Source: Sphingomonas parva (ex Maeng et al. 2020)
GTDB taxonomy: Bacteria; Pseudomonadota; Alphaproteobacteria; Sphingomonadales; Sphingomonadaceae
Direction of reading: 5' to 3'
NCBI RefSeq assembly: GCF_004564275.1
Contig: NZ_SPDV01000018.1
Span: forward strand, 47,617-111,616
DNA: 64,000 nt
Every line of letters starts with the position of its first letter. Within the stretch, counting starts at the first letter, position 1. The position numbers and the translations under genes were made by a program. Shown one piece after another: positions 1-64,000 of the stretch. The notes beneath the pieces were generated by a model that was given only the letters and a program-made list of their open reading frames with translations, was not told where the DNA came from and ran no database searches.

Positions 1-1
1 C

Positions 2-1642
2 GTGGCGATCGAGGATCGGCGCTTTTACGTGCATGGCGGCATCGACCTGCGCGGCACCGCGCGCGCCGCGCTGGCCAATGTGCGGGCAGGCGGCGTCGAG
101 CAGGGTGGCAGCACGATCACCCAGCAGCTCGCCAAGATGGCGTTCGTCGGCAGTGACCGCAGCTTCGCCCGCAAGCTGAAGGAAGCCACGATCGCGCTGA
201 GGCTCGAGCGGCACTACAGCAAGGACGAGATCCTCGCCGCGTATCTCAATCGCGCCTATTTCGGCGACGGCGTCTACGGCATCGGCGCGGCCGCGCGGCA
301 CTATTTCGGCAAGGATGCCGCCGCGCTCGAGCTCGGCGAGGCGGCGATGCTGGCCGGAATCGTCAACGCGCCCTCGCGGCTGGCGCCGACGCTGCACCTC
401 GAGGCGGCGCAGCGGCGGACGCGAACCGTACTTGCGGCCATGGCATCGGCCGGCATGCTGGCGCCCGGCGAGGCCGCGAGCGTCCCGCTTGCGCAGCCCC
501 TCCCGGCCCTGGCCCCGGTTTCCGGCGCCGGCTGGTTCGCCGATTGGGTGGAGCCGCAGGTCCGCGGCTCGCTCGGTGCGGGGACCGGGCGCGTTGACGT
601 GCCGACGACGCTCGACGGCCGGCTCCAGCGCCAGGCGGAAGCCGCCGTCGCGGCCGTGCTGAAGGCGGGCAAGAGCGAAACGCGGCAGGCGGCATTGATC
701 GCGATGCGGCCGGACGGCTCGGTCGCGGCGATGGTCGGCGGCCGGGACTATGGGCGATCCCAGTTCAACCGCGCGGTCCAGGCCGAGCGGCAGCCCGGCT
801 CCGCGTTCAAATTGTTCGTCTACCTTGCCGCACTCCGCGCCGGCGCCGAGCCCGAGATGCTGGTCGAGGACCGGCCGCTGAAGGTCGCCGGCTGGTCGCC
901 GAAGAACTTCAGCAACCGCTACCACGGCCCGATCACGCTGACCCGCGCCTTCGCCGATTCGAGCAACGTCGCGGCGGTGCGCCTGTCCGAGCAGGTCGGC
1001 CGCGATGCCGTCATCCAGGCGGCCCACGATCTCGGCCTCAGAGGCGAGATGAAGGCGGTGCCGAGCCTGGCGCTCGGCGCCTCGACGACGACCCTGATCG
1101 ACCTGACCTCGGCCTATGCAGGCGTCGCCTCGGGCGTTTACCCGATCGTGCCGCACGGCCTGGCGAGTGCGCCGGACGGCTTCGCGGCGTCGATGGCGCC
1201 GGCCCGGGCCGCGCTGTCCTATCACGAGCGCGCGGCGCTGCTGCAGCTGCTCAGCGCCGCTGTGGAGACCGGCACGGGCAAGGCCGCGCGGCTGCCGATC
1301 CCGGCGTTCGGCAAGACCGGGACGACCCAGAATTCGCGCGATGCGTGGTTCATTGGCTTTGCCGGCGACCTGATTGTCGGCGTCTGGGTCGGCAACGACG
1401 ACGAGACGCCGATGAAGGGCGTGACCGGCGGCGGCGCGCCGGCACGGATCTGGCGCGCGTTCATGACCGAGGCGCTCGGCCAGGAGATCGCCGCCGAGGC
1501 CGCCCGCCAGGCGGAGGAAGCGGCACGCGCCGCACGGGAGGCGCAAGAGGAAGAGGAAAGGTGGCGCGAGGAACGGGAGGAGCGGGCGCCGGGCTGGCTC
1601 GACCGCGTGTTCGGCGGCCGCATGCGCGACTGGTTCAGCTGA
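2..1642 (+). CDS. Class A penicillin-binding protein (PBP1 family), 5' end outside window
   Basis: Bifunctional peptidoglycan synthase of the periplasm: glycosyltransferase 51 plus transpeptidase. The window opens inside the GT51 domain (EDRRFYVHGGID and QGGSTITQQLAK motifs in the first 45 visible residues), so the membrane anchor and true start lie to the left. The transpeptidase domain shows the SxxK active site (PGSAFK, about residue 268), an SSN motif (ADSSNVAAVR) and the KTGT box (FGKTGTTQ, about residue 438). The protein ends in a Glu/Arg-rich, probably helical tail of about 45 residues. Family assignment is firm; whether it is PBP1a, 1b or 1c cannot be decided from the visible part. 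The next gene is on the opposite strand. Confidence 0.93.
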   Translation: MAIEDRRFYVHGGIDLRGTARAALANVRAGGVEQGGSTITQQLAKMAFVGSDRSFARKLKEATIALRLERHYSKDEILAAYLNRAYFGDGVYGIGAAARHYFGKDAAALELGEAAMLAGIVNAPSRLAPTLHLEAAQRRTRTVLAAMASAGMLAPGEAASVPLAQPLPALAPVSGAGWFADWVEPQVRGSLGAGTGRVDVPTTLDGRLQRQAEAAVAAVLKAGKSETRQAALIAMRPDGSVAAMVGGRDYGRSQFNRAVQAERQPGSAFKLFVYLAALRAGAEPEMLVEDRPLKVAGWSPKNFSNRYHGPITLTRAFADSSNVAAVRLSEQVGRDAVIQAAHDLGLRGEMKAVPSLALGASTTTLIDLTSAYAGVASGVYPIVPHGLASAPDGFAASMAPARAALSYHERAALLQLLSAAVETGTGKAARLPIPAFGKTGTTQNSRDAWFIGFAGDLIVGVWVGNDDETPMKGVTGGGAPARIWRAFMTEALGQEIAAEAARQAEEAARAAREAQEEEERWREEREERAPGWLDRVFGGRMRDWFS

Positions 1643-1698
1643 TCCCGCGGGCACTTAAAGGGGGAAGCCTCCAGCTCGCGCGATCGTGCTCTCCGGGA

Positions 1699-2019
1699 TC
1701 AGCAGCCTCCTAGCGGGAGCATGAATGAGCCCTTCATGCCCTTTCGTTCCTGGACCAGGCGGGAGATGTCCGCCGGCGTGAGGGCGCAATTGCGGCCGTC
1801 CGCCATGGTGATATCAACGCCGGTGAGATCGGCCGCGGCACATTTCACCAGCAGCCGCTCGCTCGGCGCGAGGCTCTCCGGCTTCGCCGAATCGCATTTT
1901 CCGTCCTTGCTGGTGAAGGTGACCGTCATCGACGCTTTCGACTGGTTCTGCAGCGCCAGCGGCAGCGTATCGTTGCAGCCGGCAAGGAGGACGAGCGGTA
2001 GGGCAAGCAAGATGCGCAC
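1699..2019 (-). CDS. Small putative lipoprotein, unknown function
   Basis: A 106-residue protein with a classic lipoprotein signal: short hydrophobic segment followed by the lipobox LLAGC at residues 11-15, so the mature protein probably starts at Cys15 on a membrane surface. The remainder is a compact domain with two further internal cysteines and a C-terminal GGC. No family recognised. It ends 57 bp from the convergent penicillin-binding protein gene. Confidence 0.7.
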   Translation of the reverse strand: MRILLALPLVLLAGCNDTLPLALQNQSKASMTVTFTSKDGKCDSAKPESLAPSERLLVKCAAADLTGVDITMADGRNCALTPADISRLVQERKGMKGSFMLPLGGC

Positions 2020-2154
2020 GGGCGTGGTCCTGGCGTTGTGTAGGCAGGTCCATAGCGGGCAGGAAAGCGCGGGAGAAGCTCGAGCCGCCGCGGTTGCCGA
2101 GCGGAACGCCTGGCGAGCCGCTCAAGCGACGCTCTCGATCGGAATGGCCCCGCG

Positions 2155-3312
2155 TCACCCTCGGCGGCGGCGCTCCATCGATCCCTCGACCTTTACCTCG
2201 GCGGCGATCCGGTCCGCTTCGGCGGCGGAAAGGCCGCTGCGCAGCAGCGCCTCGGCCAGCGCGCGCTCCGCCGGCACCGCGACGTGCGGCGCGACGCCGT
2301 CGCCTTCCCAGCCCTTGCCGGTGTCGGGATCGTAGGTGCGGCCGACGGGCACGAAGGCGGCGAAGCGGCGGCCGATCGGTCTCAGCCCGCCGTAATGGCC
2401 GGCACCGCCGGTCGATGTGCCGATCAGCGTGGCGCGGCCGCTGCGCTTCATCGCCAGAGCGAAATGCTCGGCTGCGGAGGCGGTGAAGCCGGAGGTGAGG
2501 ACGAACACCCTGGCGTCGAACAGGCGCGTCTCGGACGGATGCGGAATGGCACGGTGGACGCGGCGGACGATGTCGTCGCCGGCGACTTCGCGGGTGAGCG
2601 TCGGGCTGTCGTCGAGCGGGCCGCCGCGGCCCGCCTCGACGGCCGCGCGGGTGTCCATCGTCACCAGCGGCGTCGGCTTGGCGAAGAGATAGGGGAAGAT
2701 CGCATCCATCTGATCGAGGCCTCCGCCGCCATGGGTGCGGATGTCGAAGATCAGGGTCTCCGCCTCGGCATGGTCGGCCATGAAGGCTTGCGCCGCCTTG
2801 GTCACCGCCTCGTCGCGCGGGAAGCCGGTGAAGCGGATGTAGGCGATGCCGGGTGCAAGCCAGCGTTGCTCCTCGATCGCCTGGGTCGGGCGACGCGGCG
2901 CCGGCGCACCGGCGGGGCCGCCGGCGAGCGCGGGGCGCCGGATCGAGACCGGCCCGCCGCCTTCCGGTACGCGGGCGACGTGCAGGCGGAGGTGGTTGTC
3001 CGGCGAGACGGCGCGCAGATCGGCGCTCACCCGCTCGGCGAAGGCGCCGGCGGTGCCGAGGCCGTCATAGGCGCCCGCCGCAGTCTTCTCGCGCAGCGTC
3101 GCGGCGTAATTTCGGGCGATTTCGGGAAAGACGTAATTCTCCTCGAGAGTGCGCGCGAGGTCCAGCGCTGCGCCGCGGGCCTCCTCCGCGGCAATCGGGG
3201 AGGCGGGATCGTCGGAGGCGGGCGCGGGGGCGGCCGGGGCGGGGGCCCCGCTTTGGGCGAGGGCGGTGACCGAAAGGGCTGCCCCGACCAGCGCCCCGAC
3301 TGCGAATCTCAT
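2155..3312 (-). CDS. S41 family C-terminal-processing-type peptidase
   Basis: Secreted serine peptidase of the S41 (tail-specific protease/interphotoreceptor-retinoid-binding) family. The chosen ATG at 3312 gives a clean Sec signal peptide ending near ALAQSG and is preceded by GGGAGTG; a longer frame upstream lacks a plausible start. Residues about 30-130 match the N-terminal helical S41 domain (LARTLEENYVFPEIA). The catalytic core follows: the glycine-rich FDIRTHGGGG segment, the TSGFTASAAEH segment with the likely nucleophilic serine, and the STGGAGHYGG segment. No PDZ domain is evident, which fits the short family. Substrate unknown. Confidence 0.85.
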   Translation of the reverse strand: MRFAVGALVGAALSVTALAQSGAPAPAAPAPASDDPASPIAAEEARGAALDLARTLEENYVFPEIARNYAATLREKTAAGAYDGLGTAGAFAERVSADLRAVSPDNHLRLHVARVPEGGGPVSIRRPALAGGPAGAPAPRRPTQAIEEQRWLAPGIAYIRFTGFPRDEAVTKAAQAFMADHAEAETLIFDIRTHGGGGLDQMDAIFPYLFAKPTPLVTMDTRAAVEAGRGGPLDDSPTLTREVAGDDIVRRVHRAIPHPSETRLFDARVFVLTSGFTASAAEHFALAMKRSGRATLIGTSTGGAGHYGGLRPIGRRFAAFVPVGRTYDPDTGKGWEGDGVAPHVAVPAERALAEALLRSGLSAAEADRIAAEVKVEGSMERRRRG

Positions 3313-3590
3313 GCTCTCACTCCCGCAATTGGCGAATGCGGACGGGGTGGCAGCATCGAGGCCGCAGGTGGAGCGGGGATCTACGAAGCCGGCGATGGGC
3401 TCGACGAACGGCGGGGACGGCAGCGGGGCGGACGATACGCTCGCCGCGACAGCCGCGCCAAATATGTGTCCCCGTTTTGAGGCGGCAGGCGTGTCGGCCA
3501 CGAAATATCAATCATCGGACGGCACCCACGTCGGGCTGGAAGCACCGGCGAGCAGTCGCGAGGGGGCGGCGCAGGGGGAGACGACAGGAG

Positions 3591-4106
3591 ATGATGAACG
3601 CGATCCTGATGCTGGCGGCGCTGTCGCCGGACGCGGCGGCTTCCTTGCCCCGGCCGGCGATCGGCCCTGAGTTGCGGGCGACGAACTGCGCGGTCGCCGA
3701 CGAGCGCAAGCGGCTCCTTCGCGAGGGCGAAGCGGCCCTCGAAGCCGCCAAACCGCTGATGGAGGACGCCACCCGCCGGATGGAAGCGCGGGCCCATGCC
3801 GTCGGCGATCAGCTGATCGCGCGCGGCGTCTGGACCGAGACGGACCGCGCCCGGTTCAGCCTGGCGATGTTGGGACGACCCGAGTTCAAGGCCCATCTCG
3901 CCGAAGTGACATCGATCCTCGACGCGATGATGCGATCGGTCGACACGCTGGCGGCCGCGCCGAAAGACGAGGCGCTGAGCTGCCGCGTGATGCTGGACAT
4001 GCTCGGCCAAGTCGATCGGAGCGCGGCTGCCGCCGACGACGGCTGGCGGATCATCGAACATTATTATGCCGAGGAGGCGCAGCGCCTCGGCGTGTCGCTG
4101 AACTAA
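3591..4106 (+). CDS. Hypothetical exported protein
   Basis: A 171-residue protein beginning MMNAILMLAALS, a possible weak signal peptide, followed by a mostly helical Ala/Glu/Arg-rich domain with two cysteines (about residues 30 and 128). ATG 3591 is chosen because GGGGGAG lies 10 bases upstream; the open frame extends further 5' without a ribosome binding site. No family recognised. It converges on the inositol-phosphate synthase gene across a hairpin terminator. Confidence 0.55.
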   Translation: MMNAILMLAALSPDAAASLPRPAIGPELRATNCAVADERKRLLREGEAALEAAKPLMEDATRRMEARAHAVGDQLIARGVWTETDRARFSLAMLGRPEFKAHLAEVTSILDAMMRSVDTLAAAPKDEALSCRVMLDMLGQVDRSAAAADDGWRIIEHYYAEEAQRLGVSLN

Positions 4107-4192
4107 GGCAGGTGAATAGGGATCGACGGGCGCGGAGGGGCAAGCTTCCGCAGATTGCGTCGCGTCCTTCTGCCCTGCTTCCGGTCTCTTAA

Positions 4193-4224
4193 CCCCTTCC
4201 ACCACCGCTCGGTGGAGGAAGGGG
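4193..4224. terminator. Hairpin between convergent genes (probable bidirectional terminator)
   Basis: CCCCTTCCACCACC pairs with GGTGGAGGAAGGGG (13 of 14 positions) around a 4-base loop. It sits between the 3' end of the plus-strand hypothetical gene and the 3' end of the minus-strand inositol-phosphate synthase gene. No strong T-run follows on either strand, so it is a weaker intrinsic terminator than the one after metK. Confidence 0.55.
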
Positions 4225-4243
4225 AGAGAAGAGGAGCCCGCGA

Positions 4244-5350
4244 TCAGCCCTTGATGAAGGACTCGAGCGCCGCGTGGGCCTCGTCGTCGGTGGTCTGGAT
4301 CGGGGGGTGCTTGCAGAAATAGGCCGCCGCCGGGTGGATCGGGCCGGCGAGCCCGCGGTCCTTGGCGATCTTGGCGCAGCGAATCATGTCGATCGCGACG
4401 CCGGCCGAGTTCGGGCTGTCCTCGACGCTGAGGCGAAGCTCGATGTTCATCGGCACGCCGCCGAACAGCTGGCCTTCCATGCGCAGGAAGCAGACCTTGT
4501 TGTCGTTCTGCCAGGCGACATAGTCGCTCGGGCCGACGTGGATGTTCTCGTCGTCGAGCCGGTGCTCGGCGACCGACTGAACCGCCTCGGTCTTCGAAAC
4601 CTTCTTGGACGCGAGCCGCTTGCGGTTCGACATGTTGAGGAAGTCGGTGTTGCCGCCGGTGTTGAGCTGGTAGGTCCGATCGAGCTTCACACCGCGCTTG
4701 TGGAACAGATCGGTCAAAACACGGTGGACGATGGTGGCGCCGAGCTGGGCCTTGATGTCATCGCCGATGATCGGCACGCCGGCATCCTGGAAGCGCTTCG
4801 CCCAAGCCTCGTTCGAAGCGATGAAGACCGGGATGTTGTTGACGAAGGCGACACCCGCCTCGAGTGCGCACTCGGCGTAGAACTCCGTCGCTTCCTGGCT
4901 GCCTACCGGAAGGTAGTTCATCAGCACGTCGGTGCCGGTCTCCTTCAGGCGGCGGACGACGTCGGCTTTCTCGGGCTGGGCAATGTCGGCGACCAGGAAG
5001 GTGCGATCGGCCGGAGCCTCCGCCATGTGGTCCGAATAGCCGTCGAGCACCCGGCCCATTTCGACCGTCACGCCGGACGCCGGCACGTGATCGCAGAACA
5101 CGGCGGTGCAGTTCGGCTTCTCGAAGATCGCCTCGGCGACGTCGCGGCCGACCTTGCGCCGATCGATGTCCCAGGCGGCGACGACAGTGATGTCCTTCGG
5201 ACGATAGCCGCCCATGTCCCAGTGCATGAGACCGATCTGCTCGTTGGCGCCGCCATTCTGATAATGAGCGATGCCCTGGACGAGCGAGCTTGCGCAGTTG
5301 CCCACGCCGACGATGGCGATGTTGATCGCCTTGGGATCGTGGAGGCTCAT
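4244..5350 (-). CDS. ino1: myo-Inositol-1-phosphate synthase
   Basis: NAD-dependent cyclisation of glucose-6-phosphate to 1L-myo-inositol-1-phosphate, the committed step to inositol. The 368-residue length fits the short prokaryotic form. An N-terminal Rossmann motif (VGVGNCASSLVQGI, residues 15-28) binds NAD; the family signatures GDDIKAQLGATIVHR and NTGGNTDF are present. Its ATG overlaps the stop of the glycoside-hydrolase gene, so it is the last gene of the four-gene minus-strand operon (phosphatase, methyltransferase, glycosidase, synthase). That context implies inositol feeds the glycoside made by the divergent glycosyltransferases. Confidence 0.93.
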   Translation of the reverse strand: MSLHDPKAINIAIVGVGNCASSLVQGIAHYQNGGANEQIGLMHWDMGGYRPKDITVVAAWDIDRRKVGRDVAEAIFEKPNCTAVFCDHVPASGVTVEMGRVLDGYSDHMAEAPADRTFLVADIAQPEKADVVRRLKETGTDVLMNYLPVGSQEATEFYAECALEAGVAFVNNIPVFIASNEAWAKRFQDAGVPIIGDDIKAQLGATIVHRVLTDLFHKRGVKLDRTYQLNTGGNTDFLNMSNRKRLASKKVSKTEAVQSVAEHRLDDENIHVGPSDYVAWQNDNKVCFLRMEGQLFGGVPMNIELRLSVEDSPNSAGVAIDMIRCAKIAKDRGLAGPIHPAAAYFCKHPPIQTTDDEAHAALESFIKG

Positions 5351-6267
5351 CAGGCGACCGCCTTGCGCTGCTGGGCGGGGGCGTAGCGCTCGATCATGCG
5401 GGCGCAGAAATCAGCGAAATACATCGGATCCTTCGGTGGGCTGGTGTGGTGGGGCTGAATGCCCTCGGACTCGGGCGTGAAGCAGAAGGTGACGGTGGTC
5501 TCGAATTCCTCGAGCGCCTCCATCTGACGATCGAACCAGGCTTCCCAGCCGGGGCGGTAGCTATCCGCCCAGCTGAGCCCGGTCCGCAAATGCGTGACAC
5601 CAAGCCGTTTCAGCCAGGCGACAGCGTCGTCCAGCCGCGGATCCTCGAAGTGGAACCACTGCATGATGCCCATGTGCGGGGTGTGCGCCCGAAAGTGATC
5701 GAGCGCAAGCTTGGGCGTACCGTCCTCACGGATTAAGCCCATGTAGAAATGGCGATAATAGCTCGACCCCTCGGCTTCCTTGTGCCGGGTCGTGGCGCCC
5801 CAGGCCTGGGGAAGATCGTAGAGCGAATACCAGAAGATGCGGGGCACGCGGCCGACCAGCAGCTCGGCCGTACGGTCGACTCCGAAGACCTGGACCTCCT
5901 CGGCGCCGAAGCTGCCGACGCCGACTTCGGTCGCCCAGATCTCGTGATCGGGAGCAACCGCCTCGATCTCGGCGATCTTCTGCGGCCATTCCTGGATCGG
6001 CCAGAGGTTCCAGTCGAGCGGGAAGCCGTGAACGGCAATCACGTCAACATGATCGAGGACACCGTGGCCGCGCAGCTTTTCGATGAAGAACGGATCGATC
6101 GGCGAGATGCCGCCAAGCACGCGCTTCACGTCCGGGTTGACCGCCTGGATGGCCTTGGCGGCCTCGATCACGGTCGTCCCGAACAGGCTCCAATCTGGGT
6201 CAATCTCCGGGTCCCAATGCGACTTGTTGTTGGGCTCGTTCCAGATCATGGCCGCTTCGATGGACAA
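5350..6267 (-). CDS. Circularly permuted clan-A glycoside hydrolase-like protein (GH39/beta-xylosidase type)
   Basis: 305 residues of TIM-barrel glycosidase sequence in permuted order. The acid/base signature WNEPN, normally at the end of strand 4, is at residues 9-13, followed by the usual second half (GGISPID, DVIAVHGFP, IWATEVGVGSFG with the likely nucleophile Glu). Residues about 200-305 look like a canonical first half: GVTHLRTGLSWADS, TVTFCFTPES, FADFCARMIERY, the segment that normally runs directly into the WNEPN strand. It starts at TTG 6267, supported by AGAGGTGA about 5 bases upstream. It is tightly packed between the methyltransferase and ino1. Probably acts on, or binds, a xylose-like sugar; activity is inferred. 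Confidence 0.75.
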   Translation of the reverse strand: MSIEAAMIWNEPNNKSHWDPEIDPDWSLFGTTVIEAAKAIQAVNPDVKRVLGGISPIDPFFIEKLRGHGVLDHVDVIAVHGFPLDWNLWPIQEWPQKIAEIEAVAPDHEIWATEVGVGSFGAEEVQVFGVDRTAELLVGRVPRIFWYSLYDLPQAWGATTRHKEAEGSSYYRHFYMGLIREDGTPKLALDHFRAHTPHMGIMQWFHFEDPRLDDAVAWLKRLGVTHLRTGLSWADSYRPGWEAWFDRQMEALEEFETTVTFCFTPESEGIQPHHTSPPKDPMYFADFCARMIERYAPAQQRKAVA

Positions 6268-6270
6268 ATT

Positions 6271-7053
6271 TCACCTCTTCTTTGGGTAGACCGCCCCGGT
6301 TCCCCACGCTGCATAAGGCATTTCCGCGCGACGGCAAATGTAGACCTCGTCCTCGGCGCGCGTTTCTATCGCGAAGCCGGAAGCGCGCAGCATCGCTTCG
6401 GCGCAGGCGCGGTTCGGCACCCACCAATTCGTCCAGTCATGAGCATATTCGCGCTCGACGAAATGGAGCCTGGGATAGCCGCTCTCGTGGAAGATGCCGG
6501 TCTCCTCGAACGGATAGTCCTCCTCGAGCGGGAGGACCGAGCCGGAGCCGCGCTGCATCGACTGGAAAATCAGGAGATCGCCGGCGACGTGCTCGTGGAT
6601 GAGATCGAGTGCGAGCAGCGGGTGGCGCAGGTGATAGAGCACGCCCATGAAGATCACGACGTCGAACCGCTCGCCCAGGGCCGCGACGTCGTAGACCGAG
6701 AGATTGCGGAACTCGATATTGTCGTAGCCCAGCGTGGTCGCGGCGAAGCGCGCCTGCTCGAGATAACGATCGTCGCTGTCGATGCCGACGACCCGCTCGG
6801 CGCCGCGCCGCTTCATTTCCATCGAGTAGAAGCCGGCGTTGCAGCCGATGTCGAGGACGCTCTTGCCGCTGAGATCCTTCGGAAGGTGCGGCGCGAAGCG
6901 CTTGAACTTCGAACCGGGATAATCGCCGAGGAAATGATCGGGCGCGGTCCACACTCCGCCGAGATCGATGTTGTGGAACCAGGGGCCGAGCGCGTCGATG
7001 CGCTCGCGAAGCTCCTTGGCTTCCGGCTCGATGCTTCGTGCGGCAACGTTCAT
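6271..7053 (-). CDS. Class I SAM-dependent methyltransferase (TIGR04290-like)
   Basis: 260-residue Rossmann-fold methyltransferase. The SAM-binding motif VLDIGCNAGFYSMEM (about residues 73-87) is followed by the acidic loop VVGIDSD and the motif-IV region FDVVIFMGVLYHLRHP. It resembles CmoB-like wobble-uridine enzymes in the pre-motif segment (GPWFHNIDLGG...FLGDYP) but is shorter. The operon context with inositol synthase and a glycosidase fits a small-molecule or glycan substrate better than tRNA; family recall suggests the TIGR04290 group. ATG 7053 overlaps the phosphatase stop by 4 bp, indicating translational coupling. Confidence 0.82.
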   Translation of the reverse strand: MNVAARSIEPEAKELRERIDALGPWFHNIDLGGVWTAPDHFLGDYPGSKFKRFAPHLPKDLSGKSVLDIGCNAGFYSMEMKRRGAERVVGIDSDDRYLEQARFAATTLGYDNIEFRNLSVYDVAALGERFDVVIFMGVLYHLRHPLLALDLIHEHVAGDLLIFQSMQRGSGSVLPLEEDYPFEETGIFHESGYPRLHFVEREYAHDWTNWWVPNRACAEAMLRASGFAIETRAEDEVYICRRAEMPYAAWGTGAVYPKKR

Positions 7054-7649
7054 TGGTAGAGCCTTTCGTTGACGGTCATGATGCGCGCCCCCCAATCGCC
7101 CAGTGCGAGGCGGGACACGGAAGCCGGATCGACGTCGAAGCGCAGCATGTTCTCGAGCGGCAGGCCGAGATAATGCGCGATGACGCCGCGGATGATGTCG
7201 CAATGGCTGACGCAGGCGATCGTTGCACCCTCGTGCTCGACGGCGAGCTCAGCGAGCGCGGCGGTGACCCGATCGACCGCCTCGGCCATGCCCTCGCCGT
7301 TCGGCGGGCGGGCGCTGCCGCGCCGCTCGTTCCACTCGGTCCAGAGCGGATCGCCCTCGAGCTCGCTGAAGCCGCGGCCGGTCCAGTCGCCGAAATCGAG
7401 CTCGTCGAGGCGATCATCGACGACCACCTTCAGCTCGTGCGGCTCGGCGATCGCGCGTGCGGTGTAATAGGCTCGCTCGCGAGGCGAAGCGTAGACGGCG
7501 GCGAGCGGCTCGACGCCGAGGAGATCGCCGACGATCTGCGCCTGATCGAGCCCTTCGCGGCTCAGCGCGACGTCGCGGCGCCGGCCGGAGAGGACTCGGC
7601 CGAGCTCGACGTGCGCGGCATGCCGGATCAAAAAGATGGTCGCCGTCAC
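7050..7649 (-). CDS. Histidine phosphatase superfamily protein
   Basis: Phosphoglycerate-mutase-like phosphatase of about 199 residues. The LIRHAAH motif near the N-terminus carries the phosphorylated histidine, SPRERAYYTA supplies the second arginine, and ELDFGDWTG plus CVSHCDIIRG carry the catalytic acid and second histidine. GTG 7649 is used because it starts directly before the first beta strand (VTATIFLIRH); the frame extends upstream without a plausible start. It heads the minus-strand operon and could remove the phosphate from inositol-1-phosphate or a sugar phosphate in this pathway; that role is inference. Confidence 0.82.
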   Translation of the reverse strand: MTATIFLIRHAAHVELGRVLSGRRRDVALSREGLDQAQIVGDLLGVEPLAAVYASPRERAYYTARAIAEPHELKVVVDDRLDELDFGDWTGRGFSELEGDPLWTEWNERRGSARPPNGEGMAEAVDRVTAALAELAVEHEGATIACVSHCDIIRGVIAHYLGLPLENMLRFDVDPASVSRLALGDWGARIMTVNERLYQ

Positions 7650-7845
7650 GCTCGATCGATGCCGTCCTGAAACCCTTCGTACCGCGCAAACCGACCGCCG
7701 CGTGCGGGGTTCCGCCAGCCTGAAGCCAGCGCAGGCATGGCACGGGCAGGCATCGCGCCGCACTGATCCAAGTTAAGCTCAAGTGCCGGAAATTGCCTCG
7801 ATTTCGCCGCGGGACTTGTGATTCGAGCCGAGTCTTTGCGCGCAC

Positions 7846-7871
7846 GGAACAAAGCTGCCGAGTCCTGTGTT
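7846..7871 (+). promoter_or_regulatory. Possible EcfG-type (general stress) promoter
   Basis: GGAAC, 17 bases, then TGTT, close to the alphaproteobacterial EcfG consensus GGAAC-N16/17-CGTT. It points toward the epimerase at 7952 and lies in the 302-bp divergent region between the phosphatase (minus) and the glycosylation operon (plus). One mismatch in the -10 element keeps confidence low. I see no other clear element in this intergenic stretch beyond a purine-rich run at about 7876-7910. Confidence 0.3.
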
Positions 7872-7951
7872 TGGGGAAGAAGAAGAAGCAGCAACGAAGA
7901 GGAAAACCGGGCTTCGCGCCAGGGAAACCTCGACAAGAAACGGGGGTACAA

Positions 7952-9067
7952 TTGCCGGAACGGATCCTCATCACCGGCGGCGCCGGCTTTATCGGGCGCG
8001 CGGTCACCAAGGAACTTCAGCAGCGCGGACACGAAGTCCGCATCCTCGACAGCCTGATAGAGCAGGTGCACGGCGACCGCGAGCGGCCGGAGGACCTTTC
8101 CGACGACGTCGAACTGATCCGCGCCGACGTGCGCAACGGCGATGCGGTCACCAAGGCACTGAAGGGCATCGACAGCGTCATCCACCTCGCCGCCGAGGTC
8201 GGCGTCGGTCAGTCGATGTATGCGGTCGAGCGCTACACCTCGGTCAACGACGTCGGCACGGCGGTGCTTTTCGAGAAGCTGATCGACAATCCGGTCCGCC
8301 GGGTCGTGACCGCCTCGTCGATGAGCATCTACGGCGAAGGCCTCTACGTGGACGGAGACGGTAATCAGGTTCAGGAAGCGAAGCGCCAGGTGCGCACCAG
8401 CGAGGCGCAGAGCTGGGATCCCATCGATGCGCAGGGCCGACCGCTAAAGCCGATCGCCACCCCCGAGTGGAAGCGCCCCGATCTCGCCTCGATCTACGCG
8501 CTCAACAAATACGTCCAGGAGCGCACCACCCTGATCATGTCCGAGGCCTACGGCATCGAGGGCGCGTGCCTGAGGCTGTTCAACGTCTACGGCCCCGGCC
8601 AGGCGCTCTCCAACCCTTACACCGGGGTGCTCGCGATCTTCGCCTCGCGCCTGCTCAACGGGCAGCAGCCGATGATTTTCGAGGACGGCGAGCAACGCCG
8701 CGACTTCGTCTATGTCGGCGACGTGGCCCGGGCCTTCGCCGATGCGCTGGAACTGCCCCAGGCGGTGGGCCAGACGTTCAACATCGGCTCCGGCCATGAC
8801 CGCTCGGTCACCGAGGTGGCGCAGGAGCTCGCCCGCGCGATGGGCAAGAACGACATTTCGCCTCAGATCGCCGGCAAGACCCGCATCGGCGACATCCGCC
8901 ATTGCTTCTGCGACGGCAGCAAAAGCGCCGACGTGCTCGGCTTCCGCGCGCAGAAGGACTTCCAGGAAGGCCTCGGCGAGCTCGCCGAATGGGTGGCGGT
9001 GCAGACCGCCGACGACAGGGTCGAGCAGGCGCGGGCCGAGCTCGAGGCGCGAGGACTCGTCGCGTGA
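7952..9067 (+). CDS. NAD-dependent nucleotide-sugar epimerase/dehydratase (dTDP-rhamnose 4-epimerase-like)
   Basis: Extended short-chain dehydrogenase of 371 residues. The NAD motif GGAGFIG is at residues 8-14, so TTG 7952 (GGGGGT just upstream) is the natural start. Further family marks are HLAAEVGVG, the catalytic serine region TASSMSIYGEG and the YALNKYVQE Tyr/Lys pair (YxxxK). It is the first gene of a seven-gene plus-strand run making and transferring activated sugars. Sequence style is closest to the dTDP-L-rhamnose 4-epimerase group, but the sugar cannot be named from sequence. Confidence 0.87.
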   Translation: MPERILITGGAGFIGRAVTKELQQRGHEVRILDSLIEQVHGDRERPEDLSDDVELIRADVRNGDAVTKALKGIDSVIHLAAEVGVGQSMYAVERYTSVNDVGTAVLFEKLIDNPVRRVVTASSMSIYGEGLYVDGDGNQVQEAKRQVRTSEAQSWDPIDAQGRPLKPIATPEWKRPDLASIYALNKYVQERTTLIMSEAYGIEGACLRLFNVYGPGQALSNPYTGVLAIFASRLLNGQQPMIFEDGEQRRDFVYVGDVARAFADALELPQAVGQTFNIGSGHDRSVTEVAQELARAMGKNDISPQIAGKTRIGDIRHCFCDGSKSADVLGFRAQKDFQEGLGELAEWVAVQTADDRVEQARAELEARGLVA

Positions 9068-10173
9068 GCCGCGGCGACGAGAGGAGCGAGGCCGACACCG
9101 GCCCCGTCCTGGTCACCGGGGGGGCGGGCTTCATCGGCTGCAACATCGCCAACCGCCTGGCCGAGCTCGGCCACGAGGTGCTGGTCTATGACGCGCTCAC
9201 CCGCCCCGGCGTGGAGCGCAATCTCGCCTGGCTGAAGGAGCGGCACGGCGAGCAGGTGCAGGCGATCATCGCCGACATCCGCGACGAGGACGAGCTCGCC
9301 CGCGCCGCCCGCGAGGCCAAGGCGGTGTTCCACATGGCCGCGCAGGTTGCTGTGACCACGTCGATGATCGACCCGCGCGAGGATTTCGAGATCAACATCC
9401 GCGGCACGCTGAACCTGCTCGACGCAGTGCGACTGAAAGGCGACCGGACACCGGTCATCTTCGCCTCGACCAACAAGGTCTACGGCGATCTCGGCGATCT
9501 CGACTTTCGTCTGGACGGCGACAAATACGTGCCGATGGACGGCGAGATCGCGGCGCGCGGTATCGGCGAGCAGCGCCCGCTCGATTTCCACACGCCCTAC
9601 GGCTGCTCCAAGGGCGCGGCCGACCAATATGTTCTCGATTACGCCCGCAGCTTCGGCCTCGCCACCGCCGTGGTGCGGATGAGCTGCATCTACGGCATGC
9701 GGCAGATGGGCACGGAGGACCAGGGCTGGGTCGCGCATTTCCTGATCCGCGCGCTCGAAGGCAAGACGATCACCCTTTACGGCGACGGCTGTCAGGTTCG
9801 CGACATCCTCGACGTCTCGAATGCCGTCGAGGCCTATCTCAAGGCGTGGGAGCGGATCGATGCGATCCAGGGCCATGCCTTCAATCTCGGCGGCGGGCCG
9901 GAGAATTCGGTCTCGCTGCGCGAGCTCCTCTCCCATATCGGCCAGCTGACCGGCCGCGAGGTGGACGTCGAATTCTCCGACTGGCGCGCGGGCGACCAGC
10001 GCTATTTCGTCGCCGACACACGCCGAATCCGCAGCGCGCTCGGCCTTTCGCCGGCGGTGCCGTGGAAGGAGGGGGTCGCACGCCTCGCCGAGTGGCTGCG
10101 CGAAAGCCGCGCGCCGAGCGCCGAGTTCATCGCCGCGACGACCGGCGTCGTGCCGGCGGGAGCGGCCTCGTGA
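9064..10173 (+). CDS. NAD-dependent epimerase/dehydratase (CDP-paratose 2-epimerase-like)
   Basis: Extended SDR of 369 residues starting at GTG 9064, overlapping the previous stop by 4 bp. GGAGFIGCNIA binds NAD; STNKVYGDL and TPYGCSKGAADQY carry the catalytic Ser/Thr and the YxxxK pair; RQMGTEDQGWVAHF and GDGCQVRDILDV are typical of CDP-tyvelose/paratose 2-epimerase-like enzymes. About 15 residues precede the Rossmann fold. Substrate not determinable; context says it supplies a nucleotide sugar to the downstream glycosyltransferases. Confidence 0.87.
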   Translation: MSRGDERSEADTGPVLVTGGAGFIGCNIANRLAELGHEVLVYDALTRPGVERNLAWLKERHGEQVQAIIADIRDEDELARAAREAKAVFHMAAQVAVTTSMIDPREDFEINIRGTLNLLDAVRLKGDRTPVIFASTNKVYGDLGDLDFRLDGDKYVPMDGEIAARGIGEQRPLDFHTPYGCSKGAADQYVLDYARSFGLATAVVRMSCIYGMRQMGTEDQGWVAHFLIRALEGKTITLYGDGCQVRDILDVSNAVEAYLKAWERIDAIQGHAFNLGGGPENSVSLRELLSHIGQLTGREVDVEFSDWRAGDQRYFVADTRRIRSALGLSPAVPWKEGVARLAEWLRESRAPSAEFIAATTGVVPAGAAS

Positions 10174-11291
10174 GCGGCGGCCACCTCCGCATCCTGATCA
10201 CCGCCGACGCAGTCGGCGGGGTCTGGCAATACAGCACCGAGCTCGCCGCCGGCCTGGCCCAGCTCGGCATCGAGACGGTGCTGGCGGTCATGGGACCCTC
10301 GCCATCCGAAGCGCAGCGCAATGCGGCGATGCGAATCCCGGGACTCACCCTGGTCGATACCGGCCTCGCGCTCGACTGGCTGGCCGAGAACCGCTCGGCC
10401 CTGCGCCGCGCCGGCTCGGCGATCCGCGAGCTTGCCGAGGACCATGAGGTCGACGTGATCCAGCTCAACACGCCGGCGCTGGCCGGCGCGGTGCGGTTCG
10501 ACCGGCCGGTGGTCGCCGTTCAGCACAGCTGCGTGGCGACCTGGTGGGAGGCGGTGCAGGGCACGCCGCTGCCGCAGGACTTCACCTGGCGCACGAAGCT
10601 GGTCCGCACGGGTCTCCACGCCGCCGATGCGGTGGTCACGCCAACAGCGGCGTTCGGCGCCGCGGTCCAGCGCCGCTACGACCTGCCGGAGGCGCCGCGC
10701 ACCGTCCACAACGGCCGCACGCCGCTGCGGATCGATCGCGGCGCGCCGCACGATTTCGTCTTCACCGCCGGGCGGCTGTGGGACCGCGGCAAGAACCTGG
10801 GCACGATCGACGCCGCCGCCGCGCGGCTCGGCGTCCCTGTGCATGCCGCGGGGCCGGTGCGCGGGCCCCACGGCGAGGAGGTGGTGTTCGACAACATCCA
10901 TTGCCTCGGCGCGCTCGACGAGAGCGAGCTCGGCCGCTGGCTCACCGCCCGACCGGTGTTCGTCTCCGCCGCGCTCTACGAGCCGTTCGGCCTGGCGGTG
11001 CTCGAGGCAGCAGCCGCCGGCTGCCCGCTGATCCTCTCCGACATACCGACCTTCCGTGAGCTGTGGGACGGCGTCGCCAGGTTCGTCGCCCCGCGCGACG
11101 AAGCGGGATTCACCCGCGCGATCGCCGAGCTGGTCGGCGACGATTTCGAGCGCGCGGTCATGGGCAAGGCGGCCCGCGACCGCGCCGCGCGCTTCACCCC
11201 GGAGGCTATGGCCGCGCAAATGGCCTCGATCTACCGCAGCCTGCTGCCGGCGGTGAACCGGCCGGTGCTCGCGTCGAGGGCGGCGGCGTGA
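10170..11291 (+). CDS. Glycosyltransferase family 4-type enzyme
   Basis: GT-B glycosyltransferase of 373 residues (GTG 10170, 4-bp overlap with the preceding stop). The acceptor-side N-terminal half (HLRILITADAVGGVWQY) is followed by the donor-binding half with FTAGRLWDRGKN and the EPFGLAVLEAAAAGCP segment holding the E-x7-E motif of GT4 retaining enzymes. Cytoplasmic, no membrane segment. First of four consecutive transferases, consistent with stepwise assembly of a glycoside. Confidence 0.88.
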   Translation: MSGGHLRILITADAVGGVWQYSTELAAGLAQLGIETVLAVMGPSPSEAQRNAAMRIPGLTLVDTGLALDWLAENRSALRRAGSAIRELAEDHEVDVIQLNTPALAGAVRFDRPVVAVQHSCVATWWEAVQGTPLPQDFTWRTKLVRTGLHAADAVVTPTAAFGAAVQRRYDLPEAPRTVHNGRTPLRIDRGAPHDFVFTAGRLWDRGKNLGTIDAAAARLGVPVHAAGPVRGPHGEEVVFDNIHCLGALDESELGRWLTARPVFVSAALYEPFGLAVLEAAAAGCPLILSDIPTFRELWDGVARFVAPRDEAGFTRAIAELVGDDFERAVMGKAARDRAARFTPEAMAAQMASIYRSLLPAVNRPVLASRAAA

Positions 11292-12412
11292 GGATCACCT
11301 ATTTCACCCATTCACTGGCTTCCTGCTGGAATCACGGCAACGCCCATTTTCTGCGCGGCGTGCTGCGCGAGCTGATCGCCCGCGGGCACGAGGTAACGGC
11401 GTGGGAGCCGGAGGGCGCGTGGAGCCTCGAGAATCTGCTCGCCGACCATGGCGAGGCGGGGCTCGCCGCTTATCGGGAAGCTTATCCCGAGCTCTCCTCC
11501 CGAACCTTCGCGGCCGAGACGGATCCGGCGGAGCTGGTCGACGGGGCCGACGTGGTGATCGTCCACGAGTGGAACGATCCCGCACTGGTGGCCCAAATCG
11601 GCCGTCTGCGCGCCGCCGGGGGGCGCTTCACCCTGCTGTTCCACGACACGCACCACCGCGCCGTCTCCGAGCCCGACGCGATCCAAGCCTTCGACCTCTC
11701 CGGCTATGACGGCGTGCTCGCCTTCGGCGAGACACTGGCGGAGGTCTATCGCGGCTGGGGATGGGGCGGCCGGGAGTTCGTCTGGCACGAGGCCGCCGAC
11801 CTCCGTTTGTTCCACCCGCCCGAGGAGGAGGGACCGCGAGAGGGCCTGGTCTGGATCGGTAATTGGGGCGACGGCGAGCGCACCCGGGAGATCGAGGATT
11901 TCCTCCTTGCCCCCGCCCGCACCGCGCGGCTGCCACTGGACATATACGGTGTGCGTTACCCAGCCGAGGCGAAGAGCCTTCTCGAGCGCTACGGCGTCAA
12001 TTATCGAGGTTGGCTGGCCAACGCGCGGGCCCCGCAGGTGTTCGCGCGCCATCTGGCGACGGTGCACGTGCCGCGGCGCTTCTACACCACGATCCTGCCG
12101 GGCATCCCGACCATAAGGGTATTCGAGGCGCTCGCCTGCGGCATCCCGCTCGCCTCCGCCCCGTGGGACGACAGCGAAGGGCTGTTCCGGCCGGGGCAGG
12201 ACTTTCTGTTCGCGCGCTCCGGGGCGGAAATGACGCGGACGCTCGTGGCGCTGCGCGAGGATGCGGCGCTGCGCGCCTCGCTCGTCGCCAGCGGGCTCGA
12301 GACGATCCGCGCCCGCCACACCTGCGGCCACCGCGCCGACGAGCTGCTCGCCATCCTCGCCACCCTCAACACGCGCGCCGCGGCGCCGCTCGACGTGAGA
12401 CTCACCGCATGA
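11288..12412 (+). CDS. Glycosyltransferase (GT-B, CgeB-related)
   Basis: 374 residues from GTG 11288, overlapping the previous stop by 4 bp. The N-terminus RITYFTHSLASCWNHGNAHF is shared in style with the next two genes (a start-proximal S-x-WNH/WNG/WGNG pattern), suggesting a paralogous trio. The C-terminal half has the CgeB-like segment IRVFEALACGIPLASAPWDD followed by EGLFRPGQDFLFA. The donor sugar is unknown. Part of the same translationally coupled operon. Confidence 0.83.
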   Translation: MRITYFTHSLASCWNHGNAHFLRGVLRELIARGHEVTAWEPEGAWSLENLLADHGEAGLAAYREAYPELSSRTFAAETDPAELVDGADVVIVHEWNDPALVAQIGRLRAAGGRFTLLFHDTHHRAVSEPDAIQAFDLSGYDGVLAFGETLAEVYRGWGWGGREFVWHEAADLRLFHPPEEEGPREGLVWIGNWGDGERTREIEDFLLAPARTARLPLDIYGVRYPAEAKSLLERYGVNYRGWLANARAPQVFARHLATVHVPRRFYTTILPGIPTIRVFEALACGIPLASAPWDDSEGLFRPGQDFLFARSGAEMTRTLVALREDAALRASLVASGLETIRARHTCGHRADELLAILATLNTRAAAPLDVRLTA

Positions 12413-13497
12413 AGATCGCCTTCTACGGCTCCAGCCTGCTCTCTTCCTACTGGAACGGCGCCGCGACCTATTATCGGGGGCTGCTGCGCGACCTCGCCGC
12501 ACGCGGCTACCAGATCACCTTCTACGAGCCCGACGCTTTCGACCGGCAGAAGCACAAGGACATCGATCCGCCCGAATGGGCCCGGTCGGTGGTCTATGCG
12601 GCGACGCCCGAGGGGCTGCGCGCCGTGCTCGACGAGGCCAAGGCGGCCGACATCGTCGTCAAGGCGAACGGCGTCGGCGTGTTCGACACCGAGCTTCTCG
12701 AGGGCATCGTCGCCCACAGCCGGGAGGACGCGCTCCGGATCTTCTGGGACGTCGACGCCGCAGCGACCCTCGACGAAATGCGCGCCGACGAGAGCCATGT
12801 CGTACGCCGCACTCTGCCCAGGCTCGACATGGTGCTGACCTATGGCGGCGGTCCGCCGGTGGTCGACGCCTATTCCGGCTTCGGCGCGCGGCGCTGCGTG
12901 CCGATCTACAATGCGCTCGACGCCAGCACCCACCATCCGGTGGCGCCGGACCCCGCCTTTTCCGCCGACCTCGCCTTCCTCGGCAACCGGCTCCCCGACC
13001 GTGAGGCGCGGGTCGAGGAATTCTTCCGGAAGGCGGCGGCCGCGCTCCCCGAGCGGCGCTTCCTGATCGGCGGCAACGGCTGGGAGACGAAGGGGATGCC
13101 GGACAACGTGCGCCACCTCGGCCACGTCTACACCCATCAGCACAATGCCTTCAATTGCACGCCGCTGGCCGTGCTCAACGTCGCCCGCGATTCGATGGCC
13201 GACGTCGGCTTCTCGCCGGCGACCCGGGTGTTCGAGGCGGCTGGCGCCGCAGCCTGCCTGATCACCGACGCCTGGGAGGGGATCGAGATGTTCCTCACCC
13301 CCGACGAGGAGGTGCTCGTCGCCCGCGACGGGCAGGACGTCGCCGATCATGTCGCCGCGCTGACGCCGGAGCGGGCGCGGGCGATCGGTGCCCGGGCGCT
13401 GGAGCGGATCCTGGCCGAGCACACCTACACCCATCGCGGCGAGCAGGTGGACGCCCTGTGGCGGGAATCGCTGCAGCCGGAACGGAGCGCGGCCTGA
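12409..13497 (+). CDS. CgeB family glycosyltransferase-like protein
   Basis: 362 residues, ATG 12409 overlapping the upstream stop. Starts MKIAFYGSSLLSSYWNGAAT; the C-terminal half contains ATRVFEAAGAAACLITDAWEGIEMF-type CgeB sequence with the conserved late Glu-rich loop. CgeB is the Bacillus spore-crust glycosylation protein; in alphaproteobacteria the family occurs in sugar clusters like this one. Probably transfers a sugar to the growing acceptor; no membrane segments. Confidence 0.82.
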   Translation: MKIAFYGSSLLSSYWNGAATYYRGLLRDLAARGYQITFYEPDAFDRQKHKDIDPPEWARSVVYAATPEGLRAVLDEAKAADIVVKANGVGVFDTELLEGIVAHSREDALRIFWDVDAAATLDEMRADESHVVRRTLPRLDMVLTYGGGPPVVDAYSGFGARRCVPIYNALDASTHHPVAPDPAFSADLAFLGNRLPDREARVEEFFRKAAAALPERRFLIGGNGWETKGMPDNVRHLGHVYTHQHNAFNCTPLAVLNVARDSMADVGFSPATRVFEAAGAAACLITDAWEGIEMFLTPDEEVLVARDGQDVADHVAALTPERARAIGARALERILAEHTYTHRGEQVDALWRESLQPERSAA

Positions 13498-14588
13498 TGC
13501 GGCTGGTCGTCCTCGGCCTCAGCCTCTCCTCGAGCTGGGGGAATGGCCACGCCACGACCTTTCGCGCGCTGCTCAAGGCGTTCGCGGCGCGCGGTCATGA
13601 CATCCTGTTCCTGGAGCGGGAGGTCCCCTGGTATGCGGCGAACCGCGACGTCACCGATCCGGACTATTGTCGTCTCGAATATTATGCCGACCTCGAGCGG
13701 CTCGAGGCGTGGCGGGACGAGATCGCCGGCGCCGATGCGGTGATCGTCGGCTCCTACGTTCCGGAAGGCGTTGCCGTCGCACGGTTCGTCCAGGCCCATG
13801 CGCGGGGCGTCACCGCCTTCTACGACATCGACACGCCTGTGACGCTCGCCAAGCTGGAGAGGGGCGATTTCGAGTATCTCTCGCCGGAGGTGATCCCCGG
13901 CTACGACGTCTATCTTTCCTTCACCGGCGGGCCGACCCTGCGCCACATCGAGCGGCACTACGGATCGCCGGCGGCGCGGGCGCTCTACTGCTCGGTCGAT
14001 CCGGAGGCCTATCCGCCGCTCGACGTCGAGAAGCGCTGGGACCTCTCCTATCTCGGGACCTACAGCCCCGATCGCCAGCCGACGCTCGAGCGGCTGCTGA
14101 TCGAGCCGGCGCGGCGCATGCCGGAGCGCCGCTTCGTCGTCGCCGGCCCGCAATATCCGGCCGACATCGACTGGCCGGCGAATGTCGAGCGGATCGAGCA
14201 TCTGCCGCCCGCCGACCACCCCGCTTTCTACTCGGCCTCCCTGTTCACGCTGAACGTAACACGCGCCGACATGATCGCCGCCGGCTGGTCGCCCTCGGTG
14301 CGGCTGTTCGAGGCGGCGGCCTCGGCGGTGCCGGTCATCTCCGATCGCTGGCAAGGTCTCGACAGCCTGTTCGCGCCGGGACGCGAGATCGTCCTTGCCG
14401 ACGGACCGGACGAGGTCGTCCGCCGGCTCCAGCAGGGCGACGCGGCGACCGCCGCCGGCATCGGACGGGCGGCGCGCGAGAGGGTGATGCACGGCCATCG
14501 CGCGGCCGACCGCGCCGCGGAGCTCGAGTCCCATCTCGAGGAGGCGGCGGCGGCGCGGCCGCGCCCCCGACTGGAGGCGGCGTGCTGA
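13497..14588 (+). CDS. CgeB family glycosyltransferase-like protein
   Basis: 363 residues, ATG 13497 in TGATG overlap with the previous gene. N-terminus MRLVVLGLSLSSSWGNGHAT parallels the two upstream transferases. The donor half shows DLSYLGTYSPDRQP, then SVRLFEAAASAVPVISDRW, a very typical CgeB signature. The C-terminal 20 residues are Ala/Arg-rich and probably unstructured. It is the last of the tightly coupled block; a 109-bp gap follows before the UDP-xylose synthase gene. Confidence 0.84.
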   Translation: MRLVVLGLSLSSSWGNGHATTFRALLKAFAARGHDILFLEREVPWYAANRDVTDPDYCRLEYYADLERLEAWRDEIAGADAVIVGSYVPEGVAVARFVQAHARGVTAFYDIDTPVTLAKLERGDFEYLSPEVIPGYDVYLSFTGGPTLRHIERHYGSPAARALYCSVDPEAYPPLDVEKRWDLSYLGTYSPDRQPTLERLLIEPARRMPERRFVVAGPQYPADIDWPANVERIEHLPPADHPAFYSASLFTLNVTRADMIAAGWSPSVRLFEAAASAVPVISDRWQGLDSLFAPGREIVLADGPDEVVRRLQQGDAATAAGIGRAARERVMHGHRAADRAAELESHLEEAAAARPRPRLEAAC

Positions 14589-14697
14589 TGAAGACGTAAT
14601 CTTTCGTTGGGGAGGTGAACCAAGCCGGGGGGCGCGGTGTTTAGGTAAGTTGTTGTCGGCTTCGGAAAAACGACCCATGGAACAAGGGAGCAGCCTC

Positions 14698-15720
14698 GTG
14701 AAAATTGCAAACAAGAAGACTGCTTTGGTAACCGGCGGCGCAGGCTTCATCGGCTCCCATTTGATCGATTCATTGTTGGCGGAAGGCGCGACCGTGGTCT
14801 GCCTCGACAGTCTGCTGACCGGCCGCGAGAAGAATCTGCGCCATCTGCAGCGCGAGGCGCGGTTCGACTTGATTCAGGCGGACATCATCGACGCGCTGCC
14901 GCGAACGGTGGCGCGGACCGCCTTCACCCATGTCTACAATCTCGCCTGCGCGGCCTCGCCGCCGCATTACCAGGCCGATCCCGAGCATACGATGCTGACC
15001 AATGTCGTCGGCACCCGCAACCTGCTGCGCCTGGCCGAGGAGAAGAAGGCGCGCTTCCTGCTGACCTCGACAAGCGAGGTCTATGGCGATCCCGAGGTCC
15101 ATCCCCAGCCGGAGAGCTACCGCGGCTGGGTGAGCTGCACCGGCCCGCGGGCCTGTTACGACGAGGGCAAGCGCGCCGCCGAGACTTTGACCTTCGACTA
15201 TCAGCGCATGCGACGCGCCGACGTGCGGGTGGCGCGGATCTTCAACACCTACGGACCGCGGATGCGCCCCGACGACGGCCGCGTCGTTTCCAACGTGATC
15301 TGCCAGGCGCTCGCCGGCGACGACATCACCGTCTATGGCGACGGATCGCAGACCCGCAGCTTCTGCTACGTCTCCGACCTCGTCGCAGGGCTGATGCGGC
15401 TGATGGACAGCGACGTGACCGACGGCCCGGTCAATCTCGGCAACCCGGTCGAGCTCACCGTCTCCGATCTGGTCGAGCGGGTGGTGCGGATGACCGGATC
15501 GACCTCGCGCATCGTCAACCGGCCGCTGCCCGTCGACGACCCGCGCCGCCGCAAGCCGAACATCGAGCGGGCCAAGGCGCTGCTCGGCTGGGAGCCGCGA
15601 GTGGCGCTGCAGCAGGGACTGGAGGCGACCGCCGCCTGGTTCGCCGAAGAGCAGGCCGAGGCCCGCCCCGCCGAGCGCGAGGCCCGCGAGGAGCTGATGG
15701 TCGAGGTCGCCGCGGAATAA
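14698..15720 (+). CDS. UDP-glucuronate decarboxylase (UDP-xylose synthase)-like protein
   Basis: Extended SDR of 340 residues converting UDP-glucuronate to UDP-xylose. GTG 14698 is preceded by GGGAG at 7 bases and starts directly before the NAD motif GGAGFIGSH; ATG 14677 is an alternative. Diagnostic residues are NLACAASPPHYQ, TSTSEVYGDP, and the UXS signature HPQPESYRGWV...GPRACYDEGKR carrying the YxxxK pair. UDP-xylose fits the xylosidase-like glycosidase in the minus-strand operon, which is the best clue to the sugar used here. Confidence 0.87.
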   Translation: MKIANKKTALVTGGAGFIGSHLIDSLLAEGATVVCLDSLLTGREKNLRHLQREARFDLIQADIIDALPRTVARTAFTHVYNLACAASPPHYQADPEHTMLTNVVGTRNLLRLAEEKKARFLLTSTSEVYGDPEVHPQPESYRGWVSCTGPRACYDEGKRAAETLTFDYQRMRRADVRVARIFNTYGPRMRPDDGRVVSNVICQALAGDDITVYGDGSQTRSFCYVSDLVAGLMRLMDSDVTDGPVNLGNPVELTVSDLVERVVRMTGSTSRIVNRPLPVDDPRRRKPNIERAKALLGWEPRVALQQGLEATAAWFAEEQAEARPAEREAREELMVEVAAE

Positions 15721-15788
15721 GCGCTGGGGCCCGGCCACGCCCGGCTCCCCTTCCCTCGGGGAGGGGCGGCTTCGGTCGACCCGGATCG

Positions 15789-16211
15789 TTATTTCGCGAA
15801 CAGATTGCCTGGGTTCGCCATCGCCTTGAACTCGAGCGCGTTGCCCGACGGATCGTGGAAGAACATCGTCGCCTGCTCGCCCGGCTGGCCGCGGAAGCGG
15901 ATCGCGGGCGCGATGACGAAGGCGATGTCTGCCTCGGTCAGACGGTCGGCGAGCGCCTGCCAGTCCGCCATCGACAGCACCGCGCCGAAATGCGGCACCG
16001 GCACGTCGTGGCCGTCGACCGGATTGTGGTGGGCGTGGGGCCGTGCGTCCGGCGAGAGGTGGGCGACGATCTGGTGGCCGAAGAAATCGAAGTCGATCCA
16101 TTCCGCGCTGCTCCGGCCCTCCGGGCAGCCGAGCAGCCCGCCGTAGAAGGCGCGGGCGGCGGCGAGATCGTGGACCGGGAAGGCGAGATGGAAGGGCGGC
16201 AGGCTGGGCAT
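15789..16211 (-). CDS. VOC (glyoxalase/dioxygenase superfamily) protein
   Basis: 140-residue vicinal-oxygen-chelate protein with the two beta-alpha-beta-beta-beta modules: [21 protein letters not shown] at the N-terminus and [18 protein letters not shown] at the C-terminus. Potential metal ligands are His8, the mid-protein His-rich stretch ([10 protein letters not shown]) and Glu in NALEFK. Monocistronic; function within the superfamily (isomerase, dioxygenase, resistance) cannot be assigned. Confidence 0.8.
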
Positions 16212-16340
16212 GACCCTTCTTAGCCGCCCAAAAGCCCTGGACCAAGGTGGCGGGCCCGGCCTCGCGCGCGCTGCTGCCGGCCTTCCCTCGGCGATTCATC
16301 TTCGGCATGGAGGCGCAATGCTTTCTTCCGTCCTTTCCGC

Positions 16341-17882
16341 ATGAAGCACAATCTCCTCGCCCTGCTGATCGGGGCGCTCGCCGCGTGCGGCTTTGCACCG
16401 CTCGGAATGTGGCCGGTGACGCTCGCCGGCTTCGCCATGCTGCTCGGGCTGATCGCGGAGGCGCCGCGACTGCGCAGCGCGCTGGCCCGCGGCTGGTTCT
16501 TCGGGGTGGGGCATTTCACCGTCGGGCTGAACTGGATTGCGACCGCCTTCACCTTCCAGGCGGCGATGCCGCCCTGGCTCGGCTGGATCGCGGTTTTCCT
16601 GCTCTCGCTCTACCTCGCCGTTTATCCTGCCGCGGCGGCGGGGCTCGCCTGGCGCTACGGGCGCGGCGACCCGCTGCGCCGCGTGCTGGTGTTCGCCGCC
16701 GCCTGGATCGTCACCGAGTGGCTGCGCGCGACGATGTTCACCGGCTTCGCCTGGAACCCGCTGGGCGTGTCGCTGCTGCCGACGTCCGTCTCGTGGCTGG
16801 CGCCGTGGCTCGGGACCTATGGGCTCTCCGGCGTCGCGGCCCTGATCGCCGGGCTCCCCCTCCTCCTCGTCCGCAAGGCCTGGCGTCCGGCCGCGGCGCT
16901 CGCCGGCACGATCGCGCTCGCGACGCTGGGCGCGACCCTGCTCCGCCCGCCGCCGGCCGGCCACGGCAGGATCGCGCTGCGCATCGTCCAGCCCAATATC
17001 GGCCAGCAGGACAAATGGCGGGAAGGCTTCGAGGCGGAGAACCTCGCCCGCCTCGAGCGGCTCTCGGCCGGACGCGGCGGCGCGCCGCGCCTGCTGCTCT
17101 GGCCGGAAGCGGCGGTCACCCGGCCGCTCCAGAACGAGCTGCGCTATCCCGAGCTGCAGGCCGAGGCGGAGCGGCTACGACGCCGCGTCGGGGCGATGCT
17201 CGGGTCGCAGGATCTGCTGCTGACCGGCGGAGTCACCTGGCGCTCGCGGGACGGGCAGGAGATCTCGAGCGCGACCAACAGCGTGTTCGCGATCGACCCG
17301 AGCGGCCGCATCCTCGCTCGCTACGACAAGGCGCATCTCGTCCCGTACGGCGAATATCTGCCGATGCGGCCGCTCCTCTCCTCGATCGGCCTTTCGCGCC
17401 TGGCGCCCGGCGACGTCGATTTCGATTTCGGCCCCGGCGCGCAGACGCTGACGCTGCCGGGCATCGGCGAGGTCGGCTTCCAGCTCTGCTACGAGATCAT
17501 CTTCTCGGGCGAGGTGGTCGACCCGGAAAACCGCCCCGCCTTCCTGTTCAACCCGTCGAACGACGCCTGGTTCGGCGCCTGGGGCCCGCCCCAGCATCTC
17601 GCCCAGGCGCGGCTGCGCGCGCTCGAGGAGGGGCTGCCGATCCTCCGCTCCACGCCGACCGGGATCAGCGCGGTGATCGACGCCGAAGGGCGGCTGCTCG
17701 CCAGCCTGCCGTGGCGCACCGAGGGCGTGATCGACGCGAGGCTGCCGCAGCCCAAGCCGCCGACGCTGTTCGCCCGCGCCGGCAACCTCCTGCCGCTCGG
17801 CTTCGCGCTGCTGCTCGCGACACTCGCATTCGCGCTTTTCCGCAGGGCGCGAGCCATTGCGGAGCCCGCCAATCCGCGCTAG
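16341..17882 (+). CDS. lnt: Apolipoprotein N-acyltransferase
   Basis: Inner-membrane enzyme that N-acylates the N-terminal cysteine of lipoproteins. 513 residues: several membrane helices in the first 210 residues ([22 protein letters not shown], then [23 protein letters not shown] and others) followed by a periplasmic nitrilase-like domain. The catalytic triad is visible as Glu in LLWPEAAV, Lys in [14 protein letters not shown] and Cys in QLCYEIIF. A final transmembrane helix near [13 protein letters not shown] completes the fold. It lies 77 bp upstream of metK on the same strand. Confidence 0.95.
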
Positions 17883-17892
17883 GGAGCGGCGC

Positions 17893-17912
17893 ATATAAGG
17901 ATATCTTTATAT
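17893..17912. promoter_or_regulatory. Palindromic operator upstream of metK (SahR-like)
   Basis: A 20-bp near-perfect palindrome centred on GATATC with ATATAA and TTATAT arms and one mismatched pair, 48 bp before the metK start. Operators of this shape precede methionine-cycle genes in many alphaproteobacteria and are, from memory, attributed to the ArsR-family regulator SahR, which senses S-adenosylhomocysteine. The palindrome is seen; the regulator is inferred. Confidence 0.6.
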
Positions 17913-17959
17913 CCGCATCTCCTATCAAATCAGCTCTCTCAGGAAGGCCGGTTCTCTCC

Positions 17960-19165
17960 ATGCGCAGCAATTACCTCTTCACGTCCGAGTCGGTGTCGGA
18001 AGGCCATCCGGACAAGGTCGCCGACCAGATTTCGGACGCGATCGTCGATCTTTTCCTGTCGAAGGACCCCGAGGCGCGCATCGCCTGCGAGACGCTGACC
18101 ACCACCCAGCTGGTCGTGCTCGCCGGCGAGATCCGCTGCCGCGGCGTCTATGAGAACGGCGCCTGGGCGCCCGGAGCGCAGGAAGAGATCGAGCGCACCG
18201 TCCGCGAGACGGTGAAGCGGATCGGCTACGAGCAGGAGGGCTTCCACTGGAACGAGTTCACGTTCCACAATAACCTCCACGGCCAGTCGGAGCACATCGC
18301 GCAGGGCGTCGACGCCAGCGGCAACAAGGACGAAGGCGCCGGCGACCAGGGCATCATGTTCGGCTTCGCCTGCGACGAGACTCCCGACCTGATGCCGGCG
18401 ACGCTCTATTACAGCCACAAGATCCTCGAGCGGATGGCCGCCGACCGTCACTCCGGCGCGGCGCCGTTCCTGGAGCCGGACGCGAAGAGCCAGGTGACGC
18501 TGCGCTTCGAGAACGGCGCCCCGGTCGCCGCCACCGCGATCGTCGTCTCGACCCAGCACGGCAAGGGCTATGACCAGGGCGAGCAGGAGAGCAAGCTCAA
18601 GGCCTATGTGAAGAGGGTCGTCGCCGATATCCTCCCGGCCGAGCTGCTCAACGGCGAGACCGTCTACCACATCAATCCGACCGGCAGCTTCGAGATCGGC
18701 GGACCGGACGGCGACGCCGGCCTCACCGGCCGCAAGATCATCGTCGACACCTATGGCGGCGCGGCCCCGCACGGCGGCGGCGCCTTCTCCGGAAAGGATC
18801 CGACGAAGGTCGATCGCTCGGCGGCCTACATCTCGCGCTACCTGGCCAAGAACATCGTCGCGGCCGGGCTCGCCCGCCGCTGCACCATCCAGCTCGCCTA
18901 CGCCATCGGCGTGTCCGAGCCGCTGTCGCTCTACGTCGACACCCACGGCACCGGCACGATCGACGACGCCGCGATCGAGAAGGCGATCATGGGCATTTCG
19001 GAGCTCGGCGGCCTGACGCCCCGCGGCATCCGCACCCACCTCGGCCTCAACAAGCCGATCTATCAGCGCACCGCCGCCTACGGCCACTTCGGCCGCAAGG
19101 CCGAGGGCGACTTCTTCCCCTGGGAGAAGACCGATCTGGTCGAGAAGCTGAAGGCGGCGCTCTGA
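17960..19165 (+). CDS. metK: S-adenosylmethionine synthetase
   Basis: Forms SAM from methionine and ATP in the cytoplasm. 401 residues, normal length, start ATG 17960. Family motifs in order: [15 protein letters not shown] (ATP and metal), [12 protein letters not shown] (signature 1) and [19 protein letters not shown] (signature 2, P-loop-like). An operator-like palindrome is 48 bp upstream and a strong intrinsic terminator immediately downstream, so it is probably a single-gene unit under methionine-cycle control. Confidence 0.97.
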
Positions 19166-19195
19166 GCCTCGCCGCGCGAAGCATGACGCACGAAG

Positions 19196-19230
19196 CCGCC
19201 CCTTCCCACCGGAAGGGGCGGTTTTCGTTT
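19196..19230 (+). terminator. Intrinsic terminator of metK
   Basis: Perfect 11-bp GC-rich stem (CCGCCCCTTCC / GGAAGGGGCGG) with a CACC loop, followed by TTTTCGTTT. Lies about 30 bp after the metK stop codon, before trmB. Confidence 0.9.
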
Positions 19231-19285
19231 GGGGACAGGCTCAAGGCCCTTGGCGGGCGGGCCAAGGCGCTTTAGGCGCCGCGGC

Positions 19286-19966
19286 GTGAACGATCCCAGC
19301 ACCATCCGCCGCCTCTACGGCCGCCGCTCCGGCCACAAGCTTCGCCAGGGCCAGTCCGCCCTGCTCGAGGAGTTGCTGCCGGCGATCAGCGTCCCCGACA
19401 GCGGGCCGATCGACTCCACCCGCCTGTTCGGCAGCGAGCGCCCGCTCCATTTCGAGATCGGCTTCGGCTCGGGGGAGCATCTCGCCTATCGCGCCGATCT
19501 GCTGCCCGACCATGCGTTCATCGGCGCCGAGCCGTTCCTCAATGGCGTGGTCGGCGCGCTGATGCACGTGCGCGACCAGCACCTCACCAACGTCCGCCTC
19601 CACATGGGCGACGCGCTCGACGTGCTCGAGCGGCTGCCCGACGGGGCGCTGAGCTTCGTCTACCTGCTCCACCCCGACCCCTGGCCCAAGGCGCGTCACG
19701 CCAAGCGTCGGATGGTCAATCACGGCCCGCTCGACCTGATCGCCGCCAAGTTGAAGCCGGGCGGCGAATTCCGCCTCGGCACCGACGACCCGGTCTATTG
19801 CCGCTGGTCGATGATGGTGATGAACCAGCGGCCCGACTTCGAATGGCTCGCCGAGAGCGCGAAGGACTTCCTGACCCGGCCCGGCGGCTGGCCCGAGACA
19901 CGCTACGAGGCGAAGGCCCGGCGCAAGGGCCACGAAGTGTGGTACTTCCGATACCGGCGGATTTAG
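19286..19966 (+). CDS. trmB: tRNA (guanine-N7-)-methyltransferase
   Basis: Methylates G46 in the tRNA variable loop using SAM. 226 residues from GTG 19286, chosen because the conserved TrmB N-terminus (IRRLYGRRSGHKLRQGQ) follows directly; an in-frame ATG at 19229 lies next to the metK terminator. SAM-binding segment FEIGFGSGEHL, the specificity motif HPDPWPKARHAKRRMV, and FRLGTDD are all present. It is the last chromosomal gene before the integrated element. Confidence 0.94.
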   Translation: MNDPSTIRRLYGRRSGHKLRQGQSALLEELLPAISVPDSGPIDSTRLFGSERPLHFEIGFGSGEHLAYRADLLPDHAFIGAEPFLNGVVGALMHVRDQHLTNVRLHMGDALDVLERLPDGALSFVYLLHPDPWPKARHAKRRMVNHGPLDLIAAKLKPGGEFRLGTDDPVYCRWSMMVMNQRPDFEWLAESAKDFLTRPGGWPETRYEAKARRKGHEVWYFRYRRI

Positions 19967-20094
19967 ATCAATCACGTATCACGTATAATACTTTTTTTTC
20001 ATTAGCTTAGACCGAAACACGCCGCCGTCTACCGCCGCCAATTTCCGCGACGGTGATTGCCCGGTGATTACTTTTCTGGTACATAAGGTTCGTC

Positions 20095-21303
20095 ATGGCT
20101 ACCGGAAAAATCACCAAGCGAACCCTCGACGCGCTCCAGTCCGGCGCGGTCACCGGCTTCCTTTGGGATGACGAACTGAAGGGGTTCGGGCTTAAGATTA
20201 CGGCAGGCGGTTCGGCGTCCTACGTCATCCAATATCGGATGGGTGGCCGCGAGGCGAAGACGCGTCGCTACACCATCGGCAGTCATGGTTCGCCATGGAC
20301 GCCTTTCACCGCTCGTGAGGAGGCGACGAGGCTCCTCCGCCTGGTCGCGCAGGGCATCGATCCCGTCGAATCGGATAAGCAGAGGCGGCGCGAGGCTGTC
20401 GACCTTGCCTTTTCCAACTATGCTGATCGGTTCGCAGCGGACTGCAAAGGGAAAGGTTGGTCAACGCTGGTAACGCGATCACTTCATCTGCACGTCAAGC
20501 CCGTGCTCAGGGACAAGGCGCTTCCCACAATCACGCGCATTGATGTCGTTGCCGTGTTCGATCGCATGCCCTTGGAGCAGGCCGCTAATCGTCGTAATGT
20601 GTTCGCGGTGCTGAGGCGCCTATTTCGATGGGCGGTGAGTCGTGGCGACATCGACAGAAGCCCAATGGAGGGCATGGAGACGCCGAAGGCGGTCAAACCG
20701 CGCGAGCGCTGGCTGAGCGACAGTGAGTTGGCGAGGGTCTGGATTCAAGCGGCGGAATGCCACCTGTGTTTCGGCCCGATCGTTCGGCTGCTGATTGCCA
20801 CTGGTCAGCGGCGCGAGGAGATTGGCGGCCTTCACTGGCAGGAATTGGATCGCTCGGAGCGCGAAATGCGGTTGTCCGGCGATCGGACGAAGAACGGCGA
20901 ACCCACCACGATCCCGCTCAATGATCTCGCGGTTGCCGAGCTCGACAAAGTGGCGGGCAGTGAAAAGTGGCCATCTCGCGGTAGGGTGTTTCCAACCGCG
21001 ACTGGTGCCGCTTTCACTGCCTATCACAAGGGCAAAATGAAGCTTGATAAGCTACTATCGAAGGACGGCCGCAATCCCGTGCCGCCTTGGCGGCTCCATG
21101 ACCTCAGGCGAACACTGGCAACAGGCTTTCAGAGGCTCGGCGTGCGGTTTGAGGTAACCGAAGCAGTCCTCAACCACGTTGGTGGCTCCCGGTCCGGAGT
21201 TGCAGGAATCTATCAGCGCCACGACTGGAAGCCGGAGAAGCGTGAGGCGTTAGCAACGTGGAACAATCACCTTTCCAGCGCGATCGAGGCGGCGCAGAAG
21301 TAA
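20095..21303 (+). CDS. Tyrosine recombinase/integrase of P4 type (Arm DUF4102)
   Basis: Site-specific recombinase that integrates and excises the element. 402 residues: N-terminal arm-binding domain (residues 1-90, GFLWDDELKGFGLKI), core-binding SAM-like domain (about 100-200), then the catalytic domain with Arg in ATGQRREEI (about 239), HDLRR (His335, Arg338), LNHVGG (His361) and the nucleophile Tyr373 in GIYQRHDW. All catalytic residues are intact. ATG 20095 has TAAGG upstream. It abuts chromosomal trmB with only 128 bp between, marking one end of the ICE. This class usually targets tRNA genes. Confidence 0.9.
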   Translation: MATGKITKRTLDALQSGAVTGFLWDDELKGFGLKITAGGSASYVIQYRMGGREAKTRRYTIGSHGSPWTPFTAREEATRLLRLVAQGIDPVESDKQRRREAVDLAFSNYADRFAADCKGKGWSTLVTRSLHLHVKPVLRDKALPTITRIDVVAVFDRMPLEQAANRRNVFAVLRRLFRWAVSRGDIDRSPMEGMETPKAVKPRERWLSDSELARVWIQAAECHLCFGPIVRLLIATGQRREEIGGLHWQELDRSEREMRLSGDRTKNGEPTTIPLNDLAVAELDKVAGSEKWPSRGRVFPTATGAAFTAYHKGKMKLDKLLSKDGRNPVPPWRLHDLRRTLATGFQRLGVRFEVTEAVLNHVGGSRSGVAGIYQRHDWKPEKREALATWNNHLSSAIEAAQK

Positions 21304-21374
21304 CTCCTTGCGGCCAACGCAATCGGCTCGTTCCACATTCATTGTCGACGCTATGTCCCGTGCCGCAAAGCCGA

Positions 21375-21397
21375 GTTCGAATCCTGCGGGGCGCGCC
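21375..21397 (+). other. tRNA-Arg-like 3' end fragment (candidate attachment-site remnant)
   Basis: GTTCGAATCCTGC followed by GGGGCGCGCC resembles the T-loop plus acceptor 3' strand of alphaproteobacterial tRNA-Arg(CCG) (by recall, GTTCGAATCCTGCCGGGCGCACC, about 20 of 23 positions). Upstream bases do not complete the T-stem and no cloverleaf forms, so this is not a functional tRNA. It lies 72 bp after the integrase stop, where an att duplicate of a tRNA 3' end would be expected. The rest of 21304-21551 shows nothing else I can support. Confidence 0.35.
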
Positions 21398-21551
21398 GTG
21401 CAGGACAAAGCTAACGAATATATTTCACCCTTCGCGCTACGATGAATTTTTAATCAGCGCTTTCGGTCTCATGATGGATACTCTATCCTCTTCCATCGGG
21501 TTACAGCGGGTTACAAGATAAAGGACCGCGCTACGCCGCCGCGGACATCGT

Positions 21552-21842
21552 CTACGGGGTGCCGGGGCAGGTCAGGCCAGTGCTTCGCGAGACGACATAA
21601 TGCAACATGGCCTTGTCGAGGCTCAGGTAAGCAACCAACCGCTTCAGCTTGGCGTTCTCTTCCTCGAGTCGCTTCAGCCGTCGCATCTCCGACGGCATCA
21701 GCCCCGCGTATTTCTTGCGCCACCCATAGAACGTCGCCTCGCTGATCCCGGTCTTCCGGCACACATCGCCGACGCTCGTGCCATCCTCGGCTTGCTTCAG
21801 CACAAAGCCTATCTGCGCCTACGAAAACTTTGACTTCTTCAT
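21552..21842 (-). pseudogene. IS3-family OrfA transposase remnant
   Basis: Reads MKKSKFS, an in-frame TAG at 21819-21821, then AQIGFVLKQAEDGTSV, the HTH segment CRKTGISEATFYGWRKKYAGL and the leucine-zipper region ending LSLDKAMLHYVV. This is IS3-type OrfA, broken by one nonsense codon (expected Glu or Tyr/Ser). The orfB integrase that should follow is missing: the frame runs out into unrelated sequence near 21552. Inactive remnant marking past insertion between the integrase and the efflux cargo. Confidence 0.8.
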
Positions 21843-21969
21843 CACTCACTCCGCTTCCGTGGTCCTCCTCCATAAGTGGAATTTTCAGCTCAAAGCGGTC
21901 CAGAAAACGGGCAGAAGGTCAATGGTATCGGCGCTAACATGACCCCCAGCGTTCGGGCGCCGACGCCGG

Positions 21970-22620
21970 TCACGTGTTCCTGGATGCCGGGCTGTCGGCG
22001 CACCCAACGAGCCAAGTGACCGCATTATCGATGTATCCGTCTATCTCTTTCTGCGTCGGCTGATCGGATACGCCTGCGAGGATCCGCTGTGTCGCGTCTC
22101 CCTGGAGCATGGCGAAGAAAAGTATAGCCCAGCGTCGGCGGATTTCGTCGGTAGTGCCAGGCGCGAGCTCGCTCAAGAAGTCGGTTAGCTTATCGTAGGC
22201 GATCTCGTGACCCTTACCGAAGAAGATATCGGCAATGTCAGGGTTGCGCGCGCCCTCGGAATAGACGATCCGTTGCAGGGCTATGGCGTCGTCGCTTGCC
22301 AGCACGCGCACGAACTGGCGGCCAAGCCGCGTTAGAGTGCGGCACGGATCATCCGCCTCACCCATCTCGCGTTTGAGCGGCTCGAGAATTTCCGCGCAGC
22401 GCTCGACCATCATCGCCTCGAACAGGCCGGCCTTGTCCTTGAACTGCTCGTAGAGCAGCGATTTCGAGCCTCCGGCGCGCGCGACGATTTCCGCGACCGA
22501 AGAGCGCTCATATCCCTTCTCCAAAAAAATGGCCGCAGCAGCGTCGAGCATGGCGCGGCGACGCGCCGCACCGCGGCGCTGCATCGGTTTGGGCTTGAAT
22601 TCTTGGTCGGGCTGTGACAT
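21970..22620 (-). CDS. TetR/AcrR family repressor of the efflux locus
   Basis: 216 residues. N-terminal HTH: RRAMLDAAAAIFLEKGYERSSVAEIVARAGGSKSLLYEQFKDKAGLF (residues about 20-66) is a textbook TetR domain; the C-terminal helical ligand domain resembles the AcrR/TetR_C_7 type. It is divergent from the efflux genes with about 72 bp between starts, containing a tandem CGGTA near 22645 as a possible operator. It probably represses the adaptor/pump operon and itself until ligand binds. Confidence 0.87.
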   Translation of the reverse strand: MSQPDQEFKPKPMQRRGAARRRAMLDAAAAIFLEKGYERSSVAEIVARAGGSKSLLYEQFKDKAGLFEAMMVERCAEILEPLKREMGEADDPCRTLTRLGRQFVRVLASDDAIALQRIVYSEGARNPDIADIFFGKGHEIAYDKLTDFLSELAPGTTDEIRRRWAILFFAMLQGDATQRILAGVSDQPTQKEIDGYIDNAVTWLVGCADSPASRNT

Positions 22621-22692
22621 CGGACCTCAAACAGTAGCGTTCGGTACGGTATGATTCTAGCCGGCTGCGACGTGTCACGCAAGGATTGCCGC

Positions 22693-23769
22693 ATGAACCG
22701 TTGTGTCGCCGCCGTAAGTCTTCTTGCCGGTGGCTTGATGCTGTCGGGATGCGGCGGACCCGCCGGAGGGGAGCCTGCCCCAGTCTCGGTGCGCACCATG
22801 CTGGCTTCTTCGAACGTTGACGATGGCGCCTTCAGCTATGCTGGCGACATCGCGCCGCGAGTCGAAAGCGCAGTCGGCTTCCGGGTCGCGGGTCGCCTGA
22901 TCGCGCGTCCAGTCGACGTCGGAGACCGGGTCGGTCAGGGAACGGTGCTGGCGCAGCTCGAGACCGCTCCCTTCGCCTTGGCGCTGCGCGAGGCACGCGG
23001 GGCGACCGCCGCCGCGCGCGCCGAACTGCAGCAGGCCGAAGGCGATGTCGCACGCAACGCAGATCTCGCGAACGAGCGCATCGTCGCGCCCGCCCAATTC
23101 GAACGGCTCCGGACCACGCGCGACACTGCCCGGGCCCGGCTGACCGAAGCCCAGAGTCGACAATCCCTTCTACAAGACGAGCTCGGCTATGCCACTCTGC
23201 GTGCGCCCGTATCCGGGGTGGTGACCGCAGTCGACGCCGAGGTCGGCCAGTATCTGGCGGCGGGACAGCCAGCGTTTCGCGTCGCGCGCGATGGCGGCAT
23301 GGAAGCGGTCGTGGATGTGCCGGAAGGTCGGATAGCCGACCTCTCGCTTGGCCAGCCCGCCACTGTCGAGCTTGTCGGCAACGACGCGCGCCTGGCGGGT
23401 CGTGTCCGCGAGATCGCGCCGTCCGCCGATCCGGCCACGCGCACCTTCCGCGTCCGGGTCGCAATTCCCGATGGCGGGCCGGCGCGGCTGGGCATGACCG
23501 CGCGAGTACGCTTCACCGGTGGGACGCGCTCGTCAGCGATCCGTCTGCCAATTACTGCGCTGTTCCAGGACGCGAAGCGTCCGGCCGTCTGGATCGTCAA
23601 GCGAGACCGGGCAACGCTCGAGCTTCGTCCGATAACCATCGGCGAAATGGGGTCCGAGACATTCTCGGTCGCGCGCGGCGTGCGGGCGGGCGAGCGCGTC
23701 GTCACCGCTGGCGTCCATCGTCTTGATGTCAAGACACCGGTCCGCGTGTGGGATGGGCGACTGCCATGA
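22693..23769 (+). CDS. RND efflux periplasmic adaptor (membrane fusion lipoprotein)
   Basis: 358 residues. The ATG at 22693 (AAGGA 7 bases upstream) yields a lipoprotein signal with lipobox LSGC, so the adaptor is anchored to the inner membrane. HlyD/AcrA-type architecture: barrel-sandwich half (RPVDVGDRVGQGTVLAQLE), an alpha-helical hairpin (about residues 95-165), the second lipoyl half (TLRAPVSGVVTAVDAEVGQYL) and a beta-barrel domain. Stop overlaps the pump ATG by 4 bp. Confidence 0.92.
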   Translation: MNRCVAAVSLLAGGLMLSGCGGPAGGEPAPVSVRTMLASSNVDDGAFSYAGDIAPRVESAVGFRVAGRLIARPVDVGDRVGQGTVLAQLETAPFALALREARGATAAARAELQQAEGDVARNADLANERIVAPAQFERLRTTRDTARARLTEAQSRQSLLQDELGYATLRAPVSGVVTAVDAEVGQYLAAGQPAFRVARDGGMEAVVDVPEGRIADLSLGQPATVELVGNDARLAGRVREIAPSADPATRTFRVRVAIPDGGPARLGMTARVRFTGGTRSSAIRLPITALFQDAKRPAVWIVKRDRATLELRPITIGEMGSETFSVARGVRAGERVVTAGVHRLDVKTPVRVWDGRLP

Positions 23770-26700
23770 GCGGCTTCAACCTCTCCGAATGGGCGCTGCG
23801 CCACCGTGCGCTCGTCATCTTCGCCATGGTCGTCTCGGTATTCGCAGGGCTATCGGCCTATTTCGCGCTCGGGCGGGCCGAGGATCCGTCCTTCACTGTC
23901 AAAACAATGGTTATCCGCGTCGCCTGGCCTGGTGCCAGTGCGCGCGAGATGGAAACGCAGGTCACCGACGAGATCGAACGCGCGCTCCAGGAAGCGCCGA
24001 ACTTCGACTATGTTTCGAGCTACTCGCGCCCCGGAGAGGCAACTCTTTTCGTATGGCTGCGCGACGACACGCCGCCGGCCGAGGTTCCGGACAGCTGGTA
24101 TCAGGTCAGAAAGCGCGTCGGCGACATCCGTCCGCTGCTGCCGAGCGGGATCGTCGGACCTTATTTCAACGACGATTTTGGCGATACCTTCGGCTCGATC
24201 TACGCCTTCCGCTCGGACGGGTTCGACGATTCCGAGATGAAGCGCGTGCTGCTTTCGGCGCGTCAGCGGCTACTCCGTCTTCCCGATGTCTCCAAGGTTG
24301 AGCTCTGGGGAGTGCAAGAGCAACGATTCTTCGTCGAGTTCGAGACCGCACGCCTGGCCGAACTCGGCCTCGCACCCCAAGCCATTCTCGACAGCCTCGC
24401 CCGTCAAAATGCCGTCACGCCTTCTGGAACCATCGAGGCGCCGACGACCCGTATCCGCCTGAATGTGACCGGCGCGGTCGACTCGGTCGAGGCGATCGCC
24501 GGGACACCGATCGCTGTCGACGGGCGTCAGTTCCGGCTCGGCGATGTCGCCACCGTCACACGAGGTTTTGCCGACCCGCCGGTCTTCTCGATGCGCTGGA
24601 ATGGCGAGCGCGTCACCGCGCTGGCAGTTTCGATGGTCGAAGGTGGAGACATTCTCGCGCTCGGCGAGAACCTTGCTCGTGAAATGGAAGCGATTCAGGC
24701 GGCCCTGCCGGCCGGGATCGATATCGAAAAGGTGTCCGACCAGCCCTATGTGGTCGAGCATTCGGTCGCCGAGTTCGAGCTCCACTTCGTCCTCGCGCTC
24801 GGCATTGTGCTCGGGGTGAGTTTCCTCTCGCTCGGCTGGCGGGCGGGCATGGTCGTTGCGCTGAGCGTTCCGCTGGTGCTGGCGATCACCTTCGTCATCA
24901 TGGACCTCGGCGGTCTCGACCTGCACCGCATCTCGCTCGGCGCGCTCATCATCGCACTGGGGCTGCTGGTCGACGATGCGATTATCGCGGTCGAGATGAT
25001 CCTCGTCAAACTCGAGGAGGGCTGGGATCGGTTCCGCGCCGCCTCCTTCGCCTGGACCTCGACCGCCTTCCCGATGCTCACCGGTACGCTGATCACCGCC
25101 GCCGGGTTTGTGCCCGTGGGCTTCGCCCGCTCGGGCTCTGGCGAATACACCAACGCGATCTTCTGGGTGGTCGGCATCTCGCTGGTGGTCTCCTGGATCG
25201 TCGCAGTGCTGTTCACGCCCTATCTGGGCTACAAGCTGCTGCCGGCTAAAGCCGCAGGCCACGGAACGCATGGCTATGACGGCAAGCTCTACCGGCGCCT
25301 GCGCTCGGCGGTCGACTGGTGCGTTTCTCGTCGCAAGCTCACCTTGGGCCTGACGGTCGGCGCCTTCGTTGCCTCGCTCGCGGCATTTCCCTTCGTGCCG
25401 CAGCAGTTCTTCCCTTCATCGTCGCGAGAGGAGGTCTTGATCGACTTGGAACTGGCCGAAGGCTCTTCCTACGCCGCCACGCTCGCCGCCGCGCGGACGC
25501 TGGAGCGCCTCGTGCGTCGCGATCCCCGGACCGAGGACGTGGTCAGCTATGTCGGCGGCGGCGGCCCGCGCTTCTACCTCGCACTCAATCCCGAACTGCC
25601 CAACCTCGCTTTCGCGCAGTTCATCGCCAAGCCGAAGAAGGCCGAGGACAGCGTCGCGCTGGCGCGCGATCTCGATGCGAAGCTCAAGGCGGCGATGCCG
25701 GACGTGCGGGTCCGGGTCTCGCGGCTTGAGAACGGGCCCCCGGTCGGCTATCCGGTGCAGTTCCGGGTCATGGGGCCGGACCCCGATACGGTGCGGACCT
25801 ACGCGGCACAGGTGCGCGATACGATGCGCACGGACCCGCGCATGCGCGACGTCAACTTCCAGTGGTTCGAGCGCACCAAGGCGCTGCAGCTGGTGGTCGA
25901 CCAAGAACGGGCGCGCGCGCTCGGGCTGACCCCGCAGGATGTCTCGCAAACGCTCCAGACGCTGCTCTCGGGCTACACCGTCACGCAAGTCCGCGATCGC
26001 TCCGAGCTCATCGACGTCGTCGCCCGCGCCGCGCCCGACGAGCGCGCGATGGCCGAGCGCATAAACGAATTGAGCATCCGCGTTCCCTCGGGAGGCTCCG
26101 TGCCGCTCGATCAGGTAGCAAGGATCGTCCCGGAGCTCGAGGATGGCGTCGTCTGGCGGCGCAACCGCGACGCCTCGCTGATCGTGCGCGGCGATGTGAT
26201 CGATGGCGTCCAAGGCCCCGATGTGAGCGGCGCCCTGAACGAGAAACTCGACGCCGTTCGCGACCGGATGCCTGCGGGCTACCGTATCGAGATGGGCGGG
26301 GCGGTCGAGGAAGCGGCCAAGGGGTCGGCCTCCATCTTCAAGCTCTTCCCGGTCATGCTGGGGCTCTGGCTGACGCTGCTTATGATCCAGCTGCAGAGCT
26401 TCAGCCGCATGACGATGGTGTTCCTGACCGCTCCGCTTGGGCTCATCGGCGTCGTTTTCGCGCTGCTTCTCTTCCAGGCGCCGTTCGGCTTCGTGGCGCA
26501 ACTTGGAGTCATCGCGCTGGCCGGGATGATCATGCGCAATTCGGTGATCCTCGTCGACCAGATCGATCGCGACATCGCCGATGGCGCACCCGCGTGGACC
26601 GCGATCGTCGAGGCGACTGTGCGGCGCGCTCGGCCTGTGGTGCTGACTGCGCTCGCCGCCATTTTGGCGATGATCCCGCTCACCTGGTCGACCTTCTGGG

Positions 26701-26861
26701 GACCGATGGCAATCGCCATCATGGGCGGGCTGGCGGTCGCCACTGTGCTGACCCTGTTCTTCGTGCCCGCGCTTTGCGCGCTGTGGTTCCGCGTCCGCCG
26801 CGAACCCGCCGAGCCTTCCACCGCCGCGCCCCCTGCTGCCGAGCCGGTGCCGGCAACCTGA
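23766..26861 (+). CDS. RND efflux pump permease
   Basis: 1031-residue proton-driven inner-membrane exporter of the AcrB/TriC type. Twelve predicted membrane helices in the usual two groups around two large periplasmic loops; helix 1 starts at ALVIFAMVVSVFAGL. The helix-4 segment GLLVDDAIIAVEM carries the paired aspartates that relay protons, as in drug (HAE) rather than metal pumps. The substrate is not predictable. Translationally coupled to the adaptor; a dedicated outer-membrane factor is encoded four genes further. Confidence 0.94.
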   Translation: MSGFNLSEWALRHRALVIFAMVVSVFAGLSAYFALGRAEDPSFTVKTMVIRVAWPGASAREMETQVTDEIERALQEAPNFDYVSSYSRPGEATLFVWLRDDTPPAEVPDSWYQVRKRVGDIRPLLPSGIVGPYFNDDFGDTFGSIYAFRSDGFDDSEMKRVLLSARQRLLRLPDVSKVELWGVQEQRFFVEFETARLAELGLAPQAILDSLARQNAVTPSGTIEAPTTRIRLNVTGAVDSVEAIAGTPIAVDGRQFRLGDVATVTRGFADPPVFSMRWNGERVTALAVSMVEGGDILALGENLAREMEAIQAALPAGIDIEKVSDQPYVVEHSVAEFELHFVLALGIVLGVSFLSLGWRAGMVVALSVPLVLAITFVIMDLGGLDLHRISLGALIIALGLLVDDAIIAVEMILVKLEEGWDRFRAASFAWTSTAFPMLTGTLITAAGFVPVGFARSGSGEYTNAIFWVVGISLVVSWIVAVLFTPYLGYKLLPAKAAGHGTHGYDGKLYRRLRSAVDWCVSRRKLTLGLTVGAFVASLAAFPFVPQQFFPSSSREEVLIDLELAEGSSYAATLAAARTLERLVRRDPRTEDVVSYVGGGGPRFYLALNPELPNLAFAQFIAKPKKAEDSVALARDLDAKLKAAMPDVRVRVSRLENGPPVGYPVQFRVMGPDPDTVRTYAAQVRDTMRTDPRMRDVNFQWFERTKALQLVVDQERARALGLTPQDVSQTLQTLLSGYTVTQVRDRSELIDVVARAAPDERAMAERINELSIRVPSGGSVPLDQVARIVPELEDGVVWRRNRDASLIVRGDVIDGVQGPDVSGALNEKLDAVRDRMPAGYRIEMGGAVEEAAKGSASIFKLFPVMLGLWLTLLMIQLQSFSRMTMVFLTAPLGLIGVVFALLLFQAPFGFVAQLGVIALAGMIMRNSVILVDQIDRDIADGAPAWTAIVEATVRRARPVVLTALAAILAMIPLTWSTFWGPMAIAIMGGLAVATVLTLFFVPALCALWFRVRREPAEPSTAAPPAAEPVPAT

Positions 26862-26887
26862 GCACGACAAGCGAAAGGAGAGCGAGA

Positions 26888-27631
26888 ATGGAAAAATCGA
26901 AGAAGGCGCTGATCACCGGCGGCGCGGGGTTTCTGGGGATCGAACAGGCTTACCTGCTCGCTCAGGACGGGTTCGAGGTCGTGCTGGTCGACGCGGATGC
27001 GGAGCGTCTCGAGATGGCACGCGCCGCGCTCGCCCAACGAATGATCGATGCGTCCAGCATGGCCGTCGATCTGGCGGCCCCCGACGCCGGAGCGGCGGTC
27101 GGGCGGGCATATCCCGACGGCTTCGATGTGCTCGTCAACAATGTCGGCTATGTCATCGTGAAGCCCCTGCAGGCGATCGAGCGGGCGGAGTTCGAGCGAC
27201 AGCAGCAGGTGAACGCGCACGCGGCGTTCTACCTGTCCCAGGCCCTCGCGCCGGTGATGATCGAGCGCGGCTGGGGCCGCATCGTTAACATCGGCTCGAC
27301 CATGCTCGACGGCATGTTCGCGAACTTTGCGGGTTATCTAATGTCCAAGGGTGCGCTGCTTGGCCTGACGCGCGCCCTCGCCCGCGAACTCGGACCGCAC
27401 GGCGTCACGGTTAATTTCGTCAGCCCCGGCGCGCTGGAGAGCCCAGCCGAACATGCAGCCTGGGGCGAGCGCTGGTCAACCTTCGATGAAGAGGTGAAGG
27501 GCTACCAGTCGGTCAAGCGCCGCGGCGGTGCCGCCGACATCGCCAATGCCGTGCGGTTCCTCTGCCAGGACGGCTCGGGCTTCATCTCTGGCCAGCAGCT
27601 GCGCGTCGACGGTGGCTGGGTGATGGCGTGA
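26888..27631 (+). CDS. Short-chain dehydrogenase/reductase inside the efflux operon
   Basis: Classical SDR of 247 residues: TGGAGFLG cofactor motif, NNVGY, catalytic Ser in NIGSTM and the YLMSK Tyr/Lys pair, and a DGGWVMA-type C-terminus. AAAGGAG sits upstream of ATG 26888. The acidic residue after strand 2 (VVLVDAD) predicts NAD preference. Its place between pump and outer-membrane genes suggests it modifies the exported compound, but this is inference; no substrate is evident. Confidence 0.88.
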   Translation: MEKSKKALITGGAGFLGIEQAYLLAQDGFEVVLVDADAERLEMARAALAQRMIDASSMAVDLAAPDAGAAVGRAYPDGFDVLVNNVGYVIVKPLQAIERAEFERQQQVNAHAAFYLSQALAPVMIERGWGRIVNIGSTMLDGMFANFAGYLMSKGALLGLTRALARELGPHGVTVNFVSPGALESPAEHAAWGERWSTFDEEVKGYQSVKRRGGAADIANAVRFLCQDGSGFISGQQLRVDGGWVMA

Positions 27632-27712
27632 GCTGATTTTTCAACAGCCGCGCATCGGCCACGACCGGCGAGAGACCGGCAACCGATCGCGGTCGACCTC
27701 GGGAGGGGCGAC

Positions 27713-28600
27713 ATGAAAGCGGTACGGATGAGCTTCAGTCTGATGATGATGGCGAGCGCGAGTGTGGCGTCGGCAAGCGAGGGCGGCGGATCGATTTACC
27801 CGTTCGGCGTCGAGACCATCCTGCCGGGCTACATGCCGCCGCCCGGCTGGCATTACTTCAACTATACTGCCTTCGTCACATCTGACCGGTTCAACGGCGA
27901 GGACGGCGAGTCCGTGGTTCCGGAGTTCGAGTTCACCGGACTGGTCAACGCCGCCCGCATCGTGCGGGTCTGGGATCGCAAGGTGCTGGGCGGGCAGCTT
28001 GCCTCGGGCGCGACCGTCCCAGTCGGGCGTGTCGAACTTGCAACACCTGCCTTCAGGGACAGCCGCTTCACCATCGGCGACCCCACGATCATCCCCGTCG
28101 CGCTCGGATGGCATGGCCGCGAAGTCCATGTCTGGGCGTCGCTGGATATCGGCGTGCCCAGTGGAAGCTACGAGGTCGGCCGCGCCAACCTCTCGCGCAA
28201 CGCCTGGGTGATCGAGCCCAATGTGGCGGTGACATGGTTTGCGGGACCCGACGTCGTCGTGTCGGCCAAGGCGGTCTACAATCACAATTTCGAGAACTCG
28301 GAGACTGACTACAACTCCGGCGAGGAACTCGGTGTCGAGTTCGCCGCTGACTGGAGCGTGCGCCCCGATCTGGCGATCGGCGTGGGCGGGTTTGTGCTCG
28401 AACAGGTGAGCGATGACGAACAGGCCGGGGTGCGGATATCTAGCGGCAATCGCGCGCGCGCCAAGGCCATCGGTCCTCAGGTCCGCTGGTCGCCTGACGG
28501 CCGTCTGCAGCTCATCGCCAAGTTCCAACAGGATTTTGACGTCCGCAACCGCAGCGAGAATCAGACTCTATGGCTTCAGTTTTACACTCCGCTCGGCTAA
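27713..28600 (+). CDS. SphA/MetA-pathway-of-phenol-degradation type outer-membrane protein
   Basis: 295 residues with a signal peptide (MSFSLMMMASASVASA) and the start segment GGGSIYPFGVETILPGYMPPPGW typical of the SphA/phenol-MetA family of outer-membrane beta-barrel proteins, often linked to uptake or sensing of hydrophobic aromatics. Alternating hydrophobic strands run to a C-terminal LWLQFYTPLG. GGGAGGGG precedes ATG 27713. The 3' end overlaps the next gene by 31 bp. Confidence 0.72.
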   Translation: MKAVRMSFSLMMMASASVASASEGGGSIYPFGVETILPGYMPPPGWHYFNYTAFVTSDRFNGEDGESVVPEFEFTGLVNAARIVRVWDRKVLGGQLASGATVPVGRVELATPAFRDSRFTIGDPTIIPVALGWHGREVHVWASLDIGVPSGSYEVGRANLSRNAWVIEPNVAVTWFAGPDVVVSAKAVYNHNFENSETDYNSGEELGVEFAADWSVRPDLAIGVGGFVLEQVSDDEQAGVRISSGNRARAKAIGPQVRWSPDGRLQLIAKFQQDFDVRNRSENQTLWLQFYTPLG

Positions 28601-30030
28601 GGCTGCGCCCCGCCCCCGCCGTTTTGCTCGCCCTCACCCTCAGCGCTTGCGCGACGCAAGCGCCGTACAGCCCACCGGAGCTGGAAGTAAGCGGAGCGTT
28701 CCGCAACGCAGCCGCGGCTGCCCAGCGGCAACCCGTTCCGGCCGCTCCGCAACTGGCAAGCTGGTGGCGCGGGTTCAACGATCCGCAGCTGACCTCGCTC
28801 GTAGAAATTGCCCTCAACGACAATCTCGACGTGGCGGAAGCCGCAGCTCGTCTGGACGAAGCGCGCGCGCTCGCCAGGCGCGCCGGGGCTGAACGGCGGC
28901 CGGGCGGCTCGCTCACGGCACAGGCGAGCCAGCAGCGCCAGTCGCTCGAATCGCCGATCGGACAATTCGCTCGCAACGCCCCCGGGTTCGAGCGCGACCT
29001 GTCGGTGTTCGAGGGCGCGCTTTCTGCGTCCTGGGAACTCGATCTGTTCGGTCGGCTGCGCGGCCGCGCCGCGGTCGCAGCCGCCGATGCCGAGGAACGC
29101 GCGGCGCTCCTCGAAGGGGTCAGGATCGCGATCGCCGCTCAGGTTGCGGACTCCTATCTGCGCTTGGTGTCGGCCGACGAACGGCTCGCCATCCTCGACG
29201 AGCAACTCGCGGTTCAGTCGCGGCTTGCTACTGCGGTAGGCAGGCGGTTCGAGGTCGGCGAAGCAAACCTTGGCGAACGCGACGAGGCCAATGCGCAAGT
29301 GTCCACGATCAGGGCTGAGCGCGAACCTCTGACCATTGAGCGCGAGACGCAGATCAATCGGCTCCATGTCATGACAGGTGGCAAAGCCATCGCCGGTCGC
29401 TCGCGCGCGACCACCGTCCCCCGGGCGCCGGCGCTGGTCGATTTGGAAACGCCGAGTACGGTGTTTCGCCGGCGGCCCGACATCCAGGCGGCCGAGCGCC
29501 GTCTCGCCAGTTCGAATGCTCGCGTCGGCACAGCGCTCGCGGAATACTATCCAACTTTCTCGCTCAGTGGCCTGCTCGGCCTGCAAGCCGTCGATGCGGG
29601 CAACCTCTTTACGGGCGACGCGGTCCAAGCCTCCGCGATCTTCGGGCTGCGGTGGCGACTGTTCGATTTCGCGCGGATCGATGCCGAAGTAGATGCGGCG
29701 CGCGGACAAGAAGCGGCTGCCCTTGCGAACTACCGTCGTACGTTGCTCGGCGCGACTGAGGATGTCGAGAATGCGCTTTTTGAACTTGTCGCGCGCGAAC
29801 GCGAAGCTCGAGAGCTTGGACGCGCAGTAAGCGATCTCGCCCAAGCCCGTTACGTCGGTCAGCGAAGCTACAATGCCGGGATCACAGCGATCAGCGATCT
29901 TCTCGAATTGGATCGCCGTTTGCTGAATAGCCGCCAAAACGAAGCGCTCGCTAAGCGAAACGTCTCGCTTGCTTCGGTCCGGGTCTACCGAGCGATTGGC
30001 GGACCCGTAGATTCGCCGGATGCGCTATGA
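28570..30030 (+). CDS. Efflux outer-membrane factor, NodT/OprM-type lipoprotein
   Basis: 486 residues; a signal sequence with lipobox LSAC near residue 28 predicts a lipid-anchored TolC-like trimeric channel. Two OEP repeats: WWRGFNDPQLTSLVEIAL plus long helices, then FRRRPDIQAAERRLASSNA, the hallmark of NodT proteins, and a C-terminal GNLF/RxY-rich helix pair. ATG 28570 overlaps the SphA-like gene. Completes the tripartite exporter with the adaptor and RND pump upstream. Confidence 0.92.
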   Translation: MASVLHSARLRLRPAPAVLLALTLSACATQAPYSPPELEVSGAFRNAAAAAQRQPVPAAPQLASWWRGFNDPQLTSLVEIALNDNLDVAEAAARLDEARALARRAGAERRPGGSLTAQASQQRQSLESPIGQFARNAPGFERDLSVFEGALSASWELDLFGRLRGRAAVAAADAEERAALLEGVRIAIAAQVADSYLRLVSADERLAILDEQLAVQSRLATAVGRRFEVGEANLGERDEANAQVSTIRAEREPLTIERETQINRLHVMTGGKAIAGRSRATTVPRAPALVDLETPSTVFRRRPDIQAAERRLASSNARVGTALAEYYPTFSLSGLLGLQAVDAGNLFTGDAVQASAIFGLRWRLFDFARIDAEVDAARGQEAAALANYRRTLLGATEDVENALFELVAREREARELGRAVSDLAQARYVGQRSYNAGITAISDLLELDRRLLNSRQNEALAKRNVSLASVRVYRAIGGPVDSPDAL

Positions 30031-30077
30031 GGGCGTTAAGCGACGCAGAAAATTCTGCGGCCTAGGCGTAGTCGACC

Positions 30078-31028
30078 ATGTCATTCGACATACGTCAGCT
30101 TCGTTATGTGCTCGCCGCCGCCGATCATGGCAGCTTCTACCGCGCAGCACTCGCGCTCGACATTGGACAATCAACTCTGAGCCGAGCAATCCTTCGGCTA
30201 GAACGTACGCTGGGCGCAGAGCTTTTCATCCGCTCGCGCGCTGGCGTGAGCCCGACCGACGCCGGCCTGCATTTCCTGCGCGGGGCCAGAACAATGCTGG
30301 CTAGCGCGGATCGAATGCTTGCAGCAAGCCGCTCAGCAGGCTCGGGCCGGTCCGGCGTCTTGACGATCGGCTTCAACAGCTCGCTATCAGCCGGCAATCT
30401 GCGTGCTACACTGATCGAGGCGCGTCGCAAAAATCCGAATTTGGCAGTCGAGGGCCTCGAGGCGGATCGGAACACGTTGTTCGCAAGTCTCGACAGCGAT
30501 GCCGTCGACATCGCCATTTTGATGGGCGACGTCGACCGTCACCAGTATCGGCATGCCACATTTTGGAGCGAGCGCGTCTTCGCCGCGATGCCGGCGGACC
30601 ATCTGCTCGCCGCACTCGAGATTGTGCACTGGACCGACTTGCGCGATCAACGCTTCGTCCTAGGAACCGCCGATCCGGGACCCGACTTTCGCGACATGCT
30701 TCTTGGACGCCTGTGGAAGTCCGGTGCCGACCCAAGCATTGCGTTGTATCCTGTGAGTCGCGAAGCAATCCTGAGCCTCATCGGCGACACCAAGCTCCTG
30801 TCGATTGTAGGCGAGGGCGCCACTGGTGCGCATTATCCTAATCTCGTCTACCGCCCGGCTCATGGGGAGCAGGGTCCGGCGCTGATCAGCTATTCGGGCT
30901 ATTGGCGAGAAGACAACGGCAATCCAGCACTCAAGCGCTTTCTAGATTTCGTGCGTAGGCGCTACGCTCTTTCGTTTGGTTTGAACGGCGTGGTGAAAGG
31001 ATTTGGGGAGCAGACGGAGGCGAGATGA
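30078..31028 (+). CDS. LysR family transcriptional regulator (ICE trb-associated)
   Basis: 316 residues. Winged HTH in residues 1-65 (FDIRQLRYVLAAADHGSFYRAALALDIGQSTLSRAI), then a periplasmic-binding-like co-inducer domain. From family recall a LysR gene of this kind often closes the trb end of sphingomonad/rhizobial ICEs, so it more likely belongs to the transfer module than to the efflux cargo. Its stop overlaps the next small gene (ATGATG at 31025). Confidence 0.88.
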   Translation: MSFDIRQLRYVLAAADHGSFYRAALALDIGQSTLSRAILRLERTLGAELFIRSRAGVSPTDAGLHFLRGARTMLASADRMLAASRSAGSGRSGVLTIGFNSSLSAGNLRATLIEARRKNPNLAVEGLEADRNTLFASLDSDAVDIAILMGDVDRHQYRHATFWSERVFAAMPADHLLAALEIVHWTDLRDQRFVLGTADPGPDFRDMLLGRLWKSGADPSIALYPVSREAILSLIGDTKLLSIVGEGATGAHYPNLVYRPAHGEQGPALISYSGYWREDNGNPALKRFLDFVRRRYALSFGLNGVVKGFGEQTEAR

Positions 31029-31330
31029 TGTCGCGTACTATGGTTCTGGCGGTCGCGGCGGCGCTGGTGGTCGGTTTTTACGCAGGATTCATTCTTCGAC
31101 CCGTGATCGCGCCGCTCCCGATGCCTTCCGCTAGCAGGTCTGTTGCGGTCGCCGCCGCGCCCGCTGAACCGCGAGAAACGCAGTATTTCTTGGCCAATCT
31201 CGACGAAGCCCGCCGGGTGACGGCGCAATGCCGTGACGGCTCTGGGCGCGGCGACGAATGCGCGAATGCCGAGCGCGCTATTATCGAGGCCGAAAGTCGC
31301 GAGCGCTTCAAGCGTTTCAGGGAACGATAG
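31025..31330 (+). CDS. TrbK-like small membrane protein (second entry-exclusion-type gene)
   Basis: 101 residues with one N-terminal membrane helix (VLAVAAALVVGFYAGFILRP) and a periplasmic domain with a CR-x8-EC-x-x-A pattern. The trbK gene of the operon has the same layout (CR-x8-GC-x-x-A). The last 16 residues (AIIEAESRERFKRFRE) almost repeat the C-terminus of TrbJ (EAESRERFRRFRSRN). Likely a paralogue that blocks redundant mating or caps the pilus tip; inference. Coupled to the LysR gene. Confidence 0.6.
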   Translation: MMSRTMVLAVAAALVVGFYAGFILRPVIAPLPMPSASRSVAVAAAPAEPRETQYFLANLDEARRVTAQCRDGSGRGDECANAERAIIEAESRERFKRFRER

Positions 31331-31344
31331 AGCTTGCCGGCACC

Positions 31345-31566
31345 TCAACCTCCTGTCGCGCGATGCTTTCGGAACCCGCGATCGGTGTCCATGAACCGCG
31401 TGAGCATCGGCGAGACCAAGCGCTCGGGCGGCACAGGCTGCCCACCCGTCTCGGCCGCGAGAGCGGATGCATAGGCGACAAGATCCCGGTGAACTGCCGC
31501 AGGCAGCTCCACCGTCAGCTTTATCGGGCGATCGTCGCTTAACGCTCCCAGCTTCAGCTTCGTCAT
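31345..31566 (-). CDS. DUF2274 family small protein
   Basis: 73 residues, MTKLKLGALSDDRPIKLTVELPAAVHRDLVAYA...; a ribbon-helix-helix-like pattern (strand PIKLTVELP, then two helices). DUF2274 genes are found at the 3' end of trb operons behind trbI. Its start overlaps the trbI stop by 4 bp, so it is the last gene of the transfer operon and may autoregulate it. Confidence 0.8.
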   Translation of the reverse strand: MTKLKLGALSDDRPIKLTVELPAAVHRDLVAYASALAAETGGQPVPPERLVSPMLTRFMDTDRGFRKHRATGG

Positions 31567-32806
31567 CGCGTTGCTCCGATCGGCTCGAGGATAAGGTCGC
31601 GGGTCAGTACCACGCGCAGCGGATAGCCCGGCCGAATGGTGAGCGTGGGCGGCACGTTAAGCTGGCGGTCGACAACGCGTTGGCCGGTCTGGTTGATCGC
31701 GTCCTGCGATCCTCGGCGCAGCGCGCGCACCAGGTCGTCGTCGCTGTCCGCGCCTAATTCGGCACCGATACCAAGTAGCGTCGAGATCGCTGCCGCGCGG
31801 AACAGGTTGCCCCAGTGCTGGTTCACCCGGTCCTGCAACCCGGCGAACCCGGCGGCGTCCGCGCCGGGCTGGCGTTCGAGAATGATCGAACGCCCATCGG
31901 GCATGATGAGCCGATCCCAGGCGAGCAGCACGCGCGTTTGCCCGGCGGCGACCTCGCTGTCATACTCGCCGATGAGGCGCGCGCCCTGCGGGATGAGCAG
32001 GATACGACCCGTCGGGCTGTCATAGACGTTCTGCGTCACTTGCGCGGTGATCCGACCGGGCAGGTCGGAACGGATGCCGGTGACGAGCGCCGCCGGGATC
32101 ATGCTCCCGGCTTGCAGAATGTTGGGCGATGCAGGTGCGACCAGCCGTTCGGGGCTTACAATGCGACGGTTCGATTCCCGAGCGAGGAAGTCCCGCGCGG
32201 CAATACGCTCGGCAGGTTGCGCGGCGGGTGGCTGCGCTGGCATGCCCGCGAGATCAGGGAGCGCCGGAGCCGCTGGCCGTCCAGCATCACCGCTGCCTCC
32301 GCCGAGAAAGACACCGCTCATGCGCGCAGAGTCACGTTCCTGCTCCGCCCGCTGCCGGGCCGCCTCCGCCGCCTGGACGCGCGGATCGGGCGATGGCGGT
32401 GCGGTGCCGACCGGCGGTACGGTTACGTTCTGTCCACGCTGCTGAGCCGACACGATCGGGCCACCAAGGTCGCCGGGGAGCGGCGGGCCAAGCTTGGGCA
32501 CGCTGCCATAGTCGCGCGGTCCGGACGTGATCGCCTCTGACGTTGTGCGATTGTCGGTGTTGTAGAGTTCTTCGGCCGGCCTTTCGGCCTGCGGCGCGAG
32601 CGCGTAGATCAGCGAGCCGCCGAGGCCCAGACCTAGCCCCGCACCGATGACCGCCAGCGCTTTGGGCGATAGACGCATGACCCGCGGCGGATCGCTTCGG
32701 AGCTGGAATGGTCGAGGATCGGTGGAGTGAGGCTGCGGAGACCCGTCGGGCGCGGCATCTTCTTCTCGGTCGGCGGCGTCGGCGTGTGGTGCTTCGCGCT
32801 TCTCGG

Positions 32807-32810
<4 letters not shown>
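31563..32810 (-). CDS. trbI: Conjugal transfer protein TrbI (VirB10-like)
   Basis: 415 residues. Cytoplasmic Pro/Asp-rich N-terminus, one membrane helix (ALAVIGAGLGLGLGGSLIYAL, about 50-70), a long Pro-rich periplasmic linker, and the C-terminal VirB10 beta-barrel with TGIRSDLPGRITAQVTQNVYD and GARLIGEYDSEVAAGQ. Spans inner to outer membrane in the type IV secretion core complex with TrbF and TrbG. ATG overlaps the trbG stop. Confidence 0.95.
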
Positions 32811-33825
<1,015 letters not shown>

Positions 33826-33829
<4 letters not shown>

Positions 33830-34509
33830 TGGGACAGCTCCCGTGACCAGTTGAGGGCGTTGACGAAGATGCCGAGTGGGTTCTTGCGCAGCGCATCGGG
33901 GGTGCGCGGCGGCTGGACCACCACGGTCAGGATCGCCGACCAGCGCTCGGTCGCGGTCAGGCTGCCGTCCTGATAGCGGCGCTCGGTCCAGGCGACGCGG
34001 AAGCTGTCGGGCGAAGCCCGGATGACGCTCGACACATCGACCGCAACCTGCACCCGCCCGACATTGGCGAACGGGTCGTTGGCGCGGGCATAGTCGTTCA
34101 ATGCCAGCGCGCCGCGGTCGGTAGTGAAGTCGTAGGCGCGCAGCCAGTTCTGGCGGACGACCACCGGATCGGCCGGGATGCTGCGCACCTGCTCGATGAA
34201 CCTCGCGAGGTGGAACGCCACCTGCGGATCGGTCGGGCGATAGCCCGCTTCGGCGGGCGCGACCGCCTGCGCCTCGCCCAAGCGGTCAACCTGCACCACC
34301 CAGGGCACGATATGGCCGCGCGCCGATTGCCAGATGAGGCCGCCTGCAAGCCCGCCCGACAGCGAGAGCGCGCCGAAGAAGGCGAGTCGCCAGTTCTTCG
34401 CCTGCGCGCGCGCCGAGCCAATACGGTCGTCCCAGGCCTGAGCAGCGCGCTGGTAAGGCGTCACTGGCTGCGGGGTAGTGTTGTACCGAATGGAGGGTCG
34501 TCGAAACAT
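33826..34509 (-). CDS. trbF: Conjugal transfer protein TrbF (VirB8-like)
   Basis: 227 residues from ATG 34509 (MFRRPSIRYN); a TTG 9 bases upstream overlaps trbL and is less likely. One membrane helix (LAFFGALSLSGGLAGGLIW) and a periplasmic NTF2-like VirB8 domain (VPWVVQVDRLGEAQAV, WTERRYQDGSLTATERWSAILTVVVQPP). Bridges the inner-membrane ATPases to the core complex. Confidence 0.94.
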
Positions 34510-34514
34510 GCTAT

Positions 34515-35822
34515 TCAATCCTTCTCGCTGACATCGACCGACGCACCGCTGCCCCCGCCATCGCCCGAGCGCAGCGTATGGGCGGCAATGGTCGCGCCGT
34601 GGGTCATGGTTTGCCGGTTGCGCATCGCGGCCGCCCAGGCGGGCGGGCCGTCTGCCGGGGCGGTCGGCGCTGGCGCGCCGCCCGAGATGGTGCCACCTGT
34701 GGTGGTCACGGCAGCCCGTCCGCCCGAGCGAAAGCTGTCCTTCATAGAGGCCGCCGCTTTGCGCAATGGAGACATCGCCGCACCTACCGCCGCCTTGCCA
34801 ACAGCAGCAGAACCCCCCGCCACCGCCGCCCCGCCCGTCTTTCCGGCTGAGCCCAGCGCATAGGCGCTGCTTGCAGCGCCGGAAGCGAAAGTACCGCCGC
34901 GAGCGGTTGCGGCGACTGCTCCGACTGCGGCACCTGCACCCAGCGTTGCGGCAGAAGCCCCGCCCGCAACCACGCCGCCTGCCATCAGGGCCGTGCCTGC
35001 GACCGATCCGGCACCCAGTGCGGGACCGCCCGAGACGATGCCATTGGCGATACCGGGCGCGAAAATGGCGAGACCGAGCAATGTGAGCGCCGCAAGCGCT
35101 ATCGCCATCACTTGCTCGAGGTTGGGCTCAGGGCCGGCCGGGCCGCTGGTGAACTGGCTGAACAGCGTCGTCCCGATGCCGGTGATGACCGCGAGCACCA
35201 GCACCTTGATACCGCTCGAGACGATATGGCCCAGCACGCGCTCGGCCATGAAGGCGGTCTTGTTGAAGAAGGCGAAGGGCAGCAGCACGAAGCCCGCGAG
35301 CGTTACGAGCTTGAACTCGATCAGCGTTACGAACACCTGGATGGCGATGATAAAGAAGGCGAGGACGACGATCACCCACGCCAGCAGCAGCACGAGGATC
35401 TGGACGAAATTGGTGAACAGCCCGACCGGGCCCAGCAGGTCTTCGGTCGCGGCGATCAGCGGATCGGCGGCGTCAAGGCCGGTCTCGGCGATCGCGCCCG
35501 GGCGCATGAAGTCGGCGAGCGAGAAGCTGCCGCCGCTCGCCTGCAGCCCGAGCCCGGCGAAGCTCTCGAACACGATCGTAGCGAGCGTCCCGAAATTGCC
35601 GATGATGAAGGCGAAGGTGCCGATAAACAGCACCTTTTTGACGAGGCGCTGCATCACATCCTCGTCCGCGCCCCAGGCCAAAAACAGCCCGGCGAGGGTC
35701 AGATCAATGGCGATCAACGTGGTCGAGAGGAACGCGACCTCGCCGCCGAGCAGCCCGAACCCGCTGTCGATGTAGCGGGTGAAGGTGCCTAGGAAGGTGT
35801 CGATCACGCCGGTATTGTTCAT
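34515..35822 (-). CDS. trbL: Conjugal transfer protein TrbL (VirB6-like)
   Basis: 435-residue polytopic inner-membrane protein, with about six helices in residues 20-265 (for example LLGGEVAFLSTTLIAIDLTLAGLFL and AWVIVVLAFFIIAIQVFVTL). A low-complexity Ala/Gly tail (AGGVVAGGASAATLGAGAAVGAVAATARGG region) follows and may be cytoplasmic. Conserved VirB6-type channel component. Starts 4 bp inside trbK. Confidence 0.93.
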   Translation of the reverse strand: MNNTGVIDTFLGTFTRYIDSGFGLLGGEVAFLSTTLIAIDLTLAGLFLAWGADEDVMQRLVKKVLFIGTFAFIIGNFGTLATIVFESFAGLGLQASGGSFSLADFMRPGAIAETGLDAADPLIAATEDLLGPVGLFTNFVQILVLLLAWVIVVLAFFIIAIQVFVTLIEFKLVTLAGFVLLPFAFFNKTAFMAERVLGHIVSSGIKVLVLAVITGIGTTLFSQFTSGPAGPEPNLEQVMAIALAALTLLGLAIFAPGIANGIVSGGPALGAGSVAGTALMAGGVVAGGASAATLGAGAAVGAVAATARGGTFASGAASSAYALGSAGKTGGAAVAGGSAAVGKAAVGAAMSPLRKAAASMKDSFRSGGRAAVTTTGGTISGGAPAPTAPADGPPAWAAAMRNRQTMTHGATIAAHTLRSGDGGGSGASVDVSEKD

Positions 35823-36064
35823 GGCCTGTTGTCCCGTCCGAAGAAGTGTCGGCGCTTGGCCTCCCAGGCCGCTTCGCAGCCGCTGTCAGGCATGGTGACG
35901 GTGCGGCACCGCTCGATATCGGCCAACGCGGGATCAGCGGGCGCGGTTGGCGACGCCGCTACCGGCGCGGCAGTCGTTTCGGGCCGCAAGGCCGACACGA
36001 TGCCGACGGTCAGCATCATCCCGGCCAGCGCGGCGACGCCTGCGATCTTGAGGTTGCGCGACAT
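35819..36064 (-). CDS. trbK: Entry-exclusion-type protein TrbK (alternative form)
   Basis: 81 residues: an N-terminal hydrophobic segment (IAGVAALAGMMLTVGIVSAL) and a short periplasmic region with two cysteines (RCRTVTMPDSGC). TrbK keeps a donor from receiving a second copy of the element. This is the non-lipoprotein TrbK form seen in ICEs of this class, placed as usual between trbJ and trbL. Compare the related gene at 31025. Confidence 0.82.
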   Translation of the reverse strand: MSRNLKIAGVAALAGMMLTVGIVSALRPETTAAPVAASPTAPADPALADIERCRTVTMPDSGCEAAWEAKRRHFFGRDNRP

Positions 36065-36076
36065 CGCCCGCGCGCC

Positions 36077-36793
36077 TCAGTTGCGGCTGCGGAAGCGGCG
36101 GAACCGCTCGCGGCTTTCGGCCTCGATCGCGGTGGTGCGCGCGGACTCGAGCGCCTGCGCCCGGCCCTGCGCCGCCAGCACGGCAGTCAGGTCGGCGAGC
36201 TGCTGCGATTGCAGCGCGAGCAGCTGGTTCCCCGCCTGCGCGGCTTGCAGTGCCCCGGTCGCCGACTGGCTCGATGTCACCAGCCGGTCCATGGTCGCGC
36301 GCGCGCCGTCGATATTGCCGACCACCCCCGCCTGCACGCGCAGCGCATCTTCGAACGCGCCAACGCTGTCGGCCCAACGTGCCTCGGCATTGGCGATCAT
36401 CTCGGCCTGCGTGCCGGTCAGTGCCTGCCCCCGATAGCGGCCGTTGAACACCTGCTGGACGTCTTGGACATCATAGGCGATCCGCTGTGCCTCGCCCAAC
36501 AGCTGCTGGGTGCGCTGAACCTGCTGCTGGAGTTGCTGAAGCGAGCTGAACGGCAGCGAGGCGAGATTGCGCCCTTCGTTGACGAGGCTTTGGGCTTGCT
36601 GCTGGATCTGGGTGATCTGGTTGTTGACTTGGCTGAGCGCCCGCGCGGCTTGCAGCACGTTCTGCGCATAGTTGGTCGGATCCTTGACGATCAACTGCGC
36701 GTGAGCGGGGACGGACAGTGAAGTCAGTCCGAGTGTAGCAGTGGTTGCGAGAGCACCGGCAAGAAGCGCGCGGCGCAGGATGGACTTGGTCAT
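36077..36793 (-). CDS. trbJ: Conjugal transfer protein TrbJ (VirB5-like)
   Basis: 238 residues with a signal peptide (LLAGALATTATLGLTSLSVPAHA). The mature protein begins QLIVKDPTNYAQNVLQAARALSQVNNQITQIQQQAQSLVNE, the conserved TrbJ start, and is largely coiled-coil. It is exported as a minor pilus-tip/adhesin component. ATG overlaps the trbE stop by 4 bp; a 12-bp gap separates it from trbK. Confidence 0.93.
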   Translation of the reverse strand: MTKSILRRALLAGALATTATLGLTSLSVPAHAQLIVKDPTNYAQNVLQAARALSQVNNQITQIQQQAQSLVNEGRNLASLPFSSLQQLQQQVQRTQQLLGEAQRIAYDVQDVQQVFNGRYRGQALTGTQAEMIANAEARWADSVGAFEDALRVQAGVVGNIDGARATMDRLVTSSQSATGALQAAQAGNQLLALQSQQLADLTAVLAAQGRAQALESARTTAIEAESRERFRRFRSRN

Positions 36794-39273
36794 TCGTCGA
36801 TCTCCAATGAAAAATGGCGGCGCGCGACTTCCCGGTCGCGATCCGCAGGTTGGGGTTCGTGGGCGGGAAGCAGGTCAGCGGCCCAGCCAAGGCCGCGATG
36901 GCGCAGCCATTCGGCGACGAAGCGCTGCTGGCCGTGCGCCTCGATCAGCTCGGCGATCCTGAGCTGATCGGTCTTTGACGATGCGGCGGCGAACGCCAGC
37001 GCGACCTCCCCCAGCCCGAGCTCGAACAGGCGGTTGCCGGGGCGCGACTGGCAGTAATAGTCGCGCTTCGGTGTCGCCCGACTGAGGATTTCGATCTGCC
37101 GGGCATTGAGCCCGAACCGCGCGTAGATGGCCGCGATCTGCGGCTCGGCCGCGCGGTCGTTGGGTAGGAAGATGCGCGTCGGGCAGCTCTCGATGATGGC
37201 CGGCGCAATGCTGCTGGTCTCAATGTCCGCGAGGCTTTGGGTCGCAAAGACGACGCTCGCGTTCTTCTTCCGCAAGGTCTTCAACCACTCACGGAGCTGC
37301 GCGGCGAAGGCGGGGCTGTCGAGCACCAGCCAGCCCTCGTCGATGATGAGCAAGGTCGGCGAGCCGTCGAGCCGGCCTTCGATCCGGTGAAACAGATAGG
37401 ACAGCACGGCAGGGGCCGCGCCCGCGCCGACCAAGCCCTCGGTCTCGAAGGCTTGCAGCCGCGCTTCGCCAAGCCGCTCCTCCTCGGCGTCGAGCAACCG
37501 GCCCCACGGCCCACCGACGCAATAGGGTGCGAGCGCCTGCTTGAGCGCCTGTGACTGGAGCAGCACCGACAGGCCGGTCAGCGTGCGTTCGGCAACCGGC
37601 GCGGAGCCGAGCGACATCAGCGCCGACCACAGATGGTCCTTCGCCGCCGGATCGACCGTCACGCCTTCCTGCGCCAGTATCGCGGTCAGCCAGTCGACCG
37701 CCCAAGCACGCTCGGCGGCCTCGTGGGCGCGGGCGAGCGGTTGCAGCAGCACGCCTTCGTCGGTCTCGTCGGACAGGCTGCCACCCAAGTCCTGCCAGTC
37801 GCCGCCGCAGGCGAGCGCCGCGGCGCGGATCGAGCCGCCGAAGTCGAACGCGAAGATCTGCGCTTGTCGGTAGCGGCGGAACTGCATCGCCATCAGCGCG
37901 AGCAGCACCGACTTGCCCGCGCCAGTTGGGCCGACAATCAAGGTGTGACCAACATCGCCGACGTGAAGGGAAAACCGGAACGGGGTCGAGCCTTCGGTCC
38001 TGCCATAGAGCAAGGGGGGTCCACCGAAATGCTCGTCCCGTTCCGGTCCCGCCCATACCGCTGATAGGGGGATCAGGTGGGCGAGATTGAGCGTGGAAAT
38101 CGGGGGCTGGCGGACGTTGGCGTAGGTGTGGCCGGGAAGGCTCCCAAGCCACGCCTCGATCGCGTTCATGCCTTCGGTTAGGCAGGTGAAGTCGCGGCTC
38201 TGGACGACCTTCTCGACCAACCGCAGCTTCTCGGCCGCGACGGTGGGATCGCGGTCCCACACCGTCACCGTCGCGGTGACATAGGCCATACCGGCATAGT
38301 CGGCGCCCAGCTCCTGCAAGGCGGTGTCGGCGTCGGCGGCCTTGTTCGAGGCGTCCGAGTCCATGAGGACCGACGCCTCGTTGGTCATCACCTCCTTCAG
38401 AATGGCGGCGATGCTCTTGCGCTTGGCGAACCACTGCCGCCTGATCTTGGTGAGGAGCTTGGTCGCCTCTATCTTGTCGAGCATGATCGCGCGGGTGGAC
38501 CAGCGATACTCGAAGGCCAGCCGGTTCAGCTCGTCCAGCAGGCCGGGAAAGGTGACGCTCGGAAAGCCGACGATGGTGAGCGTGCGAAGGTGATGTTCGC
38601 CCAGGCGCGGCTCAAGCCCGCCGGTCAGCGGCTCGTCGGCGAGCAGCGCGTCGAGGTGCATGGGCGTCTCGGGGACGCGCACCCGCTGGCGACGAGATGA
38701 GATCGTGCTGTGGAGGTAGGTCAACGTCTCGGCGTCATCGAGCCAGCGCACCTCGGGCACGAAGCCTTCGACCAGGTTGAGCACCCGGTCGCTGCGGTCG
38801 ACGAAGCCGGCGAGCAGCTCGCGCGGATTGACGCCGGTGGTGGATCGGCCCTCGTAGAGCCAGCCTTCGGCGCGCGCCGCCTTTTCGGCCGGCGGCATCC
38901 ACAACAGCGTCAGGAAATAGCGGCTCTCGAAGTGCGCGCCTTCCTCGCGGAACTGTTCGCGCCGCTCCATGTCGACCAGCGCCGACACCGGATCGGGAAA
39001 CTCGGACTCGGGATATTTGAGCGCGGGCGTGCGCTGCGCCTCGACGAAGATCGCCCAGCCCGAGCCGAGCCGGCGCAGCGCGCTGTTGAGCCGCGCCGTG
39101 GCGGCGACCAGCTCGGAGGGCGTGGCGCTGTCGAGATCGGGGCCGCGGAACCGCGCTGAGCGTTGGAACGAGCCGTCCTTGTTCAGCACCACGCCTTCGC
39201 CGACCAAGGCGGCCCACGGCAGGAAGTCGGCAAGGCGCGCGGCCTTATTGCGATATTCGCTGAGGCTCATCAT
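36790..39273 (-). CDS. trbE: Conjugal transfer ATPase TrbE (VirB4-like)
   Basis: 827 residues from ATG 39273, where MMSLSEYRNKAARLADFLPWA aligns with known TrbE N-termini; the open frame continues upstream antisense to nothing useful. N-terminal CagE/VirB4 domain (to about residue 400), then the ATPase domain with Walker A GPTGAGKSV and Walker B LLIIDEGW, plus the ATQSLADI sensor. Energises pilus assembly and substrate transport at the inner membrane. Confidence 0.96.
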   Translation of the reverse strand: MMSLSEYRNKAARLADFLPWAALVGEGVVLNKDGSFQRSARFRGPDLDSATPSELVAATARLNSALRRLGSGWAIFVEAQRTPALKYPESEFPDPVSALVDMERREQFREEGAHFESRYFLTLLWMPPAEKAARAEGWLYEGRSTTGVNPRELLAGFVDRSDRVLNLVEGFVPEVRWLDDAETLTYLHSTISSRRQRVRVPETPMHLDALLADEPLTGGLEPRLGEHHLRTLTIVGFPSVTFPGLLDELNRLAFEYRWSTRAIMLDKIEATKLLTKIRRQWFAKRKSIAAILKEVMTNEASVLMDSDASNKAADADTALQELGADYAGMAYVTATVTVWDRDPTVAAEKLRLVEKVVQSRDFTCLTEGMNAIEAWLGSLPGHTYANVRQPPISTLNLAHLIPLSAVWAGPERDEHFGGPPLLYGRTEGSTPFRFSLHVGDVGHTLIVGPTGAGKSVLLALMAMQFRRYRQAQIFAFDFGGSIRAAALACGGDWQDLGGSLSDETDEGVLLQPLARAHEAAERAWAVDWLTAILAQEGVTVDPAAKDHLWSALMSLGSAPVAERTLTGLSVLLQSQALKQALAPYCVGGPWGRLLDAEEERLGEARLQAFETEGLVGAGAAPAVLSYLFHRIEGRLDGSPTLLIIDEGWLVLDSPAFAAQLREWLKTLRKKNASVVFATQSLADIETSSIAPAIIESCPTRIFLPNDRAAEPQIAAIYARFGLNARQIEILSRATPKRDYYCQSRPGNRLFELGLGEVALAFAAASSKTDQLRIAELIEAHGQQRFVAEWLRHRGLGWAADLLPAHEPQPADRDREVARRHFSLEIDE

Positions 39274-39551
39274 GGCTGCATCCAGGTCGGAAAGCGGAGG
39301 TGGCGGCGGGCGACGTCCACGAACTGAGGATCGCGGCGTGCGACCCAGACGGACAGCGCGTGGCCGACCGCCCAGATGACGATGCCGGCGATCCAGAGGC
39401 GCAGCCCCAGACCGATCGCGCCCGCCAGCGTGCCGTTGACGATGGCGAGCGAGCGCGGCGCGCCGCCGAGCAGGATCGGCTCGGTCAGCGCGCGGTGGAC
39501 CGGCGCGTAGTAGCCGGGGATCGGCGAGCCGAGAACGTCGGACGTGTCCAT
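39270..39551 (-). CDS. trbD: Conjugal transfer protein TrbD (VirB3-like)
   Basis: 93 residues; PGYYAPVHRALTEPILLGGAPR is the conserved TrbD start, followed by one or two membrane helices (LAIVNGTLAGAIGLGLRLWIAGIVIWAVGHAL). Small inner-membrane partner of TrbE. 4-bp overlap with trbE and 1-bp junction with trbC. Confidence 0.95.
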   Translation of the reverse strand: MDTSDVLGSPIPGYYAPVHRALTEPILLGGAPRSLAIVNGTLAGAIGLGLRLWIAGIVIWAVGHALSVWVARRDPQFVDVARRHLRFPTWMQP

Positions 39552-39883
39552 CAGACCAGCGCCCCGCCGCCGAAGCTGAAGAACGACAGGAAGAAGCTCG
39601 ACGCGGCAAAGGCGATCGACAAGCCGAACACGATCTGGATGAGCCGACGAAACCCGCCCGATGTGTCACCGAACGCGAGCGTCAGGCCGGTCACGATGAT
39701 GATGATGACCGCGATGATCTTGGCAACCGGCCCCTCGATGCTTTCGAGGATGCTTTGCAGCGGCGCTTCCCACGGCATCGACGATCCGCCCGCGTGGGCG
39801 GGAACAGTGTAGGTCAGCGCGATCACGCTGGCAGTGGCGGCGAACATGGCGCGGCGTGCGCCATGCCTGATGGCATGGATCAT
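39551..39883 (-). CDS. trbC: Conjugal transfer pilin TrbC (VirB2-like)
   Basis: 110 residues from ATG 39883, which overlaps the trbB stop. Signal peptide ending VPAHA, then two hydrophobic helices (PVAKIIAVIIIIVTGLTLAFG and IVFGLSIAFAASSFFLSFFSFG) separated by a short loop, the VirB2/TrbC major pilin layout. Probably matured by the TraF-type peptidase encoded at 47459 and possibly cyclised as in RP4. Confidence 0.94.
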   Translation of the reverse strand: MIHAIRHGARRAMFAATASVIALTYTVPAHAGGSSMPWEAPLQSILESIEGPVAKIIAVIIIIVTGLTLAFGDTSGGFRRLIQIVFGLSIAFAASSFFLSFFSFGGGALV

Positions 39884-40866
39884 GGCAGGTCTCCGGTGTT
39901 GTGGGTGGTGAGCGGGGTAAGGCGGTAGTCGCCGGTGGCGGGATCGAGCCCGTCGACGCGGGCCAGCTCGGCGAGGCGGCGGCCGTGGCCGTCGCGGACT
40001 AGGACGGCGATCAGGTCGATCGTCTCGGCGAGCAGCGCGCGCGGAACCGTGACGACGGCTTCCTGGATGAGCTGCTCCATGCGGCGAAGCGCGCCGAGCG
40101 CAGTCCCGGCGTGGATCGTCCCGATGCCGCCGGGGTGGCCCGTCCCCCAGGCTTTGAGGAGGTCGAGCGCCTCGGCCCCGCGCACCTCGCCGATCGGGAT
40201 GCGATCGGGGCGCAGCCGCAGCGAGGAGCGAACGAGATCGGACAGCGAGACGACGCCATCTTTGGTCCGCATCGCGACCAGGTTGGGCGCGGCGCATCGC
40301 AGCTCCCGCGTGTCTTCGATCAGGACGATGCGATCGGTGGTCTTGGCGACCTCGGCCAAGAGCGCGTTGACGAGCGTGGTCTTGCCGCTGCCGGTCCCGC
40401 CCGCGACGAGGATGTTGGCGCGGGTCTCGACGCCATGCCGCAGCGCCTCCGCCTGGCTCGCCGACATGATCCCGGCGCGGGCATAGTCGTCGAGCGTGAA
40501 CACGGCGACGGCGGGCTTACGGATGGCGAAGGCAGGCGCGGCGACGACTGGCGGCAGTAGCCCCTCGAACCGCTCTCCGCCTTCGGGCAGCTCGGCCGAC
40601 ACGCGCGGGGAACGAGCGTGAACCTCGACGCCGACATGGTGCGCGACCAGGCGGATGATGCGCTCGCCGTCGGCGGCGGTCAGGGTTTCGCCGGTGTCGC
40701 TTATGCCTTTGCCGAGCCGATCGAGCCAAAGCCGGCCGTCCGGGTTCAGCATCACCTCGATGACCGCGGGGTCGTCGAGCCAGGCTGCGATCGAGGGTCC
40801 AAGCGCCGTGCGCAGCATCCGTGCGCCGCGTGTGTTGGCCTCGGATCGGATCGGGTGGACGGTCAA
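39880..40866 (-). CDS. trbB: Conjugal transfer ATPase TrbB (VirB11-like)
   Basis: 328-residue traffic ATPase. Walker [10 protein letters not shown] at residues 156-164, Asp box [10 protein letters not shown], Walker B-like [19 protein letters not shown] and the His box [13 protein letters not shown]. First gene of the ten-gene trbBCDEJKLFGI operon, with all genes joined by 4-bp overlaps or very short gaps. Starts ATG 40866 ([11 protein letters not shown]). Confidence 0.96.
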
Positions 40867-41198
40867 GGCACTGGCCCCTCAAGTGGACCGGGCGAACCGC
40901 CGCCCGGCTGTCGGGGCACAGCAAGAGACGCAGAAATACTCTTGTCGCAACAGCTAGTTGCGAGCGTAGTAGAGACGGCGTTGGATACGTGGCCGACGTC
41001 GGAACCGGTCCTTTGGCCAAACAAGCGCTACGCGCTTTATCGGCCCGAATCGCCGGCTAAACAAAGTGCGGCCCATAGCGTGTTTGCCAACTGGCTAGCG
41101 TCGTGCTCGGGCCTTGCCTATGAGTTCGCGCAGTTCGGCCATCGACCTTAGGCACGAGTGTCGCCGACGCACCAAGCTCACGCCGTGAAAGGGTCGAA
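40867..41198. other. Gene-free spacer upstream of trbB
   Basis: 332 bp between trbB (minus) and the DUF1993 gene (plus). It should hold the trb operon promoter. A short inverted repeat, CAACAGCTAGTTGCG, occurs near 40947-40962. I see no supported gene. A 15-codon open frame on the minus strand near 41105-41150 (MAELRELIGKARARR) could be the tail of a lost regulator but is too short to call. Confidence 0.3.
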
Positions 41199-41708
41199 AT
41201 GTCCTACGCTCGTTCTGCACGCATGACCTTCCTGAACATGCTCGGCACACTCGATCACCTCGTCGGCAAGGCTCAGGAAGCGGGTATGTCGGACGACGTG
41301 CTTGCTGCGAAGCTCACCGACGACATGTTTCCGCTTGAGTTGCAAATCCGTGTTGCGGTCAATCAGGCACTTTTGGCGCTCAATCAGGTTGCGGGGAAAT
41401 CCGCTCCGCTCGAAGAAACAGCATACCGATCCCTGCAAGAGGTCCGGAATCGGATTGCCGCTACTCGTTTGCGTATTGAAGCAGCTGATCCGGCAGAATG
41501 GGCGGACGCAGACGCACCTGTGGATCTGACGCTGCCCAACGGCGTCCGGTTTCAAATGCCGTCGGAGGAAGATATCCGCGACTGGATCATGCCGAACTTC
41601 TATTTTCACGTGACGATGACGTATGCGCTGCTGCGCAATGCTGGGCTGGCGATCGGCAAGATGGACTTCCTACCACATATGGATCGCCATAAAGTCGCGA
41701 TTATGTGA
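41199..41708 (+). CDS. DUF1993 family protein
   Basis: 169 residues. Matches the DUF1993 pattern: an N-terminal LGTLDHLVGKAQEAGMSDDVLAAKLTDDMFPL and a C-terminal MPNFYFHVTMTYALLRNAGLAIGKMDFL, the most diagnostic segment. GAAAGG precedes ATG 41199. DinB-like four-helix fold is likely; function unknown. It interrupts the usually adjacent copG-trbB pair and reads against both neighbours, so it looks like a later insertion of cargo. Confidence 0.82.
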   Translation: MSYARSARMTFLNMLGTLDHLVGKAQEAGMSDDVLAAKLTDDMFPLELQIRVAVNQALLALNQVAGKSAPLEETAYRSLQEVRNRIAATRLRIEAADPAEWADADAPVDLTLPNGVRFQMPSEEDIRDWIMPNFYFHVTMTYALLRNAGLAIGKMDFLPHMDRHKVAIM

Positions 41709-41830
41709 TGATGCCGGTTCAAGAACACAGATAAGAAGCTCAAAAGATACTGCGACGAGACGCAAGGTTGCGGAGCGATCAAGCTACGAAGGTCTCTTCT
41801 TCCCGTGTCCGCTCCTAAGCCAGTAGTCTA

Positions 41831-42280
41831 TCAGTTTGAGCCATCGTAAAGCGGCTCGGGATAAGCACTCTCCGTTTTCGGCCAAACATCCTCGGGTATC
41901 TCGTTCAACAAGCTCTTGCCGCTGGCGAAGCGTCGACCAAGGGTCTCGACGAACCCCTCGTATCGCTTCCGCCCCTTCACCTTCGCGGCTGCATGATCTT
42001 CGTCGGGCAGCGGCGGGGTGACGGAAAACCAGAACCGCACGAACAGCGCTAGTGCTTCGGTTGTTAGGCCCGTATTGCGCTCAAGGCGCTGTACCTGCCG
42101 CGTAAGGCGATCGAGCCGCCGCGCGAACGCCGCCTCCATGCGGTCCGATCCGTCGGGCGACAGATAGGACGCCACCGCCGCCTCGATGATCGCCGAGCGC
42201 GAGATGCGTCGACGGATCGCGAGTTCGTCTACCTGCTTGGCGAGCGCGGGCGGGAAATAGACATTCAATCTGGTGCGCAT
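41831..42280 (-). CDS. CopG/ribbon-helix-helix family protein next to traG
   Basis: 149 residues. N-terminal RHH domain (RLNVYFPPALAKQVDELAIRRRISRSAIIEAAVASYL) then a coiled-coil-prone segment and a C-terminal FVRFWFSVTPPLPD motif. In trb-type ICEs this gene sits between traG and trbB and is presumed to bind DNA near oriT or regulate transfer genes. Starts 10 bp after the traG stop. Confidence 0.88.
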   Translation of the reverse strand: MRTRLNVYFPPALAKQVDELAIRRRISRSAIIEAAVASYLSPDGSDRMEAAFARRLDRLTRQVQRLERNTGLTTEALALFVRFWFSVTPPLPDEDHAAAKVKGRKRYEGFVETLGRRFASGKSLLNEIPEDVWPKTESAYPEPLYDGSN

Positions 42281-42289
42281 GGCACGCTC

Positions 42290-44263
42290 CTACATCTCGA
42301 TGCCGTCACCGGGATCGAGCGACGCCTGCCGCGCGATCCCCTGCATCTGGCGGCGCACGGCAGCTTGCCGGGCCGCATCATCGGGCTCGTCGTCGACCAC
42401 GTCGAACTCGCGCGCTGCCGGGCGCGACGTCTCGGGTGCGACCGCGACATGCTCCGGTAGCTCCGGCTCGCGGCGCAGCCCGCCATTGGCAGCATCTTCT
42501 TGGTCGCGGACGATCCGCGCGACGTTTGCCGGGTCGGCGGCAGCGGCCCGCCCAGTCCAGTCATCTGGCCGGGCTTGGCTCTGGGCGGGCGTCGGCGCAT
42601 CCAAAATGCGCTCGGCGAACCGCCGATCGCGGAAGTACCGCGCCTTCTTCGCGCGGATCGGACGCCCGCCCGCCACCATGACGATTTCGTCGTCGGGCGG
42701 GAGCTGCATCACTTCGCCGGGGGTGAGGAGCTGGCGGGCGGTCTCGGAGCGCGATACCATCAAATGCCCCAGCCAGGGCGACAGGCGATGCCCGGCATAG
42801 TTCTTCATCGCGCGCATCTCGGTCGCGGTGCCGAGCGCGTCCGACACCCGCTTGGCCGTGCGTTCGTCGTTGGTGGCGAAGCTCACCCTGACATGGCAGT
42901 TGTCGAGGATGGCGTTGTTCGGCCCGTAAGCCTTTTCGATCTGGTTGAGCGACTGCGCGATCAGGAAGGCTTTGAGCCGATAGCCCGCCATGAACGCCAG
43001 CGCGGACTCGAAGAAGTCCAGCCGACCGAGCGCGGGAAACTCGTCGAGCATCAAAAGCACGCGATGGCGGTTGCCCTTGGGTGTCAGCTCCTCGGTCAGC
43101 CGGCGTCCGATCTGGTTGAGGATAAGGCGGATCAGCGGCTTAGTCCGCGAGATGTCGCTGGGCGGCACGACCAGATAGAGCGTGGCGGGCCGCTCGCCTT
43201 CGACGAGATCAGCGATGCGCCATTGGCAGGCGCGCGTGACGGTCGCAACGACCGGATCGCGGTAGAGGCCGAGAAACGACATGGCGGTGCTCAGCACGCC
43301 CGATCGCTCGTTGTCGCTTTTGTTCAGCAACTCGCGCGCCGCGCTGGCGACGACGGGATGGACGGCGGCCTCGCCCAAGTGCGGCGTTGCCATCATCGCG
43401 GCCAGCGTCTCCTCGATCGTGCGCGACGGGTCGGAGAGGAAGGCTGCGACGCCCGCCAGCGTCTTGTCCGGCTCGGCGTAAAGGACGTGCAGGATCGCAC
43501 CGACCAGCAGGCTGTGGCTGGTCTTTTCCCAATGGTTGCGGCGCTCGAGACTGCCTTCGGGGTCGACCAGCACGTCGGCGACATTCTGGACGTCGCGTAC
43601 CTCCCATTGGCCGCGCCGCACTTCCAACAAAGGGTTGTAGGCAGCCGACGCGGCGTTCGTCGGATCGAACAGCAGCACGCGGCCATGCCGCGAGCGAAAG
43701 CCTGCGGTCAGCGTCCAATTCTCGCCCTTGATGTCGTGGACGATCGCCGAGCCGGGCCAGGTCAGCAGCGACGGGATTACCAGCCCGACGCCCTTGCCAG
43801 AACGGGTCGGCGCGAAGCACAGCACATGCTCGGGGCCGTCGTGGCGCAGATAATCCGCGCCGAGCTTGCCGAGCACCACGCCGTCGCTGCCGAGCAGTCC
43901 GGCGGCGCGCACTTCGCGCGGGCTCGCCCAGCGTGCCGAGCCGTAGGTCTCGGCGTTCTTCAACTCGCGCGCCCGCCATACCGACATGCCAATCGCCACG
44001 ACGATCGACACGAACCCGCCCGACACGGCGATCAGGCCGCCGGTTTGGAAGATCTCGGGCGCGTAGGCGTCGAATGAGAACCACCACCAGAAAAAGGAGG
44101 GCGGCGGATAGATCGGCCAACCAAACGCGATGAACCACGGCGAGCCGAGCTGCGGCTGATAAGCGAGAGCTGTGGCGGTCCACTGCGTCGCGCCCCATAC
44201 ACCGGCGAGCACGATCAGGAACACGACGATAATCTGGCCCCACAGGATTTGCGTGGCGGACAT
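42290..44263 (-). CDS. traG: Type IV coupling protein TraG (VirD4-like)
   Basis: 657-residue ATPase that links the relaxase-DNA complex to the mating channel. Two N-terminal membrane helix regions (IIVVFLIVLAGVWGATQW and VSIVVAIGMSVW), then Walker A APTRSGKGVG at 151-160, Walker B LLMLDEFPALGRL and the AQSLNQIEKAYG region. Asp/Glu-rich C-terminal tail. An 18-bp gap separates it from the relaxase stop upstream. Confidence 0.96.
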   Translation of the reverse strand: MSATQILWGQIIVVFLIVLAGVWGATQWTATALAYQPQLGSPWFIAFGWPIYPPPSFFWWWFSFDAYAPEIFQTGGLIAVSGGFVSIVVAIGMSVWRARELKNAETYGSARWASPREVRAAGLLGSDGVVLGKLGADYLRHDGPEHVLCFAPTRSGKGVGLVIPSLLTWPGSAIVHDIKGENWTLTAGFRSRHGRVLLFDPTNAASAAYNPLLEVRRGQWEVRDVQNVADVLVDPEGSLERRNHWEKTSHSLLVGAILHVLYAEPDKTLAGVAAFLSDPSRTIEETLAAMMATPHLGEAAVHPVVASAARELLNKSDNERSGVLSTAMSFLGLYRDPVVATVTRACQWRIADLVEGERPATLYLVVPPSDISRTKPLIRLILNQIGRRLTEELTPKGNRHRVLLMLDEFPALGRLDFFESALAFMAGYRLKAFLIAQSLNQIEKAYGPNNAILDNCHVRVSFATNDERTAKRVSDALGTATEMRAMKNYAGHRLSPWLGHLMVSRSETARQLLTPGEVMQLPPDDEIVMVAGGRPIRAKKARYFRDRRFAERILDAPTPAQSQARPDDWTGRAAAADPANVARIVRDQEDAANGGLRREPELPEHVAVAPETSRPAAREFDVVDDEPDDAARQAAVRRQMQGIARQASLDPGDGIEM

Positions 44264-44281
44264 AACAGGCTCCTTGATAGG

Positions 44282-46054
44282 TTACAGGCCGAGGCCGCGC
44301 TTGCGGCCGAGCGTGAGGTCAAGGCCGCCGCCGTCGCGGATCACGCCCGCGATCTGACGACCGATCTGCTGGTCGAGGCCGCGCGCCCATGGCACGAGGC
44401 GGAAGCCGAGGCCCCCATTCGCTTCCAGGCTTTCGATCATGGCGAAGCGGCCTGACGCAAGCGCGAGGCGCTGACGGACGACGCCCGCGATCTTCTCGCC
44501 CGGTTGGGTCGGCCGATAGGCCAGCTCGGTCTCGCCAGCTATCTTCGCGCCAACCGAATCCAGCTCGCGCCGCCGGAGCGTATCGAGCATTCCGCGCTCG
44601 AACACCGTGCGCTCGCCGAAGCGCCGCGCCAGTCCTTCGCGGACAAGATGATCGGTGCGCGCGTCCATCGCCCGGCGCACCTCCGCTCCGAACCCGCCGT
44701 CTGCGACGCCCGCGCCGCGCTCGATCAGGCGATGGTCCAGCCAGGTCGAGCCGGGCGCATTCACTTGGCGCTCAAGATCGAGATCGGAGCGTGTGGCAAG
44801 GATCGGGGTCGGCCGCTGGTCGCCCGGTCTGCCGATCGCGCGCAACTCGACGATGCCACCGAGCGCGGGGCTCTGCTCCAGCGCCTCGACGCCCGGCAAC
44901 CGCACATGATGCGTGCGGCCGTCCGCGCCGTCGATCACGGCATAGGCCGTGCCAGTTAGCTCGTCGTGCAACCCCTTGTCGATCAGCCGACCAACGATCG
45001 GCTTTTCGGGCGCGCCGTTCACGACCGCGTAGCTGTCGAGTGAGCGTTCGTCGCCGCGCTCGCCGAGCGCCCGGCCGATGGTGCGTATGATATCGCCGCG
45101 CGCGCCCAGTTCTCGGAGCTTCACCTGCGCCCCCTCGGCGACCGCCCAGTGGCCCGGCTCGCCTTCGGCGGCCAGGCCCATGGTTTCGAGATGCTGCAAC
45201 CGCCCGATCATCAACCGGCGCAGGCTTGGATCGTTCGGGCCAGGCTGGTCGACGCGCAGGTCGATCACACCCAGCTCGTCGGCGGCGCGGCCGATCTCGG
45301 TATCGAGCCGCGTCCAGCGTTCGACCGTCACCTCGCGGTCGAGCGTCCGCTGGACTTCATGCTCAGGTTTCGGTCCCAGCTCGGCGAACGCCAGCTCCTC
45401 GGCGCGCGAGCGAAGGCCATGGCCGATATAGTCGCGGGAAATGACGAGGTCCGCACCCTGATCGGTTTGCCCGCGAACGAGCAGATGGACGTGCGGGTTG
45501 TCGGTGTTCCAATGATCGACCGCGACCCAATCGAGCCGCGTCCCCAAGTCGGTTTCCATCTGGCGAACGAGGTCGCGGGTATAGTCGCGCAAGTCGGCCA
45601 GCTCGGCCGCGTCTTCGGGCGAGACGATGATGCGGAAATGATGCCGGTCGTCCTTGCAGCGATCGACAAACGCGGACGTGTCGGCGCGGTCGGACTCGGC
45701 GTCGAACATCTGCGTCGGCGAGCCGTCACGCGTCACGCCCTCGCGCTTGAGGTAAGCTATGTGCGCGGATATCGGTGCCATGCTCCGGCCGCCGATACGG
45801 TGACGCGCCGGCAGCGCTTTCACGAGCACCCGCCGACCGGAACCGAACAGGCGGTTGCGCGCGAATGCGGTGCGGCCTTTTCCGAAGCTCGATTGGCCGC
45901 GTCGGCTGGGTCCGTTCCAGGCGCGACGCCCATTGCCGCCGCTTTTGGCGGCGACGCGCAGCACCTCGGCGACCAGGCCGCGCGCGTTGCGGCCTTGCGC
46001 CTTGCTGCGCTTGGCATTGCCCGGCCGGACGCGAAACTCGCGGTCCTTGCTCAC
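44282..46054 (-). CDS. Relaxase/mobilisation protein, VirD2-like with DUF3363
   Basis: Nicks oriT and pilots the transferred strand. GTG 46054 is chosen since VSKDREFRVRPGNAKRS matches the usual start of this family; the frame continues 180 bp upstream without family similarity. 590 residues: relaxase domain with the metal-binding triad HWNTDNPHVH (His181, His188, His190) and candidate tyrosines at DYTRD and DYIGHG; a long C-terminal DUF3363 domain follows. Upstream DNA is the likely oriT. Confidence 0.88.
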   Translation of the reverse strand: MSKDREFRVRPGNAKRSKAQGRNARGLVAEVLRVAAKSGGNGRRAWNGPSRRGQSSFGKGRTAFARNRLFGSGRRVLVKALPARHRIGGRSMAPISAHIAYLKREGVTRDGSPTQMFDAESDRADTSAFVDRCKDDRHHFRIIVSPEDAAELADLRDYTRDLVRQMETDLGTRLDWVAVDHWNTDNPHVHLLVRGQTDQGADLVISRDYIGHGLRSRAEELAFAELGPKPEHEVQRTLDREVTVERWTRLDTEIGRAADELGVIDLRVDQPGPNDPSLRRLMIGRLQHLETMGLAAEGEPGHWAVAEGAQVKLRELGARGDIIRTIGRALGERGDERSLDSYAVVNGAPEKPIVGRLIDKGLHDELTGTAYAVIDGADGRTHHVRLPGVEALEQSPALGGIVELRAIGRPGDQRPTPILATRSDLDLERQVNAPGSTWLDHRLIERGAGVADGGFGAEVRRAMDARTDHLVREGLARRFGERTVFERGMLDTLRRRELDSVGAKIAGETELAYRPTQPGEKIAGVVRQRLALASGRFAMIESLEANGGLGFRLVPWARGLDQQIGRQIAGVIRDGGGLDLTLGRKRGLGL

Positions 46055-46292
46055 GGCCGGGCCGTTTCCCGCCGAAAACCGGCGATAGTGCCATTCGGCG
46101 CGTTGTTTTTGCTGGCTTTTTCCTTCCGCGCGGCACGCGCGCCGCCCGACGCCCCCATGTGAAGCCACAGAAAACCAACGGTTTTCCGGTGAAACGGGGT
46201 GCGGCTTGTATCTTGCAATCGTCTTCTCAGGCACTTTCCTCCCTGATCCATCCTGATTTCCTTTTGAATGAGCCCTCTGAACACTGCGGCGA
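46055..46292. other. Candidate oriT region
   Basis: Non-coding spacer between relaxase and lytic transglycosylase. It holds a perfect 7-bp hairpin GAAAACC-AAC-GGTTTTC at 46170-46186 and a 5-bp one at about 46072-46086. Two sequences resemble the RP4/Ti nic consensus YATCCTG: TATCTTGC at 46209-46216 and CATCCTGA at 46249-46256. Location next to the relaxase start and hairpins support oriT; the exact nick is not determined. Confidence 0.45.
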
Positions 46293-47081
46293 TCATTGCG
46301 ATCGACCCGCGCCAGCGCGGGGAACGAAGATGCTCTCGATGGGCGTTGCGGCCGACTGACTCAGAGATGAGGAATTGCCGACTGTAGGTTTGGCGGTGAG
46401 TTCATCGACCGCCGCAATGTCATCTTCGCTGTGCTCTAAGTCAGCGTCGGTTGTGGCCGCGGACGTGCGGACAAACAGCGACGAACGACGCCACGCGAAG
46501 CGATCAGGCAGCGCGACGACGGCAACATTGTTGACGCTGTCGATGCCTGTGACTGACCCAAGCCGCGCCAGATATGCTACCGTCTCGGCGGGCAAAGATC
46601 GCCCGCGTGACAGGTAATCGTCGTAACGACCCGGTCCCGCATTGTAGGCGGCTAGCATTGCGCTCGCATTGTCGTAGCGGTCGTACATTTCGCGCAGATA
46701 GGCCGCACCTGCCATGATGTTGTCGCGCACATCGAACGGGTCAGTGCCGAGCCCATGACGTGCACGAAGTTGCGCCCAGGTTCCGGGCATGATCTGCATC
46801 AGGCCCATCGCCCCTGCGCGCGAGACGGCGCGTGCATTGCCTGCACTTTCGACACGCATGACCGCCCAGATCCAAGTTTCGGGAATGCCAAACCGTCGCG
46901 CCGCGTCAGCAACATGCGGTGCGTAGGGATGAGTGACGGCGGACGGCACAGGCTGCGGGTTCGGATCCTGCGCCAATGCCGTTGCCTGGCCGATTGGCAA
47001 CGCGGCCAGCAGCGCGGCGGCGGTGAGCGCTGCGGCGCGCAACCGCAGGTTCAAAGGCCGATTGATTGCGGCAGGACGCAT
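46293..47081 (-). CDS. Conjugation-associated lytic transglycosylase (VirB1-like)
   Basis: 262 residues from ATG 47081 (GGAGGA about 10 bases upstream inside the DUF736 stop region). Signal peptide ending TALAQ, then a GH23 SLT domain: VMRVESAGNARAVSRAGAMGLMQIMPGTW with catalytic Glu in RVESAG, and MLAAYNAGPGRYD. The C-terminal 90 residues are low-complexity. Locally opens the peptidoglycan for the mating apparatus. Confidence 0.92.
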   Translation of the reverse strand: MRPAAINRPLNLRLRAAALTAAALLAALPIGQATALAQDPNPQPVPSAVTHPYAPHVADAARRFGIPETWIWAVMRVESAGNARAVSRAGAMGLMQIMPGTWAQLRARHGLGTDPFDVRDNIMAGAAYLREMYDRYDNASAMLAAYNAGPGRYDDYLSRGRSLPAETVAYLARLGSVTGIDSVNNVAVVALPDRFAWRRSSLFVRTSAATTDADLEHSEDDIAAVDELTAKPTVGNSSSLSQSAATPIESIFVPRAGAGRSQ

Positions 47082-47085
47082 CGGT

Positions 47086-47421
47086 TCAGTCCTCCTCACG
47101 GGTCTTGCGCGGGCGGTTCCAGCGCAGCGACCACGACGTCGGATCGTTGGCATTCTGGAATAGCGCCGCGCGGATCGGCTGCGGAAAGCTGGGATCGTCG
47201 ATGCGCAGCGCGACGTAATCCCCGGCCCGCTCGCCGCTCTCATTCCAGCCAGCACCCACTTCCGGCCCTTCGCCGTCATTGCCGCGATGGACACGCCAGT
47301 CGGGTGCCTTGTCGGTGCCGCCGGGTTCAACCGGGATGAGCGAGATACGGATATCGAGCGTCGCCGTTTCGATGACGCCTTCGAAGCCTTTATCGGTGCG
47401 GATGAAGCTGCCGATCTGCAT
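47086..47421 (-). CDS. DUF736 family protein (transfer-module copy)
   Basis: 111 residues beginning MQIGSFIRTDKGFEGVIETATLDIRISLIPVE, the conserved start of DUF736, with the WNESGERAGDYVALRIDDPSFPQPIRAALF core. Small beta-rich protein of unknown role in alphaproteobacterial ICEs and plasmids. A second copy lies at 50549. Ends 5 bp from the transglycosylase start. Confidence 0.9.
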   Translation of the reverse strand: MQIGSFIRTDKGFEGVIETATLDIRISLIPVEPGGTDKAPDWRVHRGNDGEGPEVGAGWNESGERAGDYVALRIDDPSFPQPIRAALFQNANDPTSWSLRWNRPRKTREED

Positions 47422-47458
47422 TGGAATGGTCCTTTCGGTTGGAGATTGAAGCCGGAGG

Positions 47459-48004
47459 TCAGCGCCAAGTCAGCGGCGCGTCGGGCGTGGTTCGAGTGAG
47501 GATCGGGATGGCGCGGCCGAGCACGGTTGCTGTCGGCAAAGGGCCGAAGTAGCGGCCGTCAAGGCTGTCAGGATGCGCGGGATTGAGAAGCAACAGCTCG
47601 TCGCTTCCAAGCGTCTGGCAGCCGCGCCAAACAGGCAGCGGACGTGCAAGCCGGTCGTGTGTCAGTGCGAGCGTGACCGCCTGACCGTCGACGGTCACTG
47701 TGCCGCCGATCCGGCAGACGCGCTGCCCTGCCTTGGCGGCGACATGCTTCAGCAGCGGCACGTTTTCGCCGAGATATCCGCGCATGGCCATCCAGCGGCC
47801 AAGGCGCTGTGGCGGTGCCACGGCGACAAGCGTACCCAGCGGCGGATCGCGGTCTGGCTGTATGCGATATAGCCCGATCGGCGCGCTCGCACTTGCGTTC
47901 CAGACGATGCGCGGCAGCGGATCAGTCACCGCAATCGCTGCGAATGACAGGGCGAATGCTGACGCTGCTGTAACTGTCGCGCGGATATAGAAGCGGCGGG
48001 TCAT
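47459..48004 (-). CDS. traF: Conjugal transfer signal peptidase TraF (S26 family)
   Basis: 181 residues from ATG 48004, overlapping the DUF2840 stop. N-terminal membrane helix (VTAASAFALSFAAIAVT), then the S26 Ser box SASAPIGLYRI (nucleophile Ser) and the Lys box VPLLKHVAAKAGQRVC. The C-terminal DSLDGRYFGPLP is typical of TraF. In RP4 TraF processes and cyclises TrbC pilin. Confidence 0.93.
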   Translation of the reverse strand: MTRRFYIRATVTAASAFALSFAAIAVTDPLPRIVWNASASAPIGLYRIQPDRDPPLGTLVAVAPPQRLGRWMAMRGYLGENVPLLKHVAAKAGQRVCRIGGTVTVDGQAVTLALTHDRLARPLPVWRGCQTLGSDELLLLNPAHPDSLDGRYFGPLPTATVLGRAIPILTRTTPDAPLTWR

Positions 48005-48507
48005 CCTTCGATCTCCCGGCGCTTGAGCCATGCCCGATGGCGCTCCATCGTGTAGGCACGTGGCAGTTGTCCGGCGGCGATGCGGTTGTGGACATGGCGC
48101 CAATGATCGGGCGCGGCATCGCACGGATCGACGCCTGCGCCGTCCACCGCGTCGATGTGGGCGAGCACCTGGGAGACCTTTGGCCAGCCCTCTATGGTGA
48201 GCAGGATATCGCCTCCGGGCTGCACGAATGGCAGCGTCGTGAACGGTTCGCTTGCGCGGACGGCCCGCACGATGTCGATGCGCGAGCTGATCGTGCCATA
48301 GTCGTTGGCCGCCCAGCGAACGAACGCAAAGACGGCGCCGGGACGGAAGCTGATTATGCGGCGGCGACGGTCGAGGATCTCGTCCTTGGCGATCCGACCG
48401 AAGCGGATCCAGTGCTCGATCCGTTTCTCGATCCACGTCAGTTGAACGTGGGTCATGTTGTCGGGACGCGGGGGATCGTGTCGCTGATGTGTTGGCGAGT
48501 CGGTCAT
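48001..48507 (-). CDS. DUF2840 family ICE protein
   Basis: 168 residues; THVQLTWIEKRIEHWIRFG near the start and GTISSRIDIVRAV plus the RAW C-terminal pattern are typical of DUF2840, a protein found only beside traF in this ICE class. Function unknown. Its ATG overlaps the AlpA-like gene stop by 4 bp; in related elements parA and repA come between these two, but not here. Confidence 0.87.
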   Translation of the reverse strand: MTDSPTHQRHDPPRPDNMTHVQLTWIEKRIEHWIRFGRIAKDEILDRRRRIISFRPGAVFAFVRWAANDYGTISSRIDIVRAVRASEPFTTLPFVQPGGDILLTIEGWPKVSQVLAHIDAVDGAGVDPCDAAPDHWRHVHNRIAAGQLPRAYTMERHRAWLKRREIEG

Positions 48508-48770
48508 TGCCGGCCCCGCGCGAAGGGCGAGTTAGCGCGCGGCAGTAGATCGTTCTGGCCCGGCTCGCTGGTCGAATGCTTGGTGCCGAGATCGGCCCAA
48601 GCCAGAAGGTCGTCGACCGAGTAGACTACCCTCCCGCCGATGCGGCGATAGGTTGGCCCGGTCCCGAAATAACGGTGCTTTTCCAGCGTCCGCCCGGACA
48701 GCCCTAGGAAGCGGGCGGCTTCCGGCGTCCGCAGATAGCGGGGCGGCAGATTATGCGTCGTATCAGGCAA
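48504..48770 (-). CDS. AlpA-like helix-turn-helix regulator
   Basis: 88 residues: RYLRTPEAARFLGLSGRTLEKHRYFGTGPTYRRIGGRVVYSVDDL is the MerR/AlpA-type excisionase-like winged HTH. Such proteins activate maintenance or excision genes of ICEs. The C-terminal 25 residues are probably disordered. It reads into DUF2840. Confidence 0.86.
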   Translation of the reverse strand: MPDTTHNLPPRYLRTPEAARFLGLSGRTLEKHRYFGTGPTYRRIGGRVVYSVDDLLAWADLGTKHSTSEPGQNDLLPRANSPFARGRQ

Positions 48771-48896
48771 GGTCGGGCTCCTGCGGTCGGGGGTGGCAGG
48801 AGGCGAAAATGACGAAGGGAGCCCGGAGAGGTGGAGTACGAAGATTTGCGATCACTGGGATGTGACCACCTCTTCCGAAGCGCCGCGAAAGCTGCT

Positions 48897-49535
48897 TCAG
48901 CGGATACGCAGCAGCTTGCGATAATCGCCGTTCATCAGCGCAGTGGCGTCGCGGACTAGCCTGATTACGAACGACCGACCGGCCGATGTCTTCCATTCGG
49001 TCGCTGGCAGTTCGGCATCATCTTCGCGGCCCATTGCGGCGGCAATCTGGCGATAGGTCGCCCCTGACATGCGCAAATCGAGGGCCTGAAGCATCATGTT
49101 GAGGCGTGCTTGCCGGTAGCGGCTAAGCGGCCACCCGCGTGCCGGTGGCCCCGATTGCTTACCGAACAACCGGCGATGGAAACGCAGCAGGCTCGTCACC
49201 CGCGTCGTAAAATCCTTGTCGAGTGGGATGATCGCCGCCAACGGCTGACCAAGCGTTGAATCGCGCAGCCAGAGCGAGTGTTCGCCGTCCGGGTCAACAA
49301 CCACGACATGCCGGCCCTCGATCCCGGCCTGATCGGCCAACAACGCGCCCAGCTTCAGCGGATCGACGGCTCGGGCGGCACCGAAGCCTTCGGGCGCGGC
49401 GTCAAGAATAACGGTGACGGCGGTCAGCTCGGGCCGCCAGATAACTGTGTCGGCAAGCTCACCCGGCGCATAGGCGAAAGGACAACCCCCAGCGCCGCGC
49501 AAATGCGGCTTCAGCGGCTTGGCGTGAAATTGCAC
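48897..49535 (-). CDS. DUF2285 regulator, C-terminal part (frame-shifted from 49459-49680)
   Basis: The 212-residue frame carries the DUF2285 part: APGELADTVIWRPELTAVTVILDA, then LDKDFTTRVTSLLRFHRRL and the HTH-like RLNMMLQALDLRMSGATYRQIAAAMG. The first 15 or so residues (MQFHAKPLKPHLRGAG) are not family-like and are the shadow of the N-terminal half in another frame. Removing one G from the run at 49486-49490 joins the two halves as RRWGCPFAYAPGE. So it is probably a broken or slippage-dependent gene; a sequencing error is also possible. Confidence 0.72.
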   Translation of the reverse strand: MQFHAKPLKPHLRGAGGCPFAYAPGELADTVIWRPELTAVTVILDAAPEGFGAARAVDPLKLGALLADQAGIEGRHVVVVDPDGEHSLWLRDSTLGQPLAAIIPLDKDFTTRVTSLLRFHRRLFGKQSGPPARGWPLSRYRQARLNMMLQALDLRMSGATYRQIAAAMGREDDAELPATEWKTSAGRSFVIRLVRDATALMNGDYRKLLRIR

Positions 49536-49680
49536 TGCGCGCGATCCGCAGCTCCATCTGCGCGTGTTCGGCGCGATAGCTGCGGTTGCGTTTCAGAAAT
49601 TCGGCGGCGAGTTCGGCGCGACCGCGGGTCTCGTCCGCCTTCTCACTGCCACCGGTACGCTTGTTCGACGACCTGGGCAT
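49459..49680 (-). CDS. DUF2285/DUF6499-type regulator, N-terminal part (ends at frameshift)
   Basis: 73 residues. AELAAEFLKRNRSYRAEHAQ and AFARRWGLSF are the conserved N-terminal segment of the ICE regulator whose remainder is read in the -49535 frame. Here translation leaves the family after WGLSF and stops four codons later. The overlap of 77 bp and the G5 tract at 49486-49490 mark the shift. The intact protein would be about 260 residues, the usual size. Confidence 0.62.
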   Translation of the reverse strand: MPRSSNKRTGGSEKADETRGRAELAAEFLKRNRSYRAEHAQMELRIARSAISRQAAEAAFARRWGLSFRLCAG

Positions 49681-49813
49681 GACAGTCTCCCGGCCGTGAC
49701 CATCGCGGCCTGCGGACCAGAGCGTGGCAATGCCGTTGCGTATCGAAAAGCGTCAAAGCTGCATGCTGCCATGCACGTGATGCGCCGACGTTTCGCCAAA
49801 ATGGATTGAAACG

Positions 49814-50083
49814 TTAATGCTTTAGCTCGCCGTCGCGCGTCAGCAGATGGGCGTAGCCGACCTCAGTCATCCACCGCGCGCGGGCCAGATGAGTGGCATG
49901 CATGCGCTCAGCGCGTTCGGGTTCGCGGCCTGGATCGATGTCGAAAATGACCGCGACCGCCTCTCGCCAATCGGCCCCGTCGGCGTCGGCGTCGAGCAAT
50001 CGAAGATAGTCGGTAAAGTGCGCTTCGTCATAGGGCGTGATCATCGGAAGATCAGGCGCAATGTCGTCGAAACGGCAATTCAT
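49814..50083 (-). CDS. Conserved ICE small protein (DUF2285-neighbourhood)
   Basis: 89 residues with the conserved core TPYDEAHFTDYLRLLDADADGADWREAV and HLARARWMTEVGYAHLL, which I recognise from the same place in other trb-type ICEs; I am unsure of its formal family name. Acidic, helical, no membrane segment. Divergent from the XRE gene at 50254 with a palindrome between them. The interval 49681-49813 has nothing I can support. Confidence 0.75.
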   Translation of the reverse strand: MNCRFDDIAPDLPMITPYDEAHFTDYLRLLDADADGADWREAVAVIFDIDPGREPERAERMHATHLARARWMTEVGYAHLLTRDGELKH

Positions 50084-50200
50084 GTCAGCGAATCCCCCCT
50101 CTTGCCCGCGACTGCAATAACGGAACTGACGCCGGAGAATACTTGCAAGTCATGCATAGCTGAACGCACCTTTTGCAGCGTCGAAGCTCAGGTCGGGCCA

Positions 50201-50236
50201 ATACACCTTATAAGAGATAAACCTCATCAGGTGTAT
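50201..50236. promoter_or_regulatory. Inverted-repeat operator upstream of the XRE gene
   Basis: Perfect 8-bp inverted repeat ATACACCT / AGGTGTAT separated by 20 bp, in the divergent interval between the small ICE protein (minus) and the XRE regulator (plus). It includes an AT-rich TATAAGAGATAA stretch that may be the promoter -10 region. Probably the binding site of the XRE protein. Confidence 0.5.
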
Positions 50237-50253
50237 CGTCCAGCGTGCCGTGC

Positions 50254-50496
50254 ATGGACATGCGCCGCCTCGTGGGACTGAACTTCGCGCGTTTGCGGCG
50301 CGACAAGGGGCTGACGCAAGAGCAGTTTGCTGAGATGTCGGGCTTTACCCAGCAATATGTCAGCGATCTGGAGCGCGGGCGTCGCAACCCCACGGTGGTG
50401 ACGCTGTTTCATTTGGCAGGACCACTCGGGGTCGAGCCGTCCGACCTTGTCGCGAAGATCGAAGACGAGGATTCTGATCTGGCACGAATGGCGTAG
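50254..50496 (+). CDS. XRE family helix-turn-helix regulator
   Basis: 80 residues from ATG 50254 (MDMRRLVGLNFARLRRDKG); a GTG nine bases upstream is an alternative. Classic HTH_3: LRRDKGLTQEQFAEMSGFTQQYVSDLERGRRNPTVVTLFHLA. Stand-alone DNA-binding protein likely controlling ICE maintenance or transfer genes through the palindrome at 50201-50236. Followed by a strong hairpin terminator. Confidence 0.88.
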   Translation: MDMRRLVGLNFARLRRDKGLTQEQFAEMSGFTQQYVSDLERGRRNPTVVTLFHLAGPLGVEPSDLVAKIEDEDSDLARMA

Positions 50497-50511
50497 CTCG
50501 AATTGCAAAGA

Positions 50512-50537
50512 GCCCCGCCCGGTGGTCCGGGCGGGGC
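50512..50537. terminator. Bidirectional hairpin terminator
   Basis: Perfect 11-bp stem GCCCCGCCCGG / CCGGGCGGGGC with a TGGT loop, located between the 3' ends of the XRE gene (plus) and DUF736 (minus). T-runs are weak on both sides. Confidence 0.7.
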
Positions 50538-50548
50538 GTCTGGCCGGC

Positions 50549-50878
50549 TCAGCCGTCGTTGCGACGGCCGTTGGGGCGCGACCAGATGAGGCTGAAGGTC
50601 TCGCCACCCTCGTCGTCGAAGAGGTTGGCGTAGATCGGCGCGTTGAAGCTGGGATCGTCGAGCTTGACCGCCAGATAGTCGCGGCCTTCGTTCGAGGTCT
50701 TGCTCCAGGCGGCACCGATTTCGGCGCGGTTGACCAGAACCCGGTGCGATGGCGCGTTGTCGTTGGTGCGAGTGTCCTGCGGGATGATGCGGACGCCCTT
50801 GGCCTGAACCGAGAGGGTGACGATTTCGCCGGTGTATTCGCCCGAAGCCGTCTTCTTGAAGGTGCCGATGGTTGCCAT
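50549..50878 (-). CDS. DUF736 family protein (maintenance-module copy)
   Basis: 109 residues, MATIGTFKKTASGEYTGEIVTL..., with AAWSKTSNEGRDYLAVKLDDPSFNAPIYANLF, closer to the common DUF736 consensus than the copy at 47086. Predicted small beta-rich cytoplasmic protein, possibly single-stranded DNA related; function unknown. A long structured leader lies upstream. Confidence 0.92.
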   Translation of the reverse strand: MATIGTFKKTASGEYTGEIVTLSVQAKGVRIIPQDTRTNDNAPSHRVLVNRAEIGAAWSKTSNEGRDYLAVKLDDPSFNAPIYANLFDDEGGETFSLIWSRPNGRRNDG

Positions 50879-51263
50879 GATAAAGTTCCTTTCCTTGGAT
50901 CGAACCGCCCGATTGCGGTCTCGATGGGTGATCCAAAGGCCGGGACGGACGCCGCCGCACCGCTTGCGGCCGCAGCGTCAGCGGAGGACGGCGGGCTGCG
51001 AGTTTCTTGTTTCGCGAGGAATGACCGTCCGCTCGGGGTCCCCACGCGGCTTGCCGCGTGGGGTGGGCAGGTCAGGGGAAGAAAGTCGCAAGCCCGCTGT
51101 TGCGGCTAGGCGGACGAGGCAAAGCCGGTCCCGGCCAGATCAAACCCGCAAAGAGATCGCTGTCGGGTAGTGCGTGTGAGGGACGTAATTAATGGCGATA
51201 CGGCTCGAAAAGGAAGGTTCGAACAGACCACTAAACTGGCGGTTCGACTATCCCCAGCTAGGT
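50879..51263. promoter_or_regulatory. Structured leader of DUF736 (modular hairpins)
   Basis: 385 bp without a gene. It contains: hairpin M1, TTGGATC...GATCCAA (50895-50901/50930-50936) enclosing ACCGC/GCGGT; module M2, CAGCGGAGGA...TTTCTTG...CGCGAGGA (50979-51020); module M3, GGGGTCCCC opening an 11-bp hairpin CCCCACGCGGC/GCCGCGTGGGG (51035-51067); and module M4, GGGGAAGAAAGTCGC (51075-51089). The same modules recur before the DUF2493 gene. From 51110 to 51263 I see nothing clear. Confidence 0.55.
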
Positions 51264-52076
51264 TTATGTTGGTGATTCTTTAGCCGCTTTCTGGGGCTCG
51301 ACCTTCGCAGGTTTTCTAGACGCGGCATTGGGTGTCGGCGTTGCCGCCGGTAGCGAAGTGACTGTGGGTGGTGAAAAAAGGCGGCTTGGCCCACCATCGC
51401 GGATCCATGTGGCGGTCATGGCGATGAATACTGCCAAGACAATGGCCCCGATCAGTCGATAATAGGTTTGCTCGCGTTCGATGGAATGGACGCGATCGGT
51501 CAGGGTCTTGTCGAGATCCTTGATCTTCTTGTTGATGCCCGCGAGCGACTGCAGTTCGCCGGAAATGCCGGAGATCAGATCAGGTGGGAAAGACTCCTGC
51601 ACCGGCTGTTTGCGGGCGAGTTCCGTGGGTCTGTCGAGACCGGCAAACCAGATAAGGAACATCGGCTGACCCTGGCGAAGATGCACGGTTACCGGACCGG
51701 CATTGTATACCGAAAAAATGAGACGACCACGGAAGCCTGGGTCAACGTGAAAGCCAGAAACGTTGACGAGACCGCGCCATTTGATCTTTGCCTTAATCGA
51801 AATGAGCGCAAGCGCGATGTTCGGAACCTCAATTTTTTCCTCCGTAAGTAGGAAGGCGAATTGTCCCGGCGGTATTGTGAAACCTTCGCCGTCGCCGAGT
51901 TGGCGGATCGTGACGTTCAGCGGGTCCTGCATTGCGTCGTTGGGGGATACGTAGACTTCTCGGCCCATGGAGAGCGTATAAGCCGAGCAATCCACCCGCT
52001 CGGGATCGAAGGGCGTCACCAGGGTGGCAAGTCGATCCTTGAGGGTTTCCCCGCTCCAGAATCCTGTCGGCACCAT
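51264..52076 (-). CDS. dCTP deaminase/dUTPase-fold protein with C-terminal membrane anchor
   Basis: 270 residues from ATG 52076, which has GGAGGA 6 bases upstream; longer starts would read into the abiE operators. Residues 1-160 are the trimeric dUTPase/dCTP-deaminase fold (DPERVDCSAYTLSMG, IKAKIKWRGLVNVSGFHVDPGFRGRLIFSVYNAGP). The deaminase catalytic Glu (LE-x-YN in the enzyme) is Ser122 here, so classical deamination is doubtful while the HVDPGF loop is kept. A coiled coil (180-203), one membrane helix (about 207-225) and a Pro/Lys-rich tail follow. Divergent from abiEi; may bind nucleotides at the membrane in defence. Confidence 0.72.
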   Translation of the reverse strand: MVPTGFWSGETLKDRLATLVTPFDPERVDCSAYTLSMGREVYVSPNDAMQDPLNVTIRQLGDGEGFTIPPGQFAFLLTEEKIEVPNIALALISIKAKIKWRGLVNVSGFHVDPGFRGRLIFSVYNAGPVTVHLRQGQPMFLIWFAGLDRPTELARKQPVQESFPPDLISGISGELQSLAGINKKIKDLDKTLTDRVHSIEREQTYYRLIGAIVLAVFIAMTATWIRDGGPSRLFSPPTVTSLPAATPTPNAASRKPAKVEPQKAAKESPT

Positions 52077-52092
52077 TCTGTCCTCCGGGTAA

Positions 52093-52171
52093 TTTGTCAG
52101 AAGTTTACTGCATGAATCTGACAAATCGGTTTCCAGATTTGTCAGAACTGCGTATACGCGCTTCTGACAAA
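52093..52171. promoter_or_regulatory. Two paired inverted repeats: probable AbiEi operators
   Basis: Half-site TTTGTCAGAA occurs at 52093-52102 and 52138-52147; its inverse TCTGACAAA at 52117-52125 and TTCTGACAAA at 52162-52171. This gives two inverted repeats, each with a spacer of about 14 bp, offset by exactly 45 bp. AbiEi antitoxins are known to autorepress through two inverted repeats upstream of abiE. The sites also lie directly behind the start of the divergent dUTPase-like gene. Confidence 0.8.
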
Positions 52172-52180
52172 GGAACTAGC

Positions 52181-52852
52181 ATGCGTGGACCTGGCCTCGA
52201 TCTCAAAAGCGCCATATCGGATCGTATGATCGCTGGAGGCGTGCCTTCGGTCTGGACGCCGCAGGATTTCCTCGACCTGGGCTCTCGCGACGCCGTCGAT
52301 CAGGTGCTGCACCGCCTGACACGCAATGGTGACGTACGCAGGATCGCCCGCGGCCTCTATGACAAACCGGCGCTCAACCGACTTACGGGCAAGGCAACGC
52401 ACCCTGATCCGCGTGCCGTCGTCGATGCGCTGGCGCGCCGCGACCAAGCCCGCATCCTAGTCGATGGCGTGACCGCCGCCAACGATCTTGGTCTCTCCGA
52501 TGCCGTACCGGCGCGCATCGTCGTGCATACCGACGCCAGGTTGAAACCGATCAAACTTGGAAACCTTCAGATCGATTTCAAAACCACGGCGCCGAGCCGG
52601 CTTCACTGGGCCGGCCGGCCGGCCATGCGCGTCGTTCAAGCCTTGCACTGGCTGCATGACGCCGGGGGCGACACCGATCGGGCTGTCGCCAAGCGCCTGC
52701 GCACCATCTTTGCCGATCCCGATCATGGTGCGCGGATCGTCGACGATCTCCGTGGCGACATGCTTACGCTCCCGCTCTGGATGCAGACCATCCTGCGCGA
52801 TACTATGCCGACGACGCCGTCAGCCGATCGTCTGGAGACCAAGAGAGCATGA
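52181..52852 (+). CDS. abiEi: Type IV antitoxin AbiEi (DUF6088 type)
   Basis: 223 residues from ATG 52181, chosen for AAAGGAA at about 7 bases and because the preceding bases hold the operators. N-terminal winged HTH (VWTPQDFLDLGSRDAVDQVLHRLTRNGDVRRIARGLYDKP) and a C-terminal domain with LVDGVTAANDLGLSDAVPARIVVHTD. Neutralises the AbiEii toxin indirectly and represses its own promoter. TGA is separated from abiEii by 1 base. Confidence 0.88.
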   Translation: MRGPGLDLKSAISDRMIAGGVPSVWTPQDFLDLGSRDAVDQVLHRLTRNGDVRRIARGLYDKPALNRLTGKATHPDPRAVVDALARRDQARILVDGVTAANDLGLSDAVPARIVVHTDARLKPIKLGNLQIDFKTTAPSRLHWAGRPAMRVVQALHWLHDAGGDTDRAVAKRLRTIFADPDHGARIVDDLRGDMLTLPLWMQTILRDTMPTTPSADRLETKRA

Positions 52853-52853
52853 A

Positions 52854-53906
52854 ATGAGCCCCGATCATGCCCGGTTTCTCGCGGCCGACCCCACCGATCG
52901 CCGCGATGTGTTCATCGGTGCCGGCCAGCGGCTGGGCACTGCGCCTCAGAATATCGAGAAGGATTTTTGGGTCTGTTGGACCCTCGACGCGCTGTTCAAC
53001 GGTCCGGCGTCCCACGGACCACGCTTTCTCTTCAAAGGGGGGACATCGCTATCGAAGGGCTTCGGCCTGATTCAGCGTTTCTCCGAGGACATCGACATCA
53101 CAGTGTTTCGCGAAGACATTGGCGAGGAGGCGAGCGTCGCTGCACTGGAGGCGATGTCCGGTAAGAAGCGACAGGCCAAGCTCGATGCCATCAAGGCGGC
53201 ATGCCAGGCCTTTATCGGCGGCGAGCTGCTCGCCCGGCTTTCGGAAACGCTGGCCAGCGCGGTGGGCGGAGATACGGCGGGGGCGAAGGTCGAACTCGAT
53301 TCCGACGACGAGAGCGAGCAAAGCCTACTTCTCTGGTATCCCAGTGTGACCGCCGAGTCCGACGGCTACATTCGTAAAGCCGTCAAAATCGAATCCGGCG
53401 CCAAATCCGCTCTTGACCCGCATGCCCGCCACAGCGTCATACCCTATCTGGCCGACGATCTGCCCGACCTCGATCTGACAGTCGACAACGTTACCATCGT
53501 CGATGCGGAACGCACCTTCTGGGATAAGGTCGTCATTCTCCATGGCTTGCGCCGCTGGTTCGACGCCCGACAGGTTTTGCGCGCCGGTGGGCAGCGGGTC
53601 TCACGCCACTATTATGACGTGCATCAGCTGATGGCCGCCGGAACGGGCGCTTCAGCCTTGGCCAACCCCGAACTCGGCAGGGATCGCGTCGCGCACGCCC
53701 GGATGTTCTTCAATAGCCGCGACCTCGATCTCGCCCATGCCGAGCCAGGCGACTTTTCCCTGACGCCCACCGACGCGATGATCGCTGACCTCCGCCGCGA
53801 CTATGCCGCCATGGCCGGCATGATCTTCGGTGATGTGCCCGACTTCGATGCCGTCCTCGAAACCGTCGACATGCTCCAACGTTCGCTGAACGAGCCGACG
53901 GCATGA
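52854..53906 (+). CDS. abiEii: Type IV toxin AbiEii nucleotidyltransferase
   Basis: 350 residues from ATG 52854. Nucleotidyltransferase motifs: FKGGTSLSKGFGLIQRFSEDIDI with the G-G-T-S-L-S-K loop and DxD metal ligands, then a long helical C-terminal domain containing FWDKVVILHGL and SRHYYDVHQL. AbiEii-family toxins (related to MenT) block growth, giving phage abortive infection and element stabilisation. Its stop overlaps the acpS-like ATG (ATGATGA), so the third gene is translationally coupled. Confidence 0.9.
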   Translation: MSPDHARFLAADPTDRRDVFIGAGQRLGTAPQNIEKDFWVCWTLDALFNGPASHGPRFLFKGGTSLSKGFGLIQRFSEDIDITVFREDIGEEASVAALEAMSGKKRQAKLDAIKAACQAFIGGELLARLSETLASAVGGDTAGAKVELDSDDESEQSLLLWYPSVTAESDGYIRKAVKIESGAKSALDPHARHSVIPYLADDLPDLDLTVDNVTIVDAERTFWDKVVILHGLRRWFDARQVLRAGGQRVSRHYYDVHQLMAAGTGASALANPELGRDRVAHARMFFNSRDLDLAHAEPGDFSLTPTDAMIADLRRDYAAMAGMIFGDVPDFDAVLETVDMLQRSLNEPTA

Positions 53907-54283
53907 TGATCGCACATGGCATCGATTTAGTCGATGTCGCCCATACCGCGCGGCTGCTTACCGACCCGACCGATCAGCTCCTGACCCGATGCTTTACGCA
54001 GCAGGAACAGGAAGCTGCCGGGAACGGCGCAGATCGCGCCGCCCGGCTGTCAGGCCGGCTCGCCGCCAAAGAGGCCGTGATGAAGGCGCTAGGCACGGGC
54101 TTCTCTGCTGGTGTGGGCTTTCTCAGCATCGAGGTGGTCATGCTTCCGTCCGGCGCACCCACGATCGTCTTGCATGGCGAGGCGCAGAAACGTGCCGAAA
54201 TGCTCGGTATCCGTTCATGGCTTATCAGCACCAGCCATGAGGGCGACATGGCGATCGCCAGTGTGATCGGCCTCGCTAATTAG
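53903..54283 (+). CDS. AcpS-type 4'-phosphopantetheinyl transferase
   Basis: 126 residues, full AcpS length. Motifs: IAHGIDLVDVAH with the metal ligand Asp8, GRLAAKEAVMKALGTG with Glu57 and Lys61, GAPTIVLHG, and ISTSHEGDMAIASVI. It would attach phosphopantetheine from CoA to a carrier-protein serine. The chromosome should already supply an AcpS, so a copy inside an ICE island implies a dedicated client; the ACP-like protein at 58455 is the candidate. Translationally coupled to abiEii and its stop overlaps that of the convergent MazG gene by 3-4 bases. Confidence 0.88.
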   Translation: MMIAHGIDLVDVAHTARLLTDPTDQLLTRCFTQQEQEAAGNGADRAARLSGRLAAKEAVMKALGTGFSAGVGFLSIEVVMLPSGAPTIVLHGEAQKRAEMLGIRSWLISTSHEGDMAIASVIGLAN

Positions 54284-55167
54284 GAGGCGCTGAGGTAGCG
54301 AATCGACCTTGCGTCGAGGTCGACTGAAATCTCGCCGCCATTATTGGCGAGAACTTGGCGCCACACCGCGAACCCTTCCAGAATCGCGCGCTCCCAATCG
54401 GCGGCGGTGGCTTCGCCAACCTCGAGGTGCGAGGTCATGCTCTGGATTGTTCGCAGCAGGCCATAATCGACCTCGCTGACGCCTTCGAGGAAGTTGTGTC
54501 TGCGTGCATAGTCGAACGCTAAGGCGGACACGCCCTCTTCGATGATCCGGGCGCGGCCGCCGTCTTCGACTTCGTCCAGCAAAGGCCGGCTCTTGCGCTT
54601 GCGTTTCAGAAAGGCCCGCAGGTTTGGCGACCAGCCGAGGATCGCGGCATAGGCCACGTGGAACACGTCGTGAAAGCGATAGCCGTCCGGATCATAGGCA
54701 TTGTCGCCAAGCAACGCTCCGATGCCCTCGCCATTGATCGTCATCCGGACTTTCGGTCGGGTACTCGACCCGGGTTCCTCGACCAATCGGACAATCATCT
54801 GCCGCGGAAGCCTTTCCACGTCAGGAAATTCGGAATCTCGCTCCGGTGCTTGCGCACTTGTCGGCGCGAAGCGCGCGCGCACTTTGTCGAGATTTTTTTC
54901 GGCGATCTGATCGAGGTCGAGACCGAACTTGCTCGCGACATTGGCGATATACCACAGGAGATCGCCGAGCTCCTCGCCGACCCGATCCTTGAACAATCGG
55001 TGCGCAGCGCCATCCCGCAGATGCTTCTTATACTCGCTCAGCAACTGGCCGGTCTCGCCCGCTAGCCCAAGCATAGGCACGATCAGGGCAGCGGCCATTT
55101 CGTCGTCGCTCGTCCCTGGCACTTGATCGGTAAGTAGTGCCTGCGCCTGATATGACTTGAGATCCAT
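54280..55167 (-). CDS. MazG-like nucleoside triphosphate pyrophosphohydrolase with extra C-terminal domain
   Basis: 295 residues from ATG 55167 (TGATG overlap with the previous stop). The N-terminal MazG fold has LGLAGETGQLLSEYKK (Glu38; the usual second Glu is Gln41) and GEELGDLLWYIANVA (E-x-x-D at 66-69). The C-terminal 180 residues (HDVFHVAYAAILGW, RKRKSRPLLDEVEDGGRARIIEEG) match the MazG C-terminal domain described for base-modification loci, as I recall. Probably hydrolyses (d)NTPs, clearing competitors for a modified nucleotide or starving a phage. Confidence 0.85.
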   Translation of the reverse strand: MDLKSYQAQALLTDQVPGTSDDEMAAALIVPMLGLAGETGQLLSEYKKHLRDGAAHRLFKDRVGEELGDLLWYIANVASKFGLDLDQIAEKNLDKVRARFAPTSAQAPERDSEFPDVERLPRQMIVRLVEEPGSSTRPKVRMTINGEGIGALLGDNAYDPDGYRFHDVFHVAYAAILGWSPNLRAFLKRKRKSRPLLDEVEDGGRARIIEEGVSALAFDYARRHNFLEGVSEVDYGLLRTIQSMTSHLEVGEATAADWERAILEGFAVWRQVLANNGGEISVDLDARSIRYLSAS

Positions 55168-56354
55168 CAATATGCTCCCGACTTTGGCGCATTCTTATAT
55201 GCGTTCGCGGCGCCAGGCCGAGATGCCTCGAACGCTTCGTTCGGCACCGCACCGGCGGCAATACGATCATTGATACCCCATTTGGGCGGATACCAGAATT
55301 CGATAGGCTGTGCTTGGGCTGCAAACTTCTGCTTGATGCGGGTGCGGCCCGTCAGGCCCGCAGCTTCAGGATGAGCCACCCGGGCATATTTATCGATTTC
55401 GCAGAATAGGTTCTGACAATCGATCAGCTGCAATGGCCGCCCCCAGAGCGAGGGGAATTCCAGACCCAGCCGAGCGCACTCCTGCTCCTGCCGATCAGCC
55501 ATCAAACGGATGAGCTCAGCATCGCTCAGCCCGCCGGTATCGGCGAAACATTTACGCAGGCCGTCGCGGGCGCCAGGACCCGGGATAACGAAGTCCATCT
55601 CCGAAAAGTCGGTCACTTCGCTGTAATTGACATCGGTCACGAACTGATAGGCGAGGAAATCACCAATGGTCGGGTAGTCACGCAGCAGTTCGAAACCCTG
55701 TTGCATGCTTCGGGCCGACGCGAGCTTCTCCGGCAGCGCCTGCGCCATCATCATCTCAAGGAGCTTGAGATGATTCTGGTGCTTGGCCTTGCACCCGAAA
55801 GCCGAGCTGCCCGGCGGCATGATATAGGCCGCCGAGTAAACCCGATGCCCATCGGCCATCGCCTTCGACAGGATCTTGTCATACCGGTCGAACCGATAGT
55901 CTGCGAAGCTGATTGGGCCGAGCGCCCGCTCTAGCCGTTCCCAGGTCTCGATTTTGTTGAACAGTTTGAAGAGCAGGATGCGGAAGACAACTTCATCGAC
56001 CGAATTCGGCAGATCATCGCGGTAGATCACCTTGCGGATCAGATACTGGCTGACGCGGTCTGACGCCCGGTAGGCGTTCGTGAATTTGTAGACCGCCATC
56101 ACCGGATTGTCAGTCCACGGCCAGGGGGTACCGAGAACGCGGCGGTAGAACACACGCTGCCGTTCAGCGGCAAAACGCCAGTAGCTGTCATAGACGGAAG
56201 TCGTTTTCGCCGGCGCGAGATGGCTAGAAATGATTGTCGGCGCGGTTGGTGCGACAACAGCGGGATAATCGAACTCAAACGTACGCGGCGTCCCTGCGAG
56301 AATCTTGGCAGGGCGGCCGCGCTTGCGACCGCTCGGGGTACCAGTCTTGGTCAC
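55167..56354 (-). CDS. Alpha-glutamyl/putrescinyl thymine pyrophosphorylase-like base-modification protein
   Basis: 395 residues. Residues 55-115 (WRFAAERQRVFYRRV, then YKFTNAYRASDRVSQYL at 89-105) and 120-145 (VVFRILLFKLFNKIETW) are the signature of the aGPT-PPlase family, predicted to add amino-acid or polyamine groups to pyrophosphorylated hydroxymethyl-uracil in hypermodified phage DNA. The N-terminus carries an AT-hook-like KRGRPAK (11-17), absent from most relatives I know, suggesting DNA contact. It lies 6 bp after the TS-like gene and overlaps MazG. Reaction is inferred from the family. Confidence 0.75.
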   Translation of the reverse strand: MTKTGTPSGRKRGRPAKILAGTPRTFEFDYPAVVAPTAPTIISSHLAPAKTTSVYDSYWRFAAERQRVFYRRVLGTPWPWTDNPVMAVYKFTNAYRASDRVSQYLIRKVIYRDDLPNSVDEVVFRILLFKLFNKIETWERLERALGPISFADYRFDRYDKILSKAMADGHRVYSAAYIMPPGSSAFGCKAKHQNHLKLLEMMMAQALPEKLASARSMQQGFELLRDYPTIGDFLAYQFVTDVNYSEVTDFSEMDFVIPGPGARDGLRKCFADTGGLSDAELIRLMADRQEQECARLGLEFPSLWGRPLQLIDCQNLFCEIDKYARVAHPEAAGLTGRTRIKQKFAAQAQPIEFWYPPKWGINDRIAAGAVPNEAFEASRPGAANAYKNAPKSGAY

Positions 56355-56360
56355 AGCGCG

Positions 56361-57215
56361 TCAGGCCCGCTGGGCAGCGAGCCGGAGCGACGGAGACGGC
56401 CGCTGCGTCGCCGGAGCCGGCGGTGCCACACAGGCGCGGGCCGCTTCGATCAGCGGCTTCATAGCGCTGTCCGTCTTGCTGATCCGCTCCAGCTTGGCCA
56501 CGCCGATCGTCACATTGAGGCGCGTGAGCGGAATGCCCATTTCATGCGCCATGAAGGCGGCGAGCTGGGCGAGGCCGAGATAGTTGCCATAGGCCTTATC
56601 GAACAGCTGCTGCGTGGCGTAGAAGGCATTCGCCACCAGGCCGGCCTTGGTCGGCACGAAGCTCACATGCTGAAGGCACGGGAAACCCAGCTGGGCGGTC
56701 GCGCTATGGTCGCGGGCGGGATCGAACGTGGTTGCCTGCCACATCGACCGGCGCACGCCCGGGCGGCTATCATACTGACTCAAAATCCACTCCAACTGAT
56801 TACCATCGCACGGGCCGCGGCCGTACATCATCAGCCGCTCGAAATAGAGGCCTTTGCCGTTAGCCTTGGGATTTCGCGCGCGATAGAAGGGGAATGCCAT
56901 TTTGTAGAACTCGAAGAGCTTGGCGCGGTCTCCCTGTGCCATCGTCCAGAACCGCTGCGGAAAGATGGTATGGGCGACGTCCTCCACGTCGCGCTTCTTT
57001 TTACTGCCCAATAGGGCATCGAGCGCGGTGCGAACCCGAGGATCTTCTGGGACGTCATAGCCTTCGCCAAACCCATCGATCGTGAGGACGAGAGGGGCGA
57101 TCTCATTACCCGGATGCTCCATAATATGGAGCAATGTCCGCGAATAGGCTTCGGAAATGCTCTTGGCCGTGATCATCAGCGGTTCAGGGTTGTCCGGTCG
57201 GTCTGGCTTAGTCAT
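56361..57215 (-). CDS. Thymidylate-synthase-like protein with altered active site
   Basis: 284 residues; ATG 57215 is preferred because GGAGG lies 9 bases upstream. The TS fold is readable: Arg155-Arg156 (GVRRSMWQATTF), nucleophile region FPC at 178-180 (PCH in true TS), AFYATQQLFDKAYGNYLGLAQLAAFMAHE (TS: LYQRSxDxFLGxPFN...), with Asn211 aligning to the base-reading Asn. The phosphate-binding Arg of QRS is Thr201 and the His/Tyr of GDxHxY are Lys241/Glu243. So dUMP methylation is unlikely as such; a nucleotide hydroxymethylase-like or scaffold role is inferred. Confidence 0.68.
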   Translation of the reverse strand: MTKPDRPDNPEPLMITAKSISEAYSRTLLHIMEHPGNEIAPLVLTIDGFGEGYDVPEDPRVRTALDALLGSKKKRDVEDVAHTIFPQRFWTMAQGDRAKLFEFYKMAFPFYRARNPKANGKGLYFERLMMYGRGPCDGNQLEWILSQYDSRPGVRRSMWQATTFDPARDHSATAQLGFPCLQHVSFVPTKAGLVANAFYATQQLFDKAYGNYLGLAQLAAFMAHEMGIPLTRLNVTIGVAKLERISKTDSAMKPLIEAARACVAPPAPATQRPSPSLRLAAQRA

Positions 57216-58095
57216 CTGCATCATCCTCCAAATGGCGGAATTCGGCGCGCCCGACGTAAGCCGTTCGCGCAATACGCCCGAAGGCGGCCCAATCAGTTCC
57301 CGGGCGGTCAATGCGGGCCAGCCCCGGGCGCTTCGCTTCGAACAAACGCCCGCCCTCCAGATCGGCGACCGGCGCGATGACATCGCCATGCGCGACGGTC
57401 CCCGAGGGAAGCAGCAGCAAATGCCCGACCTCTGCATCAATCGCATGGCCACCCGAGGCCTCGTCAGCGACAATGAGCGGGTTGGGCGTCAGCGATCCTA
57501 GAATATGAGCGCGGAGCGTGCGCGGGGTGATCTTGCGCAACGCATCAGCCCGCTCGTGGCTGATCATCGCCTCGCCCCATAGGAGATGCGTGACCAGTGT
57601 GGAGTACCCGACGCCGAACTGGCAGGCGATGCAGTAAATTTCGATCGGGGTCGCGGTCTCCGGCTTGAGGCCACGGACTGCGAAGGCATTGCGCAGGCCC
57701 AAGGTCGGCATCAGCGCATAAGCAGCGAACGTGTCGGCGCTATACTCCTCGGGCACGTCCCACGGCCGTACCAATTGGTTCTCGCGCAACTCATCGATCG
57801 ATGACCCGTGCCCGAGCAGATGATGGCCAAGCTCGTGTGCGCAATTATAAGCGCGGCGGGCGAGTGGGCGCTTGCTGGAGAGATGGATACGCGGCGGTGA
57901 GCTACGCTGGTACATTCCTTCCATATTGATGTCGTTGAAAGTCACGCGAACCCCGTGCGCTTCTGCAATCGAATAGATGCAGACAGGGCTGACCAAATCC
58001 TTGCCGGCTTTCAGTCGCGCGGTGATTGCTGCCTTCATGGCCTTGTCTGCCAAGGCGCGGCGGTTGTGCATCATCGTCTTGGCATGCGCTTTCAT
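57208..58095 (-). CDS. ImmA/IrrE family metallopeptidase
   Basis: 295 residues. Zinc-protease motif HELGHHLLGH at about 88-97 with the downstream Glu in PEEYSADTFAAY as third ligand. An HTH-like middle and a C-terminal GAF-like region follow, as in IrrE. Such enzymes cleave a neighbouring XRE repressor after damage or infection. The repressor gene is 3 bp upstream; the C-terminus overlaps the TS-like start. Confidence 0.9.
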   Translation of the reverse strand: MKAHAKTMMHNRRALADKAMKAAITARLKAGKDLVSPVCIYSIAEAHGVRVTFNDINMEGMYQRSSPPRIHLSSKRPLARRAYNCAHELGHHLLGHGSSIDELRENQLVRPWDVPEEYSADTFAAYALMPTLGLRNAFAVRGLKPETATPIEIYCIACQFGVGYSTLVTHLLWGEAMISHERADALRKITPRTLRAHILGSLTPNPLIVADEASGGHAIDAEVGHLLLLPSGTVAHGDVIAPVADLEGGRLFEAKRPGLARIDRPGTDWAAFGRIARTAYVGRAEFRHLEDDADD

Positions 58096-58098
58096 AGG

Positions 58099-58458
58099 TT
58101 AGGCTCCCTTCTCGTCATCGTCGGACTTCATCGCGGCGATGAGCTTCAGGAGGCGGTCGAGGTCATCGGGCTTAAGTTTGCTCAGTTCGCGGGCAGCGAG
58201 TTGCAGTTTAGGATCGTCTGTCGCTGCGCGTTCGGGCGCATCTCCCAGCAGCCATGACAGTTTGGTGTCGTAGAGGTCAGCAAGCTTTGCGAGTTCGTCA
58301 GCCGTGATCCGGCGATTGCCAGCCTCCATTTCCGAAACGGTCGGGCGGTGCATATTCATCAATTTCGCGACCTGCCCTTGAGAGAGGCCGGCAGCCTCTC
58401 GCGCAGCGCGGAGCCGTGCCGGAAGCGTCATCGCCTTGTCCAAAGGAGCGTCGCTCAT
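58099..58458 (-). CDS. XRE family repressor, partner of ImmA/IrrE
   Basis: 119 residues, HTH_3 at LRAAREAAGLSQGQVAKLMNMHRPTVSEMEAGNRRITADEL, then a linker and an acidic C-terminal helix pair (LSKLKPDDLDRLLKLIAAMK). Probably represses the six-gene operon by binding the GTAAG half-sites at 58784-58809 and is a substrate for the adjacent ImmA-like protease. ATG overlaps the ACP-like stop by 4 bp. Confidence 0.9.
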   Translation of the reverse strand: MSDAPLDKAMTLPARLRAAREAAGLSQGQVAKLMNMHRPTVSEMEAGNRRITADELAKLADLYDTKLSWLLGDAPERAATDDPKLQLAARELSKLKPDDLDRLLKLIAAMKSDDDEKGA

Positions 58459-58769
58459 TTCGCGCCGACCTTTTCGGCTTCTTCGGCATCCTGCGCTTCA
58501 AAGATCTTGAGGACGAGTGCGACCGTCTGGTTGATCGCGAGCGGAATCTTTGTGTCGTCGTCGACAAAGATGTTGGTTTCGCAGGGGATCGATTTCCCGA
58601 GAGCGATACCAAGCATGCCGGCCGCGACAGGCCATACTTTGCTTGTGAACTTCGGCAGAGCCTCAGCTGGTTTCGTGCCGCCGTCGATTACAGGACAGTC
58701 CTCGCCGCTCAACGTCTGCACAGATTGCAGTACCTCGATCAGCTTGGCTTTGACAAAGTTAGCGTCCAT
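58455..58769 (-). CDS. Acyl-carrier-protein-like protein (first gene of the modification operon)
   Basis: 104 residues from ATG 58769 (GGAGGG 5 bases upstream). Ser43 in KFTSKVWP is followed after exactly 19 residues by IP (61-62), the same spacing as from the phosphopantetheinylated Ser36 to Ile-Pro in E. coli ACP; hydrophobic helix-II positions (VWPVAAGMLGIALG) and the late INQTVALVLKIF helix also fit. The usual Asp before the serine is Thr42. With an AcpS-type enzyme encoded in the same island, it may be a modified carrier protein. No annotated family was recognised outright. Confidence 0.55.
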   Translation of the reverse strand: MDANFVKAKLIEVLQSVQTLSGEDCPVIDGGTKPAEALPKFTSKVWPVAAGMLGIALGKSIPCETNIFVDDDTKIPLAINQTVALVLKIFEAQDAEEAEKVGAK

Positions 58770-58783
58770 CACGACCCTCCATT

Positions 58784-58824
58784 TCTTACGGGTAGTAAGA
58801 TATGCTTACCACTGCCAATGTCAA
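58784..58824 (-). promoter_or_regulatory. Promoter and overlapping repressor sites of the modification operon
   Basis: On the minus strand TTGACA (58819-58824), 16 bp, TATCTT (58797-58802). A perfect inverted repeat TCTTAC-N5-GTAAGA (58784-58800) covers the -10 box, and a third CTTAC half-site (58805-58809) lies in the spacer. The layout fits autorepression by the XRE protein of the operon. Confidence 0.65.
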
Positions 58825-58929
58825 GGGGTTGCGGCGCTCGCTCATTGGCTGTCTGCTCTCGGGCTAATTCCGTTGAGGTCCTTGGACGTTGCACGCGTTT
58901 AAGGTGGGGGCGAGCTATACCGAATTGCT

Positions 58930-59088
58930 TCAAAACGGATCGTACACCCGAACGATCAGCATCGGATCGCCATCGTAATCGGCATCTGTCATGACGGCGT
59001 AGCCATCATTGGTTTGGATCAGCACCACGCAGGTCATCAGCGTCTTGGCAAGGCTCCAAGCGAACTTCTGAGCGGTGGGAAGCGACAT
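58930..59088 (-). CDS. Small conserved-looking hypothetical protein (52 residues)
   Basis: Short frame ATG 59088 to TGA 58930, with AGGAG 8 bases upstream. It reads MSLPTAQKFAWSLAKTLMT, then VVLIQTNDGYAVM and DADYDGDPMLIVRVYDPF. The codon pattern and amphipathic strands look coding, and small proteins of this kind occur among the accessory genes of trb-type ICEs. No function assigned. Confidence 0.6.
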   Translation of the reverse strand: MSLPTAQKFAWSLAKTLMTCVVLIQTNDGYAVMTDADYDGDPMLIVRVYDPF

Positions 59089-59389
59089 GATCTTTGCTCC
59101 TGTTTCCGGAGCGGGGACCGTCCCCGCTCGACAGGCGCACAGGCGACCGACGCGCGGCCGCGATCACCGGAGGCGAAGCTGAAGGCCGCAAGCTGTGCTT
59201 AGCGGACCCCTTGCGGGTTGATCGTCACAAGGCAGCGCTAAGGTCAGAGGTAAGCCAAGGAGAGCGGGGCGTTCCCGCGTCGGAGTGGGATGCAGTGTCG
59301 CTCCACAGCCCAAAAGTTGGCCACAGTGCTGCCCGGACTGCGGACAGCTACTGCGATACTCTAAGTGGCGGTCAGACGATGCCCCTCGA
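59089..59389. promoter_or_regulatory. Leader with hairpin upstream of the 52-residue gene; spacer to DUF2493
   Basis: 301 bp. The 10-bp palindrome GAGCGGGGAC/GTCCCCGCTC (59109-59118/59120-59129) is enclosed by CCTGT...ACAGG (59099-59103/59131-59135). A GGAGGCGAAGC stretch near 59171 recalls module M2 of the other leaders. The remainder, to the end of DUF2493 at 59390, shows no supported gene. Confidence 0.45.
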
Positions 59390-60316
59390 TCAGATAGGGG
59401 GCTGAGTCTTGCGGAAGTCGAACACGGGGATGCCCAGCTTGCGGGCCTTGTCGGCAAGGTTGTCCTGAATGCCGGTGCCGGGGAACACCACGACCCCGAT
59501 CGGCAGGACATCGAGCATCGCATCGTTGCGTTTGAACGGCGCAGCCTTCGCGTGCTTTGCCCAATCGGGCTTGAATGCGACCTGCGTCACCTTGCGGTTG
59601 TCGGCCCAACAGGCGGCAATGCGCTCGGCCCCTGAGGAAGCACCGCCATGCAGCAGCACCATGTTCTGGTGTTTGGCGCGGACCCGGTCCAGTGCCCCCC
59701 AGATGGCATCGGTATCGTTGCACTCCTTGCCACCGGTAAATGCGACCTTGGGTCCAGTCGGCAGCATGACCTGGGTTTCGGCGCGGCGGCGGGCGGCGAT
59801 GAAGTCGCGGCTGTCGACCATTGCTGCGGTCAGCGCGCGGCGGTTTACGAGGCTGCCATGGCGGGGATGCCAGGCCGAACCGGTATGGGTGCGATAGAGA
59901 TCGCAAGCAGCATCGCGCATCAGTTCATGGGCGTTGCGCCGCTCGATCAGGGTCAGACCCTGCGCCAGCAATTGCTCAAGTTCGACTGAAGCCACCTCGG
60001 AGCCGTCCTGTTCGCGCTGCGATCGACGCTGCGCTTGCTCATTGTCGTCGAGCTCGCGCTCAACCCGCTCAGCCGCGCGGTGGAACAGGTTGACGGTGGA
60101 CCAAAGCAGGTCATCGAGATCGGGTTCGAGCCGGGTGTCGGCCAACGTGCCGATCAGCGCGTCGAAAATGTCGGCAACAGCACCTGCGACACGGTCGCCT
60201 TCGGGCAATGGGCGTGGATCGGGCTCGTCCTGGAATGGCCGGAAGCCGTAGAGTTGCAGTTCATCGAGAATATGCGCGGTCGGGGATTGCTCCTGCGGTT
60301 CGTCGGGATCGGTCAT
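59390..60316 (-). CDS. DUF2493 (SLOG-like) ICE protein
   Basis: 308 residues. The first 180 residues are an ICE-specific N-terminal region (HILDELQLYGFRPFQDEPDPRPLPEGD). The C-terminal DUF2493 is a Rossmannoid SLOG-type domain: VAFTGGKECNDTDAIWGALDRV, LLHGGASSGAERIAACWA and VFPGTGIQDNLADKARKLGIPVFDF, which by family knowledge may bind nucleotide ligands. Possibly a nucleotide sensor of the element. A structured leader precedes it. Confidence 0.88.
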   Translation of the reverse strand: MTDPDEPQEQSPTAHILDELQLYGFRPFQDEPDPRPLPEGDRVAGAVADIFDALIGTLADTRLEPDLDDLLWSTVNLFHRAAERVERELDDNEQAQRRSQREQDGSEVASVELEQLLAQGLTLIERRNAHELMRDAACDLYRTHTGSAWHPRHGSLVNRRALTAAMVDSRDFIAARRRAETQVMLPTGPKVAFTGGKECNDTDAIWGALDRVRAKHQNMVLLHGGASSGAERIAACWADNRKVTQVAFKPDWAKHAKAAPFKRNDAMLDVLPIGVVVFPGTGIQDNLADKARKLGIPVFDFRKTQPPI

Positions 60317-60651
60317 GGCGTTCGCTCCGTTGCTCGACCGCGCCTCTCGCGGCCTTCATGGGCGAGCAAAGAGCGGGGGCAGAGCGGGTCGGCACCCGCC
60401 CGGGGTCCCCAGAAAGTATCACTTTCTGGGGTGGGCTTTGTGGCCGAAGCGCAGCGGAGGATGGCGAGCACGACTTTCTTGGCGCGCGAGGAGCCCCGGC
60501 ACGGGGCGGGGAAGAAAGTCGCGCACAGCCATTGCCGGCCCGGTCTGCTTCCGCTTCTCTCGCCCCTCTCGAAGGCAGAGGCGCGGCTCTGTCAGGGGAG
60601 TGACGGGTCATGGCGAACATAGCTCTGGCGCAGGGACGTCACCGCCTATGC
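60317..60651. promoter_or_regulatory. Structured leader of DUF2493 (modular hairpins)
   Basis: 335 bp with no gene. Hairpin M1 TTGCTCG...CGAGCAA (60330-60336/60363-60369) encloses CCGCG/CGCGG. M3: GGGGTCCCC opening the 11-bp hairpin CCCCAGAAAGT/ACTTTCTGGGG (60402-60431). M2: CAGCGGAGGA...TTTCTTG...CGCGAGGA (60452-60493). M4: GGGGAAGAAAGTCGC (60508-60522). M1 stems differ from the DUF736 leader by compensating pairs. Order of M2 and M3 is swapped between the two leaders. Confidence 0.55.
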
Positions 60652-61683
60652 TCAGCCGATGAACTGTTCGGCGTCCTCCGGGGCAAGCTGCACTCGCACC
60701 GCTGCCCGCATCTCGTCCCGGCCAAGCCGCTGCAAATCGTCGTTGAAGTCACCAAGGCTGGCAGTCAGCATCAACGGCTCGATACCAGCCCCGATCGCGC
60801 GCTTAGCCAACGTGTCAGCCGCATGTTGTCCAGCGGGATCGTTATCGCGCGCAATGTAGAGGCGGTGCAGCGATGGTGTGATTTGCAACGCGGACAGGTG
60901 ACCCGCTGAGAGAGCGGCGATCATGGGTATGGTCGGCATGATCTGGCGGAGTGACAATATCGTTTCGATGCCCTCTCCGGCGACCAGGACTGATCCGGCT
61001 CGACCGAACCGCAAGCCGTTGCCGAGGAGATTACCCATGGCGCGGCGCGGCGTGGCGACGGGTGCCTTTCCGCCGCCGTTCGGATCGAGCCAGGTGCGGT
61101 GGATGCCGGTCAATGGTCCGTCATCACTGCAAACTGCTGCAATCAATGCTGGGAACGCTCTCGGCGTGCCGGGTGAATCGTCTTCATCGGCGCGATACCA
61201 GCAGTTGGGGTGGAACCTTAGCGAGCCGCACTCGCGCAGGTCGATGATACCACGCTGGCGCAGATAGGTCTCGGCAAGCGTGTCATGGATCGGCTGCGAT
61301 ATCGCCCATAGCCGTTGTGCAGCTTCTGGCGATCCGGAGGGTACGGGCAGCAGCGGTTCAAATGCCTTTGGTTCTGGCGGCGGAAGAGCCAGAAAGCGCC
61401 GCGCTTCCTCGAGCGTGTCGGCGAGCGAAGCCAATCGCTGATTGGCAGCGATAAGGTCGAGCAGATCGCCATGCTCGCCAGTGGCTGCATCGGTCCATTT
61501 GCCCGCAGCGCCCTTGCCGGTATCGGATCCGGTCAGTCGCACAAACAGGCTGCGCCCCGGCGTGCCTTCGACATCGCCGATAAGCCAGTAGCGGCCCTGT
61601 CGCCGGCCTTGCGGAAGATAGTGGCGGCAGACACTTTCGGCATTGCGAGCAAGCTGCCGGGCAAGGTCGGATGCATCGGGCAT
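60652..61683 (-). CDS. Toprim domain primase-like protein
   Basis: 343 residues from ATG 61683, with AGGAGGATC just upstream. N-terminal region (LARQLARNAESVCRHYLPQGRRQGRYW, GKWTDAATGEHGDLLDLIA) resembles the DUF7146-like part of ICE primases; the C-terminal Toprim core has VLVAGEGIETILSLRQ with the catalytic Glu and LYIARDNDPAG with the DxD. Probably primes replication of the excised or transferred element. A large stem structure lies in its leader. Confidence 0.9.
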   Translation of the reverse strand: MPDASDLARQLARNAESVCRHYLPQGRRQGRYWLIGDVEGTPGRSLFVRLTGSDTGKGAAGKWTDAATGEHGDLLDLIAANQRLASLADTLEEARRFLALPPPEPKAFEPLLPVPSGSPEAAQRLWAISQPIHDTLAETYLRQRGIIDLRECGSLRFHPNCWYRADEDDSPGTPRAFPALIAAVCSDDGPLTGIHRTWLDPNGGGKAPVATPRRAMGNLLGNGLRFGRAGSVLVAGEGIETILSLRQIMPTIPMIAALSAGHLSALQITPSLHRLYIARDNDPAGQHAADTLAKRAIGAGIEPLMLTASLGDFNDDLQRLGRDEMRAAVRVQLAPEDAEQFIG

Positions 61684-61704
61684 CTGATCCTCCTGAGACA
61701 AGAA

Positions 61705-61775
61705 GAGGGTCCGCCGCGTCCGAGTAATCCCCACGAAGCAGGCTTCGCGGGGACCCCGATGCACGGCGGACCCTC
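61705..61775 (-). promoter_or_regulatory. Nested stem structure in the leader of the Toprim gene
   Basis: A perfect 12-bp outer stem GAGGGTCCGCCG/CGGCGGACCCTC (61705-61716/61764-61775) encloses an 11-bp inner hairpin with one mismatch, CCCCACGAAGC/GCTTCGCGGGG (61729-61739/61742-61752), flanked by the GGGGTCCCC module in the opposite orientation to the other leaders. It lies between the ParB-like stop and the Toprim start, so it could be an attenuator, processing site or terminator. Confidence 0.6.
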
Positions 61776-61803
61776 AGTTGCGAGCGGGTCTGGGGAGCGC
61801 GAC

Positions 61804-63951
61804 CTACTCGGCGGCGACGGCGAAGGGGGTGTCGCCCTCGGCCCCGGCATTGTCGTCGATCGGCGCTTCGTCCGCCACGGACCGTGCGCCGTCGTCTACC
61901 GCCGGCTGCACTTCGCCAATGGCCTCGGCACCGACGATGGCCTCATTGCTGGGCGACTCGACCTCGCTTTCGATCGACGCTGGTATGGCGCGACCCGGCG
62001 TGCGGAGCGGTTCGGGCAACCAGCCGCTGCCTTCGAGCAGCACAGCCGCACGTGCCGCCATGTCCGGCTTCTTGAGATGCGCGATGTTCTCTGCGGCCCG
62101 TTCGCCCTTCGCCTCGGTCACTGCCTGAACGATCCGCGCCTTGGTCACACGGCCAAGGAACGTGTCGGCCGTCGGCCTCCAACCCGCCGCCACCATGTCG
62201 AGATCGACCGCCTTGGCGAGCATGTCGGCATGGGCAAGCGCACGCGGCCTGCGGTTGTAAGCCTCGAACGTGGCGTTGACCGTGCAGGCGACGCAGTAGG
62301 CGAACAGCGCCTTCTGCTGCTCGCCGTCCATGTCGCCGAGCGCATCCCACAGTGCTTCGGCTTGCGCGGGCAGCAAATCGGCAAGCGCCAAGTGCCGCGC
62401 ATCGATGGCTTGTGCAGACGCCGTATCGCCGAGCCCGGGTGCCTGGTGGCCGAACCCGATATGCTTGGCGTCGAGTTCGAGGCAGCTGTCGAGCGCGTAT
62501 CGGTAGAACAGCCGCAAGACGAGCGCATGGAGGCAGGCGTGGAATGCCACCTCCGGTGACCGTGCCACAGCATCCCGTAGTGCCAGCGTGCGGTGCGCGG
62601 TCAGCTCGGACATCAGCCGGTCAGGAATCGGGCGCAGGCCTTCATCCTCCTCGGGCTCCGTCGCTGCCTCGACATGGCTGTCGATGCCGGCCTGCTCACC
62701 GCCATGGTCGGTGCCGTTGTCGGCATGGTTGTAGTCGCCTTCTGCAACCGCATCCTGCTCGGGCTCGATGGGCAGTTCGTCCTCTGGCCGAACGAACCCG
62801 CGCTCGATCCGCAGGCTGCCATCCGGCGCGATACTGATGAAGGCACCGGCCCGTGCCACCTCGTCGGCGTCATAGGCCAGCGGTCGCTGGTCGAGCGCCT
62901 CGATCGCCGTTTCCAGCTCGCCCAGCCGTTCGTCCACTTCGTCGGGCAGTTCAGGCGAGTCTTCATGCTCGGCGACCAGTGCATCGTATTCGACTTGGAG
63001 CGCATCGCGCGTGGCCTGTTCTTCGGCGGTGATCTCCACCGGCGTGCCGCGCAGCTGGCGCAGCCCGTAGGTGTGGCCATAGGGGAAGTCGGGCGCTGCA
63101 TCGATCCAGCGCCAGCCTTCGGCCTGCACCTTCATCGCCTCCTCGCGCAGTCGCTCGGAGACCATCAGATCGACCAAACCAACATCCTGCAGCCAGCCGC
63201 CGTCGTCACCCTGGAACAGGTCGCGCATGACGCCGCCGCCCGCCTCGATATAGGCATCGATATCGATGAACCGGGCGCGCTTGTCGCATGCACGCACGGC
63301 GCCTTCGGTCAGCATCCGGCGGATCGCGTATGGCTGGCGGTCATAGGAGCCGGCGAGCCGTTCGAAGACCTGCTCCTGCCGTTCGTGATCGCCGTTGACG
63401 GTGAACGCCATCAATTGGTCGAGCGTGATCTCGTCTTCGGCATAGGCGTCGAGGATCTTCGGCGACACGCTGGCGAGCTTCAGGCGCTGCTTGACCACCG
63501 CCACCGACACGAACTGGTGCGCGGCGATCTCCTCCTCGGACTGGCCCTTCTCGCGGAGCGCCAGAAATGCACGGAACTGGTCGAGCGGATGCAGCGGTGC
63601 CCGCTGGATGTTCTCGGCCAGGCTGTCTTCCTCGGCATCGCCCTCGGTGCGGATAATGCACGGCACCGGCGCGTTGCGCGGCAGCTGCTTGCGCTTTACC
63701 AGCAATTCGAGCGCCCGGTAGCGGCGACCGCCTGACGGCACCTCGAACATGCCGGTCTCGTTGCCGTCGGCATCGACGACGGCGCGAACAGTGAGCGACT
63801 GCAACAGCGTGCGCCGAGCGATATCCTCGGCAAGGTCATCGATGCCGACTCCCGCCTTTATGCGGCGGACGTTGGACTGCGACAGCACCAGCTTGTCGAA
63901 CGGGATATCGCGCGAAACGCTGAGCGCGAGCTTGGGATTGGAATTGGGCAT
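61804..63951 (-). CDS. ParB/RepB/Spo0J family partition protein (large ICE form)
   Basis: 715 residues from ATG 63951 with GGAGAA upstream. ParB N-terminal nuclease/CTPase-like domain: IPFDKLVLSQSNVRRIKAGVGIDDLAEDIARRTLLQSL, then EVPSGGRRYRALELLVKRKQL and the DSLAENIQRAPLHPLDQFRAF box; an HTH (GQSEEEIAAHQFVSVAVVKQRLKLASVSPKI). A long C-terminal extension of about 450 residues, with an acidic centre, is typical of the large ICE/plasmid ParB relatives. May segregate or silence the element. Confidence 0.93.
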   Translation of the reverse strand: MPNSNPKLALSVSRDIPFDKLVLSQSNVRRIKAGVGIDDLAEDIARRTLLQSLTVRAVVDADGNETGMFEVPSGGRRYRALELLVKRKQLPRNAPVPCIIRTEGDAEEDSLAENIQRAPLHPLDQFRAFLALREKGQSEEEIAAHQFVSVAVVKQRLKLASVSPKILDAYAEDEITLDQLMAFTVNGDHERQEQVFERLAGSYDRQPYAIRRMLTEGAVRACDKRARFIDIDAYIEAGGGVMRDLFQGDDGGWLQDVGLVDLMVSERLREEAMKVQAEGWRWIDAAPDFPYGHTYGLRQLRGTPVEITAEEQATRDALQVEYDALVAEHEDSPELPDEVDERLGELETAIEALDQRPLAYDADEVARAGAFISIAPDGSLRIERGFVRPEDELPIEPEQDAVAEGDYNHADNGTDHGGEQAGIDSHVEAATEPEEDEGLRPIPDRLMSELTAHRTLALRDAVARSPEVAFHACLHALVLRLFYRYALDSCLELDAKHIGFGHQAPGLGDTASAQAIDARHLALADLLPAQAEALWDALGDMDGEQQKALFAYCVACTVNATFEAYNRRPRALAHADMLAKAVDLDMVAAGWRPTADTFLGRVTKARIVQAVTEAKGERAAENIAHLKKPDMAARAAVLLEGSGWLPEPLRTPGRAIPASIESEVESPSNEAIVGAEAIGEVQPAVDDGARSVADEAPIDDNAGAEGDTPFAVAAE

Positions 63952-64000
63952 GACACTTCTCCGGACGATCCGGCCGGGAGCCACTCTCCCGACACCTCGA

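Follow-up and report, generated by a model that had tools for sequence, protein, structure and literature searches.

What would a predicted carrier protein do at the head of an operon whose other members are a repressor, a metallopeptidase and enzymes that handle nucleotides? The question arises from a stretch of 64,000 nucleotides from Sphingomonas parva (contig NZ_SPDV01000018.1), here called the window. A first-pass annotation, made from the sequence alone, had proposed a model of the locus as a pathway to hypermodified thymine switched on by phage infection or mating, an interpretation that our analysis supports in part. The reading that we favour, and hold tentatively with slightly more doubt than belief, is that the locus belongs to a recurring system which produces, when needed, a pyrimidine deoxynucleotide modified at C5 and uses it against phages or other invading DNA.

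Organisation of the locus

Seven genes are present, six of them packed on the minus strand and the seventh, acpS, convergent on the plus strand, so that the coordinates bear out the operon first described. The carrier gene (58455..58772, minus strand) comes first and overlaps the XRE repressor gene (58099..58458, minus) by 4 bp; after a gap of 3 bp follows the ImmA/IrrE metallopeptidase gene (57208..58095, minus), which overlaps by 14 bp the gene of a divergent thymidylate-synthase-like (TS-like) enzyme of 286 aa (56361..57221, minus; start corrected from the sequence). A 6-bp gap separates the latter from the gene of a PF18723 protein (55167..56354, minus), which overlaps that of a MazG + MazG_C pyrophosphohydrolase-like protein (54280..55170, minus) by 4 bp, provided that the TTG start of MazG applies. 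Finally, acpS (53903..54283, plus) overlaps the MazG stop by 4 bp. The claim that overlaps and gaps are at most 6 bp thus holds for most junctions, but not for that of ImmA with TS-like. Outside this cluster, the earlier gene inventory had missed a dCTP-deaminase-like neighbour (51264..52124, minus), with AbiE genes standing between it and acpS, as well as the second form of the system described below.

Recurrence in other genomes and plasmids

Rare co-occurrence of the homologues elsewhere had been named as the result that would count against a new system, yet they do recur together outside the window. With TS-like as seed, carrier, XRE and ImmA lay upstream in 7/7 genome loci and in all 17 plasmid records opened out of 21, and the range covers Alpha- and Betaproteobacteria, Cyanobacteria, Streptomyces and one haloarchaeon. 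A TS-like fragment in Burkholderia stands without these three. A query with the split TS-like half gave 16 records, of which 12 were opened; the set was found in 11 and missing in one (Burkholderia arboris). Around the PF18723 proteins of 12 genomes the carrier was present in 4, absent nearby in 7 and could not be read in 1, at a contig end. In a further set of plasmid records (16 of 22 opened) it was present in 9 and absent in 7. Since the gene set recurs in other genomes and plasmids, we rejected the possibility that these genes are chance neighbours.

Carrier and TS-like are found in 29/29 tabulated loci, a table drawn from 31 loci that already held parts of the set, with PF18723 loci lacking the set left out, L070 (no XRE) and L056 (cut) set aside, L058 being the same record as L007, and the carriers of L023, L033 and L067 taken from hand reading or annotation. 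In this table, where "absent" means no tblastn match at E <= 0.01 within the fetched stretch, MazG occurs in 26/29 loci and a phosphopantetheinyl transferase (PPTase) nearby in 14/29. In 10/29 a uracil-DNA glycosylase (UDG) takes the place of the PF18723 protein, the supposed transferase; in this second form a papain-type peptidase appears and some ImmA proteins carry a chagasin-type inhibitor domain. When the second form's C1, TS-like, UDG and MazG proteins were compared with PADLOC, no match reached E <= 0.01. The system consists of a predicted carrier, XRE, ImmA, TS-like and a PF18723 or UDG protein, usually with MazG, and the linkage of its first four members to one another, and usually to MazG and a base-handling enzyme, recurs across phyla.

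The carrier protein and its phosphopantetheinyl transferase

A confident model gives the window's carrier the fold of acyl carrier proteins. Its predicted attachment serine, Ser43 in the motif F-T-S-K, is invariant among 23 aligned carriers, aligns with DSL motifs and is placed at the start of helix II, the next helix after this serine beginning at 46. Predicted fold and invariant serine together support the identity first proposed. Profile searches were less generous: neither Pfam nor NCBIfam gave a match for the window's carrier, and across the 9 carriers scanned PF00550 lies over the cut-off in 1, below it in 4 and is without a match in 4, the window's among these. Identity by profile depends on A4, a broad alignment in which sequences share 11-60% identity with the window's carrier, and the narrow profile A6 found nothing in the PDB. 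A search of IMG/VR contigs did not find the carrier, and PHROGs gave no match to carrier or TS-like.

The AcpS-type protein is above the cut-offs of both its families (PF01648, 6e-16, 58.8 bits over 25; TIGR00516, 64.5 bits over 59.8) and is 39% identical over 102 aa to a second AcpS-family protein of the same genome. Across 30 loci, a Lys after the carrier serine goes with a PPTase in the vicinity (12/1/3/14, Fisher p 1.2e-4), an association that is suggestive only, the test ignoring kinship among many close sphingomonad copies and the near-duplicates L005/L006, and counting PPTases inside the fetched stretch only. A family scan of the seven proteins found no carrier-loading enzyme, which speaks against the details of the earlier model in which the carrier supplies an acyl or aminoacyl group.

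Control by XRE and ImmA

Upstream of the carrier gene lies the palindrome GTAAG-N5-CTTAC (58795..58809, minus), a predicted XRE operator. It is an exact match and the sole one in the window at <=1 mismatch (0.21 expected); it overlaps a -10-like TATCTT (58797-58802, minus), and a -35-like hexamer TTGACA (58819..58824, minus) can be read from the sequence. The palindrome is present in 13/13 examined loci of the window's form outside Streptomyces, the window included, and TTGAC lies 15-16 bases ahead of it in 10/12 other loci. A conserved palindrome over the promoter fits the control by XRE that had been proposed. The repressor (HTH_3, 2e-15) has capH as its best of 24 PADLOC families (3e-16), and the metallopeptidase (Peptidase_M78, 4e-15) has capP as its best of 14 (1e-11). 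The pair is thus shared with CapH-CapP regulated defence, in CBASS and other systems, but among the proteins scanned neither Pfam nor PADLOC pointed to a CD-NTase cyclase or to an effector of CBASS, and here a carrier protein stands ahead of the pair.

Perhaps carrier and PPTase form a sensor, the holo- or acyl-carrier binding ImmA or XRE and reporting infection or metabolic state, with TS-like, the PF18723 or UDG protein and MazG as the regulated enzymes. That the carrier leads the operon, stays adjacent to XRE and ImmA in the opened loci even with altered cargo order, and has among the seven proteins no enzyme that would load it would all suit such a role. However, across the 29 loci that could be read TS-like is no less constant a partner than XRE and ImmA, and XRE-ImmA pairs of the CapH-CapP type work without a carrier; we consider the sensor unlikely, if a serious competitor.

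The TS-like enzyme and the PF18723 protein

In the TS-like enzyme, Cys182, at the place of the catalytic cysteine of thymidylate synthases, and Asn213 are invariant in 18 aligned members, and Cys182 also in an alignment of 28. Its family match comes only via NCBIfam TIGR03283 (2e-10, under the curated cut-off), with no match to Pfam PF00303 at E <= 1 over the 276 of 286 residues scanned. In thymidylate synthases an Arg-Ser pair binds the dUMP phosphate. At this position six of the 18 aligned members, the window's and five more of the same form, have Ala-Thr; the other 12, from Streptomyces or of the C1 type, retain the Arg. In a PDB profile search with the window's TS-like family, the best match was CMP 5-hydroxymethylase (MilA), a weak similarity (E 0.011), and a wider alignment of both forms instead puts thymidylate synthases first (E 0.012).

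The protein encoded beside it matches PF18723 (1e-112), named HMUDK_hel in Pfam (5-hmdU DNA kinase, helical domain). The label given earlier, aGPT-PPlase-like, is one name in use, because two of the 120 relatives in the list bear the JGI name "alpha-glutamyl/putrescinyl thymine pyrophosphorylase clade 1"; Pfam's name is a different one. We rejected a canonical aGPT-PPlase reading alone, given the PF18723 assignment and the fact that Pseudomonas phage Ab18 encodes its PF18723 protein as ORF13, whereas the solved glycinyltransferase corresponds to ORF09 (ADDT; 8z2m at 1.7e-193), and likewise a P-loop kinase, no such match appearing in the Pfam scan. The model, of moderate quality (pLDDT 70), possibly has a glycosylase-like fold: the leading 29 structure rows hold DUF2419, 5-PmdU glycinyltransferase (PUGT) and HhH DNA glycosylases, Foldseek alone being non-significant. 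In the PDB the PF18723 profile found just a chance-level annexin (E 0.32) and phmmer with Ab18 ORF13 found no match. In PHROGs the protein falls into phrog_2396, of unknown function.

Phages M6 and PaMx11 carry further thymine hypermodification clusters. That of Ab18 shares with the window a PF18723 protein beside a thymidylate-synthase-family enzyme. It differs in having a P-loop protein (5-hmdU kinase model match below cut-off), an amino acid:DNA transferase, an FAD oxidoreductase and an annotated acetyltransferase, with no annotated carrier, XRE or ImmA in 11 kb, the window's seven proteins being the reverse. An alternative is that the system hypermodifies the mobile element's own DNA, shielding it from restriction on entering a new host. 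The setting is conjugative (13/21 plasmid records with a TS-like match are typed so, and conjugation genes are present in the window), and in Ab18 the PF18723 protein does stand beside TS and P-loop proteins. Yet a P-loop 5-hmdU DNA kinase was not found among the seven proteins, and the UDG of the second form would be expected to remove an altered base rather than keep it. These two observations tell against the details of the thymine hypermodification first proposed as well, and make self-protection of the element quite improbable.

Nucleotide pool enzymes

MazG is assigned by PF18722 (1e-74) and PF03819 (7e-5), and the dCTP-deaminase-like protein by PF22769 (1e-14) and TIGR02274 (1e-18, below cut-off). 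A gene for the latter lies near the system in 12/29 tabulated loci, with none in the other 17 stretches, and it likely belongs to the system. That these two proteins drain the dCTP pool as a depletion defence, the other enzymes being accessory, would suit their frequency and the standing of dCTP deaminase as a known anti-phage type, but with 17 stretches lacking the deaminase-like gene, against carrier and TS-like in every locus, we think it very unlikely.

A possible mechanism

Returning to the production of a C5-modified nucleotide on demand, we infer every biochemical step as follows. XRE, bound at the palindrome over the promoter, would keep the operon off until some signal activates ImmA and XRE is removed. 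AcpS, or a host PPTase, would then place phosphopantetheine on the carrier serine, while the dCTP-deaminase-like protein and MazG would steer the pool towards dUMP. Through its retained cysteine, the TS-like enzyme would activate C5 of the uracil nucleotide and couple it to a group on the holo-carrier, or to the holo-carrier thiol. Once the modified base is in DNA, the PF18723 protein, or UDG in the other form, would transfer or excise it.

In a bolder version, which we consider very doubtful, TS-like would load the nucleotide onto the carrier: the phosphopantetheine thiol would trap the exocyclic-methylene uracil intermediate, giving a protein-tethered thymidine-like nucleotide for the PF18723 or UDG protein to release or transfer. 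If the carrier were such a nucleotide carrier, the ACP fold would gain a new chemical role, and there would be a reason for the PPTase that a plasmid of a haloarchaeon has beside the carrier. More generally, a chemical carrier would link carrier-protein chemistry to nucleotides, and a sensing one would bring a new input to the sort of XRE-ImmA switch that controls defence systems, in a set that spans cyanobacteria to one haloarchaeon.

Relation to described systems

Base-modifying conflict systems are already known. Among the literature matches listed, we found no such system with a carrier protein and PPTase, no description of a carrier-protein role in conflict with viruses or invading DNA, and no paper that unites carrier protein, TS and ImmA or MazG. 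An earlier description is possible, and for parts of the system it is likeliest in Iyer 2013, Burroughs 2015 and Burroughs 2020. Anti-phage systems in which domains of thymidylate synthase, of 5-hmdU kinase and of NMAD type occur have been reported (PMC13092281); they share enzyme families with the window, but the sections and legends covered name neither a carrier protein nor a PPTase, and a search of the text gave no "ImmA". We also met loci of the composition TIR-Nmad2-TS-PF18723, which may be of the kind that paper describes.

Results and discussion

The system encoded by the six-gene operon of the window and its neighbouring acpS is most likely a regulated, predicted pyrimidine modification that is used in conflict. 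It may act on the DNA of phages, on the nucleotide pool or on the DNA of the element itself, and the acyl-carrier-like protein may be part of the chemistry or part of the sensor. All seven genes were found where the first-pass annotation had placed them; the six on the minus strand are close-packed, no overlap being longer than 14 bp and no gap longer than 6 bp, and acpS is convergent with them.

The fairest test of recurrence was given by searches seeded with the divergent thymidylate-synthase-like (TS-like) enzyme. The genes for the carrier, XRE and ImmA were present in 7/7 genome-contig loci so retrieved and, among 21 matched plasmid records of which 17 were opened, lay upstream of it in 17/17, a count that leaves out Sphingomonas C8-2, Sphingobium TA15, Sphingobium YBL2 and Rhizorhabdus. 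A search with one half of a split TS-like protein matched 16 records; of the 12 opened, 11 hold the set, which was not found in that of Burkholderia arboris. Of 31 tabulated loci, each chosen because part of the set had been seen in it before, L070 (without XRE) and L056 (cut at a contig end) were set aside. The remaining 29 all hold the carrier, XRE, ImmA and TS-like genes, 3 of the carriers being identified by hand reading or annotation; they include a near-duplicate pair (L005, L006) and several closely related sphingomonad copies, and so do not count as independent. Within the fetched stretches, MazG was present in 26/29, a dCTP-deaminase-like gene in 12/29 and a PPTase in 14/29. The PF18723 protein was found in 9/296 genomes of the order and 5/398 of the phylum, and the carrier in 2/289 of the class, the window's own genome being included each time; the set is thus widespread but rare.

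PF18723 was found without the carrier in 7/12 of the genomes that have it and in 7/16 of the plasmid records opened. Such settings hold TIR-Nmad2-TS-methyltransferase (L030, L035), TIR-Nmad2 with radical SAM (L036), patatin, MazG and TIR-Nmad2 (L032) or MazG with an Nmad2-like gene (L024-L026, L028, L029), while in the sphingomonad plasmids L012 and L013 the PF18723 gene is flanked by exonuclease/dnaQ-like and dnaE-like genes. The carrier therefore tracks the divergent TS-like enzyme, not PF18723. TIR and Nmad2 pairs lie close to PF18723 proteins in L030, L032, L035 and L036, accompanied by genes for TS, methyltransferase, radical SAM or patatin.

Among the tabulated loci, 19/29 encode the PF18723 protein and 10/29 a uracil-DNA glycosylase (UDG), and none encodes both; this mutual exclusion suggests that the two share one step on the base. 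The PF18723 model is of moderate quality (pLDDT 70) and gave no significant match with Foldseek alone. Its top 29 structural rows comprise DUF2419 queuosine-monophosphate enzymes, phage 5-PmdU glycinyltransferase and HhH DNA glycosylases, separated by a gap from unrelated ones, although helical models can reach such Z by chance.

Cys182 and Asn213 of the TS-like family are invariant in 18/18 aligned members. In thymidylate synthase one Arg binds the dUMP phosphate; the position that we take to be its equivalent, by spacing to Asn213, is Arg in the 12 Streptomyces and C1-type members and Ala in the window's protein and five others of its form. By profile, the closest solved relative is CMP 5-hydroxymethylase (E 0.011), and a wider alignment puts thymidylate synthases at the top (E 0.012). 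In Rhizobium ruizarguesonis pRlX4 (L014, 3675-4506) the TS-like gene occupies two adjacent open frames, which may be a natural split or a broken gene; in L071 it is likewise in two pieces.

A papain-type C1 peptidase accompanies 10/10 UDG loci and 3 PF18723 loci of the table, and in plasmids of the C1 form its gene sits between ImmA and TS-like. Among the ImmA proteins of five C1-type loci tested, a chagasin-family inhibitor domain (I42) scored above the Pfam cut-off in 3 and under it in 2; none was found in the 3/3 tested from the other form. Fusions of ImmA to such a domain are encoded immediately upstream of the peptidase in L059 (5294-6301), L062 (5386-6366) and L063 (5312-6331). Since chagasins inhibit papain-type peptidases, ImmA probably restrains the C1 enzyme. 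Beside the C1-type locus of L068, a 727-residue protein (9789-11969) combines a metallophosphoesterase domain with a sub-cut-off thymidylate synthase match; similarly annotated genes occur in L069 and L071.

AcpS is nearby in 13/29 tabulated loci. A Haloarcula plasmid carries instead, some 100 bp ahead of the carrier gene, an Sfp-like PPTase with its ACPS domain above cut-off and its N-terminal domain slightly below. ACP-based fatty-acid synthesis is not known in haloarchaea, and this self-supplied PPTase thus suggests that the holo form of the carrier matters. The window's genome has three ACPS-family matches, the window's AcpS among them, which shares 39% identity over 102 residues with another AcpS-family protein of that genome. 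Lys follows the carrier serine in 12/13 loci with a nearby PPTase versus 3/17 without, only a hint of a link.

The palindrome GTAAGCATATCTTAC (58795-58809) comes after a promoter-like TTGACA (58819-58824); it spans a -10-like TATCTT and is unique in the window at up to 1 mismatch (expected 0.21). GTAAG-N5-CTTAC lies 5' of the carrier gene in 13/13 loci of the window's form examined outside Streptomyces, a count that takes in the window and two cyanobacteria. Among 13 C1-type loci examined, 3 carry TGTCGGA-N3-TCCGACA (L059, L065, L069), L060 a variant, and L027 and L071 palindromes of other sequence; none with arms of 6 was found in 7.

The window also encodes conjugation families (T4SS coupling protein, TraG, TrbL, TrbI, CagX) and a phage-type integrase, so the operon is most likely carried by an integrative conjugative element of a sphingomonad. 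AbiEi (DUF6088) and AbiEii (52094-53906) separate the dCTP-deaminase-like gene from acpS, the AbiEii stop overlapping the acpS start by 4 bp. This order is repeated in L002 and L008; in L003, L005 and L007 the deaminase adjoins acpS with no AbiE match in between. Upstream of the operon lies a gene for a YspA-type SLOG-family protein (PF10686, 2e-29; 59390-60316).
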